A DNA stretch of 54,424 nucleotides from Prasinococcaceae sp. CCMP 1430 (lineage: Eukaryota; Prasinodermophyta; Palmophyllophyceae; Prasinococcales; Prasinococcaceae): contig RQSC01001207.1 of the NCBI GenBank assembly GCA_013416795.1, forward strand, positions 181,893 to 236,316. Direction: 5' to 3'. Below are positions 1 to 54,424 of this stretch, piece after piece; within the stretch, counting starts at the first letter, position 1; each line of letters opens with the position of its first letter. The notes under the pieces are model-generated. The model saw only the letters and a program-made list of their open reading frames with translations, did no database searches and was not told the DNA's origin. The position numbers were made by a program, and so were the translations under genes.

Positions 1-548
1 CGCCAGCCCTGTACCCTCCCCCTCCCTCCCGCGCCCCCTCCGCCCCGCGCCCGCGTCGCCCCGCGGCGGAGGAGGCCGCGGCGGGGGTGCGCCACAGCGC
101 GCGCGGATGCGCGCGCGAGCACGCAATTTCAAATCCCGTAAATTCACTCTATCGTCTCGTGCCTTATCACGTAAAATTGATCTCGGCTTGCAAACCGCGG
201 GAATGATGCGAATTGACATTCAGGGAATTCGGCGCGCGCGCGTGGCCCGCGAGTGGCGCGCGATCCCGCGCTCGCTCGCCCTCGCAGACGCGAACTTTCG
301 TCTCCGCGTACTTTCGCCTGTCGCGTACCCTGACATCGCACCATTTTTCAAACGCGTGAATTCGCGTCGCTCCGCGAAGAATTCGCCGCGCGTGCCGTGC
401 GCCATGCGCCCTGACGGAACTTTTTAACCCTTCTTTTCTAACCCCAAATATCACAGCCCAAAGGCGGGATCGAACCCCGGCCGGCGAGCGCGATGCGCGC
501 GTGGGTGGAGTATTCTCCCGTGGCTACAATTGATGATATCTGCGATGC
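1..548. other. Gene-free left edge, upstream of BRX1
   Basis: No convincing coding region is visible. The first 120 bases are extremely GC-rich. A less GC-rich part at about 120-460 is followed by a short AT-rich island at 420-545 just before the BRX1 start. That island carries TCTCCCGTGG (514-523), a decamer that recurs in other upstream regions of the window. A string resembling a tRNA B box occurs on the minus strand near 466-480, but its flanks do not fold as a tRNA. Confidence 0.5.
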
Positions 549-1718
549 ATGTGTGCGCGGGGTTTTGAGTCTCCCGTGGTTGGAAGTGAGTATGTTTGTG
601 ATGTATGTGGGTGCGGGGCGGCGCGCGCGCGCGCGCGCCTGGCGCGGCGGCTGCGGCGGCTAAGCGACAGCGACGACGAGCCCGAGGCCGCGCCGGCGCC
701 GGCGGTCGCCGCGGCGGTCGCAGCGGCGGCCAAGGCGGCCAAGGGCAAGGGCAAGGGCGACGCCGGTGCGGGTGGCTCCGACGGGGGCTTCGTGAACCGC
801 GAGAAGGTCCTGGTGCTCAGCTCGCGCGGCATCACCTACCGCTACCGCCACCTCATGGACGACCTCTACGCGCTGCTGCCGCACTCGAAGAAGGAGGTCA
901 AGCTCGACGACAAGAACGACCGCGCGGTGCTCAACGAGGTTGCCGAGCTCAAGGGGTGCAGCAGTGTCATCTTCTTCGAGGTGCGCAAGCGCAGGGACCT
1001 GTACCTGTGGCTCGCCAAGACGCCGCTGGGGCCCTCGGTCAAGTTCCTCGCAGCAAACGTACACACCATGGGCGAGCTCAAGCTCACGGGCAACCACCTC
1101 AAGGGGTCGCGCCCGCTCCTGTCCTTCGACGCCCAGTTCGAGGCGCTGCCGCACCTCGCGCTGTGCAAGGAGCTGCTCGCGCAGACCTTCGGCACGCCGC
1201 GCAACTGCAGGCGCGGGATGCCCTTCGTCGACCACGTGCTCACGGTACGGCGCCGCGCCCGCGGCGCCCACCGCATGTGACCGCGCGCGGGCGGGCGAGC
1301 GCGAGCGGCGCCCTGGGCTGACCCCATCCCCGTGCCCCCACCAAACGCCTCACAGTTCACCTGGCTCGACGGGCGCATTTGGGTGCGCAACTACCAAATC
1401 ACCGACGGCGACGGCAACCCGGCGGGCGCACGCGCGGACAAGGCGGCGCTCGATGAGCTCAACCTCGTGGAGGTGGGCCCGCGCTTCTGCCTGCTGCCCA
1501 TCCGCGCTTTCGCCGGCGCGTTCCGCGGCGCGACGCTCTACCAGAACGAAAAGTACCTCTCGCCAGCGCAGCAGCGCGCCGCGGAGCGCGCCGAGCGCCA
1601 GACGGACTTCCAGAAGAAGATCAAGCGGAAGAACAAGCGCACGGAGCACAAGGCCAAGTTCGCACCGACGCCCGACGAGTTCGACGGCCTGTTCGCCGGC
1701 GGCGATGGCAGCGACTAG
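549..1718 (+). CDS. BRX1: Ribosome biogenesis protein BRX1 (Brix domain)
   Basis: Two exons, 549..1244 and 1356..1718, joined in phase 0 (GTACGG donor, CACAG acceptor), giving 352 residues. The Brix domain begins near residue 78 (REKVLVLSSRGITYRYRHL) and continues through FDAQFEALPHLALCKELL. The exon junction restores the family sequence PFVDHVLT-FTWLDGRIWVRNYQI, which strongly supports the splice. The C-terminal tail is Lys/Arg-rich, as in other BRX1 proteins. BRX1 is a nucleolar pre-60S assembly factor that acts in 27S pre-rRNA processing. The first ~70 residues are low-complexity (Arg runs from a CG repeat, then Ala/Pro), so the exact start is uncertain and a later start or a 5' exon is possible. 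It converges on the RING gene. Confidence 0.9.
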
Positions 1719-2027
1719 ACGGAGCGCGACGACGCGGCGCGGCACGGGCGATGGAGGCATGCCCCCGCGCGCATGCATGTACACACAGCGGAACGAGCGC
1801 GGGTGGATGCACCCCCCTCGCGATGTATACTAGAGAGCGTAAGTGCGTAGTTGGATTGCGCACGTGCTTGGCCAAGTCCCGAGAGCGCGCGTGCGCGGTC
1901 GAAGGCGCTCAGATGCTCTCTTGGATCCCCAGCGCGCCCATGGAGTGAAATACATGGTGTTACGGACTGTACAAAGGGGGCCGTGGGAGTGGCACACGTT
2001 GGCTCTGAGGGCTGTGCAGAAAGCCTC
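1719..2027. other. Intergenic 3'-3' spacer
   Basis: Spacer between the convergent 3' ends of BRX1 and the RING gene. It presumably holds both 3' UTRs. I see no AATAAA-type polyadenylation signal, RNA gene or repeat. Confidence 0.5.
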
Positions 2028-3479
2028 CTACGCGCCTGCGTCGCCCTCGCCAGGGATGTCAACGACAAGCTCGCCCACACTGCCGGCCGCGGCACTGCCC
2101 TCCGTGCTGTCACCCTCCGCGCCGCGCTCCTGAGCACCATTGCTGGCGGCGCTGGCCATCGCAGTGAGGGCCTCCGACGTGTGTCGCGAGAGAGAGCACG
2201 GACCGACGCTCTCGTCATCGGCCTCGGTCGCGCTGTCGAGGTCGCTACCGCTGCTGAGGGTGAGCACAGGCGCGCTCCGCGCCAGCGAGTGCCGCGAGTC
2301 CCCCGACCTGCCGCGCCCACCCACTGGACCATGTCGCACGTACGAAGGCGTAGCGGCCGTCGTGACGAAGCGCGAGTGTCCGGCCCGGGGCGCGCGCGCC
2401 AGCGAGCGCCCCCCTCTGCCAGCCCCGCCCGTCCCGACGCGCGCCTGCGGCGGTTGCAACGCGCCCGAGGGGCCCTCGCCCGACCCCCCCACGCCGGAGG
2501 CGTCGCTCTCGACCACAGGCAGCAGCGGGGTGTTCTCGTCCGCTGCGGCGTCGGGCTCTGCGAAGGGATCACACTTGCAAAGGGGGCACACCCGGTTGCG
2601 GCTCGTGAGCCACTTGTCCACACACTTCTGATGGAAGGCATGCTCGCACCTCAGCAGCTTGACCTTGTCACCCACCTCGAAGTCCTCGAGGCAGATGCTG
2701 CAGCTGTCGGCGCCGTGCGGGAGCACGCTGCTTCTCCGAAAGCGTATGCATTTGAGCTTGCGCACCTGCGCAGCGGTGGCGCGCCCCGTCCCGCGCGCGG
2801 CGGCCACGCTTTGTGGGCCTGCTCCCGCACCGCGCTGCCGCTGCACGAAGTAGAACGTGGTGAGGACGCATGCGACCACCACCATCGCGATGAGGGTCAT
2901 GGCCAGCATTGACCACGTCGGTTGCGGCGCGTCGGGTGTGATGCGCGCAGATGGCCCCGGCGACCCGGCTTCCCTGATGGCGCCGAGCAGGTGCATGCCG
3001 GCCTCGTGCGTGACGAACACGCTCGGAATTTTGATGTCGAGGCCGATGGCCGCGCCCATCGTCACCAGCCTCTCCCCTGGGATGTTGTCGAAGACGATGA
3101 CGCCGCTTGCCCCCGCCCGTTCGGCCTCCATCGCCTTGACGTCGAAGCCGCACTTGCCCGTCGAGCGCTCGACGACCGCGAACCATATCTCGGGAAGCTT
3201 GGGGGCGTATTCGCCGTTGGTGAGCTTGGAGCACGCATCCAGCGGCTCGGCGCGCACGAGCGTGCCGTACACGCCGTCCTTGGGCACGCGCGGCCCGAAC
3301 GCCGCGGGCGCGTCGGCAAAATGCTGCTCCCACATTGGCACGGACGCGTTCCCTCTGTGGTCGACGTAGACCGTGCCGGAGACGGCCATTATCTGCGGGA
3401 ACACGCACAGGTCCAGCACGAGCAGTGCCACGCAGCACGCGGCCGCACGCGCGAACGCGAGCGCCTCCCAGTACGCCAT
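2028..3479 (-). CDS. PA-TM-RING-H2 E3 ubiquitin ligase (RNF13/RMR-like)
   Basis: A single exon of 483 residues starting at MAYWEALAF. An N-terminal hydrophobic segment (about residues 5-30) looks like a signal peptide. A protease-associated (PA) domain follows (about 40-180, with VIVFDNIPGERL and SVFVTHEAGMHLL). One transmembrane helix lies at about 185-210, and a C3H2C3 RING-H2 finger at about 259-300 (CSICLEDF...CEHAFHQKCVDKWL...CPLC) has all eight ligands. The last ~180 residues are disordered and rich in Ser, Gly and Arg. This is the architecture of endolysosomal or vacuolar-sorting RING ligases: a luminal PA domain and a cytosolic RING. An open frame continues upstream to 3791 but is low-complexity, so the start before the signal peptide was chosen. 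The substrate is unknown. Confidence 0.88.
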   Translation of the reverse strand: MAYWEALAFARAAACCVALLVLDLCVFPQIMAVSGTVYVDHRGNASVPMWEQHFADAPAAFGPRVPKDGVYGTLVRAEPLDACSKLTNGEYAPKLPEIWFAVVERSTGKCGFDVKAMEAERAGASGVIVFDNIPGERLVTMGAAIGLDIKIPSVFVTHEAGMHLLGAIREAGSPGPSARITPDAPQPTWSMLAMTLIAMVVVACVLTTFYFVQRQRGAGAGPQSVAAARGTGRATAAQVRKLKCIRFRRSSVLPHGADSCSICLEDFEVGDKVKLLRCEHAFHQKCVDKWLTSRNRVCPLCKCDPFAEPDAAADENTPLLPVVESDASGVGGSGEGPSGALQPPQARVGTGGAGRGGRSLARAPRAGHSRFVTTAATPSYVRHGPVGGRGRSGDSRHSLARSAPVLTLSSGSDLDSATEADDESVGPCSLSRHTSEALTAMASAASNGAQERGAEGDSTEGSAAAGSVGELVVDIPGEGDAGA

Positions 3480-3935
3480 GCTGCGCGCCCCTCCCCTCCC
3501 CCCTCTTACGCCCGCGCTGGAGCCCCCGCTGGCAGCGGGACCGCGCACACGCGAACCCACGCGAGCGCGCGAGCGCGCGAGGCCCGTGGGCCACGGCCGC
3601 TCGTCGCACGCCGCGCCAGAGCTCCTCTCCTTCTCCCAAGCGGCAGGGCGCCGCTGACCGCCCCCCAGCCGTCGCCCCCGCCCACGTCCGCCCGCCAAGG
3701 GCGCTGTGGCACGCGCGCCGCACCCGTACCGCCGCGTCTCGCGCGTGCGATGGCGCGAGCAAAATATTTGAGGTAAACATATAGGGTTCATTACAACCTC
3801 TTGCTAGATACAATTTGATGAGGGTTTTGCGCGGGGAGTTTCGGGTTGGGTTGAACAGTGTGCGGGCGCGCGCGGCCTCGCCGCGCCGCGCGCGCCGCNT
3901 GGCCATCGAGTGCGCTCGGGTTGACGTGCACCTTT
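3480..3935. promoter_or_regulatory. Upstream region of the RING gene; AT-rich island
   Basis: The region lies 5' of the minus-strand RING gene and 3' of the PSMG3-like gene. About 3745-3850 is an AT-rich island with AAAATATTTGAGG, ATAGGGTTC and GAGGGTTTTG, similar to islands before other genes here. An N sits at 3899. No coding signal was found. Confidence 0.4.
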
Positions 3936-4481
3936 TCACAAACGCCACCGATGTCGCCGTGCACGCAGCAGCGGCGCGGCCGCGAGCGCGCCGCCGCGAG
4001 CGCGCAGCGCGCGCAGGAGCTCGCGCGCCAAGAACTCGAGCGCGGGGTCGTCGCGCCTGCCGAGCAGCGTGCGCACAGTCACGGGGGACGCGTCTGAGTG
4101 CGCGAGGGCGCCTGCGTGCGGTGGACGCCCCGGCACACGTGCGCGCGCGCGCGCGTGTGCGCGACGGACGAGAGCGGACGCGCGCGAGAGTCAGTCAGCG
4201 TCACGCAGCCTGCCCAGGCAGCGCAGGTGCACAGCGGGCTGGAACCGAGGCGGGCGCAGCGCGGCGCGTCTGCCAGCCTCACCTTCGGGAGCGTCGGCCG
4301 AGACCGCGAGGCACGTCCCCAGCCGCCCGAGCGCCGTTGCGACCACGACAGTGCGGTCGGCGAAGCGCGTCGCCGCGCACTCCACACCCAGCGAGAGCGT
4401 GCGAGGCGGCGCGCCGAACGCGGGGAAGCGCGGCGCGTCGTCGCCGTCAGCGGCGTGTGCCGCCACCAGGAGCGACGCCAT
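3936..4481 (-). CDS. Proteasome assembly chaperone 3-like protein (PSMG3/PAC3)
   Basis: Two exons, 4283..4481 and 3936..4093, joined in phase 1 (GTGAGG donor, CTCAG acceptor), give 118 residues; human PSMG3 is about 120. The core VVVATALGRLGTCLAV matches the PAC3 strand-loop VTQFGKMGTLVSLE as I know it. The second exon supplies the following VRTLLGRRDDPALEFLARELLRAL, which fits the family's VLLGQDEPLIHVCAKNL segment. PAC3 acts in the cytosol and nucleus with PAC4 as a scaffold for the 20S alpha ring. The last ~15 residues are Arg-rich and match the family poorly. An upstream Met (4616) is possible but adds only Arg/Ala-rich sequence. The family is short and divergent, so the call is moderate. 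Confidence 0.6.
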
Positions 4482-4875
4482 CGCGCGCGGGACAGGCCCG
4501 CCAAGCGCGCTGCGGCACCGTGCCTGACGTGATCCCACGCACACGTGCGCGCGCGCGTGCGCACGCGCGCGAGTGCGCGAGCGCCGCCGTGGCGCACGCG
4601 CGCACTGTGGCAGCACTCATGCGACCCTACCGACCCTGCTTTTTAAACCCCTAAATGCGCACTGGGCAACCGCAACGACGGCCGGTGTCGTGGTGCGTCG
4701 CACTGGACGCGCCACAAGGGGCCAGTGACCGCGTCAACACGGCAGCCCCGCGCCTTGCACGCGCGCGCGGAGGGTGCGGGGGTGAGAGACAGCCGTAGCT
4801 GTCACTCGCGGTTCGCCACCCGCGGCGCGACCACCTGCGCGTGGTACACCAACAACGAGTTGTTATGGGGAAGAC
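4482..4875. promoter_or_regulatory. Spacer between the SLP2 and PSMG3-like genes
   Basis: Both flanking genes are on the minus strand, so this region holds the 5' side of the PSMG3-like gene and the 3' side of SLP2. It contains TTTTTAAACCCCTAAATGCG at 4640-4659, a telo-box-like string of the kind seen upstream of other genes. Short open frames here have shadow-like composition and are not called. Confidence 0.4.
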
Positions 4876-6367
4876 TCACTGCAGCGAGAACGGCGCGCCG
4901 GCCTGCTGCCCGATGGGCTCGGGCGGCGGCGGTGCGGGCCTGCCCTTGCGCGGCGGCGCGGGCTTCGCGGCCGCGGGCGCTGCCTTTTTCTCCTCGGCGG
5001 CCGCAGCCTCGGTCGCGCTCGCGCGCGCGCCCGCGCTCGTCCCCACGGCGCTCCCGGGCGCGACCTGCCCGTTGACCGCGCCGTAGATGGCCATCGCCTG
5101 CGACACCATGCTGGCGGGGTCGTTCATCGCGGCCGGCAGCAGCACGGTGTTCCCCTCCTTCGCGATGTTTCCAAAGGACGTCAAGTACTGCTCGGTAAGC
5201 TTGATGGTCGCCGCCTGGTCGGCGCCAGGCACGGTGGTGGCCTTCGCGACCATGCGAATGCCCTGCGCGGTCGCGTCGGCCCTGGCGAGGATCGCTGCCG
5301 CATCGCCATCCGCACGGTTGATGGCATCCTGCCTGGCAGCTTCCGAGGTGAGGATGAGCTTCTGCTTCTGGCCCTCCGCCACATTGATGGCCGACTGGCG
5401 CTCACCCTCCGACTCGAGCACCGACGCGCGCTTGCGGCGCTCGGCCTCCGCTTGCAGCTCCATCGCCACTCGCACGTTCGCCGGGGGCGAGATGTCGCGG
5501 ATCTCGTAGCGCATGCACTCGAGGCCCCAGTCCAGCGTCGCCGCGTTGATGGCGCCCACGATGCGCTCGTTGAGCGTGGCACGCTCCGAGAACGTGCGGT
5601 CCAGGCTCAGCTTTCCCAGCTCGCTGCGCATGGTCGTCTGCGCGAGCTGCACGACCGCCCAGCGCACGTCCTCCACCCCGTAGCTTGCCTTCTGCGGGTC
5701 CGTGATGCGGATGTACAGCACCCCGTCGATGGTGATGTTCACGTTGTCCGCGGTCACGGCGGTCTGGCTGGGCACTCCGATTGCCTCCTCTTTGAGCGAG
5801 TGCACGTACGCAACCCTGTCGACCACCGGGATCAGCAAGTGGATGCCCGCCTGCAGCGTGCACAGGTAGCGCCCGAAGCGCTCCACCACGTACGCGGTGC
5901 GCTCGGGGACGATGTGGATGCCTGCGAGCGGGGGCGGGGCGGGGTGTGCGCCAGCGCGCGCAAGCGCGGGCGGCGGTGGCGGCGTGGACGGGCGGGCAGA
6001 AGGTCGGAAGTGTCAGTGACGCCCAACTGGAGAGCGGCGCCAGAGTGCGCGGCTCGTCAGCCCACTCACCCATGTTCACGGGCGGTTGGATCGGCCGCAG
6101 ATCGGCGGACGAGCTGTACGCGCGCGCCGCGAACCCGTGGCTCACAGCATGCGCCCCCACGGCGCGCGGCGCCACCTCGGCCAGCCGCGCCGCGGCGCCT
6201 GCCCTCCACCCCGCCGCAGCAAACCCCCGCGTCGCCGGAGCGGCGGCTGCAGCAGCGACAGGTGTGGCGCGGCGAGTGCGCGTTCGAGCGCCTGCTCCGG
6301 CCGCCGCGCAGCACAACGCTCTGCCGCCATCGGCCGCGCGCGCGGGCACGCTGCCCCCGGCCTTCAT
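4876..6367 (-). CDS. STOML2: Mitochondrial stomatin-like protein 2 (SPFH/prohibitin family)
   Basis: Two exons, 6070..6367 and 4876..5921, joined in phase 1 (GTGAGT donor, CTCGCAG acceptor), give 447 residues. Exon 1 encodes an Arg/Ala-rich presequence ending RAYSSSADLRPIQPPVNM, typical of mitochondrial import. The junction restores PPVNMGIHIVPERTAYVVERFGRYL, close to plant SLP proteins. The SPFH domain covers about residues 105-280 (IPVVDRVAYVHSLKEEAIGVPSQ and the family's LDWGLECMRYEIRDISPP). A long helical segment follows, then a Pro/Ala tail. SLP2 organises cardiolipin-rich inner-membrane domains and stabilises prohibitins and respiratory complexes. The C-terminal AAPAAAKPAPPRKGRPAPPPPEP tail is lineage-specific. 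Confidence 0.9.
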
Positions 6368-7251
6368 ACGCCCGAGCCCATCCCTCCACCCCCGCGGTCT
6401 CGACGCCTCTCCCCCCCCCTCTCCCCCTTCCCCGCCGCCCTTCCCTCCCAGGGGGCCCGGCCGGGCGCCACCCCGGAGCGCCCCCGTCGGCCCTGCGGCT
6501 GCCCCTGGCCGTTCGATGCGGTGCGCGATCCGCAAATCGGGTGGTTGCTAGTTAGGGGTTCACAGCACGTGCGAACGCGAACTTCGAAAGGCGTGGTTTG
6601 GGTATACACGAATGAGGGTTTAGAAAGTGGAGCGCGGATGGTCGATCGGCGCGGCGCGAGTTGGTTCAACCGTCGTCGGGCGGCAGGTGCTGGACCCCCG
6701 GGTGGACGAAGTCGACGTGCAGGACGGTGCGGCGCTCGGCGCCGCCCGCGCCCGCGCCTCCCGCGCGCAACGAAGCCCGCCCGCTCACCCCCCGGGCGGG
6801 AAGCCGCCCAGGCGCGGGGAGGCAGGCAGCCAGAGGGGTGGGGTGGGGGTGGATAGGGGGGCGCAGGGAGGCCGCACTGTGGCAGCGCCACAGCGCCCCC
6901 TCCAACACTCAATTTTATTTTTTAATTTAATTTTCTATTTAAACAATTTCGCGCGCACTGCCCTCGCGCTTTGCTATACCATACATATCAAAACACGCGG
7001 AATTGGTAAGATTTAGTGAACTCAACCCGTTAAAAAATTAAAAATCCGGTTTCTCCTGCTCCTCCGTCGCAGCTTCCGTCCGCCTTTTTTTTCTTTTTTT
7101 GTCGATTTTTTATCAACCGTTTTTTTTTGGGACGCCGGGCGCGCTCGATGCGCGCGCGCCACCACAGCGCGCACGCGGGGCGTGCTCTTCCTCTTGCCCC
7201 CCCTGCCCCCCTGGGCCTCGCTCCGCGTCGAGCGGGCGCAGGGAGGGCGCC
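6368..7251. promoter_or_regulatory. Divergent upstream region of SLP2 and NDUFA9
   Basis: About 880 bases separate the two head-to-head mitochondrial genes. There are two AT-rich islands. The one at 6535-6640 has TTAGGGGTTC and GAGGGTTTAG. The one at about 6900-7130 has TTTATTTTTTAATTTAATTTTCTATTT, then poly-T runs just before the NDUFA9 ATG. A bidirectional promoter is plausible. No coding signal was found. Confidence 0.45.
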
Positions 7252-8594
7252 ATGGCGCTGCTCGCGGCGGCGGCGCGCCGCGCGCGCGCGGGCGGTGCAG
7301 CGAGGCGCCTTTTAGGGTTGGGAGCCTGGCGCCGGCGGGGCGACAGGGGCGCTCGCGCGGCGTTCCCCCCCCGTGCGCGCCCGCGCCGTCGCCGCCGAGC
7401 GCGTGACTGACGCTTCACGTCGCGCCCCTGTGTCCCTTCTTCCCTCCTGCATTAGCAGCGAGCTTCGCTGCGCGCGCGGTGAGCACGTCAGCGGCCGCTG
7501 GCGCGGACGCGCCGGCGGCGTACTCAAACCTGCAGTCTCCGTCCGTGCTCCGCCGCGGCACCGGTGGGCGCTCGTCCGTGTCGGGCCACACCGCGACCGT
7601 GTTCGGCGCGACCGGCTCCGTCGGCCGCTACCTCGTCAACGCGCTCGGCGAGACGGGCACGCGCATCACCATCCCCGCGCGCGGCGACGAGGATGGCTGG
7701 AGGCACCTGCGCCTGATGGGCGACATCGGGCAGATCACGTTCGTGCCGTACTCCATCCGTGACAAGGACCACATCGCCGAGCTTGTGGAGGGCAGCACGC
7801 TGGTGTTCAACCTGCTCGGGCGCGACTGGGAGACACACAACTTCAGCTTCGAGGACGTCAACGTGGACGCCGCCCAGGCCGTCGCTGAGGCGTGCGCCAA
7901 GTCGAGCACCGTGCGGAGGCTGGTGCACTGCTCGGCGCTTGGCGCGTCCGCCGACTCGAAGAGCGCGCTGATGCGCTCCAAATTCGCCGGCGAGGAGGCC
8001 GTGAAGGCGGCGTACCCCGACGCCACCATCGTGCGCCCCGGTACCCTGTTCGGCCGCGGCGATAGGCTGCTCTCGAAGATGGTGACCAACATCAACAACC
8101 TGCCCTTCGTGCCGCTTGTCGAGGGCGGCAACGTGGGCCGCGTCCAGCCGACGCACGTGGTCGATGTGGCCGTCGCCATGAAGCGCGCCTCCGACGATGT
8201 GGAGACCGTTGGCAAGACCTACGAGATCGCGGGACCGGACGTGTTCAGCTGGGGCGGCCTGTACAAGCGCGTCGCGCACGAGATGCGCGCCGACCCGACG
8301 TTCCTGCCCGTGCCGATGCCCATCGCGCGCGTGCTCGCCATGCCGCGCGACTACATGGTCAAGAAGGCCAAGATTCCGTGGTACAAGCTCGCGCTGTCGA
8401 ACACCGACTTCCTGGACAGGCTGGAGGACGACAAGATGGTGCTGTCGGGTGAGTACCCCGGCTTCGAGGAGCTGGGAGTTGTGCCGCGTCCGCTGGGCGG
8501 GCAGGCCCTGGACTACATCCGACACAGACGTTCGGGCGGATACGATGGCGGCGCCACGCTCGTGGACCTGCCGCCGCCCAGCACGCTGCGATAA
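7252..8594 (+). CDS. NDUFA9: NADH dehydrogenase (complex I) 39-kDa subunit, NDUFA9-like
   Basis: The main exon (from about 7459 to 8594) encodes an atypical SDR-fold protein. It has the nucleotide-binding TVFGATGSVGRYLVNALG, then STLVFNLLGRDWETHNFSFEDVN, IVRPGTLFGRGDRLL and a C-terminal EELGVVPRPL, all typical of NDUFA9/NUEM. NDUFA9 binds NADPH and sits at the matrix-arm/membrane-arm junction of complex I. A short first exon is likely. ATG 7252 in a good context (GCGCCATGG) begins MALLAAAARRARAGG, an Arg/Ala presequence, and the second exon continues it (SFAARAVSTSAAAG). Donors at 7295, 7373 or 7403 all keep frame with an acceptor ending at 7458, so the exon-1 boundary is unresolved. It lies head-to-head with SLP2. 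Confidence 0.88.
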
Positions 8595-8860
8595 GCAGCG
8601 CCAGTTCGGCATGCAGGACCGCGCCTCAGCGCGCAAGCGCGCCCCCGTTCGCCGTGCCGTGGCGCTCGCGCCCACATTTTTGGTAACTCATTTAGCTCTC
8701 ATGGGAAGCACCAGCAGCGAGAAGCAGCTGGCGCGCGCGCAGGGAGGGTGGGGCGGGGCCAGGCGTCCGCAGCCGGACAAGCGCGCGTGTTCGTTGTCGC
8801 AGACCTTCCTCTTTACGGTATGAGATGCGAGACACAGCCAAAGTCCGATGACGCTGGCGC

Positions 8861-11371
8861 TCATTGAGGACGGAGCATCTTCAACACACCGCCGACGCCA
8901 TCGCTCACCTCGGTGAGAGTTGTCATGCGCGGCGCGGCGCTGGCATTAAAGTGCACTGTCGCCGGTCGCGGGGAGAGCGCGGACATGTGCCGCTGCGACC
9001 CCGGCTGGACGGCCGATGCGGGCCTCGCGACGTGGCGCGGGCGCCGTGTGGACGCCCCAGCACTCGTGGGCGCGCCCGCGACCGACTGTGGCCACGCGGA
9101 GCTCGGCCGCGAGCGCGTTGCCGAAGCACGCCGCGAGCGCAGCCTGCTGCTCATCGCTGGCGCCCCAGCCGCCAGTGGCCCCGCAGGCGTAGTAGTAGCC
9201 CATAATGCCTCCTGTGCTTTGAGGTGGTGCCGCCTCTGTTGCTCCCAACGGTCGAGCGCACGGCTCGAGGCGGCCCCGCCCGTGTTGCCGGCCGTAGAGG
9301 GGCGCCTCGCTGTCGCATATGCACGCGCTGCCGAGGCCTGCGCCGCCGACATCGGGCGTTGTCGGCCGTCCAGGTCGTCCTGCTGGCTGCGCCGCAAAAC
9401 GTGTTTGTGATACGATGCCTCTTCGTGTTTGGAACGCCAGCGCCTGCGCGTATGGCGCCACGGAGCACTTTCACTGCCTTTGCTTGCCACGGCGGCAGCG
9501 GCGGCGAGGACTGCAGCCTGCGCGCTCGTTATTCCCCGCAACATCTCTGCGGTCTTCCCAGCGAGGGTACCGTCGAGCGGCACGCTGCCGCGAGGAGGCG
9601 TTGGCGCGCGCATCATCATGCTGTCTTCAGGCGCAATGCCCGTTGCGTTGCCGGGCCTTGCCTCGCGGGCAGCGAGGTCTCTCGCCCGCGCGGCGTCGCG
9701 CTGCGCTGCACGCTGCTGCACGCCGAGCACTGCAGCCGTGTGTGGACGCACGATCGATGATGCCAACGATGCACCCTGCGCGGCCACGGCGGTCCGTGGG
9801 CGGCGCCGCGCTGCAGAAGCAACTGCGCGTTCGTCGGCCTCGCTTGGTACGCGCACAGGCACGACCATCCAGGGCGGCACGGGCGTGCTGTCGTCGGAGG
9901 CGGGCACCGCGACTGCGTCACCGGTATTGAGCGGATCGGCCCAAGTTGTGGTGTCCAGACAACCCCTCGCAGATTGCGGACGCAGTTGCGGCCCGACCTG
10001 CTGCCTCTGCTGCTGCCCTCCGTCTTGAGAAGGTCCCTCCTGCTGGCGCAGATCGTGCTGCAACCCATCGGCATGCTTCTCCTCCGCCGCGCTCGTTTCC
10101 CCTCCGTCAATGACAATATTCCTGTCAGTTAGGATGCCAGCCCTGCTGCTCGCCCTGCTGCCAGCGCTACTGCCAGAGCTGCTGCCAGCAACTTCGCCAC
10201 CCGCCTCAGGTATGATGTGCCTCTGCAGCGGCACACGCGAGTGGAACGGCCTAGCCACGCGCTGCGGGACAACACAAACACTGCTGCTTGTGCGCACAGC
10301 CGTGGAGGTACGGTCAGCGCCTGGATCGCCGGTGCGCATGCGTGCTGGCCACCGCACGCGCCCCGTGCGCGCTCCAACGCACCTCTCGCTGCCATTTTCT
10401 CCCACCTTTACGGCGTACTCCTTGGTGACGACGTAGCCCCGGGTGACGTTGTGCACGTACACGGCGGGCACGTCGAAGTGCTCCAATTGCGTGGAGTCGG
10501 ACGACTGCAGCCTCGTGGGAAACTCGGAAGGCTGTTGTGACTTGGGGCGCTCTGCCAATGGCACGCGCCCGCTCGTCCGCCCGGGTGAGTGCGCATGCGT
10601 TTCCTCCTGCTGCTGTCGTTCGCCCGCCTCTCCTACCTGCTTCTCTTGCTGCGGCGATTGCTGCGCAGGCGCTGCCCCTCCGTGCGGGTGCTCCGGCGCT
10701 CGCGCACCCTCATGCCCGCCACTTGCGATGCCGTCTTCGTTGCTGTCGCCACCCTCAGCACCCTCCTGAGCGCTGGGGTCCGCGTCGCCTTCGTCATTGT
10801 CGGCGTCGCTCCCCGCTGGCTCAATTGGCGCGAGGGGCTCCGCGGCGGCAGCGTGTTCGTGCACCTGCATCTCAGCCACGGCCGATGCGACGCTGTCTCG
10901 CGGCCGCGCGCTCTGCGGGCGGCGGCGTTGATCCGGTGTCGTCTCGCCGGCTGCTGCGCCGCCCGCGGCCGCCGCTCGTGCTTCAGCGGAGGCCACCTCC
11001 GGCGCCGACGCGCCAGGATCATTGCCCGCGTGTCCGTGTGGACGGGAAGGCTGCGTAGGCGCCGCGCCGTCCTCGGTCTGTTTAGGCACTGGAAGCGAGG
11101 GCGCCTCGTCGAACTCTGCCGGCCGCGAGGGCGCCGTTGGCGGTTGCGCCGATGCCGGCCGGAGAGGGCGATGCGCGCGCTCCGCGAGCCGCGCCTCGAG
11201 CTCGGCACGATCCCGCTGCCGCTGCAGGGTGAATGCGTCCGCGCGCGCGCGGCGGGGGTCCGCCGGCTGCCAGTCCAGGAGCTTGTCGTCGGTGCCTCGC
11301 GACGAGCGCGCGCTGCTCGGTCGGCTGCTGACCACGCCCAGCGCCGCGCGCGCGGACTCGTCGTCGTCCAT
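8861..11371 (-). CDS. Disordered protein with RPxSA/RPxTA motifs, possible ciliary or cytoskeletal protein
   Basis: One long exon of 836 residues from [12 protein letters not shown]. The open frame extends upstream through a CA microsatellite, and that part was excluded as non-genic. Composition is Ala/Arg/Ser/Gln-rich, with acidic stretches in the N-terminal half. At least eight short motifs of the form RPxSA, RPxTA or RPxSS occur along the chain ([51 protein letters not shown]). Such motifs are common in flagellar and microtubule-associated proteins of protists, but I cannot assign a family. One more ordered stretch, [29 protein letters not shown], lies near residue 310. It is head-to-head with DNAAF11, which supports a flagellar role by context only. 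Confidence 0.7.
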
Positions 11372-12232
11372 CGCGCCACCGCGGCTGGAGCCGCCGCGAT
11401 GGCGTCCGGCAGACGCAAGCCCTGGCGCGCGCGCAGCGAAGCGCTTTACTGAATGCGTTTTGTTTTGACCTGCGTGTGTACCCCGATTGGTTAGCGCCGC
11501 CGCCGCGCGGCGCGCGGCCTGTGCCGCCGCACCAAACCGCTCCCCGCCCGCTCGCCGCACACGCGTGCTCACACACACACACACACACACACACGCACGC
11601 ACACACACACACACACACACGCACGCACACACACACACACACACACACGCACACACACGCACACACACGCACACGCACACACGCACGCTCACGCGCGCGC
11701 GCGCGCAGGCGCGCGCGTCCGTCCTGCTGCCGCCGTCGGCGGCGCCGCAGGCAGGCAGGCCGGCGCGCGGGTCAACCGTCGGCGCGGCGGCGCCGGGAAC
11801 GGCTAGTTCGGCGGCGCGCCGTCGTTTGATGGCGTTTCGCATGCGAGCGTTCCCCGACCGCGCGCGCGCCCCAAAAAAGCGTTTCGGAGTGTTTTCCGAA
11901 GGGAAATGGCACACAGTGGGAGAAGGGGCGCGGCAGCGGCCGGCGGCGCACTCGGGCGGCGGCGGCAGGAGAGGGGGTGGGGGGGCAGAGCTCGCGCCAA
12001 TCGCGGGATTCCGACGCCGCAGCGGAGCCTTCCTGCTCGCTCAGGCTCTCGCCTCGCGACCAGCTCGATCGTCTCGGCGCGGGGGGCCGCGCAGCGGCGC
12101 CGGCGGCGCCGGCGCCAGCGGCCGCAGCGCGCCGGCGCGGGCACGATCGGCCGCGGCGCGAGGAGCGCGAGGACGCAGCAGCGCTGACCGCATCGGTCAA
12201 ACAGCCGGCCAGCGCCACGCCGGCTTGCAGCG
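11372..12232. promoter_or_regulatory. Divergent upstream region of the RPxSA gene and DNAAF11
   Basis: About 860 bases contain a CA/CG microsatellite (listed separately). At 11823-11848 there is CGTTTGATGGCGTTTCGCATG, a near copy of the core of the 71-base repeat at 19.2 kb. The DNAAF11-proximal part is GC-rich, without an obvious TATA element. Reading frames here are low-complexity and not called. Confidence 0.4.
11569..11690. repeat. CA/CG dinucleotide microsatellite
   Basis: About 120 bases of CA dinucleotides interrupted by CG, mostly (CA)n with CGCACG steps. It lies in the shared upstream region of two divergent genes. It produces spurious Thr-His and Cys-Val open frames. Confidence 0.95.
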
Positions 12233-13659
12233 ATGGTGCGCATCACAGAGAGCATGATACGCAAGCGCGCTGAACACAACGAGGGCATGATCTCCACGCT
12301 CGAGGAGGTGTCGCTGCACCAGCAGGAGATCGAGCGCATAGAGCACCTCGACAAGTGGTGTCGAGAGCTGCGAATAGTGTACCTTCAGAACAACCTCATC
12401 CAGCGCATCGAGAACGTGGCGCGGCTGAAGATGCTGGAGTATCTCAACCTGGCTCTGAACGCCATCAAGCGCATCGAGGGGCTCACGCGGTGCGAGAGCC
12501 TCAAGAAGCTCGACCTGACCGTCAACTTCATCGACGTGCCCGAAGGGCTGCTGTCGGTGGCCGAGCTCAGCGCCAACGAAAAGCTCGAGGACCTGTACCT
12601 CACCGGCAACCCGTGCACCTCGTATGAAGGCTACCGAGAGTTCGTGGTGGCCAGCTTGCCCAGCCTGCAACGCCTCGACGGCACGGACGTGGTGCCCTCC
12701 GAGCGCATCGCTGCCACTCAAAGGCTTGAGGCCATCCGCATGGACCTGGAGGCCATGCGCGACGCGGGTGTGCGTGGCGTGGACATTCGCGACGAGGGCA
12801 CGTACAACTACACAGCGGAGGAACGCCTGGCTGACCATGCAGAGGAGGTCGCCAAGAAAGAAGCCGATGCTGAGGCCGAGCGCAAGGCCAAGAAACCCAC
12901 GCCGTGGGACTCAAAAGCGAAACCGCGTCGCGAGGGCTTTGACGAGCTGCCAGAGGACCTCAACTCGGTCTACCAGAAGAATGAGGGTGCGTGCAGGCTG
13001 CGTGCGTGCGTGCGCGTAACCCCCTGAGTGGGCGAGCTGGGCAAAACCATGACGCGGACGCCTCGCTCGCTCGCGTGGGCGCCTGCAATGTCGCTGACTC
13101 TGACGCTGGCTCGCATTTCCGGTTGGTCGCAGGCGAGTGGGACTTCACGTTGCGGGAGACGGAGGATGGCAAGGCACTCGCGCTCGAGGTGATGATAGGA
13201 AAGTTCATGGACACATCTTTGGTGGACATCGATGTGCGGCCAAGCCTCGTGCGGCTGCTCATTAAGGGCAAGCTGCTGCAGCTCAAGCTCGAGGCCGACG
13301 TGTGCTCCGACAGGTGCGTGAAATTCAGCGGCGACGCCGAAAGCCTTGGCACTCGCGCAAGTGCTGACCGTATCTTTCCGCGTGTGCCACGCGCGCGCAC
13401 GCGCGCGCGTAGGGCGAGCGCACAGCGCTCGAAGGTCTCGGGCGCCTTGTTGCTCACAATGCCCCTCGCGGACCCCGAGAAAGCGGTGCTCTCCGTGCAG
13501 GGACGCACGCGGCCTAAGGACAGCGGCGACTCGAGCGCTGCCGCCGTCGTCGCTTCGAGGGCAGCGCCCGTCGGCACCGCGGCGGTGGTGGAGGCAGTAG
13601 GCAGTTCCGATTCGGACGCGGACGAGCCCCCATTGTTGGACGGCGTGACGCTCGCTTGA
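12233..13659 (+). CDS. DNAAF11: Dynein axonemal assembly factor 11 (LRRC6/tilB/seahorse)
   Basis: Three exons, 12233..12986, 13133..13313 and 13413..13659, give 393 residues. Both donors are GTGCGT; phases are 1 and 2. The N-terminus ([42 protein letters not shown]) is nearly diagnostic of LRRC6. Leucine-rich repeats span about residues 20-150, with an LRR cap to about 165. A coiled coil follows (about 185-235), then a CS/p23-like domain (GEWDFTLRE to [13 protein letters not shown]) completed only when both introns are removed. The second intron is 99 bases and contains no stop, so its retention would insert 33 residues into the CS domain. DNAAF11 acts in the cytoplasm in HSP90/R2TP-linked preassembly of outer and inner dynein arms, so the organism has a motile flagellum. 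Confidence 0.93.
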
Positions 13660-13801
13660 GGAGAAACGCTGTGTGCACCAGGCGCCTTTTCCACACGACT
13701 AATTTCTAATAAGACCCCAGACATCTCACGCTCGCAGGCAGGCGCGAGCTGCAGCGCGCGCGCGCGCGTGCTTGCGTGCGCAAGTGTTGGAACTCGTGCT
13801 C

Positions 13802-15310
13802 TTAGCGCGCCGCCATGACTCGATCCACGACCGCCTCCGCCGTGGAGTCGCCGCTCGCGCGCGCGGCCGCCTTGGCGAGGAAGAAGGCCTTCTCGGCGTC
13901 GGAGCTCTTCCCGAGATCGCGGAGCAGCCCGCCCTTGGCGAGATATCCGCGCCAGTCCTTGGGTCGCTCCTTGATGAGCCCCTCGAAGAGCACCAGCGCG
14001 TCGCCGGGCTTGTTCCACGCTGCATACGCCTTCCCCAGGAGCAGGTCGAGCTGCGTGAGGTCTGCGCCCGTCAGAAGCACAGTGCCGTCGACCCCCTCGA
14101 ACAAGCCCGCCGCGGCGGCGCTCTCCTGCGAGATCGCCATCGTGTGCGAGTGGATATGCGCGTTCGCGCGCGCGCGCGCGTGTGTGCGCGCGATCGCCGC
14201 GTGTCGCGTCAGTGCGTGCGCCGCAGCGGACCGAAGGCGGCCTTGCGCGCAGGCGCGCGCGCGCTCGCGTCCACCGACTTCCGCACCTCGGCGCTGCGCC
14301 TGCGCTCCGTGCTTGTTTTCTTGGCCTTGAGCAGCTGCGCGACGGCCTCGCCTGGCTTGCCGTCGGCAATGTACGCGTCCGTGAGCCCCTGCAGCACGTC
14401 GATGTCATCGAGCACCGACGCGTCCGCGGCGGCGACGTACGCGCGCGCCGCGCCCGCCGCGTCGCCGCGGTTGAAGCGCACCTCGCCCAGCAGCCGCAGC
14501 GCCTCGCGGTCGCCCTCGCGCATCTCCGTGAGCTTCACGAGCGCGTCCTCCGCCCTGTCGAGCTGACCGAGCTCGGCGAACGATACCGCAAGGCCCTCGA
14601 GCGCCTCGGTGTCCGCAGCGTCAGCGGCCACGCGCCCTTCGAACGCGGCGACCTGCGCCAGCAGCTGCTTGCGGTCCGCCGCCGACAGCTGCTGCGCCTG
14701 CGCCTGGACCTGCTCGCCCGCCACGTCCCTGCTGAACGCGCCCGAGCCCAAGTCGGACAGCGAGTAAAGCCCCGTGGCGGCGACGAAGACGAACGCCAAG
14801 GCCGCCGCGAGCGCGCGGACGCCCTCGGCGCCCGCCTCAGCCTCGGCGGCGCGCGCGTCCGCGTTGGGCGTGTCGAAGACGGGCGTGCCAGCCGGGCGCG
14901 CGGCCTGCGCCTGCGCGGCGGTGGGCGCCGCGCTGCCTCCTCCCGTCTGCTCCTCCAGCGCCTTGAGCCGCGCCTCGAAGGCGGCATCGCCAACACCCGC
15001 GTTGGCGTCGCCGCGTCCCACCACGGCGTCCTTCCCGCGCTGCACGTTGAAGTCGGCGTCGACTGCGTCGCCGACGTCCATGGGCATGTCGACCACCACC
15101 GCCTCCTTGTACTCGGCGCCCACGCCCGGCGCGGTGTCCACCGTCGGCACCCTGAGCTCCATCGGCTTCTCGGGCTCCTCGATGCGCCGCGCGTCGCTGC
15201 CGCCGCCGCCGCGGCCGCCCCTGCGCCCTTTCTTGCGCGCGCCGCCCCCGCCCTTGGAGGGGGCCTTGCCGCCCCCCCCGGCGCCGCCGAACCCCTTGCC
15301 CAGCGCAGCC
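13802..15310 (-). CDS. Membrane-anchored TPR protein, probably organellar; 5' end unresolved
   Basis: Exon 13802..14125 joins an upstream exon ending at 14287 in phase 0 (GTGCGG donor, CTCGCAG acceptor). The first Met in frame is 15162 (MELRVPTVDTAPG). The open frame continues upstream through a Gly/Lys/Arg-rich stretch (KGGGGARKKGRRGGRGGGG, then RRIEEPEKP) to about 15310, so a 5' exon is likely missing. From 15162 the protein has about 400 residues. One transmembrane helix is near residues 120-140 (LAAALAFVFVAATGLYSL), and an array of tetratricopeptide-like helical pairs follows (EGLAVSFAELGQLDRAEDAL, LLGEVRFNRGDAAGAARAY, LLLGKAYAAWNKPGDALVLFEGLI). The layout resembles thylakoid or envelope TPR proteins, but no specific family is recognised. 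It is divergent from AsnRS. Confidence 0.75.
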
Positions 15311-15387
15311 GCGCAGCCGCACCCCCGCCCCGCCCCGCGCCCCGCCGCGCCGCGCGCGCGCTGTGGATAAACCCGCCCGGGAGAAAA

Positions 15388-15550
15388 AACTCACACACAC
15401 AGTCACACACACACGAGGGTTTTAGGTTAAGGTTTTGTTTAATTAGGATAGGGTTTATCTTGGCGCCGAGCGTGGCGCGGCCACGTGTGTGTCGCTGTCG
15501 AGGGCGTCTTCGGGTACGAATCATTAGGGTTTGATAAACGAGCGCGGCGG
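15388..15550. promoter_or_regulatory. AT-rich island with telomere-like motifs between TPR and AsnRS genes
   Basis: This stretch between two divergent genes holds GAGGGTTTTAGG, AAGGTTTTG, TTAATTAGGATAGGGTTT and CATTAGGGTTTGATA. The motifs are of the (T)AGGGTTT kind that recur in upstream islands elsewhere in the window. A shared promoter is plausible. Confidence 0.4.
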
Positions 15551-15657
15551 GTGCAATGTGACGCGCGACTCGGGCTCGACGCGGGCGCTCGGCGAGGGAG
15601 GGGGTTGAGGTTCGGCGCGCGCGCGCGCGCGCGCGCGCGTGCGGCCCTCGCGCGCCC

Positions 15658-15827
15658 GTGTGTGTGCGCGCGCGCGCGCGTGTGCGTGTGCGTGTGTGCG
15701 TGTGCGTGTGCGTGTGCGTGCGTGTGTGTGTGTGTGTGCGTGCGTGTGTGTGTATGTGTGTGTGTGTGTGTGTGTGTGCGTGCGTGTGTGTGTGTGTGTG
15801 TGCGTGTGTGTGTGTGNNNNNNNNNNN
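15658..15827. repeat. TG/CG microsatellite ending in an assembly gap
   Basis: About 160 bases of TG and CG dinucleotides are followed by 11 N (15817-15827). The gap probably reflects the repeat. It sits immediately 5' of the AsnRS coding sequence and hides the start of that gene. Confidence 0.95.
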
Positions 15828-15828
15828 G

Positions 15829-15830
15829 TC

Positions 15831-15861
<31 letters not shown>

Positions 15862-17518
15862 ACGACGTCCACGCCCGCGTCGGCGCCGGCGCCCTCGTCG
15901 CTGTCCGCGACGACGGGCGGCGCGTTCTCCGGCCGCACGCGCATCTCCGACCTGACGCGCTGCGAGGGCGCGGCGCGAGAGGCGCTGCTGGGCGGCGAGG
16001 TGGTGGTGAGGGGCTGGGTGCGGTCCGTGCGCGCGCAGAAGACGCGCGCGTTCGTCGACGTGAACGACGGCTCGACGCTGGGCGGCCTGCAGCTCGTGGT
16101 GGGCGAGGGGTGCGAGGGGTGGGAGGAGTGCGCCGCGGGCGGGAGCGTGGCGACGGGGGCGAGCGTGTGCGCGCGCGGCACGCTGGTGGCGGCGCGCGGC
16201 GGCGACGGCGAGGGCGTCGAGGTGGCCGTCGAGGAGCTCGCCGTCGTGGGCGGCGCGGACGCGAGCTACCCGCTGCAGAAGAAGCGCCACACGCTCGAGT
16301 TCCTGCGCGGCGTCGCGCACCTGCGCCCCCGCACCAACACCATCGGCGCGGCCGCGCGCGTGCGCTCGCGCCTCGCGCTCGCCACGCACGAGTTCTTCGG
16401 CGGCAACGGCTTCGCCTACGTGCACACGCCCATCGTGACCGCCTCAGACTGCGAGGGCGCCGGCGAGCAGTTCGCCGTCACCACGCTCGTGCCGCAGGGC
16501 GGCGACATGTCGGCGGCGCCCACCACCGACTCAGGCGCGCTCGACTTCGCCGAGGACTTCTTCGGCAAGCAGAGCTTCCTGACCGTGTCGGGGCAGCTCA
16601 ACGCCGAGGCGTACGCCACGGCGCTGCGCGACGTGTACACCTTCGGCCCCACCTTCCGCGCGGAGAACTCCAACACGTCGCGCCACCTCGCCGAGTTCTG
16701 GATGATCGAGCCCGAGATGGCCTTCGCCGACCTGGCGGACGACATGGCGTGCGCCGAGGCCTACCTCAAGCACTGCGTGGCCTCCGTGCTCGAGCACTGC
16801 GCGGAGGACCTCGAATTCTTCGACAAGCGCATCGAGAAGGGCTTGAAGGACAAGCTCACCAAGGTCGTGGAGGCGCCCTTCCGCCGCATCTCGTACACGG
16901 AGGCCGTGGACACGCTGCAGGCGGCCGTCGAGAACGGGCACGAGTTCGAGTTCCCCGTCGAGTGGGGCTCCGACCTGCAGAGCGAGCACGAGCGCTACCT
17001 GTCCGAGGTGGTGTGCGAGGGCGCGCCGGCCATCGTGTACGACTACCCCGCGGGCATCAAGGCCTTCTACATGCGCATGAACGACGACCAGAAGACGGTG
17101 GCGGCGATGGACCTGTTGGTGCCGCGCGTGGGAGAGCTCATCGGCGGCTCGCAGCGCGAGGAGCGCCTCGACGTGCTCGAGGAGCGCCTCGAGGCCGTCG
17201 GCCTCGACAAGGAGGCCTACTGGTGGTACCTCGACCTCAGGCGCTACGGCACGGTGCCGCACGCCGGCTTCGGGCTGGGCTTTGAGAGGCTAGTGTGCTT
17301 CTGCACGGGCATCGGTGCGTGTGTGCGCTCACGCGCGCGCGCGCACCCTCGCCCGCGCGCGCACCCGCGTACCCGCTTTGCGCGCTCATCGCATGCTAAT
17401 CGCACACGCGCGCACACGCACTTTCGCACGGCGCACACGCGCGCTTCACACGCCCCTTGCAGAGAACATCCGCGACGTCATCCCCTTCCCGCGCTACCCT
17501 GGCTCGGCGCAGTTCTAG
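15829..17518 (+). CDS. Asparaginyl-tRNA synthetase, bacterial/organellar type; 5' end lost in a gap
   Basis: Exons <15829..17314 and 17463..17518 join in phase 1 (GTGCGT donor, CTTGCAG acceptor). The junction restores [33 protein letters not shown], the class II motif 3 and C-terminus typical of AsnRS. An anticodon-binding OB fold ([25 protein letters not shown]) comes first. The class II core follows ([31 protein letters not shown]; motif 2 [26 protein letters not shown]). The long insertion and [11 protein letters not shown] style are those of bacterial and plant organellar AsnRS rather than the animal cytosolic enzyme. The N-terminus just after the gap is Ser/Ala-rich and could be a transit peptide. 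It charges tRNA-Asn with asparagine. Confidence 0.92.
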
Positions 17519-17643
17519 GCGCCGCGAGGCTCATGGTAAAATTGTCTCAAGCCACATGCTCGCCCTCGCTCGTGCGCGCGGTGCGGACGAATGCGCGCGC
17601 GCGCGCGCGTCCGCGCGCGCGCGTGTGTGCAGCACTCTTGTCG

Positions 17644-19032
17644 CTACGCCGTCGAGATGGAGATGGCCGGCGCCGCGGGCGCTTGCGACACCTGCTTGAC
17701 CGCATCCGATCTGCCTCGGGCGTTTCCGCGTCTCCTCCTCCACCAGCTCACGCCGAGAGCAGCCGCCAACGCAGCCGCCAACGCCGCGCCACCCCCTGCG
17801 AGCCCCGCCACCAGCTGTGCCGAGCCGCCGCTGGTCGTCTGAGCGCTCACCGCGGCACCGTCTGCCCCCGCGCCCTGCTGATGTAGTTGTGCCGAATCGC
17901 CGCTGCTCGTCTGCACTTCCATCGTGGCACCGCCTGTCCCTTCGACCTGCAGATGCTGCGAGCACGCGCCGACGTCGAGCCGTACGAGCTCGTCACTTCC
18001 GTAGCCAACGGACACGAGCGCCTCGAACGCGTCGGCGAAGTCCTCCAGCCAGGCTGTGTTGTTGTCGGCGTAGCGGTCGACGATGGCGCGCGTTTGCGGA
18101 AACGGCTCGCACTGGCCCCGCTCGCCACACTGATGCGCGCGCGCGTTTGCGCTCGAGTGGACGTCGTAGGCGAGCGTCATGTCCGCGTCGAGCATGAGCC
18201 GCGTGGTGGGACCGCGCTGCCAGTTCGAGCCCGTCCCGCCCGGAGCATCGCGCCGGGCCCATCGTTTGTCGACGAGCTCGATGAAGTAGGCGTTGTCGAG
18301 CACGGCGGGCCGCGGCGTCCACGAACTCTCGCTCGCAAAGCCGACGCCGCTACAGCTGGGGCGCGCGTGCCCCAGCGTGTGCGCACCAAAGAGGGCCACG
18401 CCCTGCGCGAGCGTCAGCCCGAGCTGGTCCTCGAAGTACGTGCGTAGCACCTCCAAGTCAGCGTGCGCAGATGGCAGCCGCCCTGCGCCTGCCTCGCAGC
18501 CCGCAGCGCCGGCGTCGACGCGACCGTAGGACCAGCCGAGCCGCGCGTCGAGCATCCCCGTCGGATCGGCTGCGACGAGCGCCTCGCGCGCGAAGAGCGC
18601 CCACGCGTCTGCGCGGCCCACCAGCGCGCAGTGCCGCCGCCAGAGAGGCTCCAGAGCGGCCGCGACTGCGCTGCCCGCGTGCAGCAGCCCCTCGTTGTCC
18701 GAGCGGCCATTGTGCACGACCGCGCGGCTCAGACAGCCGTCAGCCCCGAGGCGCTCGCCCGGCGGCGCAGACGCGTCGTACTCCCCAACGTCATGGAATG
18801 CCAGTCGCACGGCGCCCCCGAGCAGGGCAGCGCGCGCGTTGGCGTCGGCGCGTGCCGTCGCTGCGAACGCGCGTGCGAAGCCCTCGCGCAGCTCCTCGTA
18901 CACGCCGCACGCCTCCTCGGCGCCCGAGCGCGCGTGCAGCTGCCCCGCGCCGCCCGCCGCGCAGGGCTCGTCGGAGATCCTCCCCCCGCTCGCCGCCACC
19001 GCCGGGCACACGCGCTCGCGCGACGACGCCAT
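17644..19032 (-). CDS. Haem peroxidase (plant/fungal superfamily) with C-terminal membrane anchor
   Basis: A single exon, 462 residues from [15 protein letters not shown]. The distal site is [12 protein letters not shown] (Arg and His for peroxide cleavage). The proximal haem ligand is the His of [13 protein letters not shown]. Between them are the Ca-site-like [20 protein letters not shown] and [20 protein letters not shown]. The catalytic domain ends near residue 370. It is followed by two imperfect Gly/Ser/Gln-rich repeats ([25 protein letters not shown]) and a hydrophobic helix, [16 protein letters not shown], with an Arg-rich stop-transfer. The sequence lies between class I (APX/CcP) and class II features; substrate is unknown. 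The frame stays open upstream to 19209, but that part reads through the 71-base repeats, so the later start was chosen. Confidence 0.87.
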
Positions 19033-19134
19033 CGCCGCCGGCGCCGGCGTGTGCCTCGCACACGCCCGCGCGCGCTGTGGCAAGCTCCCCCCGCCGCGTG
19101 GGGGAACCCGCGCGCCGCGCGCGACCGCGAAAAA

Positions 19135-19254
19135 GCATGCGAAAACGCCATCAAACGATGCATGCGAAGTTGCCATCAGAATCAACAGGCGGCCGGCGCG
19201 AAAAGGCATGCGAAAACGCCATCAAACGATGCATGCGAAGTTGCCATCAGAATC
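19135..19254. repeat. Two tandem copies of a 71-base unit upstream of the peroxidase gene
   Basis: A 49-base block beginning GCATGCGAAAACGCCATC occurs at 19135-19183 and again, identically, at 19206-19254. A degenerate third copy is near 19288-19315. Related sequence appears in reverse orientation at 11823-11848 and weakly at 34107-34130, each in the shared upstream region of a divergent gene pair. Confidence 0.9.
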
Positions 19255-19498
19255 GGCTTCGGAGGTCTCTCATCAAAGCCGTGTCGAAAACGCATGCGAA
19301 CGCGCCATCAGAAACGCGCGAGGCGACGGCGACTGCGATGACAGCTCGCCGCGCGCGCGCGCGCGGGGGCGCGCGCGCGCAGGCCGCGGCCGCCGCCGCC
19401 GCCAGCGGCGCGACGCGCCTCTGCGCTCTTTTTTGCGCGAGAAAGCGCTCGGTGGAGGCGGCTCGCCCGCTGACGCGGAGGGGGCACCAGCCGCAGCA

Positions 19499-20320
19499 AT
19501 GGGCCGTGGCGGGCAGGGGCCGACGGCGCATTCGCCCGTGTCGGCATGCCCCACCTCAGCTGGCAGTGAGGCCCTCCAGGGCGAAGCACAGGCGCAGCCG
19601 AGCTCGAAGGCGTACCTGCAGATCAGCCGCGAGCGCTACGGCGACCGTGTCACTGTGCACTGCGAGGACCCGCTGATCTTTACAATCGCGAACTTCCTGA
19701 GCGATGACGAGTGCGACGCGCTCATCGATTCCTCGGACGGACGGCTTGCCCGCGCGCCGGTTGTGGGCAAGGGCCAGACGGTGAACTCGTTCGGCTACGT
19801 GCAGGGCGAGAGCGCAGGGCGCACCAGCACCACGTGCACTCTGGCCAAGTCCGAGGTGCCATGGTACGTCGAACGCATCGAGGAGCTCACCGGCTTGCCG
19901 CGCACGCACCAAGAGGCTCCTCAGGTTGGGCGCTACGAGCCTGGCCAGCGCTTCAATTCGCACTTCGATGCGGTCGAGCCCAACAGTGACATCGGGCGCA
20001 AGTTCTTGCAGAACGGAGGGCAGCGGATCTGCACAGTGCTCTCGTACCTCAACACGCCAGACCCTCCGAAGGCCTTCCGCCGCGGCCGCGGTGGCCACAC
20101 TACCTTCAGATCGATGGAAGTCTCCGTGGAGGCCGTGAAGGGTACTGTTCTCGTGTTCTTCCCTGCCTACCTTGACGGCTCGCTCGACAAGCGCACGCTG
20201 CACAGCGGCGATCCGCCCCGGCACACTCCAAAGTGGGTGAGCCAGGTGTGGGTCCGCCAGAGCGGCAACAGGCGCGACGCTGCCCCCTCGCGTCGCTTTT
20301 GCGAGGGCCTGTACTACTGA
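19499..20320 (+). CDS. Prolyl 4-hydroxylase-type 2-oxoglutarate/Fe(II) dioxygenase
   Basis: A single exon, 273 residues from MGRGGQGPTAHSP. The P4H-alpha catalytic domain begins with IFTIANFLSDDECDALID. The iron site is visible as the H-x-D pair in GQRFNSHFDAVEPN and the distal His in RTLHSGDPP. The downstream PKWVSQVWVR segment is where the 2-oxoglutarate-binding basic residue is expected in the family. The family hydroxylates prolyl residues in secreted or cytosolic proteins using O2 and 2-oxoglutarate. No signal peptide or transmembrane anchor is seen in this short form, unlike plant P4Hs. An upstream extension of the frame overlaps the 71-base repeats and is not used. A secreted proline-rich protein is encoded 22 kb away, but no link is implied. 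Confidence 0.88.
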   Translation: MGRGGQGPTAHSPVSACPTSAGSEALQGEAQAQPSSKAYLQISRERYGDRVTVHCEDPLIFTIANFLSDDECDALIDSSDGRLARAPVVGKGQTVNSFGYVQGESAGRTSTTCTLAKSEVPWYVERIEELTGLPRTHQEAPQVGRYEPGQRFNSHFDAVEPNSDIGRKFLQNGGQRICTVLSYLNTPDPPKAFRRGRGGHTTFRSMEVSVEAVKGTVLVFFPAYLDGSLDKRTLHSGDPPRHTPKWVSQVWVRQSGNRRDAAPSRRFCEGLYY

Positions 20321-21063
20321 CGGGGCGTGTGAGCACGTCGGCACCGCGACCTCCTGCCGCGGGGTGAGATGCATCCATTCACTCACAGCATACCAACAAA
20401 ACACACAACGCTCAGGCCGCCATCTTTACTACGTACAAGCACAAAAGACTTCCATACTCCAGGAACCACTGCATTTATTCTTCTCCTCAATCGTCCCCTC
20501 ATGCACGCTGGCATCGACCCCCTGCATCCGCCTGCTCCGCCCCAGCCGACGTGTCGCCGCGCCCGGGCCAGCAACGGCAGGGACAAGCCGAGCGCAGCAC
20601 AATTCGTCCGCACACCTGGGAGAGGCCCATCGATCCGCCAATCGCGACCCAAGCAATCTCATCCTCTGCATCAGTGACATGCGTCGCCGCCGACGGGAGC
20701 GGCTGCGCGACGTTCGATGGTCGCGTCCGCCGCACCCGCCTGCACGAATGAAGACGCACGCACACCAGATGCCTCTATGCATGCCGCCCTCCGAAAGCAC
20801 CAGGTTGGATTGTTCGAAGCGAACGACCGCCGCGCTCGCCGCAGGCGGCGCAGGCGACAATCAATCAATGTAAAACGAGGCACTGGACGCATCACCAGGT
20901 GATGCGCTCGTGCGCACGTGCGGTGCTCATATCCGTCCGTCCTCCTAGCTCGCTCCATGACACTGCCGAAGGTGTGCTTCGGACGCGTGCGACAGTGCAA
21001 GCCTGGCCTCGTATTATCCGAATATTATGCGTGCGTGCGCGCTTGTCATCGCGCCACCTCCGC
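20321..21063. other. Gene-free convergent spacer
   Basis: About 740 bases between the convergent 3' ends of the P4H gene and the DUF1499-like gene. It is less GC-rich than coding regions and contains several short open frames on both strands, none with recognisable or consistent coding character. It probably holds the 3' UTRs. No RNA gene or repeat was recognised. Confidence 0.5.
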
Positions 21064-21846
21064 TCAGTCGGCGTTCCAGAGCGGGCCGTCCGGTTGGTAC
21101 TCGCCCTTGCTCGTGGTGCCGTAATCGATGGACGGCGGCGGCTCGGGCCCGAAGGTGTCGAGCGGGCTCTCGACGAAGAAGAGGGCGCGCTGCCTGTTGC
21201 GAATGATCGGCACCTCGGTCCATCCGAGTTGGAGCCTGATGTCATTGAGCAACTCGCGTCCCGCGCGTCGGCTGAGCTCGTTGCGGGCGGCACCCAGCGG
21301 CCCGCTGGGTGCGCTCCCGCGCGTGAGCGCGCGCACGTCAACAACGTCGTCGTCTTCAACAAACACCCACTCAACGTCGGTACCGCCATCCCCCTCGTTT
21401 GCAAAGTACGCCCACACATACGCGTCGGCGCCGTTCGCCGCGCCGATCTCCCGCATGATGGTGCCCCCGCGCGCCTCGCATGCGCGCACGAGCGCCGCGG
21501 CGGCACCCTCCGTCGACGTGGAGAACTCGTACGGGTTCAGAAAGAACGCCGGGCGGTCGTCCGCGGAGCTCGCGCACCACGCTCGCGTCTGCGCCACGCC
21601 CTCGCACGTGCCGAGCGCGCCCGCTCGCGCTCCCCAGCACTCGGGCCCCACGGGCGCGCCCTCCGGAGCACCCGAGCACTCGCTCGGCGGCGGAAGCCGC
21701 GGCCGCGCGGACCGCGGCGGCGCGCGCGGCCCCTTACTGAGCTGCTGCCAGCCCGGGCCACGGCGCCGCCGGCACCAACCGATCCCCGCCCGCGCACTCG
21801 CCTCTCCCACCTGCGCTGTGGCGCCCGCCCCTCCACACACACGCAC
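21064..21846 (-). CDS. DUF1499-like protein, probably plastid-targeted; 5' end unresolved
   Basis: The recognisable domain runs from about CEGVAQTRAWCASSADDRPAFFLNP to the C-terminal FFVESPLDTFGPEPPPS. Between them lies AYVWAYFANEGDG..DVEWVFVEDDDVVDVRALTR, followed by NDIRLQLGWTEVPIIRNRQRAL. The Cys pair, the DVEW beta strand and the R-SR-like strand resemble DUF1499 proteins of plastids and bacteria; the match is from memory. The function of that family is not established. The most upstream in-frame codon given here is GTG, not ATG. The first ~80 residues are Arg/Pro-rich with possible splice acceptors (CCACAG, CGCAG near 21820), so the true N-terminus probably lies in an upstream exon. Confidence 0.55.
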   Translation of the reverse strand: MRVCGGAGATAQVGEASARAGIGWCRRRRGPGWQQLSKGPRAPPRSARPRLPPPSECSGAPEGAPVGPECWGARAGALGTCEGVAQTRAWCASSADDRPAFFLNPYEFSTSTEGAAAALVRACEARGGTIMREIGAANGADAYVWAYFANEGDGGTDVEWVFVEDDDVVDVRALTRGSAPSGPLGAARNELSRRAGRELLNDIRLQLGWTEVPIIRNRQRALFFVESPLDTFGPEPPPSIDYGTTSKGEYQPDGPLWNAD

Positions 21847-22288
21847 ACACGCACCCCCCCGCCCCGCGCGCGCGTGGCCCGCCGCCGGCCACAGGTCGCA
21901 AATCGGATCGGATTAAGGTTCGGGTACCGGTTCGGGTTAGGGTGCAATTCAAAGACGCGTACCCAATTCATTTTGATACGCTTTTAATTTAGGGTCTCCG
22001 TAAAGCATCGGTCTTCGACTGCGCTTCGCCCACGCCTAAAGTGTCAATTTGAATGTGGGATTCGCAATGATACTCTCCCGTGGCTAGATAATATGTAATA
22101 TACATTGTGTGTGTATGGTAGGGTACCTGCAGACACCTTTTTTCTGCCCAGCGAGGACAGCACCCGCCCAACGAAGGGGCGCGCGCGAACGGACACGCGC
22201 GGCGCGGGCAAAATATCGCGCGCGCGTTTCAGTGCGTTCTGACGTGGGTAAAAGAGGCGCCCGTGGGCACATATGACAATTTATTAGA
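21847..22288. promoter_or_regulatory. AT-rich island upstream of the DUF1499-like gene
   Basis: About 440 bases 5' of the DUF1499-like gene and 3' of the CRAL-TRIO gene. It holds ATTAAGGTTCGGGTACCGG, CGGGTTAGGGTGC and TTTAGGGTCTCC between 21908 and 22000. CTCTCCCGTGGCTAG is at 22073-22087. No coding signal was found. Confidence 0.45.
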
Positions 22289-22924
22289 TTATCCATTGCG
22301 GGGCGGGGCGGGGCGTTGTTTGGGCGGGAAGCTTCGAGCGCGCGGCGCGGCGGGGCGCAGGGGCTGCGGCACCACCCCGCCGTCCGCCTCCGAGGCGGGC
22401 CTCCACGACGAGGAGGTGTCCGACGCGGCGGCGGTCCTCGGCGTCGCCGTCCCAAGAGGCGCGCGGCGCGCGGNGTGCGTTTGGCCCACCGAAACCACAC
22501 GGAACTTGGACTTGGTATTAGGGTCCATGCCCAGCATGTCCACCACACTCCAGGCCGTCGAGAAGCTCGCCGGAGCGTTGATGACGACCGCTGCGGCGAG
22601 CTGCTGCGGATAGTGGTCCTGAAGGAGACTGGTGAGGCCCTTGAGGAAGTCGACGACGGGCGTCGACACGATATCGAAGAGCGAGAATCCCGAGATATCC
22701 AAAATGTACACCGCCTGGTCTTGCGTCCCCCCCTTCATGCGCGAGGCCTCCTGCATGAGCGTCTTGTTGACGTACTCCATCATGATGATATGAAAGTGGG
22801 CGAGGTCATCTGCCGTGCAGCGCTTCATCAACAGCTTCCACTGAGCGGCGCCCACTCGGTTCCAATACACTGGGCGGCTATCTTTGTCATGTCCGAAGTA
22901 CGTGTGCGGCAGGTACTTCCAGTC
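22289..22924 (-). CDS. CRAL-TRIO (SEC14-like) lipid-binding protein, incomplete at both ends
   Basis: A clear CRAL-TRIO lipid-binding domain starts with DWKYLPHTYFGHDKDSRPVYWNRVG and continues through DDLAHFHIIMMEYVNKTLM, AVYILDISGFSLFDI, QQLAAAVVINAPASFSTAW and MLGMDPNTKSKFRVV. The family exchanges or transports phosphoinositides and hydrophobic ligands between membranes. The reading frame upstream of position 22924 becomes an Arg run, so the N-terminal lobe must lie in another exon; an acceptor on the minus strand near 22971 is possible. The C-terminal end passes an N at 22474 into low-complexity Arg/Pro-rich sequence, so the stop at 22289 may be wrong. Its 5' side overlaps, antisense, the first visible exon of the helical-array gene. 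Confidence 0.75.
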   Translation of the reverse strand, partial: DWKYLPHTYFGHDKDSRPVYWNRVGAAQWKLLMKRCTADDLAHFHIIMMEYVNKTLMQEASRMKGGTQDQAVYILDISGFSLFDIVSTPVVDFLKGLTSLLQDHYPQQLAAAVVINAPASFSTAWSVVDMLGMDPNTKSKFRVVSVGQTHXARRAPLGTATPRTAAASDTSSSWRPASEADGGVVPQPLRPAAPRARSFPPKQRPAPPRNG

Positions 22925-25900
22925 GCGCGGCCGCGCGCGCCGACGCCGACGCCGGCGCCGCGCGCAGGCACGCTGCGGCCGCCAAGCGTGCCGCCCAGCA
23001 CCTCGCGGACCGTGCTGCAGCGGCGGCCGCGCTCGCCTCCAAGGTACGGCACAATGCTTGTGCGCGGCGCATCCGAGCGCGACGCGACACGACCCGACGC
23101 GACGCGTGCGCGCGCGCGCGCGCGCGTGAGGAACATTGGTAGCGCTGCGGTTGTTGTTGCGCTCCTGTCACCTCGCCTTGCTGTTCACTCTGCTGCCTAT
23201 CGCACCCGCAACTACCAGGCGCTGACGAATGCCGCGCGTCCGATTGCGCACGCCCCTTTCGCCCCCTCATCCCTCCGCTAACCCCCAATCGACGCCATAT
23301 GCCCTCGCTTGCGCCGTGCGCGGTCGCCCTCAGGCCGCTCATGGCGGCGTCCGCGCGACTCAGAGGGTCGCCGAGGCGCGCGTCAAGGCCCACCAGGAGG
23401 CGGCCGAGCGCCTCGCCGCCGCAACCCAGCGCCGCACCGAAGTCGCTGTCGCAAAGGAGGCACGTCTGGCCGCCGCGGCCGCCCGTCGCGCTGCAGCGCG
23501 CCTTCGCGCGAGCAGTGCGCCCTCGACGACCGCTGGCGTATCCGCGAGGCGCGCTGAGGCCGCCGCGAGGCGCCGCACCGAGGCGCTCGCGCGCGTCAGA
23601 GAGAGGGCCGCCACGTCTTCGCGCCGTGCGGCTGCTGCCGCCGAGCGCATGGCTTCCGAGCGCGTCTTCCGCGCCGAGCGCTCAAAGACCCGCGTGGGGG
23701 CGGCCGCTCGCCGCCGCACGGCGGCCCTCGCCGCCGTGTGCGCCAAGGCGCGCGCCGCATCTCGCGGAGCGCTGTCCCAGGCGTCCGAGCGTCGTGCCAA
23801 GGCGGCCGCGGCGCTGGAGGCCGCTGCGGCCGCCGGCGAGAAGCGCCGCTCCGAGGCCGCTAAGCGCCGTGCCTCCCGGTTCGGTTCCATGAGCGCCGGA
23901 AAGGCCCTCAAGGAAGTCTCCGAGGAGCTCAAGGCGGGCGCTCCCACTCGCATCCGCACTGCCGACCTTGAGGCGGCCGCCACGCGCCGCAGGCGCTTCA
24001 TGGAGTCACGCGTGCAGGTCGCGCGCACCTACGCTGTGGAGCGCGTCGAGCGCGCGCACAAGCAACGCGCTGCTGCGCAGGCGACCGTCTTCAGCGACTT
24101 CGAGGTGGCCGAGGCGCACCGCGACGCCGCGGGCGCGCGTCGCCGCGTGGCGCTCTCCGAGCGCGTCGAAGTTGCCGCGTTGCTCGGTAGCGGGCGCGTG
24201 GCAAACGCCAGGGCGAACCGTGCCGCGGCCGCGAAGGCGCGCTCCGCCGCCGTCGAGGCGCGCATGACGTTCCGGGCGGCAGAGGCGGCGCGCCGCAGGC
24301 GCGCGAAGCGCGCGAGCATCATTCGCGCAGCGCGCCGTGGCAGGTGCGGCTCGGCTGCCGTTGCCGCCGATGCCATCCTCTGCTGTGGCAACCTCCTCGG
24401 CGGCGGCCTTGGCATCGATTCGGAGACCGAGGAGGTCGACGCCTACGCTGCCGAGCGCCTCGCCGAGCGCCTCGCTCGCGCCGACCAGTGTAGGCAGGCG
24501 TTTCTCGCCGAGCGCGGCGCTATGGCAAAGAGGGCCGCGGCAAAGACCGCCGCCATCAAGGCCGCCACCATCTCCGAGACCACGCAGCGCGAGATGCTCA
24601 TGGTCAATCGCCAGCGCCTCGCTTCAGACCGTCGCAACCTCAAGCTGTGGACGCGCTCGCGCATGTGCGCGGCGATGGGCTCCCCCCCGGCCGCCGCGTC
24701 CGCCGAGGCGCTCGCGGCGACCGCCGCCGCTCGGCTCGAAGCTCTTGAGGCGCGCCTGGCCGACGCCACGGCGCGCCGCGAGGACGTGGTCTCGGCCGTG
24801 TACAACACCGCGAGGCGGATGGGCTCCGAGCGTGTGCTGCGCGCGCGCCGCCGCAGCGCGGCCAAGGAGTTCGTCGTACTCAAGCGCTCAGCGCGGCGCC
24901 AGGCCGTCGCTAGCGCTCGCCGCCTGTGGCTTTGGCAGCGCAAGGCAACCGCCGCAGCGGCGCTGGGGTCCGACCGCGTCCAGTACGCCGCCATGCGCCG
25001 CGACGTGGCGGCGGAGCGCGAGTTGAAGGCGCAGCTCCTCAGGGGCCTGCGCCGCGAGGACGCGGCCAACCGCCGTGGAGTCCTGCTCAAGATTCGTTCG
25101 GTGCGTGCGTCGCTCATGGGCTTGCTGCTCGGGCCCCATGGCAGCGCCATCAGCGTGCCCGAGTCGACCGAGAAGAACGCCCGCTCGTCCGACAACAAGC
25201 GCGGTGAGACCGCCATCCCTCGCTCGGCCGAGACCGCGTGCCCGCCTCCCGAGGAAGAGCTCTCTTCCGATGCCGCCAAGCGCGCCACTCGTCTCGAGGC
25301 TAAGCTCGAGCGCGCTGCGGTCAACCGCAATGCGTTGCTCGCGCGTACGCGGCGCTGCGGTCGCGCGTGGGCCAACCGCCGCGCCGCAGCGGCTGCGCGC
25401 CGATGCATGCGCCGCATGAACCGCGTGGCGCGCGCCCTTCAGGCCGAGCAGCGGTCGCTGTCGGCCACGACGAAGCGTCAGGCGTGCCTCCAGAAGCGCG
25501 CCGCGGCGGCTGCGGCCGCCGCCAAGCCCGGCTTGTCTCCAGACAAGGCGGCGATGGTGCTGGCCAAGTCGCCCACCAAGGACGCGAAGCCCACCAGGCT
25601 CGAACTCTCGGGCTCGCCGCAGCCCAAGAGGGCGAGACCGGAGACTCGCACGCCCGAGCGCGCGGCCGAGCGCCGCGCAGCTGCTCTCGAGGACCGCGTG
25701 CGCAAGGCGCGCGCCGACGTCATGCGCCACGCCATGGTGGTCGAGGCCGCCCGCGAGGAGCGCGCCGCGCGCGCCCTCAACAAGCGTCGCCGCCTCGAGG
25801 CCAAACTCGAGCGCGCCAAGGCGCTCCGTGAGGCCTCCTTCAAGGCTCGCGGAGGTTGTGACGAGCTGATGGTCATCGGCAAGCGCCTCCTCGCTCAGAG

Positions 25901-26000
25901 CGGCGATGTACCCGTGGCACTCGCGCAGTCGCTCTCTGACAAGTTCGAAGCGGCCTCGCACTCCACGGCCCCCGACGACACCTGGGTCGTGGTAGCATGA
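22921..26000 (+). CDS. Arg/Ala-rich long helical (coiled-coil) protein; 5' exon unresolved
   Basis: Exons <22921..23043 and 23334..26000 join in phase 0 (GTACGG donor, CCTCAG acceptor). The first exon's ARRHAAAAKRAAQHLADRAAAAAALASK continues the same pattern as the second, which supports the splice. The protein exceeds 900 residues, almost all Ala, Arg, Glu, Lys and Leu. It has recurring helical units such as RLEAKLERAAVNRNALLARTRR and RLEALEARLADATARREDVV spaced by Arg-Ala runs. It is strongly basic. The C-terminus is acidic and aromatic (APDDTWVVVA). No family is recognised; a long alpha-helical array, cytoskeletal or nucleic-acid associated, is the only structural inference. No ATG is found in frame at the 5' end, so a further exon is needed. 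Confidence 0.72.
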
Positions 26001-26228
26001 GCGCCCGCTGGCCCGTGCGCTGCCGCGTCTTCAGCGCGGCGCGCGCGCGGCGAGCCAAGCAGGCCGTCGAGCCACCGGGCTTGGCGCACGAGGAGAAGGA
26101 GGGCAGGGCAGAGCAAGGCAGCGGTCGCTGACTTGCTGGGTTTTGAGACGCGCAACCTAGGTTCCAAAAAGCATGTAAAGCGCGCATTACGTTCCCGGCG
26201 GCCCATCTCTCGCGCGCGCGGCGGCCGC

Positions 26229-27197
26229 TCACTGCTCCTCCGTGAGCTTCAGCGACGCCTCAGCAACGTCCCGCTCGAGCCGCTCGCGCAGGGCGTCGAG
26301 GGCGGCCGCCTCGGCGGCCGCCAGCCGGAAGTCGATGCCGAGCGAAACCTCTGCGCTCAGCGACGCGCCGCCCGCGCCCGCACCCCCCGCGGCGAGCGAC
26401 GCCAGCGCCTTCAGCTCGGAGTACGCGGGCGTCTTGAAGTAGCGGTTCACCAGCAGGTCGTATGCCTCAGCGGGCCTCTTGAGGTGGGCGAGCAAGACGG
26501 CCAGGTCGCGCAGCTCGTGCCCCCCGCGCAGCTCCGCCAGGCGCTCGCAGGCCATGCGCGCCAGGCGAATGTCGCCGAAGGGGCGCCCGGAGCCCTGCAT
26601 GACGCCGACGGTGTCGCCCACTCGCCCGACACGGCCGTGCGTGGACACGGCGGCCTCGGCGGACGCCAGAAACCCCGAGTAGTCCGTGTCGGGCCACACC
26701 CACGGCCAGTAGGCCCGCTTGAGCGACGCCAGAGTGTCGGCCATCAGCCCCTCTGGCGTGGCCGCCTCCGCGCCCGCCTCCGCCGCCCCCGCCGCCACGC
26801 GCGCGTACGGCAGGCTGTGCTGCTCGTTGCTCGGCACCACCACCTCGAACTCGCCCACGTCACCCTGCGCCTGCAGCCTCTGCAGCACGGCGTACAGCAG
26901 CGCGCCCAGCGCGGGTGGCACGCCGCACTTCTGCGCGAGCACATTGTGCATGTACGTGCGGTAGGGCGAGGCCATCTCTTCGCGCGAGGGCAGCTTCCAG
27001 CCGTAGCGCACGAAGAGGTAGTCGCACACCGCCGCGAGCTTGGCGGCCTCCCCGCCCTCCACCCCCGGCAGCACGTTGGCCGCGATCTCGCGCACGAGCT
27101 TGTCCACGCGCGCCTCGTAGGACGCCGTCGGCAGCTCCACCACCGTGCGGGTGCGCACCGCGTCGTCCTCGGCCGCCAGCGCCAGCGCGGCGCGCAT
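26229..27197 (-). CDS. SirB1/transglutaminase-like-fold protein with C-terminal helical region
   Basis: From ATG 27197 (MRAALALAAEDDAVRTRTV) the protein has 322 residues. The segment VREIAANVLPGVEGGEAAKLAAVCDYLF...YRTYMHNVLAQKCGVPPALGALLYAVLQRL resembles the SirB1 (transglutaminase-like core 2) domain of bacteria and plastid-bearing eukaryotes, which carries the motif NxYLNxVLxxRxGxPxxL. The C-terminal half (ARMACERLAELRGGHELRDLAVLLAHLKRPAEAYDLL) reads as TPR-like helices, as in SirB1 proteins. Biochemical function of the family is unclear. The usual Cys-His catalytic pair is not obvious to me. The frame is open upstream to about 27255 (AAAARAAAPAGGAADADV), so a short 5' exon is possible. Confidence 0.65.
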   Translation of the reverse strand: MRAALALAAEDDAVRTRTVVELPTASYEARVDKLVREIAANVLPGVEGGEAAKLAAVCDYLFVRYGWKLPSREEMASPYRTYMHNVLAQKCGVPPALGALLYAVLQRLQAQGDVGEFEVVVPSNEQHSLPYARVAAGAAEAGAEAATPEGLMADTLASLKRAYWPWVWPDTDYSGFLASAEAAVSTHGRVGRVGDTVGVMQGSGRPFGDIRLARMACERLAELRGGHELRDLAVLLAHLKRPAEAYDLLVNRYFKTPAYSELKALASLAAGGAGAGGASLSAEVSLGIDFRLAAAEAAALDALRERLERDVAEASLKLTEEQ

Positions 27198-27255
27198 CAC
27201 GTCCGCGTCCGCAGCGCCGCCCGCGGGCGCCGCGGCCCGCGCTGCGGCCGCGGCG

Positions 27256-27387
27256 CTAGGCGCGATGCGGGCCGGTGCTCTCCACCTTGGCGACGGACCT
27301 GTAGTGGTCGGTGACGGCCTTCACGTCGCACCCCGCGGAGCGCCAGCACGCCTCGAGGGCGAGCCCCTCGAGCCCCTCGCACTTTTT
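27256..27387 (-). CDS. Short coding-like segment, terminal exon or 5' exon of the SirB1-like gene
   Basis: The minus strand encodes KKCEGLEGLALEACWRSAGCDVKAVTDHYRSVAKVESTGPHRA and then a stop. The composition is protein-like, unlike the flanking repeats. It may be the last exon of an unseen minus-strand gene, or the 5' exon of the SirB1-like gene. The latter would use a GTCCGT donor (27298) and the TAG acceptor at 27256. It would restore frame but imply an intron of only 43 bases. No family is recognised. Confidence 0.35.
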   Translation of the reverse strand, partial: KKCEGLEGLALEACWRSAGCDVKAVTDHYRSVAKVESTGPHRA

Positions 27388-28016
27388 CGCAGGCGGGAGA
27401 GGGCAGGGAATGGCGCAAGGCGCAGAGGGTCAGGGGCGCTCTGGCGGTCCGCGCTCTGGCGGCGAGGGGAGGGGTCGAAGGGGGTGTGTGGTGTGTGTGT
27501 GGGGGGGGTGTAGGGGGAAGGGGAGGGGCCCAGCGCGNGCAGGCCCAGGGCGCCGCGCGCGCGCGCGCGCGCGCGCGCGCGCGCGCGCAACCGCCCGAAT
27601 GCGCGGAAATCACCCCAATTTAAAATCGCTCACCGTTTTATTTCACCCACATATGCATCTCACGTAACGTATTTTTGCTTGCTCAGTAATGTTTTCGGTT
27701 GCGGCGAGGGCTCAGATGCGGCGGGAACAAAGACGCGCGCGCGCGCGCGATCCGTGCGTGCGGCGAGGCGAAATATGACTCCCGTGGGGAAATTTATCGT
27801 CGTATATAATTACAAATCGTGTGACGCCGGGCGGGAGAAATGGGCGATGCCATGCTCTCTTTCGAAGGCATTTTTTTAGATTTTCTTTTCTTTTCTTTCT
27901 CATTGGAGGAGTGGCGCCAGACTGCGCGCGCGGAGGGGGCACCGGGGTGCTCCTGCCTCGCCCCTTCCCCCCTCCCCCCCCTCCCCCCCGCCCGCCCGCC
28001 CGCCCAGCCCGCGTCG
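27388..28016. other. Gene-poor stretch with GC microsatellite and AT-rich island
   Basis: The stretch contains GT-rich and G-rich runs (27480-27530), an N at 27538 and a pure GC dinucleotide run (27557-27590). From 27600 to 27910 it is an AT-richer island with GACTCCCGTGGGG at 27778 and TTTTTTTAGATTTTC. It probably holds the upstream region of the following plus-strand gene. An ATG at 28017 could open that gene, but none of its downstream donors joins cleanly in frame. Confidence 0.45.
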
Positions 28017-28300
28017 ATGGCGCGTACGGGGCTGCCTGCGGGCGCGGACGCGGCGCGCGCGGCCGCGCGCGACGGACGGTGCGGGCGGGCTCCCCCACTC
28101 CATGCAGTCCCCACCCAAGCGCAACGCGCGTGCAGGCGCGGCTGCCCTCGTTTGGCGTGACTCGTCTTGCCCGTGCTGACGCGAGGCGGGCACGGGGGGG
28201 GCATCGCGCTCGCATCGCGCGCGCTGCCCCGCTCTCACGCGCGCGCTCCCGCTCGCTCGCTCGCTCGCTCGCGCGCTCCCATGCCCCCTCGCTCTCCCCA

Positions 28301-28301
<1 letters not shown>

Positions 28302-28339
<38 letters not shown>
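28302..28339. repeat. CA microsatellite
   Basis: About 19 CA dinucleotides directly upstream of a predicted splice acceptor (CGCGCAG ending at 28370). It probably lies inside the first intron of the next gene. Confidence 0.95.
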
Positions 28340-28340
<1 letters not shown>

Positions 28341-28370
28341 CTGCGTCCGCTGTCGCCCCGCCGCGCGCAG

Positions 28371-29666
28371 CTGGGTCCGTTCGCGCGCGCTGGGTGCTCG
28401 ACGCGCGCTTTGCGTGCAAGCTGCGCGCGGTCGCGCTCGTGCAGGAGTGGGTGCGCGACGTCGGCGGGCCCGCGGGCCTGCACGCGGGCAACTGCCGCGT
28501 CATCACGGGCGTCATCGGCGCGCCGGAGAGCTCCATTGAGATCGAGGTGTCCATGCACGGCCTCGCAGACCTGGAGCAGTTCTTCGCGCGCGTCGACGCA
28601 AGCGCGCACAGGGATTGGGGGGCGAAGGCGAAGGTGCGAAAGGACGGGGAAGCGCGCAAGCGCGCTCGGCGTACGTGCCCACGCGCGCTCACGGTGAGGG
28701 CTGTAGAGGAGGTGCGCGCCGAGGTGTGCGCCGCGGCCGCTCACACCGCGGCACCCGCCTTGTCGCTCCGCGCTTGCTGCAGGACTCCATCGTGGACGGA
28801 ACCTCGTCGTGGCACATCTACAATACGGTGCCGCTGGCGTTTGCGGCGCCGGCAAAGGCGACCGTGGGCATGAATGCCGCGAGGCCCACCACCACGCAGG
28901 GCGTCACTGCGGGCGTGCCCGTCATGGATGCCGCGGGGAACGCGACACCGAGCGGGCTGCTTCTGGTGCGAGCGCGAGCGCGCGACAGACCGCGCGTGCT
29001 CGCGTGCGAATGCGCTGCGCCCCCGCGGTAGCGTCGCTGACGCGGCGGCCGCCTGCCGCGATGGCATTGACTCGCGCGCGCCCGGTTTGCTCGCTCCCTC
29101 ATATCCCCAAGGCGGCCGAGATGCCCGACGACACGACGCTGTCGTCGATGGCGCTCGAGGCGCTCGGTGCCAAGGGCGCAGGGCGTGTGGCGCGGCAGAG
29201 CCTCGAAAACGCGCTTGAGGCTGACTCGGACTCGGACTCGGAGGCGGTTAGACCAGCGCCGCGCGCCCGGGCACGCACGCCGGCCGAGAGGGCCGCCGAC
29301 GCGGACAAGCTGCCGACTGTGCTGCCGGCTCAAGAGACGCCGGGAGCGGTGGGCGCGCGAGGAAGTGGCGCGAAGGATGATGGTGCGGCCGAGGAGGAAG
29401 ACAAGTGGTGGCTCGATTGGGAATGTGCGTGCGCGCGCGCCCGGGCGGCTGCGTGAGCGCGAACGCATCGTGCCGCGCATCACCGCGCGCGCGCGTCTGC
29501 GCGATGGTCTGCGCGCACGAGTGAGCGCGCGGGCGCGCAGGTCTCACAGAGCATTGCCTCTGACAGCGCGTGTGCCTGCCCTGCTCGCGCTCGCATGGGC
29601 TCAGATGAGGACGGGAAATACCCGTCGCCGGGGGCTGACCCAGGTGACAAGATGCCCCGATTTTAG
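28371..29666 (+). CDS. Unrecognised four-exon protein, dimeric alpha/beta-barrel-like N-terminal domain; 5' exon missing
   Basis: Visible exons are 28371..28633, 28783..28965, 29112..29424 and 29605..29666 (GTGCGA, GTGCGA and GTGCGT donors; phases 0, 0, 1). All three junctions keep frame, and the last creates WWLDWE-YEDGKYPSPGADPGDKMPRF before the stop. The N-terminal part (FACKLRAVALVQEWV, then SSIEIEVSMHGLADLEQFFARV and SSWHIYNTVPLAF) has the strand-helix rhythm of small dimeric alpha/beta-barrel domains. The C-terminal part is acidic and disordered (EADSDSDSEAV, AAEEEDKWWLDWEYEDG). The acceptor of the first visible exon needs an upstream exon in phase 1 that I could not place. I do not recognise a family. 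It converges on the GNAT gene with about 100 bases between them. Confidence 0.6.
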
Positions 29667-29766
29667 GCTCGTGAGCACGCGCGCGGCCGCCCACTTGCAT
29701 GTCTACGCACGCACCACTGCCACTGCACGCGCCAGCGCTGTTTCGCATGTGAATTGCACACATGCC

Positions 29767-31225
29767 TCACACGAGTTTTTTTACCATGAGCAGTCGCGGG
29801 GGGGCGCGCTCGTGCGCCGCACTTGCGTTGGCAGCTTCTGGTGCGGGCGCCACTGGTGCCTCGCCCAGCTCGATGTAGTCGTGCTCGCGGTACAGTGCCC
29901 GTGCGCCCGTATTGTCCTCCATCACGTACAGCGCCAGCACGAGCGTCGCGCCTGCCATCCGGACGCGCGTGCACGTGCGGGGGCGCGAGGCACGCAAGGG
30001 GTCAGCGCGTGTGCGCACGGCTCCAGCAGACGAGGGCGCAATGAGAGCACACGCACACGCGCTCGCGCGTGTGCGTACACACCGTCGCTGTCGTCATCAA
30101 TGGCCACGCTCGGCGCGATCCCGGCCCTGAGACGCTCTGCAAGGCCCGCGCGACAAAGAACGTCAGCAGACGTGAAACGCTCGCGAGAGCGCAGAAGCGG
30201 CCACTCGCGCTGAAACACGTCGCACCTCTTCTGCTCTCTTCGACGCGCTCCTCACAGTGCGCTATCGCAAGCGCTTCCGCCCCCTCGAGCAGCGCGCTCG
30301 CCACGCCCAGACGTCGCGCGCGCGGTGCCACCGCCATCGACGTCACCACGCCCACCCAGTCGCGCTCTGCGCGCAGGCCCAGGTACGACCACAGTTCTGA
30401 ATCAGCAGGAGCGGGAGCATCGGTGCCATCGCGGCCGCGACTGCCGCTGTCGCTGGCATCGCTGCTGTCGGCGCCTCCTCCACCCGCGCGCGTGAGCACC
30501 ATGTCGACAGTGCCCACGATATCGCCACTGCTACCGCCCTCATCGCCCTCTCCATCCTCTGCCACGAGCAGCACGTAATCGCTCACCTGCGAGAGGATGA
30601 GCATCTTGCCTCGGATGGATGCAGCCACCTGTGCTCCGTAGCGCTGAAGTGCGTCTCCTCCCATCGCTGCGAGGGCAGCGGGCGGCGTTCCGCTTGCTGC
30701 AGGGTCGGCCGAGAACGCCGCGGTGAGCAGTGCAGCCACGGCGGGCACGTCATCGCCGTCAGCCGCACCACCGCCGGCGCTAGGAATGGCCTCTGCGCGC
30801 AGCGTCAGGCGCGTGGGATCCTGCAGGTGCACGGGCGTGTGAGCGTTGAAGGCATGCGAGCGCGCGCGCGTCAGCCTGCGCGCGCCCAGCAACGCGTGGA
30901 TGGCAGGCGAGCGGCAAGCAAGACGTGCCATGCCCTCGCTCACATCCCGCTCAGTCGCACGCACCACTTCACCGTCGTCATCATCGCCAACCAGCGCCGG
31001 CGGCCGCGCGCGCGCGCGCCGCACAGCCCATCGAGCGCCGCTCTGCGCGCGCAGCGTTGCCAGCCGCTCGTCGTCGGCGACGGTGGCGCTCAGGTCGCCC
31101 CCCTTGGGCTGACGCCCGCCGCGCGCCGCCTCTGCTCCGGCAGAACGCTGGCGCCGCCGCCGCCGCCACTGCCGCGCCTCGTGCGCGCACTGCGCGCGCG
31201 ACCTCGTGCACGCCACGACGGGCAT
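29767..31225 (-). CDS. GNAT-family N-acetyltransferase
   Basis: Exons 30226..31225 and 29767..29951 join in phase 1 (GTGCGA donor, GGCAG acceptor), giving 394 residues from MPVVACTRSRAQC. The GNAT fold is visible as VGVVTSMAVAPRARRLGVASALLEGAEALA (motif A, acetyl-CoA pyrophosphate loop R-x-x-R/L-G-V/I-A). The junction then restores GATLVLALYVMEDNTGARALYREHDYIEL (motif B), which is typical of this superfamily. The N-terminal ~110 residues are Arg/Ala-rich and may be an organellar transit peptide, as in plastid GNATs, but this is inference. A possible further intron ends before DPTRLTLRAEAIP (CACCTGCAG). The substrate cannot be told from sequence. Confidence 0.8.
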
Positions 31226-31455
31226 GCCGCGAGGCCGGTGGCGCGGTTGTGCCCGCGCGCTCACAGGCTGCGCGCGAGTGCGCGGAGTGGCGCCCACAAG
31301 ACACCGTTGAGACTGCGCATTCCTCGTCAGTCTCAGAATGCCACACACCGCACACAAGCGGCGGCAGCGGCAGGGCCGGTGTGTGTGGGGGGGGAGGGCA
31401 GAGAGAGAGGGGGGCGGAGGGTTGGGGGAGGGGGCCAACGGGTGGCGCGGCGCGC

Positions 31456-32094
31456 ATGCCGCGCGGCTCGGCTGCGGCCGCCGCCGAGCTGCGAGCGCTG
31501 CCGCAGCGTGAGCGATCGCGCACGTACCTGCGCGTGTGGAAGGCGTACAGGCGGCTGTGGAGGCCGTGCTGCCTCTGCGACGACGGCGCGTCGCGCGAGC
31601 CGTGGCGGCTGCTGGTGCCGGCTGGTGGGGCTCGGGCGGCGCTGGCGAATCGGCCTCTCCCGCGCCCGGCTCCCGCGGTCTACGAGCTCGCCCTGCAGAG
31701 GCCCGGGGGGTCGCCTGGGTGCCTCCTCTCGCTGGGACGCGACGCGCCCCCGCCGCGATTCAAAGTGTACGTGGGGAAAACCAACAACGCCCAGCGAAGG
31801 ATCAAAGAGCACGGCAGCTCGAGGAGCGGCCTCTCCGAGCTCATCGCCGATGCGACCGCCAACGGAGCAGCTGTGGTGTACCGCGTCGCGTACTTCGAGA
31901 CTGAGGCACTTGCCAAGCGCAAAGAAACAGAGCTGCTCCGCCAATACAACTTCGCGTGGAATCAAAGGGAGAACGGAGGCGGCCGCAAGCGCACGCTCGC
32001 GGTGCGCCCCGCCGGTCTGTTGACGTGCTTCCTCGGCGCAGACTGGGTGGAGGAATGCGCGAAGCCCCCACAGCCCCGGCCGAGCCGCGTGTGA
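31456..32094 (+). CDS. GIY-YIG nuclease-domain protein
   Basis: A single exon, 212 residues from MPRGSAAAAAELRAL. The GIY-YIG core has an opening strand AVYELALQRPGG (about residue 74), RFKVYVGKTNNAQRRIKEHGSSRSG (about 102, carrying the YVG element and the expected catalytic Arg), and the metal-ligand helix ETEALAKRKETELLRQY. A C-terminal NFAWNQRENGGGRKR tail follows. The first ~70 residues include WRPCCLCDDGASREPWRLL, which contains a Cys pair. Proteins of this type are found as single-domain nucleases in algae and large DNA viruses; the specific role is unknown. It starts about 230 bases from the divergent GNAT gene. Confidence 0.72.
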   Translation: MPRGSAAAAAELRALPQRERSRTYLRVWKAYRRLWRPCCLCDDGASREPWRLLVPAGGARAALANRPLPRPAPAVYELALQRPGGSPGCLLSLGRDAPPPRFKVYVGKTNNAQRRIKEHGSSRSGLSELIADATANGAAVVYRVAYFETEALAKRKETELLRQYNFAWNQRENGGGRKRTLAVRPAGLLTCFLGADWVEECAKPPQPRPSRV

Positions 32095-32301
32095 AGGCCG
32101 CGGGCGATGGAACGCCTCGATGCGGGATGTACTCTCATGTGAATAAGAATTTATGATTGGTGTGTACGCAGCCCTGCACCGGCCGCCGAGCTGCCGCGGC
32201 GCCGGGGCGCCGACCATGCCACCAGTTGCTGTGCGCGCCCGCGCGAGCGCTCCGGCGCACAAATCCGCTCGGAGGTCGTCGTTTGCGGCGTCGCCCTCGT
32301 C

Positions 32302-33996
32302 TTAGGCCTTCGCCTTGTCGCTGATGCGCGCAATGTGCCGTGCGTGCCTCGTCCGCACGAGGTCGTAGAGCGGCGTCAGGGGCGAATCCTCCACGCGTTG
32401 CCTGTAGGCCTCGCCCTCGGGCTCATCAAAGATGCGTACTACGCGGACCACTTGCTTGTATAGGTACGGCGCGAGAATCCTGAGCACGAAGTCGATGATG
32501 AACTTCGGGACGCTCGGAAAGTAGGGGTCTATGTGAACCTCTATCGTGCACTCCGTGCGTGGCAGGGCGGTGGCGCCGTCGGCACTTTTGGCCTGTGGCA
32601 GCGGCTCGAAGACCATACAGGATCCCTCGTGGACGTCGACGCTCACACAGTCCTTGCTCTCCTTGGGCACGGGCGCGGTATCCTCGGGGAGCACGCAGCC
32701 TGGCTCGTCTCCACCGCCGTGCGCCCCCGCCCACCTCCCACCGCGCTGAGACAGCTGCTGCGTCGCGGGCTGCCCGCCCCCCCGTGCGCGTAGCATGACG
32801 ACGAGCACACCCAACTCGTCGAGCGCGTCCACGCCATGCGTGTGAAGCACCACGTCGCGGTGCGCGAACGGCCACGGCACCCACTGGTTGTAATACTGCA
32901 CCGATCTCGAGACGCCTGTGGAGCAGAGCGTGCACGCCGCACGCAGGTAACGGTTCCATGTGGGCGTGAGGTCCGCCTCGCGGCAAAGCGCCATCAGGTG
33001 CTCGGGCCGCCCCTCGATGATGGCCTTGAAGCAGAATGAGTGGGTCTTGGAACCCCGGCTGTGCTTGTAAAATACCTTGAGCTTGTCGTCACTCACTTGC
33101 TGCACGTGCGCGAAACCACAGGGCCACGTCGCACGATGTGCGCGCGAGGGCACACGCGGCGCGGAGCGGGCGGGCGGCGCGCGCGCGCTCCCCGTCAGCG
33201 GTGGCATCCATGAGGGAATTCTTTCGCGCCGCGGAGCGCCGCAGCGATCGACGTCGCGACAACCCCACGGCGTGACATCAGGTGCGACCATGGGCGCGCC
33301 CGCGCGCGAGCTCTCGCACGCACCTTCCACCCCTCCTTGTTGCGCGTCGCATCAAAGGCAGTGCGCGCGCGGTGGCTCTCAGCGGCGAGCGCGAGGCGCA
33401 GCTTGTCGGTCGATGCCGACCCCTCAGGCAGTTCCTTCGCCAGGCGCTCCGCTGCCAACACGCGCCCCTCCTCCCACAGCGTGCACACCTCCTGCATGAG
33501 CCCGGCATCCCGTCAGTGGCCACTTTCACGCCTAGCATCGCGCGGGGCGCGCAAGCGGGGGCAAGCGGCGGGGCGGCAGCGCGCACCCACCTGCTCGCCG
33601 TCGCTCAACCCTCCTGCTGATAGCAGCTGTTCCGCGTACAGCCCCCCCGCGTAGCTCGGGCGATTGGTGAGCGCCGTGCCTCCGCCGTTCGCAGCGAACC
33701 CATCTGGGCATGCGCACGCGGCGGCGCGCGGCGGCGCGTCAGCGCACAGGCTCGCGGCGCGCGCGCACGCCGTGCGACGGCCATCGGGCGCTCCCTTGCT
33801 CGCACGCAGATACACGCGAGCTCAACGAGCACGCGCGCGCCAGCGCGCCCTCCCTGGCCGCGCTCTCCCGCCGCGCACGCGCGCCCCCACCTTCGTCCGC
33901 GCTGTAGGGCGCGCTCAGCGTCGAGCGGCAGTCCGCAAAGCCGTCGGCCGACGCCAGCGACGCCACCCCGCCCCCCCCACGCGCTCCACGCGCGCG
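32302..33996 (-). CDS. START-domain lipid-binding protein, at least four exons; 5' end unresolved
   Basis: Exons 33891..33996 (5' part uncertain), 33591..33703, 33324..33491 and 32302..33099 are joined in phases 1, 0 and 0 (GTGGGG, GTGGGT, GTGCGT donors). The junctions read SAPYSADE-DGFAANGG, GLSDGEQ-EVCTLWEEG and KEGWK-QVSDDKLKVFYKH, all in frame. The START/Bet v1-like fold is in the last exon: LTPTWNRYLRAACTLCSTG, QYYNQWVPWPFAHRDVVLHTHGVDAL, then TECTIEVHIDPYFPSVPKFIIDFVLRILAPYLYKQVVRV. A Gly/Gln-rich insertion separates the two halves. START domains bind sterols or phospholipids. The N-terminal helical part (EQLLSAGGLSDGEQEVCTLWEEGRVLAAERLAKELPEG) is unassigned. No start ATG was found in frame, so another 5' exon is expected. 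Confidence 0.75.
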
Positions 33997-34458
33997 CTGT
34001 GGGCGCCACCCACCACCCAAATCCACAAAATTGAGCGTTCATTTTGATATCAGTGTCGCATGCCGCGCCCGAGCCTGAGCATCTCCCAACCCAAACGTCA
34101 TCTCTCGCAATCGCCATCAAAATGCATCCACTTTCGCCCGCTTCGTCTTCGGCGGGGGGGGAGGCCGCGCACAGTACGAATCGAACGTTCGCGTTGGGAG
34201 CGGCGTCAGTACTTAGGGTTAGGGTTCGCGCGCTCCGGAGCCCGCGCGCGGTGGCGCGGGGTGCAGGCGGGGCGCGCTGGCGAGGCGCGAGACACAACGG
34301 ATTTTAATTATTTATCAGATCGCAAGATACGTCAATAATAATGTTATTATTTGGATAAAACGCGGAGGTGCATTCTAAATACCATTTGATTGGGTTTTTG
34401 GCGTCGCGCGTTGGCGTTGCACGGCGCGGCGGCGGGAGGCGGGGCCTTGTGGTCAAGC
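33997..34458. promoter_or_regulatory. Divergent upstream region of START and USP genes with telomere-like repeat
   Basis: The region holds CTTAGGGTTAGGGTTCGC (34211-34228), two adjacent TTAGGG units, and a strongly AT-rich island at 34300-34400 (TTTTAATTATTTATC, AATAATAATGTTATTATT). A partial match to the 71-base repeat core (CGCCATCAAAATGCATC) is at 34110-34126. No confident coding exon was found, although the first exon of the START gene may lie here. Confidence 0.4.
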
Positions 34459-34510
34459 NNNNNNNNNNNNNNNNNNNNNNNNNNNNNNNNNNNNNNNNNN
34501 NNNNNNNNNN
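34459..34510. other. Assembly gap (52 N)
   Basis: An unresolved run of N immediately before the visible coding sequence of the USP gene. It probably conceals its start. Confidence 0.98.
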
Positions 34511-36795
34511 TGCGCGCGGGCGATGGCGCGGGCGGCGCGGGCAGCTGGCTGGTGCGCGCGGCGGCGGCGGCGACAACGACGCAGACCTACGCGCGGGCAC
34601 AGGTCGCGTCGCAGAGCATATTGGCCAACGCTGCCGCGGGGGGCGACGCCGGCGCGGATGGGCGCGTAGTTGCCGGCGGCCGCGTGCTCGCGTGCGCGCA
34701 CTGCGGCGTGACGAGCGTGTGGGACGGCGAGGTCGGTGGCGTCATGCACCCGGGCGGGGAGGGCCACCACATCGCGGTGGACCTCGAGCGGATGGAGCTG
34801 TTCTGCGTCACGTGCGGCGACTACGTGTACGATGAGGGATTCGACACGGCCGTGCTGGGCGCGCGCGCGGCCCACTCGAGCATCACGGGGCCGGCGGGAG
34901 GCGCAGTCGCCGCGAGGGAGGCGGCCGCCGCGGCGCACGAGGAGCACGGCGGCGAGGTGACGAGGCCGCCGAGCCCGCTGGCGGGCGGGCTGAGCCCCCC
35001 CGTGTCGCCGTCGCTCGCCAGCGGTGCCTGGGCTCAGCGGCTGCGCGAGTTGCGCGAGCGCAAGCGGCCACGCCTGTCGCTTCTCCCGTACGAGGCATGG
35101 CAAGCTGCCAAGGGCGACGAGGAGCTCCTTGCGAAGCACGCACGCGCATTCGTGCCGCCCTCGCGCGCCGCGGGCGGCGCCGGCGAGCGAGGCGGCGAGG
35201 CCCTGCCGATGCCCCCCGTGGGCTTGCGGGGTCTCAACAACCTCGGCAACACGTGCTTCATGAACAGCGTTCTGCAGGCGCTCCTGCGCGCGCCGCCGCT
35301 GCGATCGCACTTCCTCGCGGGCGTGCACCGCTCCGCCACGTGTCGGTTGCATCGCAAGCTCACTGCGGAGCGCGAGCGCTGCTTGGCGTGCGAGATGGAT
35401 GACCTGTTTCAAGCGGCCTTCACGCCACCTCTCGCCCCCCCCACAAAGACGGCCAATGGCAGGCCCTCCGCCGCGGGGAACGGAGCGACGGCTGGTGCCG
35501 GCGGCGGCAGCGGCGGCGCCCAGGCCGCTGGCGGCGGGAGGGGGGCCGCCTCGGGCGCGATGGCTCCGTTCTCGCCTGCGTCGTTTCTGTACGCTTGGTG
35601 GCAGCAGGCGGACTCACTGGCCAACTACCAGCAGCAAGATGCGCACGAGTTTCTCGTGTCGTGCCTTGAGGGCCTGCATCGCGCTGGACAGCGCTCGGCG
35701 GTGCGCGAGCGCCTCCTCTACGAGCGTGGTGCATGCTCGGAGCCGGCGCGCGGCATCATTGGGATGGCGTCGCCGTTTGTGCGGCGCGTGTTCTCAAGCG
35801 TGGTGCGCAGCGACATCACCTGCTTGGTGTGCGGATGCACCTCAACAAAGCTCGACCCCGCGATGGACACAAGCCTCGATTTGGCCGATGCAGTGCCGCC
35901 GGTGGATACCGATTGCGCCGAGGACGGCCGTGAGGGCGGCTCGGCTGTGGGGAACAACGCAGAGAACGGCGGTAGCGGCGAGGGAGGAGGAGGCGCGGCC
36001 GCAGTGGACGGTGGCAGCGCCGCGACTGGTGGCAGCGACAGCGGCGCTGATGGCGCTTCGGGCAGCGGGAAGGATGAGATGGCACTGACGGACAGATCCA
36101 AGGCAAATGGCGCTGATGAGCACCGCAAGGGCGGGAGCAGCAGCGGTTGCGGCGATGCTCCTGATGCGCCCAGCGGCGTCGCGCGCACCTCCCTCATTCG
36201 CTGCCTGCAGAGATTCGCCCGCCCTGAGCACCTCGGCACCGCCGACGCCGCCTTCTGCTCGCGCTGCGAGGTGCGGCGGCCCTGCGTCAAACAGCTCTCG
36301 CTCGGCCGCCTGCCTGTCGTGATGACGCTGCACATCAAACGCTTCGAGCACGTGCACGGCGGCGGGGGCTCAGGCACGCGAAAGCTCGACACCCACGTCG
36401 ACTTTCCAGTGCGCGGCCTGGACATGTCGCCGTACCTGTCGAGCTCGGTCCTGCGCGAGCGCCATGGCGGGCGTGTCGCAGCCGAGATGCGCCCGCGCGA
36501 GGCGGCGGCCGTGAAGCACGCTCTGTACGACCTCTTCGCGGTGGTGGCGCACTCCGGCGGGCTCGACGGCGGGCACTACGTGGCCTTCGTCCGCGGCAAC
36601 GCGTGCGCGCGCGAAGGGGGGGCAGGCGCCGCCGCCGCCGCCGCCGCGGCCGGCGGCGTCGACATGTCGGAGGAGGAGCGCTGGTTCAGGTGCGACGACC
36701 ACTGGGTGACGCCGTGCTCAGAGGACGAGGTGCGCGGTTGCCAGGCCTACCTGCTCTTCTACTGCCAGAACAGCATCGCCTATGGGGGAGCGTGA
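34511..36795 (+). CDS. Ubiquitin-specific protease, USP22/Ubp8-like (ZnF-UBP plus USP); start in a gap
   Basis: An intron-free coding sequence of about 760 residues after the gap. A ZnF-UBP-type finger comes first (VLACAHCGVTSVWDG ... MELFCVTCGDYVYDEGFD). The USP catalytic domain begins with GLRGLNNLGNTCFMNSVLQALL (nucleophilic Cys at 35254-35256). It has QQQDAHEFLVSCLEGLH, two Cys pairs (CLVCGC and FCSRCEV), LPVVMTLHIKRFEH and the His box GLDGGHYVAFVRG (His at 36574-36576). A Gly/Ser-rich acidic insertion divides the domain near 35930-36180. This order matches USP22/Ubp8, which removes ubiquitin from histone H2B in SAGA; USP3/USP44-like enzymes are alternatives. It lies head-to-head with the START gene. 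Confidence 0.88.
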
Positions 36796-36878
36796 GCGCG
36801 CGGTGGTGCGCCGCACATCATTAAGAACCAGATTAAACGCCCGCGCCCGCTCATGGCCGCTGCCGCGCGCTGCCACTG

Positions 36879-38136
36879 CTACGTGTGTATCGTAGTCACG
36901 CGTAGCCGTGGCATCCTCGCCCGCAGAGCGTCGCGCGCGCGCATCTCCGCTGGGATGCCCGAGCAGCCGTTGACGTCGAACTCCTCCAGCACGTCGCCGG
37001 GCCCGGCCACGAGCGCGTCGAGCGCCCTCGGCGTGATGCCCAGAATGCCGTGCAGGCTGAGGGAGCGCAGCTGCGCGCACGCGTACGTGGTTTTGGGTGG
37101 ATGAAGGGGCAAGGTGGGCGGCATGCACCGGGAAACGCGGGCGGCGTTGTCAGCGGCGTGTGGCGCGCGGACCTCATTCGGTGCTAGGCGCCGCGGCGTT
37201 GCGCTCGCGTGCCACTGCTCGAGGTGTCAGCCCGGGGCGGCGACGGCGCCTTCTCCTGCGTGGCGCTCACCTCGTGGCAGCTCTCCCCGATTGCAATCGC
37301 CGCCTCGTCGGTGAGCTGCACGCACCAGGTGCAGTTGAGCGTCACGAGGCCCGGGTTAGCCGCGACGGCAGCCGCGAGCTCGGCGTCGCACAGATGCTGC
37401 GCCCCGCACAAGTCGAGCACGGCGAGGCGCGACAGGTCCGCCAGAGGTGCGAAGGAGCGCAGGCCCGGGCAAGCGTAGAGGCGCAGGTCTTCGAGGTACG
37501 GCATGCCGTCCACGACCGCGCGCAGCCCTGCCGCGCTCACGTTGGGGTTGCGCGTGAGGTCGAGCGCGGTTATGGCGCCGCACGCGTCTGCGACTGCGCG
37601 CACACCGCGATCGGTGACCTTCTTGCAGCCCGACAGGTTGAGCGTGCGCAGCCGTGACGCGCAGTGCGCGGAGGCAATGGAATCCAGTGCTGCATCCGTG
37701 ACGCGCACGTCCCAGTAGAGCGACAGGCTCTCCAGCGCGGGGCAATTGCGCACTGCGGCGGACACCGCTGGGTCCCCGACTGCCTGGCAGGCGTTGAGGT
37801 TGAGCGCGGTGAGCGTCGCGCCGCACGCTGCCGTGAGGGCCTCGACTCGCTCGTTGGTGACGCCTTGCGCGAATTCGAGGTCGGCCGTTGCGATCGGCGG
37901 CGGCGGCGCGCACGCGCACAGCGCATCGAGCGCCGCGCCGCCGCGCTGCTCGTTCTGCAGGCGCAGCGCCGTGAGCCTGCCCCGCGCCGCCGCGCGCCAA
38001 CGCGGCACGCGCACGCCGCGCGCGCGGCGGCCGCGTACGGCGCGCGCGAGAGCACGAGCGTGAGCGCGAGCGCGTGCTGCGGGGGATCTTCCTCGCCCTT
38101 CGACACCGGCGGCGCGGGGGCCGCCGCATCCGCCAT
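36879..38136 (-). CDS. F-box/LRR protein (FBXL/AMN1-like) with an apparent frame break in the F-box
   Basis: Exons 37271..38014 and 36879..37070 join in phase 0 (GTGAGC donor, GCGCAG acceptor). Cys-containing LRRs of the FBXL/AMN1 type are regular: LTALNLNACQAVGDPAVSAAV, LESLSLYWDVRVTDAALDSI, LRTLNLSGCKKVTDRGVRAVA, ITALDLTRNPNVSAAGL, then LVTLNCTWCVQLTDEAA and, across the intron, LRSLSLHGILGITPRALDAL. Upstream, ATG 38136 opens MADAAAPAPPVSKGEEDPPQ-HALALTLVLSRAPYAAAARAACAC, the first half of an F-box. Its second half (RWRAAARGRLTALRL) lies in another frame. A two-base excess near 38010 would reconcile them. FBXL proteins are substrate receptors of SCF ubiquitin ligases. Confidence 0.75.
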
Positions 38137-38337
38137 CCCCCCCCCCCTACACACACACACACACTGGTGCGTGCGTGCGCGTTGTGGCTGCCCTGGCGGC
38201 TGCTGCGGGGCACGAAAATTGTCAGGCGCGCGCACATTGCGGCGCTGTGCGGGCAGCGGCACGCGCCTGGCACGCGCCACTGGGCGCGCAGCGCCCGCGG
38301 CCACGCCCCTGCTCGCGACGCCGACGCCGACGCCCCG

Positions 38338-39727
38338 ATGGGAGCGCGAGCGGTACTGGCGACGCCGAGGCAAGGCGGCGGCGCCGCGGCGGCGGCCGCC
38401 GCTGCGGTCGCTGCGCTGGCGATACTACCGCCGGCGCCTGCGGAGACGGCGGCAGCGTATGCGTTGTCGCCACCGCAGGCGGCAGAGGCGGAGGGAGCGA
38501 GCGCCGCCGCCGCCGCGCGGTCGGAGATGTACGTGGCACCTTCTGCCCGCGCCGCGGTCACGAGCGCCATCGGTGATGCCGCCGAGGAAATCGAGATGAA
38601 GCGCGCCTTCGAGCCGGAGAAATACCTCGGCGTCTGGTACGAGGTCGCGAGTCAGAAGGATGGCTTCGCGGGCGAGGGGCAGAGCGACTGCCATTGCACG
38701 CAGGGCATCTACACGTATGACGACGCGCGGCGGGTGATAGAGGTTCGTTGTATCGCGCCGGCGCCGGACTTTGCCCCTGCGATCGCACAGCAGCGAACAA
38801 ACGCGCGCGCGTGCGCACACGCTCGCACTGACTGAGACACGCGCGCGGTGCACATACACCCGGTGCACGCTCACGCGCACTCGCGCTCGCGCGCGCGCGC
38901 ACGCACGCACGCAGGTGAGCACGTTCTGCGTGCACCAAGACGGCACGCCCGGCGGGCGCGTGTCGGGCATCCGCGGTGAGGTGAACTGCATCTCCGACCC
39001 GACGGAATTCGAGCGCTCGCTGAGCCCCCTCGAGCGCGAGGAGGACATCGTCGGCAAGTGCACGCTCAAATTCCCCTCCCTGCCCTTTGTGCTCCCGTTG
39101 CCGTACGACGTCATCGCGACCGACTACGACAACGTCGCGCTTGTGCAGGGCGCCAAAAGCCAGAGCTTCGTGCAGATTTACTCACGCGTGCCCAACCCGG
39201 GGGCCGACTTCATCGCCCGGCAGAAGGCCTTGCTGGCATCCCTCGGGTACGCCCCCGAGCGCATTCGCGACACGCCGCAAGATTGCCCGGCAGGCGAACG
39301 CACCATCGACGATATGCGGCGGAGGGTGGACCTAGACGGGGGCGAGGTGCGTCGCGCGCGCGCGCGCATGATCACAATCGTCGCTGTCGAGCTCTGCTCG
39401 ATGGCTGCGCACGCGCCGCGCGGATACAAGCATCGCTTGCTCTGACATGCGCGGGGCGGGCGCGCCATGGCCTCGCACGCACACACGTGTGGTGCACTGC
39501 GCATGCAAACACGCGGCGCGGCGCAGGAGGTGGTGCCGGACGAAGGCGGCAGCGGTGAGGCCGGAGTATCTCAAAAGCTGCGCGACGCGATGGTCGCCGC
39601 CACAGACGCTGTGCGCAACGTGCCCAACCCGCTCGAATCGGCCAACGTGGAGAAGCTGCTTCCAAAAGTGAACATCATCAAGACCGCTCGCGACCTCATC
39701 AGCCTGTCTTTGCGCGGCGGCGAGTAG
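38338..39727 (+). CDS. LCNP: Chloroplastic lipocalin (LCNP/CHL)
   Basis: Three exons, 38338..38742, 38915..39346 and 39527..39727, all phase 0 (GTTCGT and GTGCGT donors), give 345 residues. Residues 1-70 are Ala-rich and suit a plastid transit peptide (possibly bipartite in a secondary-plastid alga). The lipocalin core is YLGVWYEVASQKDGFAGEGQ, then SDCHCTQGIYTYDD, STFCVHQDGTPGGRVSGIRGEVNC, LPYDVIATDYDNVALVQGAKS and FVQIYSRVPNPGADFIARQKA, ending LGYAPERIRDTPQDC. This tracks plant LCNP almost block by block, including the paired Cys residues. In plants LCNP sits in the thylakoid lumen and protects against lipid peroxidation and in sustained photoprotection. Exon 3 adds a helical C-terminal tail not typical of the plant protein. 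Confidence 0.93.
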
Positions 39728-39949
39728 GCCGGGGGGCTATAGGCTCCCTTCGCACGCGGTGGCCGTAGCAGCGCGGAGGCGGAGACGCGGAGTAGGATCG
39801 GAATGGCACCGGGATAGCAGCGGGGGCGAGTGGTTGCGAGCTCAAGAGCGTCCACGATTGCTTATTTTCGGCGGGGCAGCGCGCGCCTCCGCAGTATTAC
39901 CATCGCTGCGATTACAAAGCTAGGACATGTGCTGGCGGCGGCGCGGCCC

Positions 39950-41459
39950 TCAGCCTGCAAGCGGCGCAGCGGTGCCAATCACGCGAGCGCGCAGAGCCTC
40001 TCGCTCCTGCTCCGACATCCCCGCGTCGCCACGCTCGCCGGCCTTCCACTGCACGTCGAGCGCCGGCCGGGCTTCACGCAACGCCGTCACCGCGGCCTTC
40101 CATCGCTCCATGCATGCGTCATCGCCCACGTCGTTGCCGCCCATCTCGAGCGTTCGCAACGAGGGCGCGCCGCCGCCCGCGAGCGCATCGAAAAGCGCCT
40201 CTGCGCCTGCGGCGCCGATCCCGCATGACGCCAAGCAGAGCTCCTCGCACGACGCCAGCGCCGCAGCGGCGGTCTCTCCGTCCCCTCCCACGCGCAGCAC
40301 CGCCGCGAGCTCGAGCGCGCCGCCGTCGCCAACGCCCTCGTTGCCGCGAAGGGAGAGTCTCCGCACCCCGCCCGCGGCCCTGAACAGCGCCCCTGCGCCC
40401 ACCGCGCCGACGCCGCACTCGGACAAGTCCAGCGCCGCGAGTGTGCCGCCCGCCGGCGCGAGCGCGCGCTCGGCGAGGCGCACCGCGCCCGCGTCGCCTA
40501 CACACTCGTTGCCCGACACGTCCAGCATCTCGAGCGACGAGCCGCCGCCAGCAGCCTCCATGCCATCCACAAGCGCTTCAAACGCCTCCGGCGCGAGCTT
40601 GCAGCGCGCGAGCGTGAGCGCAGACACCGACGCGCCGTGCGCGCTGAGCCACTCGGCGGCGCCAGCGGCGGCGCCAGCGGCGGTGTCCGAGAGGTCGAGC
40701 TCGCGCAGCGAGCCCGAGGCCACGCCTGCGGCGACCAGTGCGGCGGCGCCGGCGCAGCCGAGCGTCGCGTTGCCTGCCAGTCGCAGCGCCTGCAGCGCGG
40801 GCCCGCCACCATTGGCGCACATCGCGGCCGCGAGTGCAGCAGCGCCCGCGTCGCCCACGCCGCACTCGGCGAGGTCGAGGCGTGCGAGCTCCGACGACGC
40901 GTTGGCACCGAGCGCTGTTGCGAGCGCTTCGACGCCTTCGTCCCCCAACGCGTTCCGCGACGCATCGACGCTCGCCAGCGTCGACGGCGCCGCGAGCATC
41001 GCGCCCAGCGCCGCGCCGCCCGCCGCGCCCTCCAGCCCCCTATTGGCGAGGTCGATGCTCCGAAGCGCACTCACCGCGACTCCCGGAGCGAGCGCTGCTG
41101 CGGCCGCCGCGCCCGTGGTGGGCGTGCCTACGGCGAGCTCGCGCAGCGTGGCGTTGCGCGCGAGTGCGCCGCCAAGCAGCGCCGCGTGCGCCTCGGAGAG
41201 CTCGTGGCCCGACAGCGAGAGCTCTGCCAGCCGCCACGGCAGGCGCGCGCCGGGGAGCAGTCGAGTGCGGCACAATCGCGCGCGCTCGTGTCAGCTCGCG
41301 CCCGGCGACACTACCCGCGCCTCCTCTCGAGCGCCCGTGCATGCGCACTTACGGCGCGCGCTACGGCGGCGGCGCGTCCTCACCCTCGAGCGTGTCGTTC
41401 CCCTCGAGCGCGCGCGCGAGCGCCTCCCAGTCGGCGCCCGACAGCGTGCGCTGCGCCAT
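39950..41459 (-). CDS. Ribonuclease-inhibitor-type leucine-rich repeat protein
   Basis: Exons 41384..41459 and 39950..41223 join in phase 1 (GTGAGG donor, TGGCAG acceptor). The junction gives GNDTLE-ELSLSGHELSEAHAALLGGAL and restores an LRR. From MAQRTLSGADWEAL the protein has 449 residues, but the frame is open further upstream (AGDAALRRLHV), so the start may be earlier. About a dozen 28-30-residue repeats follow the pattern LxxLDLSECGVGDAGAxALAxAL (for example LARLDLAECGVGDAGAAALAAAM and LAALDLSECGVGAVGAGALFRA). These are RI-type LRRs, as in NLRC, RanGAP and many protist proteins. No other domain is present, so the binding partner is unknown. It converges on LCNP. Confidence 0.82.
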
Positions 41460-42078
41460 GACGTGCAACCGGCGCAGCGCCGCGTCGCCCGCGGCCACGC
41501 GCGCGACCGCCCGCCCCAGCCGCCAGCCGCCGCGCACCGGGCCGCACCCGCCCCCGCCGCGGCGGCAAGTTACATGTATTTTGACCTACATCACATCATT
41601 TCGCATCACGCATGCTCGCTCTAAGTAAGTCTCCCGTGGTTTAATGTAATGCCGCATCACATGTACTGTAATGTCCTCAAGCGCCTTCGCACTTGCAATA
41701 GGATGGAGATGGAGGACATTTGCAGACCCTATAATTGATCCTAAAACGTAAACCTGAACGTACGGTGTGCTACGTGTTCGCGTTCCCCGAGCGCGCCCTA
41801 AAGTGGTTATGCGGGGCGGTTGGAGCAGGCGCGTGCGCTACGGTGCCGTAGCTACAGTAGCTAGAGTCTAGGGACTACTGCACTGTAGAGCGAGAGAGGG
41901 GTGCTGTGGTAGGGGGCAGGGGAGGGGGAGGGGGCGGGGGAGGTCGGGGCGCTGGGATTGAAGCCGCCCGTGGCGGGGAGAGGCGGGGGTTGCAGCCGGC
42001 GGGCGGGCGCCGGCAGGCCTCTGCGGGTGGGGCGAGACGCACGCAGTTCCGCGCGGCAAGGCCGGCCCGCGGGGCGGC
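41460..42078. promoter_or_regulatory. Divergent upstream region with AT-rich island and nested palindromes
   Basis: Between the divergent LRR and metalloprotease genes. It includes an AT-rich stretch (41570-41760) with GTCTCCCGTGGTTTAA at 41628-41643. A cluster of palindromes at 41836-41889 includes GCTACGG-TG-CCGTAGC, CTAGAGTCTAG and an outer CTACAG/CTGTAG pair, followed by G-rich purine tracts (41890-41945). No coding signal was found. Confidence 0.5.
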
Positions 42079-45000
42079 ATGCGCACCCTCCGCGCGCACG
42101 TTGGCGGCCTCGCCGCCGCGCTGCTCGTCGTTGCCGCCCTCGCAGGGGCGCTCGGCGAGCGATCGGACGCGCTATCGGAGGGGATATGGTCCGACGAACA
42201 CTCGCGGGGTGCCGAGCACGCGGGCGAGGGCCTGGACGTCAGCGACGGGTTGTCACTGCTTTTGCGCGACACCGGCGCAGCCGCGGCCGAGGCTGGACGC
42301 GGCTTGCTGGCGACTGACAAGAGCAAGAAGAAGAAGGCAAAGAACAAGAAGCAGAAAGCAAAGAGCAAGAAGCAGAACGCAAAGCCGTCGCCGTCGCCTC
42401 CACCCGAGGATCTTACCTGCAGCAAGCCCAAGAAGGGCAAGTGCCGCGATGCCGGGTGCGCGTGTGCCAACAAGAAATGCAAGAAGTGCGTGCCGGTGGA
42501 GCCCAGCCAGCCGCCAACCGGCTTGCCGCTGCCGTCGCCTCCACCGGAGGATCTCACCTGCAGCAAGCCCAAGAAGGGCAAGTGCCGCGATGCCGGGTGC
42601 GCGTGTGCCAACAAGAAATGCAAGAAGTGCGTGCCGGTGGAGCCGAGCCAGCCGCCAACCGGCTTGCTGCTGCCGCCGCTGCCTAGTCCACCACCTCCGT
42701 CCTCTCCACTGCCCTCGCCCTCGAAGGCCAAGAAGAAGAACAAAAAGAAGGCCCGAAAGAAGGCTTCAAAGAAGGCGCAGAAGGTGCCCCCGCCGCCCTC
42801 ACCACCGCCGAGCAGTCCACCACCGCCGAGCAGTCCGCCGCCACCGAGCCCGCCGCCACCAAGCTCGCCTCCGCCAGGCCCGCCACCGAGCCAGCCACCG
42901 AGCCCGCCACCGAGCCCGCCATCGAGCCCTCCTCCACCGAGCCCATCTCCACCACCAAGCCCGCCACCAGGAGCGCCACTAGCGTCACCTCCGCCGCCCA
43001 GCTCGCCGCCGCCGCCGAGCCCGCCGCCGCCGAGCAGCCCACCCCCGCCGAGCAGCCCACCCTCGCCGCCACCGAGCTCACCACCCCCGCCGCCGCTGCC
43101 AACACCGGGCGAGATCTACAACGTGTCGGTGGCGGTGTCGGGCCTGGCGGATGGTGATAGCTTGACGCTGACGCTGGGCAGTGCGGGCACTGTTGATGGA
43201 TTCCTCGCGGCGCGCACCGTTGTGGGTGGTCCTGGCGCGCGCGCACGCGTGGTCACGTTTGACGGGGTCAACGCCAGCCTCGCGTACTGGCTCAAACACG
43301 AGGGCGTTGGCTACGCCGCGCCGCCCGCGGAGGAGCTTCCGGTCCCCGCGCCGCGCTCGCTGGCGCGGTCCGTCCACCTGCTCGCCGCCAGCGAGCGTCA
43401 CCGCAGGCGGTTGCGGCGTCTGCTCGGCGACGAGGACGATTCGGGCGTCGAGTTTTCCTACCACTGGTCGGCCGATGCGTCGCGTGCGGGCGCTGCCGAG
43501 ACCGCGTATCGCGTGCAGCCGCCCGAGATCTTCTTCGTGGACGAGGAAGAGCCGGTTCGTCTCGGCGATGACGCGGCAACAGACAAGCTGCTGCGCGAGC
43601 ACCGCGTGCTGCTCGCTGATGCGACGGAGGAGAGCGTTGGCTACGAGTTCCTCCCCTGGTCGTCCGAGTACGCCTGGCGGCTGCTGCAGACGCTCGACGC
43701 GATCAACGCGCACCAAAGTGGCTATCTCTCGACGCCCTGGCGCACGTCACTGAACCAGAGCAAGTGGGAGCTCGTCCAAGACGCGCTGATAGACGACGTG
43801 CAGATCGAGGAGGTGCCCGCCGAGGGAGGGCGCGAGGGGGGCGTGCGAGTGCGCATCTCGGCGGCCGCCTTCGTGCTCGCTGACCCTCAGGTGGTGCTTC
43901 TGGATGGCGTGCGCGGCAAGTTCTTCTCGCGGCGGCTCTACCACGCTGCGGTGCGGGTGATGACGCTCGATGGAGCCGACCTGAGCTTGATCGAGAGCAT
44001 CGCCGACAGGCGCTTTGGGCTGTCCATTGCGTCCGCCTCCACGCCGAACTCGACGTACGTGAGCCTGACCTCGGGCATCACCGACGACACCGCCGCCGCC
44101 TTCCAGCCGTTCGAGACGCATCCAGAGGAGGCGCTGCTCCTGCTCGAGATGCTTGAGGAGCTCCCATCGGGCTTTCACGTCGTGCCTGGCTTCGATTGGT
44201 GCCTGCGGCGCAAGGACGGCTACCCGCACCCACTGTATCCGCTGGCGCCCGCTGTGGCTTGGACTGGCAGGGGCTACGTCGAATTCATGGAGTCGGGCTT
44301 CCGCTCGGACATCCGCCACCTCCGCCGACTGATCCTGCACGAGAAGGCGCACTTCATGTGGTCGCACCTCTTCAGCGAGGGCCTGCGAGCCAACTGGACG
44401 TCGCTGGGGGGCTGGTTCGTGGACCCCAACGCCACCTCGGGCTGGTCCACCACAGAGCAAACGACCTTCGTGACAGCCTACGCCCACGAGAAGAATCCCG
44501 ACGAGGACATGGTCCGTTGCAAAGCTGCGCACTCGCACGCCATCGCTGCGCATGCGCTGCGCTGACGGGAGCTGCCTGCGCCGCCCGTTCCCGCGCGGCC
44601 TGACTCAGGCCGAGAGCCTGTCGTACTACGTCGAAAACCCCGCCAGGTTGCAGGCCTGCTGCCCGGACAAGTACGACTTCATCCGCGATCGCATCATGAG
44701 CGGCTACCGCTACGTCTCGCGGCTGCGCGAGGACCTGACATTCGAGGTGCTCAACCTGGCGCCGGACTTCGTCTACCCCGGCCGCATTGTGAGGGTGGAC
44801 ATCGCCGTCGAGGGGGCGCCCGAGGAGGACAAGCGCGTGCACGTGGAAATTGCGCTGCACACCGCCGACGGCGTGTTCGACGGCGCCCAGCATGCCTTCT
44901 TCCGGCTCTTCAGCGAGGACGACACGTACACAGACGTTTATCTGTACCCCAAGGACGGAAACACCTCGGTGCTGGCGAACACATTCACCTTGTCGCGCTT

Positions 45001-46267
45001 CGCCACGAGCGGCCTGTGGGCGCCCGCGCAGATCGTCCTGACGGACACCGTCGGCAACCAGCGCTTCGCCGGCACCAACGACTTTGGCTGGCGCCTGCAC
45101 GTGGACAATCCGCTTGAGGACAAGGCCGCACCTCTGTACATCGAGGGCTCGCTCACGGCGACCAGCGTCGAGGACGTGCTTGAGGGGCACGCCGTGCACA
45201 ACTTCGTCGCCAGTTGGCTGCTGCTGGAGAAGAACGATGTCGACTACACGTACATGCGCGTTGTCAGCGATCAGCCGGGGCAAAACACGTACGGGATGCA
45301 GGAGTACGGCAGCGTCGTCGCCAGCGACGAGTGCAGCGGCTACGCCACGCCGGCGGGCGTCGACACGGCCGTGGTGTGCTACCGTGCGACGCTCAGCACC
45401 GTCCTGACGGAGTTTCAGTGGCCTGGCAACTACTCCGTGTCGGAGATCACCATGCAGGACGAGGCGCTCAGGAAGGCCAGCACGACCTTCCTCGATCAGG
45501 CGGGCCACCAGCCGCCCGTGCTGGTGGAGATCGAGCCGCCCAATCCGGATCGCACGGCGCCCGAGCTGGACGTCCGCGTGGGATACCTGAACGTGAGTGC
45601 GGCGCCCACCAACCCCGAGGCGCCCAACGGCGAGACGTTGGTGCGCATCGAGTACTTCGCGCGCGACGACAAGTCCGGGCTGGGCCACGTGAACTACCGA
45701 CTGCTCGACCCGCAGGGCACATCCCACTTCGAGTACCACTACCACGACAACTTCCACACCACCTTTTTCCAGGGCGACCCCACCGCGTGGGCGCCGTACG
45801 TCATCACCGTGGTGCTGCCCGCCGGCAGCGCGCCCGGCATCTGGGGCCTCGAGTCGATGGAGCTGGAGGACAAGGTGGGCAACACGCTCTCGCAGTCCTT
45901 CGTGGAGAACGTGCACTTCGTGGCCGGCGGCGCGCGGCGCAGCCTCGCCGGCGGCGGGCGGCGGACGCTCGCCGGCGCGATCGCCGCAGCCTGCGGAGGA
46001 GGAGGAGCCGTCGGCGCATCCGCCGTCGCGGGATGGGCACGCCCTCCTCCTCACGCGATGCGTGGCGGCCGCGGCGGCGAGGGCGGGCGCACAGCTGCTC
46101 AGCGGCGACGAATCGAATGCGCTCGGTGCCCTCGCAAATGCACCGGAGCGAGCGCAAAAACTGTACTGGCGGCTCGCTGCGCGCCGCGCGCCGCGTGCGT
46201 GGGTGCGCCTGCGCTCGCTGCGCGCGGCCGCCGACGCCGATGGCGGCGCCGAGAGCGCGGCGTCTGA
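42079..46267 (+). CDS. Large secreted proline-rich HEXXH metalloprotease
   Basis: Exons 42079..44511 and 44609..46267 join in phase 0 (GTCCGT donor, CTCAG acceptor), about 1363 residues if the final stop is correct. A signal peptide (LAAALLVVAALAGALG) is followed by a Lys-rich linker, two 47-residue Cys-rich repeats (six Cys each), and a long SPPPPSS-type region (residues ~235-340). The catalytic region has IRHLRRLILHEKAHFMW (HEKAH, residues 754-758). Fifty-odd residues later comes GWSTTEQTTFVTAYAHEKNPDEDM-AESLSYYVENP, an EXXAE element completed by splicing; HEXXH...EXXAE is the gluzincin zinc site. Three beta-sandwich-like segments follow, each with a D-x-x-GN turn. The C-terminus is uncertain because it overlaps FAN1 in another frame. 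A wall or extracellular-matrix protease is likely; substrate unknown. Confidence 0.8.
42392..42675 (+). repeat. Tandem 141-base repeat encoding Cys-rich modules
   Basis: Two nearly identical in-frame units with a 141-base period (anchors at 42409 and 42550). Each encodes DLTCSKPKKGKCRDAGCACANKKCKKC flanked by proline-rich sequence. The near identity suggests a recent duplication inside the metalloprotease gene. Confidence 0.92.
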
Positions 46268-48086
46268 GCTCGGTGCGGCGGGATTGGTCTCTCTCGCTCG
46301 AGCTGGCCCAGATGACGGTAGCATGCCGACCAAGGAGCTCCTTGGGGCGCTCACGGTCGCCGAGCTGCGCGCTGTCGCGCGCGCCGCCAATGTGGCGCTC
46401 CCGCCTGGCGCCGACCGGGCAATGCTCATCGCCTGCATTGGCGCGCATGCCGCACAGCGGCCCGCCTTCGCTGGCAAAGGTTCGGCCACACCGGACACAG
46501 CTGTGCGGGCGGCGGCGCTGGCAGAGGCAGGACCGTTGGGGCGGCTGACGGATGCGGCGGCGGACGCGGCAGCACGGGGCACGTTCTTGTACTTTCTCGA
46601 CCACGCCGCGGGCCTGAGCACGCTCTTTGTCGCCTCGCGAGGCGTCGTGCGATTTGCTGTTCCCGAGGGCAGCCTCGCCGAAGAGCCGGGCGCCCTCGCT
46701 TTGCTGGCATTTCCTGGGGGACGTGTCGACTTGCTTCGCTACGAGGAGGCGCGCGCTGATCGCCTGCTGATCGAGGCGCTCGCGGGCCGCCGCGCAAACG
46801 ACGCCAGCGAAGCCCAGGACGCCGTGGCGCAATCACAAGCGGCGAGTATGAGCGCAGAGCAGGCGCTGCACGTGGCACGCGCCGCCATCGCCGCCTTCCG
46901 CGACTGTCCTGGCTCGGAGGTGCCACCTCGCCGCCCCGAGGCATGCCCGGCCAGGCCGCTCTTCCTTGCCCGCTACAGCTCGGGATGGCAGCGTGCGCGG
47001 GCCGCGTGGTTGGCCGTGTCGCTGCTCGAGGGCGCGCGCGAGTACAGCGAAGCCGTCGGTGCGCTTGAGGCGCTCCTTCGCTGTGGCTGGTGCCTGCACA
47101 AACGCGGCGACATGTGGTATCGCCTCGCAGTGGATCTTACCCATCTTGGCAATTGCGAGGCGGCACTCAGCGCCGCAGAATCAGCTGTGGACGATCCTTG
47201 GGTGCGAGGTGGGACCCTGGTTGCAGCGCAGCGTCGCGTCGCCCGCATGGCACGGCCGCCTCTGCGCGATGCGCATCACGCCGCAGCCTACCGTCTCATG
47301 ACTGCTGGCACCGATCCGAGCGAGACGATCGTGCACGCGCGGCCACTCGAACAGCTCGACGATGCCCCGAATGCGCGCTCGCGCTTCTACGGAAGCTCGG
47401 GGGATGTGATGAGTGTTGAGCAGGTCGTCCTTGAGCACTACGCGGCTCCCGAAAACGGCGGCTGGCGCGGGTGCCACGATGAGGGTGGCACATTGCGCAC
47501 GCTCTTCGGGCTCTTGCTCTGGGATGCGCTCTTTGACACCTCGATCCCGCACGCCTTTTCAACGCGCTTCCAGCTCGCGCCGCTCGACCTGATGGCCGAG
47601 TCGTTCGCTCCGGCCCGCGAGGAGCGCATCGCCTCGGTGCTCGAAATGGTTCGCGCAGGGGGCGCTCCAGAGGCGGTGCGCGCTGCATGGGACGCGCATG
47701 AGGGTGCCATGTGCACAGGCGTGAGCTGGGAGCGGCACGAACGCGACGACCTCGTGCAGATCGCAGAATGCATAGGGGGGGAGGCGCTCGCTGGTGTGCT
47801 GCAGCTGCTCGCCGATGACTACAGCGCATGGTCATCGGGAATGCCAGACCTGTTGCTGTGGAGTCCGTGCGACGGTGATGGGGGGCGCAAGAGTCGCGCT
47901 CGCCTGGCCGAGGTGAAGGGGCCCAATGATGCCCTGAGCGAGCAGCAGCGCGCGTGGTGTGCGGCGCTGCGTCGCGCTGGATGCGACGTCGAGGTGACAA
48001 AGGTCCGCGCCCCGCCAAAGCGCCCAGCTGCCGGAGGATTCGCAAGCTGGAAGGCAAACAGTGGCAAGCGCCGCGCCAGGCGGTGA
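45990..48086 (+). CDS. FAN1: FAN1-type structure-specific nuclease (SAP plus VRR-NUC); first exon unresolved
   Basis: The visible exon begins near 45990 after a CGCCGCAG acceptor-like site. It is coding from PAEEEEPSAHPPSRDGHALLL, continues AGAQLLSGDESNALGAL and APERAQKLYWRLAARR, and then has a SAP-like region (PTKELLGALTVAELRAVARA). TPR-like helices follow (WQRARAAWLAVSLLEGAREYSEAVGALEALLR). The C-terminal VRR-NUC nuclease (DTSIPHAFSTRFQLAPLDL, then GMPDLLLW and RARLAEVKGPNDALSEQQRAWCAALRRAGCDVEV) keeps the Asp and the ExK of the PD-(D/E)xK site. FAN1 cuts 5' flaps during interstrand crosslink repair. There is no N-terminal ubiquitin-binding zinc finger in the visible part. The first in-frame start-like codon is GTG at 46062; the first ATG (46323) would cut conserved sequence, so a 5' exon must exist. 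Confidence 0.88.
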   Translation, partial: PAEEEEPSAHPPSRDGHALLLTRCVAAAAARAGAQLLSGDESNALGALANAPERAQKLYWRLAARRAPRAWVRLRSLRAAADADGGAESAASELGAAGLVSLARAGPDDGSMPTKELLGALTVAELRAVARAANVALPPGADRAMLIACIGAHAAQRPAFAGKGSATPDTAVRAAALAEAGPLGRLTDAAADAAARGTFLYFLDHAAGLSTLFVASRGVVRFAVPEGSLAEEPGALALLAFPGGRVDLLRYEEARADRLLIEALAGRRANDASEAQDAVAQSQAASMSAEQALHVARAAIAAFRDCPGSEVPPRRPEACPARPLFLARYSSGWQRARAAWLAVSLLEGAREYSEAVGALEALLRCGWCLHKRGDMWYRLAVDLTHLGNCEAALSAAESAVDDPWVRGGTLVAAQRRVARMARPPLRDAHHAAAYRLMTAGTDPSETIVHARPLEQLDDAPNARSRFYGSSGDVMSVEQVVLEHYAAPENGGWRGCHDEGGTLRTLFGLLLWDALFDTSIPHAFSTRFQLAPLDLMAESFAPAREERIASVLEMVRAGGAPEAVRAAWDAHEGAMCTGVSWERHERDDLVQIAECIGGEALAGVLQLLADDYSAWSSGMPDLLLWSPCDGDGGRKSRARLAEVKGPNDALSEQQRAWCAALRRAGCDVEVTKVRAPPKRPAAGGFASWKANSGKRRARR

Positions 48087-48151
48087 CAGGCAGCTTGGGG
48101 CCGATGCCCCCTCGGCGGCGAGGGCATTATAAAATTGTTGTACATATTTGT

Positions 48152-48736
48152 TCAGGTCAGTGCCTCGGTGTCATTGTCGCCCGAGCTTCTCCATCGCACG
48201 CGCAGTCCCTCTGCGTCTTCGGCGCGTGTCTCGTGCCAGTGCGCGAGAGCGCGCTCGACGGCGCGCTTTCGGCCCTGCAGCCCTGAGCCGTAGCCCGACC
48301 GCCTGCGCTTGCCGTCTGGATGGCGCACGCGCCATTCGAACGATAGCGCATGTTCCCACGACGCAAAGCCCTCTACAACCCCCGCCAGCCTCCAGCTTGC
48401 CCCGCGTCCGCGTGTAGAGCGCGCGCCGCCCGCGAGCTCCCCATTGTGCTGCCTGAGGCGTCTTGTCACATCTTTGGTGGCGCCGACATAGGTGCGCGCT
48501 CCTGGCCTCACCGGCGGGCTCGCGGGCGATTCAATCACATACACAAGCCCCGCGGCCTCGGCTGGCGGGGGCGCCAGTCCTCCTTCCGCGCTGCTGTCCA
48601 CGTGCTCCTCTCCCTCAGCGGCACCGCGCTCACGTTCGCGCTCACGCCCGCCTGGCGCCGCGGCCGCCTTCCTCGCCGCCCTCCTTGCGCCAGCCACCCG
48701 CCCTGCAAACGACGTCCCTCGCACCGCTGCGATCAT
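48152..48736 (-). CDS. GIY-YIG nuclease-domain protein, SLX1/YhbQ-like
   Basis: From ATG 48736 (MIAAVRGTSFAGRVAG) 194 residues. The GIY-YIG core is LVYVIESPA (opening strand), GARTYVGATKDVTRRLRQHNGEL (YVG and catalytic Arg), STRGRGASWRLAGVVEGFASWEHALSFEWRVRH (with the metal-binding Glu in the ALxxEW helix). This string is typical of SLX1 and the UPF0213/YhbQ nucleases. The PHD/RING finger of true SLX1 is absent. Upstream the frame stays open to 48853 and an acceptor-like site (GGGCTGACTGGCAG) lies near 48870, so a 5' exon is possible. It is tail-to-tail with FAN1, 65 bases apart. Confidence 0.8.
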   Translation of the reverse strand: MIAAVRGTSFAGRVAGARRAARKAAAAPGGRERERERGAAEGEEHVDSSAEGGLAPPPAEAAGLVYVIESPASPPVRPGARTYVGATKDVTRRLRQHNGELAGGARSTRGRGASWRLAGVVEGFASWEHALSFEWRVRHPDGKRRRSGYGSGLQGRKRAVERALAHWHETRAEDAEGLRVRWRSSGDNDTEALT

Positions 48737-49087
48737 TCGAAGCAGCCTGCCGGCGCCTCCAAGCCCCCTCGCTCGAGCTTGCGCGCCCACTCGCCCTGCC
48801 GGTCGCGCCGCGCTGTGTGGCGTCGCAATGGGGCGAGGGACGCGCAAGCGCACGGACTGCCAGTCAGCCCAAAATACAAACCCTACTTGTAAACCCCAAT
48901 ATGGCTTGCTTGCCCACAGCGGCGCATGGACCTGGAGCCCTCATCTGGTCGCGGGTTGGCGCTGGCAGGCGCACGCATAGCGAGGGCCAGGGCGCCTAGT
49001 AGCCAGGGCGCGCTCATTTGTACTGTAGCACATGTAGTATGACAAAATTCACAACAATAGCATGCACACCAAGAGGCTGCTCGGCCT

Positions 49088-52000
49088 CTATATCTCCCTG
49101 TGCCGCTTAGAGCTACCGCGCTCGTCGCTCCTCTTGCGTTTCTTGTGGGGCTTAGCTTTCTCCTTCTTCTCCTTCTTTTCCTTCTTCTCCTTCTTCTCCT
49201 TCTTCTCCTTCTTCTCCTTCTTCTCCTTCTTGGCCGCCCGTTCTTTCTGCCTCTTCTGTTTATTGGCCTGCCTATTCGGCTCCTCCGTGCAGCTGCTGGT
49301 GATACGGAGCGTTAGAGAAGATTTCAAGTGCGAATGCGCGCGCGCGATTGGTGCCGGAACGAGCTCATCGCAACGCGTCGCGCACACTTACCCTGTGTCG
49401 CCAGCGGTGAGCTCCCACACGCTGAATCTACCATCCGACGCACGAATTTTGCAAAAGTCAAATGGGCGCCCCGTGCCGACACCGCCCGTCCATTCGCACA
49501 CCATGAGGCCGAGCGGGACGTAGCACTGTGTCACGGCGAAGAGCTTGCCGCCCGCGCGGAGGTAGCGTGCGGCACCACACACGAGCTCGCGCGCGACACT
49601 GAAGTCCGTGTGGGCACCATTGTGTACGGGCGGGTTGCTCACCACCCAGTCGAGGCTGCCAGGCGATAGGGCTGCACCCGAAGAGCCGCCTTCCACCCCC
49701 TTCCAGCCGTCGCTCACCAGCACAGTCGCTTGGGGCACATTGAGCGCGCAGGCGCTCGCAGCAGCGGCACACGCGTCCAGTGCGTACACCTTCGCGCCAT
49801 CCCCACCTTCACTGTCGCCTCGCGTGGCTTCGCACAGCGCTGCAGCGACCGCGCCCGAGCCGCAGCCGAAATCGAGCACGCGTGCCTCATCGTGCGACGG
49901 GAGGGAGCAGGGCAGGTTGCGCACGAGGAAGCGCGTCATGTCATCGGCCCGGCCGCCCGCGAAGAGCCCTGGGAGCGTCACCCAACCCGCAACCGCACGC
50001 TCCTCCTCGTGGCCGCATCGGGGCAACGCCATTGCGATCGTCTCCTTGTAGGCAGCCGCGCCCAGGTCGCCGTCGGCCAAGCGCGCTTTCTTCGACTTGC
50101 GGCGCTTGAAGGCGGCGGCCAAGCCCATGCCGGCGTTCACCTTGACCATACCCCCCCGCGCCTTCCAGAGCGCGCCAAGCTCGCCTTCACTCGCCGCAGT
50201 GAGCATGGGGCCCGCACCTTCTGCGGTAGCGCCGCAAGCCCACAGCGTCGCACCGGGCGATGTGACGTCGGCGACAGCTCTGAGCGCCATGGCCGCAGCG
50301 TCACGCGCAGCTGGTAGGCGCAAGACGACTACCGAGTACAGGGCGCTGCTGCTAGGGGGGGGCGGCCAGTCCGTCGCACCCTCCGCGCCCTCTGCGTACG
50401 GCCGCCAGCGGGTAACTCGCGCACCCGCCTCTGTGGCTGCAGTCTCGGCCGCGTCTGCGTATCTGCCAGCAACAAGCACGCCCCCATCGGATTCACCGCC
50501 CAAATCTTTGCCTGTCTCCACGAGTGTGCCCCACCCGCCACGTTCGCGCGCCGCCAGAGCCTCCAGCGCTGCGAGTGCGCTATCGTCGCCGTCACTCGCG
50601 CCAGCCTGCGCCGCCTCCAACGCAACACACGCACAGGATGCCATGGCGTCGCGCAGAGCAAACACGCTTGCGAGCACGCGCGCGCGCGATGCCTCGTCCG
50701 CACCATCGCTCAGAGCTGTCATGCGCATGTGCACCGCCCAGCACGCGTACTCGAAGCGGCCGAGCGCCTGCCAGTCCGCACCGCCGCTGCCGCCGCTGCT
50801 ACGACTGGTAGGAGCCGCAGCCACTACTGTGCCTCTGGCGGCGTCAATGAGCGCCAACACCCACGGTGCGTCGGTCCATTCCAACGCGTCTGCCCTCACA
50901 CTCATCGCCCACGCCATGTCAGCCGCATCGGCGGCCGAGAGGCCGCGCAATGCACCGCCATGGACAGTGTCACGCGCATGCTGGCACATTATGGCAGCCC
51001 TGAGCAGTGCTTCAGCATCCACGCCGAGTTTTGCCGCGCCCCACGCTCCCATCGCGAGCGTGCGCACGTTGGCGAATGCGCCACCTCGCGCGCGCTCGGC
51101 CGCATGCTCGAGGAGCGCGTGCGCTGCCGCGCTGGCCGATGCCGGCAGGCTGCTGCTGGTGTCGCCGGCGTCAACCCCACCGTGTTCGAGTGCGCCGCCT
51201 TCGATGGCGCGCGCACCGCCGCAGCGCATGCGCGCGACCGCCCAAAGGCACGTCGCGAGCGCCTGCGGATTCATGCGTGGCGCACACGCGCGCATCGCCT
51301 CCTCTAGTGCTCCCGCCGTCGCGTTGGCAACGCCGGCGCCCTCCCCACCATCGCCCGCAAATACTGTTGTCCAGTCGCACGCAAGGGAGGCCGTCGCCCA
51401 CGCGGTCATGCTGAGCTCCTGCGGCATGTAGTGCAGCTCGCGCGCGCAGCGCAGCGCCGCCTCCAATGCCGCAGAGCGCGCGTGCCGACACTGTGGGCGC
51501 GAGTGCGCCTTCGCGAGCCCCCACAGCGCGGTAGATACATCGCGCTCGTTGAATTGCGGCGCGGCCTTCACGAGCCGAGCCTCGAGTGCAGCCTGCAATG
51601 CGGCGGTACTGCAGGCCCCGCTGATAGAGGAGTCCGCACCGGCATCCCCCGTGAGCTTGCCGACAGCCCACATGGCGGTGGCTACGCCGCGCGCGTCGAA
51701 CGTCGCCGCTTCTGCAGTTGCGGCGCGAAGAAGAGCTTGGAGCGGCGCGCGCAATTGGCCCTGCCCCGGCGCCTGCGCTGCTGCCATCGCCGCTGCCAGT
51801 GTCGCCATTGACCACAGCGAAGACGTAATTTGTCTTGCGTTTAGCGTGCACTGATCGCGAGCGTCGTGTACGTCCTGGCCATGGCCACCGACGACGGCGC
51901 CCACTGTCGTCGCGATCGCTACCGCCGCAGCGAAGCTCGCGCGCAGATCGCCGTGCGCGCTGGAGCGCTTCGCAGCAGCGTTGAGCGCGTAGACGAGTGT

Positions 52001-52429
52001 GTCCACGGGCAAACACGCCGCGAGTGCGCCGCCACCTGCCGCGCGCTTGAGCACCCCAAGGACGTCATCGGCCTTGGCGGCTGCCGCAATGGAGCGCCGC
52101 AGCGCTGCCTGCGCGCGGCCGTCGTGCCGCTGCTGCTGCTGCTCCCGCAGCTGCTTCGGCCGCGGCTTCTGCACCTGCTGCTTCGGCGGCGCCTTGTCGG
52201 CCTTGTCTTGCGCCGCCCTTCCTGCTTCGCTGCCCTCTTCGACGGCCGCGGCGGCCTCTGTCTCGCCTACAGCCTGGACGAGCTGCGCCCTCAGCTCCGG
52301 CAGCCGTGCCGCCGCGGCTGCCTGTGCGGCGTCAAGTGCCGCCGGCGGGCGCGCCGCAAGCGCCGCGGCGGCCCGCACTTTCTTCCGCAGCGCGCGCGCC
52401 CACTTGTCGCCCGCCGCGCCCGCCGCCAT
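49088..52429 (-). CDS. Fusion of OPR-like helical repeats with an RsmC-type rRNA methyltransferase
   Basis: Exons 49392..52429 and 49088..49295 join in phase 2 (GTAAGT donor, TCACCAG acceptor), 1081 residues from MAAGAAGDKWARALRKK. Residues about 195-510 hold at least seven helical repeats with the core xxQxLaxxlWAlAxLx (ITSSLWSMATLA, VATAMWAVGKLT, VSTALWGLAKAH, LSMTAWATASLA, LATCLWAVARMR, LAMGAWGAAKLG, ADMAWAMSVRA). These resemble octotricopeptide/RAP-type organellar RNA-binding repeats. A degenerate methyltransferase lobe follows (ALYSVVVLRLPAARDAAAMALRAV), then an active lobe with motif I VLDFGCGSGAVAAAL (~residue 850) and motif IV VVSNPPVHNG (~930), the NPPF/VH form of RsmC (16S rRNA m2G1207). 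The last exon is a Lys/Glu tail from a 9-base repeat. An organelle rRNA methyltransferase is inferred; no clear transit peptide is visible. Confidence 0.82.
49159..49231 (-). repeat. 9-base tandem repeat (CTTCTCCTT type) encoding a Lys-Lys-Glu tail
   Basis: About eight units of CTCCTTCTT on the plus strand, encoding (KKE)n in the last exon of the methyltransferase fusion. The other frames give poly-Leu or poly-Phe/Ser open frames on the plus strand, which are artefacts. Confidence 0.95.
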
Positions 52430-52876
52430 CGCATGCGATGGGTGCGGCGTGCCGCAGCGCGCAGCCCGACGCAGCCCGCGCGCGCCGTGTGGCGCGGGCA
52501 GCCGCCGCTCGCTGCCCGCTGCGCGCAGCGCTCGCGCTCGGTGTAGGTTCAGGTTTAATAGCGCGTGATAAGGGTATTTAAGTAGGGTTTGAATATCTTG
52601 TCGCGCGGCTTTGGGATCATGACCGCAGCCCGCACACACAAAGATTTGGAGCGGTGCAGTAGGGGCAGCCGGCGACGCGCAGCGCCACACGCGCGCCTTT
52701 CCGCCCTCCCGTCCCCTCACGCCCCGCTGGAACGTCGCCCTTGGGTCCCACGAGTGCCCCTTCCCCGCTCTGTTGCCCGCCTGACTCGCACGCGCCAAGT
52801 AGGAGGTCGAGGCCTGTGTTGGTGCGAGGGTGCTGGCGGTTGCCCGCACGGCACGACATTTTTGTGCGCCGTCGCC
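52430..52876. promoter_or_regulatory. Divergent upstream region of the OPR-RsmC and Cys-rich genes
   Basis: An AT-rich island at 52540-52620 carries TAGGTTCAGGTTTAATAG, GATAAGGGTATTTAAG and TAGGGTTTGAATATC. ATCGCATGCGAT, a perfect 12-base palindrome, covers the bases around the methyltransferase start (52428-52439). The plus-strand frame is open through 52589-52876 but low-complexity, and is not taken as coding. Confidence 0.45.
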
Positions 52877-53547
52877 ATGGCTACGCGTGCGAGCGTACTC
52901 ATGGCGCTCTTGGCCCTTGGCCACGCGCCGCGCTCTGGCGCATTAGATGAGCCGCCTTACTTCTGCGATGACGTCTGCGAGGCGGGTGCCAGCGCTGTCG
53001 ACGGCGTCGCCTTCACCTCGTTCGTGAGCGTCACGCTGGTCAGGCCTTTCCAGCCAGATGAAGTGCTGCCTCAATGTCCCAACGGTCAGGACTTCACAGG
53101 GTTCTGTGAAGAGTCGCGCAGCCTCCTCGAGCCACTGTGTGCAAGCTGGTCCAACGAAAATAATTGCGTGCCGGGCACGGATGTGCCGACGACTTACTGC
53201 GGTATGCGATGCGAAGGCCCCTTCGAGGGCGCCACGCAGACTGGCGATGTGCGTGTCGTCTTCGACGATCAAAACGATCTCGATAGTCTGTGCCAGGCCG
53301 CCTGCGGCATTGTCGAGGCCGTGTGCAACGCCGGAGGAGGTGCGTGCGTGGTTGTGTCGCGTTCATGATCCTCCTGCTCGCGTCCCTTACCCAATGCGCT
53401 GCGTGAACTGACGAACTTGATACGCGCGAACGTGGAGGCGAGCTCACGTGCCTGGGCATCGTGAATCCGGGGCCACCAGCCCCTGAGCCACCAGCCCCAG
53501 GGCCACCAGCCCCAGGGCCACCAGCCCCCAAGCCTGCGCCTCTTTGA
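52877..53547 (+). CDS. Small secreted Cys-rich protein with proline-rich tail
   Basis: Exons 52877..53339 and 53438..53547 join in phase 1 (GTGCGT donor, GTGGAG acceptor, the latter weak), giving 190 residues. MATRASVLMALLALGHAPRSG is a signal peptide candidate. The mature part has about a dozen cysteines (FCDDVCEAG, LPQCPNG, GFCEESRSLLEPLCASW, NNCVPG, YCGMRCEG, LCQAACGIVEAVCNAGG), a spacing that suggests a disulfide-bonded extracellular domain. The second exon, GELTCLGIVNPG followed by four PPAP-type units (15-base repeats at 53469-53530), resembles wall-protein tails. No family is recognised. Without splicing the frame ends at 53368 after VVVSRS, so a shorter form is the alternative. Confidence 0.55.
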
Positions 53548-53753
53548 ATACCTGTGCGCGGTGGCGCGTGTTTGCTGCCAGTCTAGTGGGCGGCGCGCTC
53601 TGTACAGTCGCAGAAGCAGAGAGCATATAGCAACGAGGGCGCGCCGTCTGCGAGAGAGGCCGTCTCCTACACGCTGGAGGCAGTCGTCTACGACAGTAAT
53701 GCTCCACTTGGTCAAGTAAGTCATACAGGTAGAGTACACTGCTATCCTCGCGC

Positions 53754-54424
53754 CTATGTGTCCAGGCCGAGCTTCGCGGCAACCTCGGGCAGCCAGTACA
53801 GCGAGACCCACGCCACACTCAGCGCCTTGATCACTGTGTAAATCGCACCGCTCACCCTCTCGTCCAAGTCGAAGCGCTCCTTTGCGTAACGCGCCCCAAT
53901 GCTCACGAGCACGAGAAGAATGATCTGGTCGTCTCCAGAGCTGTTGGGGTCGAGCGCCCACTGCTTAAAGTCGGCGGCGTTGCCAGGGATGAGGATCTGG
54001 CCGTCGGCGCGAACGGCGGAGCCGTTCTCGAAGAGCACCTTGCTGCCCTTGCGCGAGTACGACTGCGCAGCCAAGTACTCAGCCTTCTCCTTCCGGCTTG
54101 AGAACCCCTCCGCCTGAGGGTGCCTCGCCACACACGCGCGCACACCAGAGCCAGGGCGAGGCGTCAGGGCGATGCGTACCGCGCGCGCATGCACCGCGGC
54201 CTACTTCTCGAGCGCTGGCACGCACCTCGAGCTCTTTCTGCTGGCGGCACTTGATTTTCTCGATGGGCAGGCCGTCTTCGCAACCCGCGACGACCTTGGG
54301 CGCGGTGAGCGCGTCGCTGGTGACATAGCCATACTGATTTATGTAAGCCTTGTTGCTCACGTCGGGAGAGGCGGCGCTCGCGCCGGCCGCGGGCGCTGCC
54401 GCCGCCTCGGCGCGCGCGGCTGCC
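53754..54424 (-). CDS. Unrecognised, probably plastid membrane protein; runs off the window
   Basis: Exons 54226..>54424 and 53754..54113 join in phase 0 (GTGCGT donor, CCTCAG acceptor) to read RQQKELE-AEGFSSRKEKAEYL. The visible part has about 186 residues. An Ala-rich stretch at the window edge could be the end of a transit peptide. It is followed by NKAYINQYGYVTSDALTAPKVV, a charged helix, and a C-terminal pair of hydrophobic segments (DDQIILLVLVSIGARYA and AIYTVIKALSVAWVSLYWLPEVAAKLGL). The look is that of small conserved plastid membrane proteins of algae, but I do not recognise a family. The 5' end is beyond the window. Confidence 0.65.

Follow-up and report, generated by a model that had tools for sequence, protein, structure and literature searches.

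Does a single gene of Prasinococcaceae sp. CCMP 1430 join an array of OPR-type helical repeats to an rRNA methyltransferase, and if so, where would the protein act? The question is raised by a reading frame on the minus strand of the window, i.e. the 54,424-nt stretch of contig RQSC01001207.1 that was analysed (GC 65-73% along its length). This strand is free of stops from 52942 to 49391 (stop-to-stop span 49388-52942), and the first in-frame ATG, at 52429, opens a frame of 1013 codons, P0001 (49391..52429, minus strand), which is closed by a TAA at 49388-49390 and comprises an OPR-type repeat region followed by an RsmC-type methyltransferase. The earlier note had claimed that one continuous frame holds both parts, and this is the case. 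A BLAST of whole P0001 against its own assembly (24.5 Mb, 145 contigs; a candidate-limited search with 9 candidates scored) returned only the self-match at E<=1.

A complete RsmC-type methyltransferase of two lobes, with the catalytic lobe at the C-terminus, occupies residues 641-1013. The non-catalytic N-terminal lobe, residues 641-800 (50030..50509, minus), was recognized from the alignment with E. coli RsmC, from a BLASTP match to Aliidiomarina RsmC that begins at residue 699 and from a structure match spanning 631-1011, while the catalytic MTS lobe, residues 801-1013 (49391..50029, minus), contains a Pfam MTS match at 817-969 (E 4.8e-22). The two signatures on which the assignment to RsmC had originally been based are present and align with the bacterial proteins. 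They are the SAM-binding motif I VLDFGCGSG, residues 851-859 (49853..49879, minus), and the active-site motif SNPPVHNG, residues 931-938 (49616..49639, minus); the motif I and NPPxHxG columns are invariant or nearly so in 13 aligned sequences, with D853, C856, G857 and G859 of the former and S931, N932, P933, P934 and H936 of the latter invariant. The RsmC equivalog model of NCBIfam (NF007023) is the best NCBIfam match at 58.9 bits, far under its cut-off of 295, and the domain is therefore called RsmC-type and not an RsmC equivalog. RlmG is less close in sequence, with 18.6 versus 58.9 bits for RsmC in the profile comparison and 53.1 versus 75.5 in BLASTP. A tblastn search of plasmids with the methyltransferase half gave zero matches, and viral contigs yielded three loci that, going by their sequence ends, encode E. 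coli-like RsmC. A bacterial scan retrieved 262 relatives, the best 80 of the 262 being mostly Enterobacterales by title; this is hardly informative about where the gene came from, because the search patterns were derived from the E. coli RsmC alignment.

The first part of P0001 is characterized by a recurring core, F/M..Q/R.....LWAxAK. The helical repeat tract comprises residues 142-572 (50714..52006, minus), with nine predicted helical hairpins and six statistically supported slots, and the OPR-type core of the tract, residues 194-467 (51029..51850, minus), contains W206, W254, W303, W344, W396 and W463. In a leave-one-out test with a 17-column profile, these six of the nine slots were outscored by none of the 749 places that were not close to another repeat, and for five of the six no more than 25 among 1000 shuffled regions attained the score (201 of 1000 for W344). 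Among the nine candidate slots, 150, 507 and 564 failed this test, 150 and 564 having also been excluded from the training set. It should be noted that the 17-column core was picked after the outcome with 38 columns had been seen, and that the 38-column leave-one-out profile was weak, placing 5 of 8 repeats first and only 2 of 8 (303 and 463) at 11 or fewer of 1000 shuffles. An initial regular-expression count (8 observed, shuffle mean 1.36, equally high in 8 of 5000 shuffles) was weaker than the profile test, and a 10-feature motif score that had been tuned by eye was kept out of the evidence.

An independent profile, again of 17 columns, was built from five repeats of the Chlamydomonas mitoribosomal protein mL115 and an OPR consensus, with nothing taken from the own genome. 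Its top five places in P0001 are W396, W344, W303, W206 and W254, and when residues 101-645 were shuffled 5000 times, the scores of ranks 1 to 7 were never attained; the place at rank 6 lacks a tryptophan, and W463, at rank 14, has no support from this profile. When 279 ORFs of at least 200 residues from the window and the own-genome loci in hand were ranked by the sum of their five best places, P0001 and its overlapping copies took the first four positions, and the next two were occupied by an own-genome RAP-domain ORF (L016/L009). The repeats of P0001 are more than chance. In the predicted model all nine slots lie in helices, each followed by another helix, with the last three in a low-confidence part. 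With six slots statistically clear in the leave-one-out test, the earlier count of at least seven repeats was about one too many by that test. A predicted model of the repeats alone was poor (pLDDT 50), its structure matches being generic or designed solenoids only; Foldseek matches also include beta-catenin and designed repeat chains. The net charge of residues 100-645 is -4, which is unexpected for an RNA binder.

If the methyltransferase retains the specificity of its bacterial relatives, the identity of the target base in the rRNAs of the assembly becomes informative. In E. coli, G1207 pairs with C1051. It is G1207 that E. coli RsmC methylates (PMC9083416, in excerpt). The SSU rRNA model RF00177 found five matches in the assembly (5 of 383 first-look candidates scored). 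One of them, L112 on contig C136, adjoins rbcL and has tRNA-Ile(GAU) and tRNA-Ala(UGC) downstream of it, which identifies it as part of a plastid rRNA operon, and a second plastid-type 16S copy, so called by similarity, is found on the same contig (L113). In E. coli numbering, these two 16S copies carry a C at position 1207 and a G at position 1051, i.e. a compensated swap, whereas the mitochondrial SSU rRNA (L114, on C41) has kept G1207 and C1051; MAFFT and blastn were concordant on these bases. C41 is the mitochondrial genome, since it carries the only COX1 match of the assembly and, in 9.9 kb beside rns, eight tRNAs together with ORFs that we take, by eye, to be ATP6, NAD1, NAD6, COX3, COX2 and NAD2. 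Thus, as far as the G1207 site is concerned, the mitochondrion is a fitting location and the plastid is not; a plastid location was set aside for this site only. The original proposal of an organellar rRNA target remains plausible in general, but it had left the organelle open; the retention of G1207 in mitochondrial and its loss in plastid-type rRNA turn a vague organellar idea into one yes/no experiment.

The two remaining SSU rRNA matches are of a different kind. L115 (C98, 205323-209761) shares at least 3.5 kb of identical sequence with the mitochondrial rns region and has a flanking GC of 0.66 on one side; it is probably mitochondrial DNA that was recently inserted into the nuclear genome, or else an assembly join, and, if it is an insertion, it ties the mitochondrial genome to the GC-rich nuclear genome. 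L116 covers model positions 55-353 only and ends short of 1207. Contig C136 (477 kb) contains two clearly different plastid rbcL genes (L013, L014), green-type by eye, in addition to the two 16S copies and N gaps, and one of the rbcL genes lies beside an ORF that by eye is NdhG-like. Either organelle DNA from several algae is mixed here or the scaffolding is wrong. Because the organelle DNA in the assembly is of mixed type, the origin of the mitochondrial contig and the fusion gene from one organism is only likely.

The leading reading, to which we give almost an even chance, is that P0001 is a mitochondrial protein in which an OPR-type solenoid is joined to an RsmC-type enzyme that makes m2G at the G1207 equivalent of the SSU rRNA. 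The gene would give rise to one mature mRNA and a single protein, with an OPR-type alpha-solenoid followed by the two-lobed guanine-N2 methyltransferase, and the fusion protein would be imported into the mitochondrion. There the solenoid would serve as a targeting arm that grips the SSU rRNA, in mature or precursor form, and the RsmC-type domain would use SAM to methylate the G1207 equivalent in helix 34 at its exocyclic N2. The substrate of bacterial RsmC is the assembled 30S subunit; in P0001 the solenoid probably attaches to the mitochondrial small subunit, or to the rRNA of that subunit, so that the enzyme would be kept at helix 34. The first 40 residues of P0001 (50% Ala, net charge +5, an amphipathic stretch) are at most suggestive of an organelle-targeting signal. 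Precedents for the binding of rRNA by proteins of this kind are found in Chlamydomonas mitochondria, in which OPR proteins hold rRNA (PMC8660880, in excerpt), and in Arabidopsis, the RAP protein of which binds the 5' leader of pre-16S rRNA (PMC4046486, in excerpt). The OPR-type tract might even read mitochondrial or pre-rRNA and set the RsmC site on one guanine, making P0001 a sequence-guided RNA methyltransferase; we regard this as unlikely, but if true, altered repeats would lead to an altered methylated site, with PPR-DYW editing as a parallel.

The strongest rival is a nuclear or nucleolar version, in which a second exon is real and its tail directs the protein to the nucleolus. There, pre-rRNA or a different nuclear RNA would be bound by the solenoid, and the methyltransferase would make an m2G in it. 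It draws on the 3' end of the gene, where the TAA stop lies exactly inside a GTAAGT donor and is followed in order by CTAAC and a CAG (the 3' end reads CACCAG), which together delimit a possible, unproven intron of 96 nt (49296..49391, minus). The in-frame join leads into a possible exon 2 (49088..49295, minus) encoding a Lys-rich tail of 69 residues ((KKE)n ... KPHKKRKRSDERGSSKRHREI) that stops at 49088; with 33 K/R and 14 D/E, KKE repeats and KKRKR, it resembles nuclear or nucleolar tails, such as the KKE/D tails of Nop56, Nop58 and Cbf5. The KKE repeats of the tail, if exon 2 is real, are encoded by a 9-bp tandem array of TTCTCCTTC with 8.2 copies (49158..49231, unstranded), which lies at the 3' end of the fusion gene and the period of which is a multiple of three. 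The earlier note had taken 49088, the end of this possible exon, as the lower boundary of the gene and had not discussed the tail. The GC content over 60 nt past the stop also favours the tail, being lower after 49088 than after 49388 (0.47 versus 0.68; 0.52 versus 0.60 over 100 nt), and the N-terminus of P0001 has no clear presequence. Against these points, GTAAGT is rare in the window (3 and 3 copies), the combination of the three intron motifs occurs at chance level there (2 versus 2.5 expected in shuffles), and another frame of the exon-2 stretch is also K/R-rich (0.29 versus 0.36). Furthermore, we know of no m2G at the 1207 equivalent of 18S rRNA, and OPR proteins are described as mainly organellar (PMC13126933 and PMC8635915, both in excerpt). 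We thus consider the intron plausible on the basis of its motifs and the reality of the Lys-rich tail about evenly balanced; a real tail would favour a nuclear place for the protein, yet the nucleolar version as a whole appears unlikely.

Slightly less probable still is an organellar enzyme with another target, the solenoid having shifted the RsmC-type domain to a guanine in plastid 16S rRNA, in LSU rRNA or in an organelle mRNA. Against this, by sequence the domain is closest to RsmC, and the canonical base has been kept in mitochondrial rns.

To which family do the repeats belong? Before residue 800, Pfam gave two chance-level matches only (E 0.53 and 4.8, both below their cut-offs), and this near-empty result is expected, because the OPR motif is absent from domain databases (PMC13126933, section 15, in excerpt). 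An OPR consensus found, in the PDB, mL115 of the Chlamydomonas mitoribosome as its best match (E 1e-10), followed by mL123, RESC6 and a RAP protein of the Toxoplasma mitoribosome, and many designed armadillo repeats too. The OPR core F..Q.....LWALA(K/R)L is present in P0001, and the spacing of the seven slots from 206 to 507 is 48, 49, 41, 52, 67 and 44 residues, which departs from the OPR tandem length of about 38. In addition, a plain consensus of three OPR repeats in tandem (phmmer --max) found the RAP-domain ORF L009/L016 but missed P0001 at E<=10. OPR motifs may have gaps between them (PMC5541062, in excerpt). The tract is OPR-type and not canonical OPR, a label that reflects both the spacing and the failure of the plain consensus. 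A RAP domain was not found in P0001 by Pfam. Three RAP-domain loci were found in the own genome, on C17 (L009/L016), C133 (L010/L017) and C75 (L011/L018); one of them has OPR repeats, and another resembles, by eye, a 5'-3' exonuclease-type protein with a terminal RAP domain.

The designed armadillo repeats among the matches call for a second assignment to be weighed, namely that the solenoid is an ARM/HEAT-like protein-binding tract, a scaffold to the ribosome or to a partner. Designed ARM repeats share the LWAL motif, the ARM repeat length of 42 is close to the spacings of 41-52, and hmmsearch of the PDB with the repeat alignment A3, which held gaps introduced by MAFFT, returned two designed ARM proteins only (E 0.16 and 1.2). 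An ARM profile, moreover, has W303, W396 and W206 as its top three places in P0001, so its fit is not bad, but it is poorer than that of OPR: at equal training size (two sequences only for ARM, and two mL115 sequences) the OPR profile ranks five W-slots 1-5 and the ARM profile ranks them 1, 2, 3, 6 and 7. The K/R at +4 fits OPR, and Pfam reported neither Arm nor HEAT in P0001 at E values of 10 or less, although its filters remove most matches above 0.1. An ARM/HEAT-like tract is therefore improbable.

That two adjacent genes have been accidentally read as one frame is very improbable, given 1013 codons without a stop, the similar codon-position GC of the two halves (0.75/0.61/0.76 and 0.70/0.60/0.75), and the little space for UTRs and a promoter between the end of the tract at about 572 and the start of the lobe at about 641, where helices are predicted. 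Upstream, a putative TATA-like element, TTAAATA (52575..52581, minus), was read from the sequence about 150 nt from the ATG, and an ORF on the opposite strand (52586-53368), with a start that by eye is signal-peptide-like, follows; together they leave little space for a long 5' exon. An out-of-frame ATG at 52434 (minus), 5 nt upstream of the P0001 start, opens a short Arg-rich frame to 52291, making translational control possible. Directly downstream of the fusion gene lies a pair of nuclease genes, a FAN1-type nuclease (VRR_NUC, FAN1_TPR; 45693-48083, plus) tail to tail with an ORF with a GIY-YIG nuclease domain (48155-48940, minus). Elsewhere in the window, a peroxidase-domain ORF (17647-19221, minus) overlaps a 2OG-Fe(II) oxygenase ORF (18530-20317, plus) on the opposite strand.

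OPR proteins are described as binders of organelle RNA that stabilize, process or activate it. With an OPR-type tract linked to a methyltransferase for rRNA bases, the family would gain a catalytic branch, and the retained mitochondrial base may bear on how organelles retain bacterial rRNA modifications after the transfer of genes to the nucleus. In agreement with the earlier note, which knew of no described protein of this architecture, no fusion of an OPR tract to RsmC or another rRNA methyltransferase is described among the literature matches listed, in the portions of the sources at hand. In the corresponding portions of PMC13126933, PMC8635915, PMC7729196, PMC8190603 and PMC8660880 the word methyltransferase is absent, and in that of PMC10760936 its use is unrelated. 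In a survey from 2026 that lists 1067 OPR candidates, the main-text table gives RAP as the sole additional domain (163 proteins; PMC13126933, section 15, in excerpt). It counts 219 candidates with a Pfam domain having an InterPro annotation, and a similar fusion may be contained in the supplements of the survey.

Compared with known systems, P0001 shares with RsmC (2pjd; T. thermophilus 2zul/3dmf) the two lobes, LPGxF, motif I, SNPPxHxG and a complete C-terminus, at 28% identity to the E. coli protein in the alignment. It differs by its N-terminal helical tract of about 640 residues, which the aligned bacterial proteins lack, as the earlier note had held in describing bacterial RsmC as consisting of the lobes only. 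Green-algal OPR proteins such as mL115 (7pkt_O) and Polytomella mL123 (8a22_Xd) have the F/M..Q/R.....LWAxAK core in register and helical hairpins, like P0001, but their spacing is 38 and not 41-67, and P0001 is fused to an enzyme and missed by the plain consensus. The OPR-RAP proteins, of which L009/L016 is an example in the own genome, and the FASTK-type proteins likewise have helical repeats followed by a C-terminal domain of a different type; in P0001 this domain is a methyltransferase instead of RAP. To our knowledge, Arabidopsis chloroplast RsmD has no repeat tract, and its site is G915 (E. coli 966). It does provide an example of an organellar m2G methyltransferase that acts on SSU rRNA (PMC9083416, in excerpt). 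In PPR-DYW editing factors, the repeats and the enzyme are unrelated to those of P0001, for which sequence reading is hypothetical, but the principle is alike, in that repeats direct an RNA-modifying domain to a single site (PMC8394491, in excerpt).
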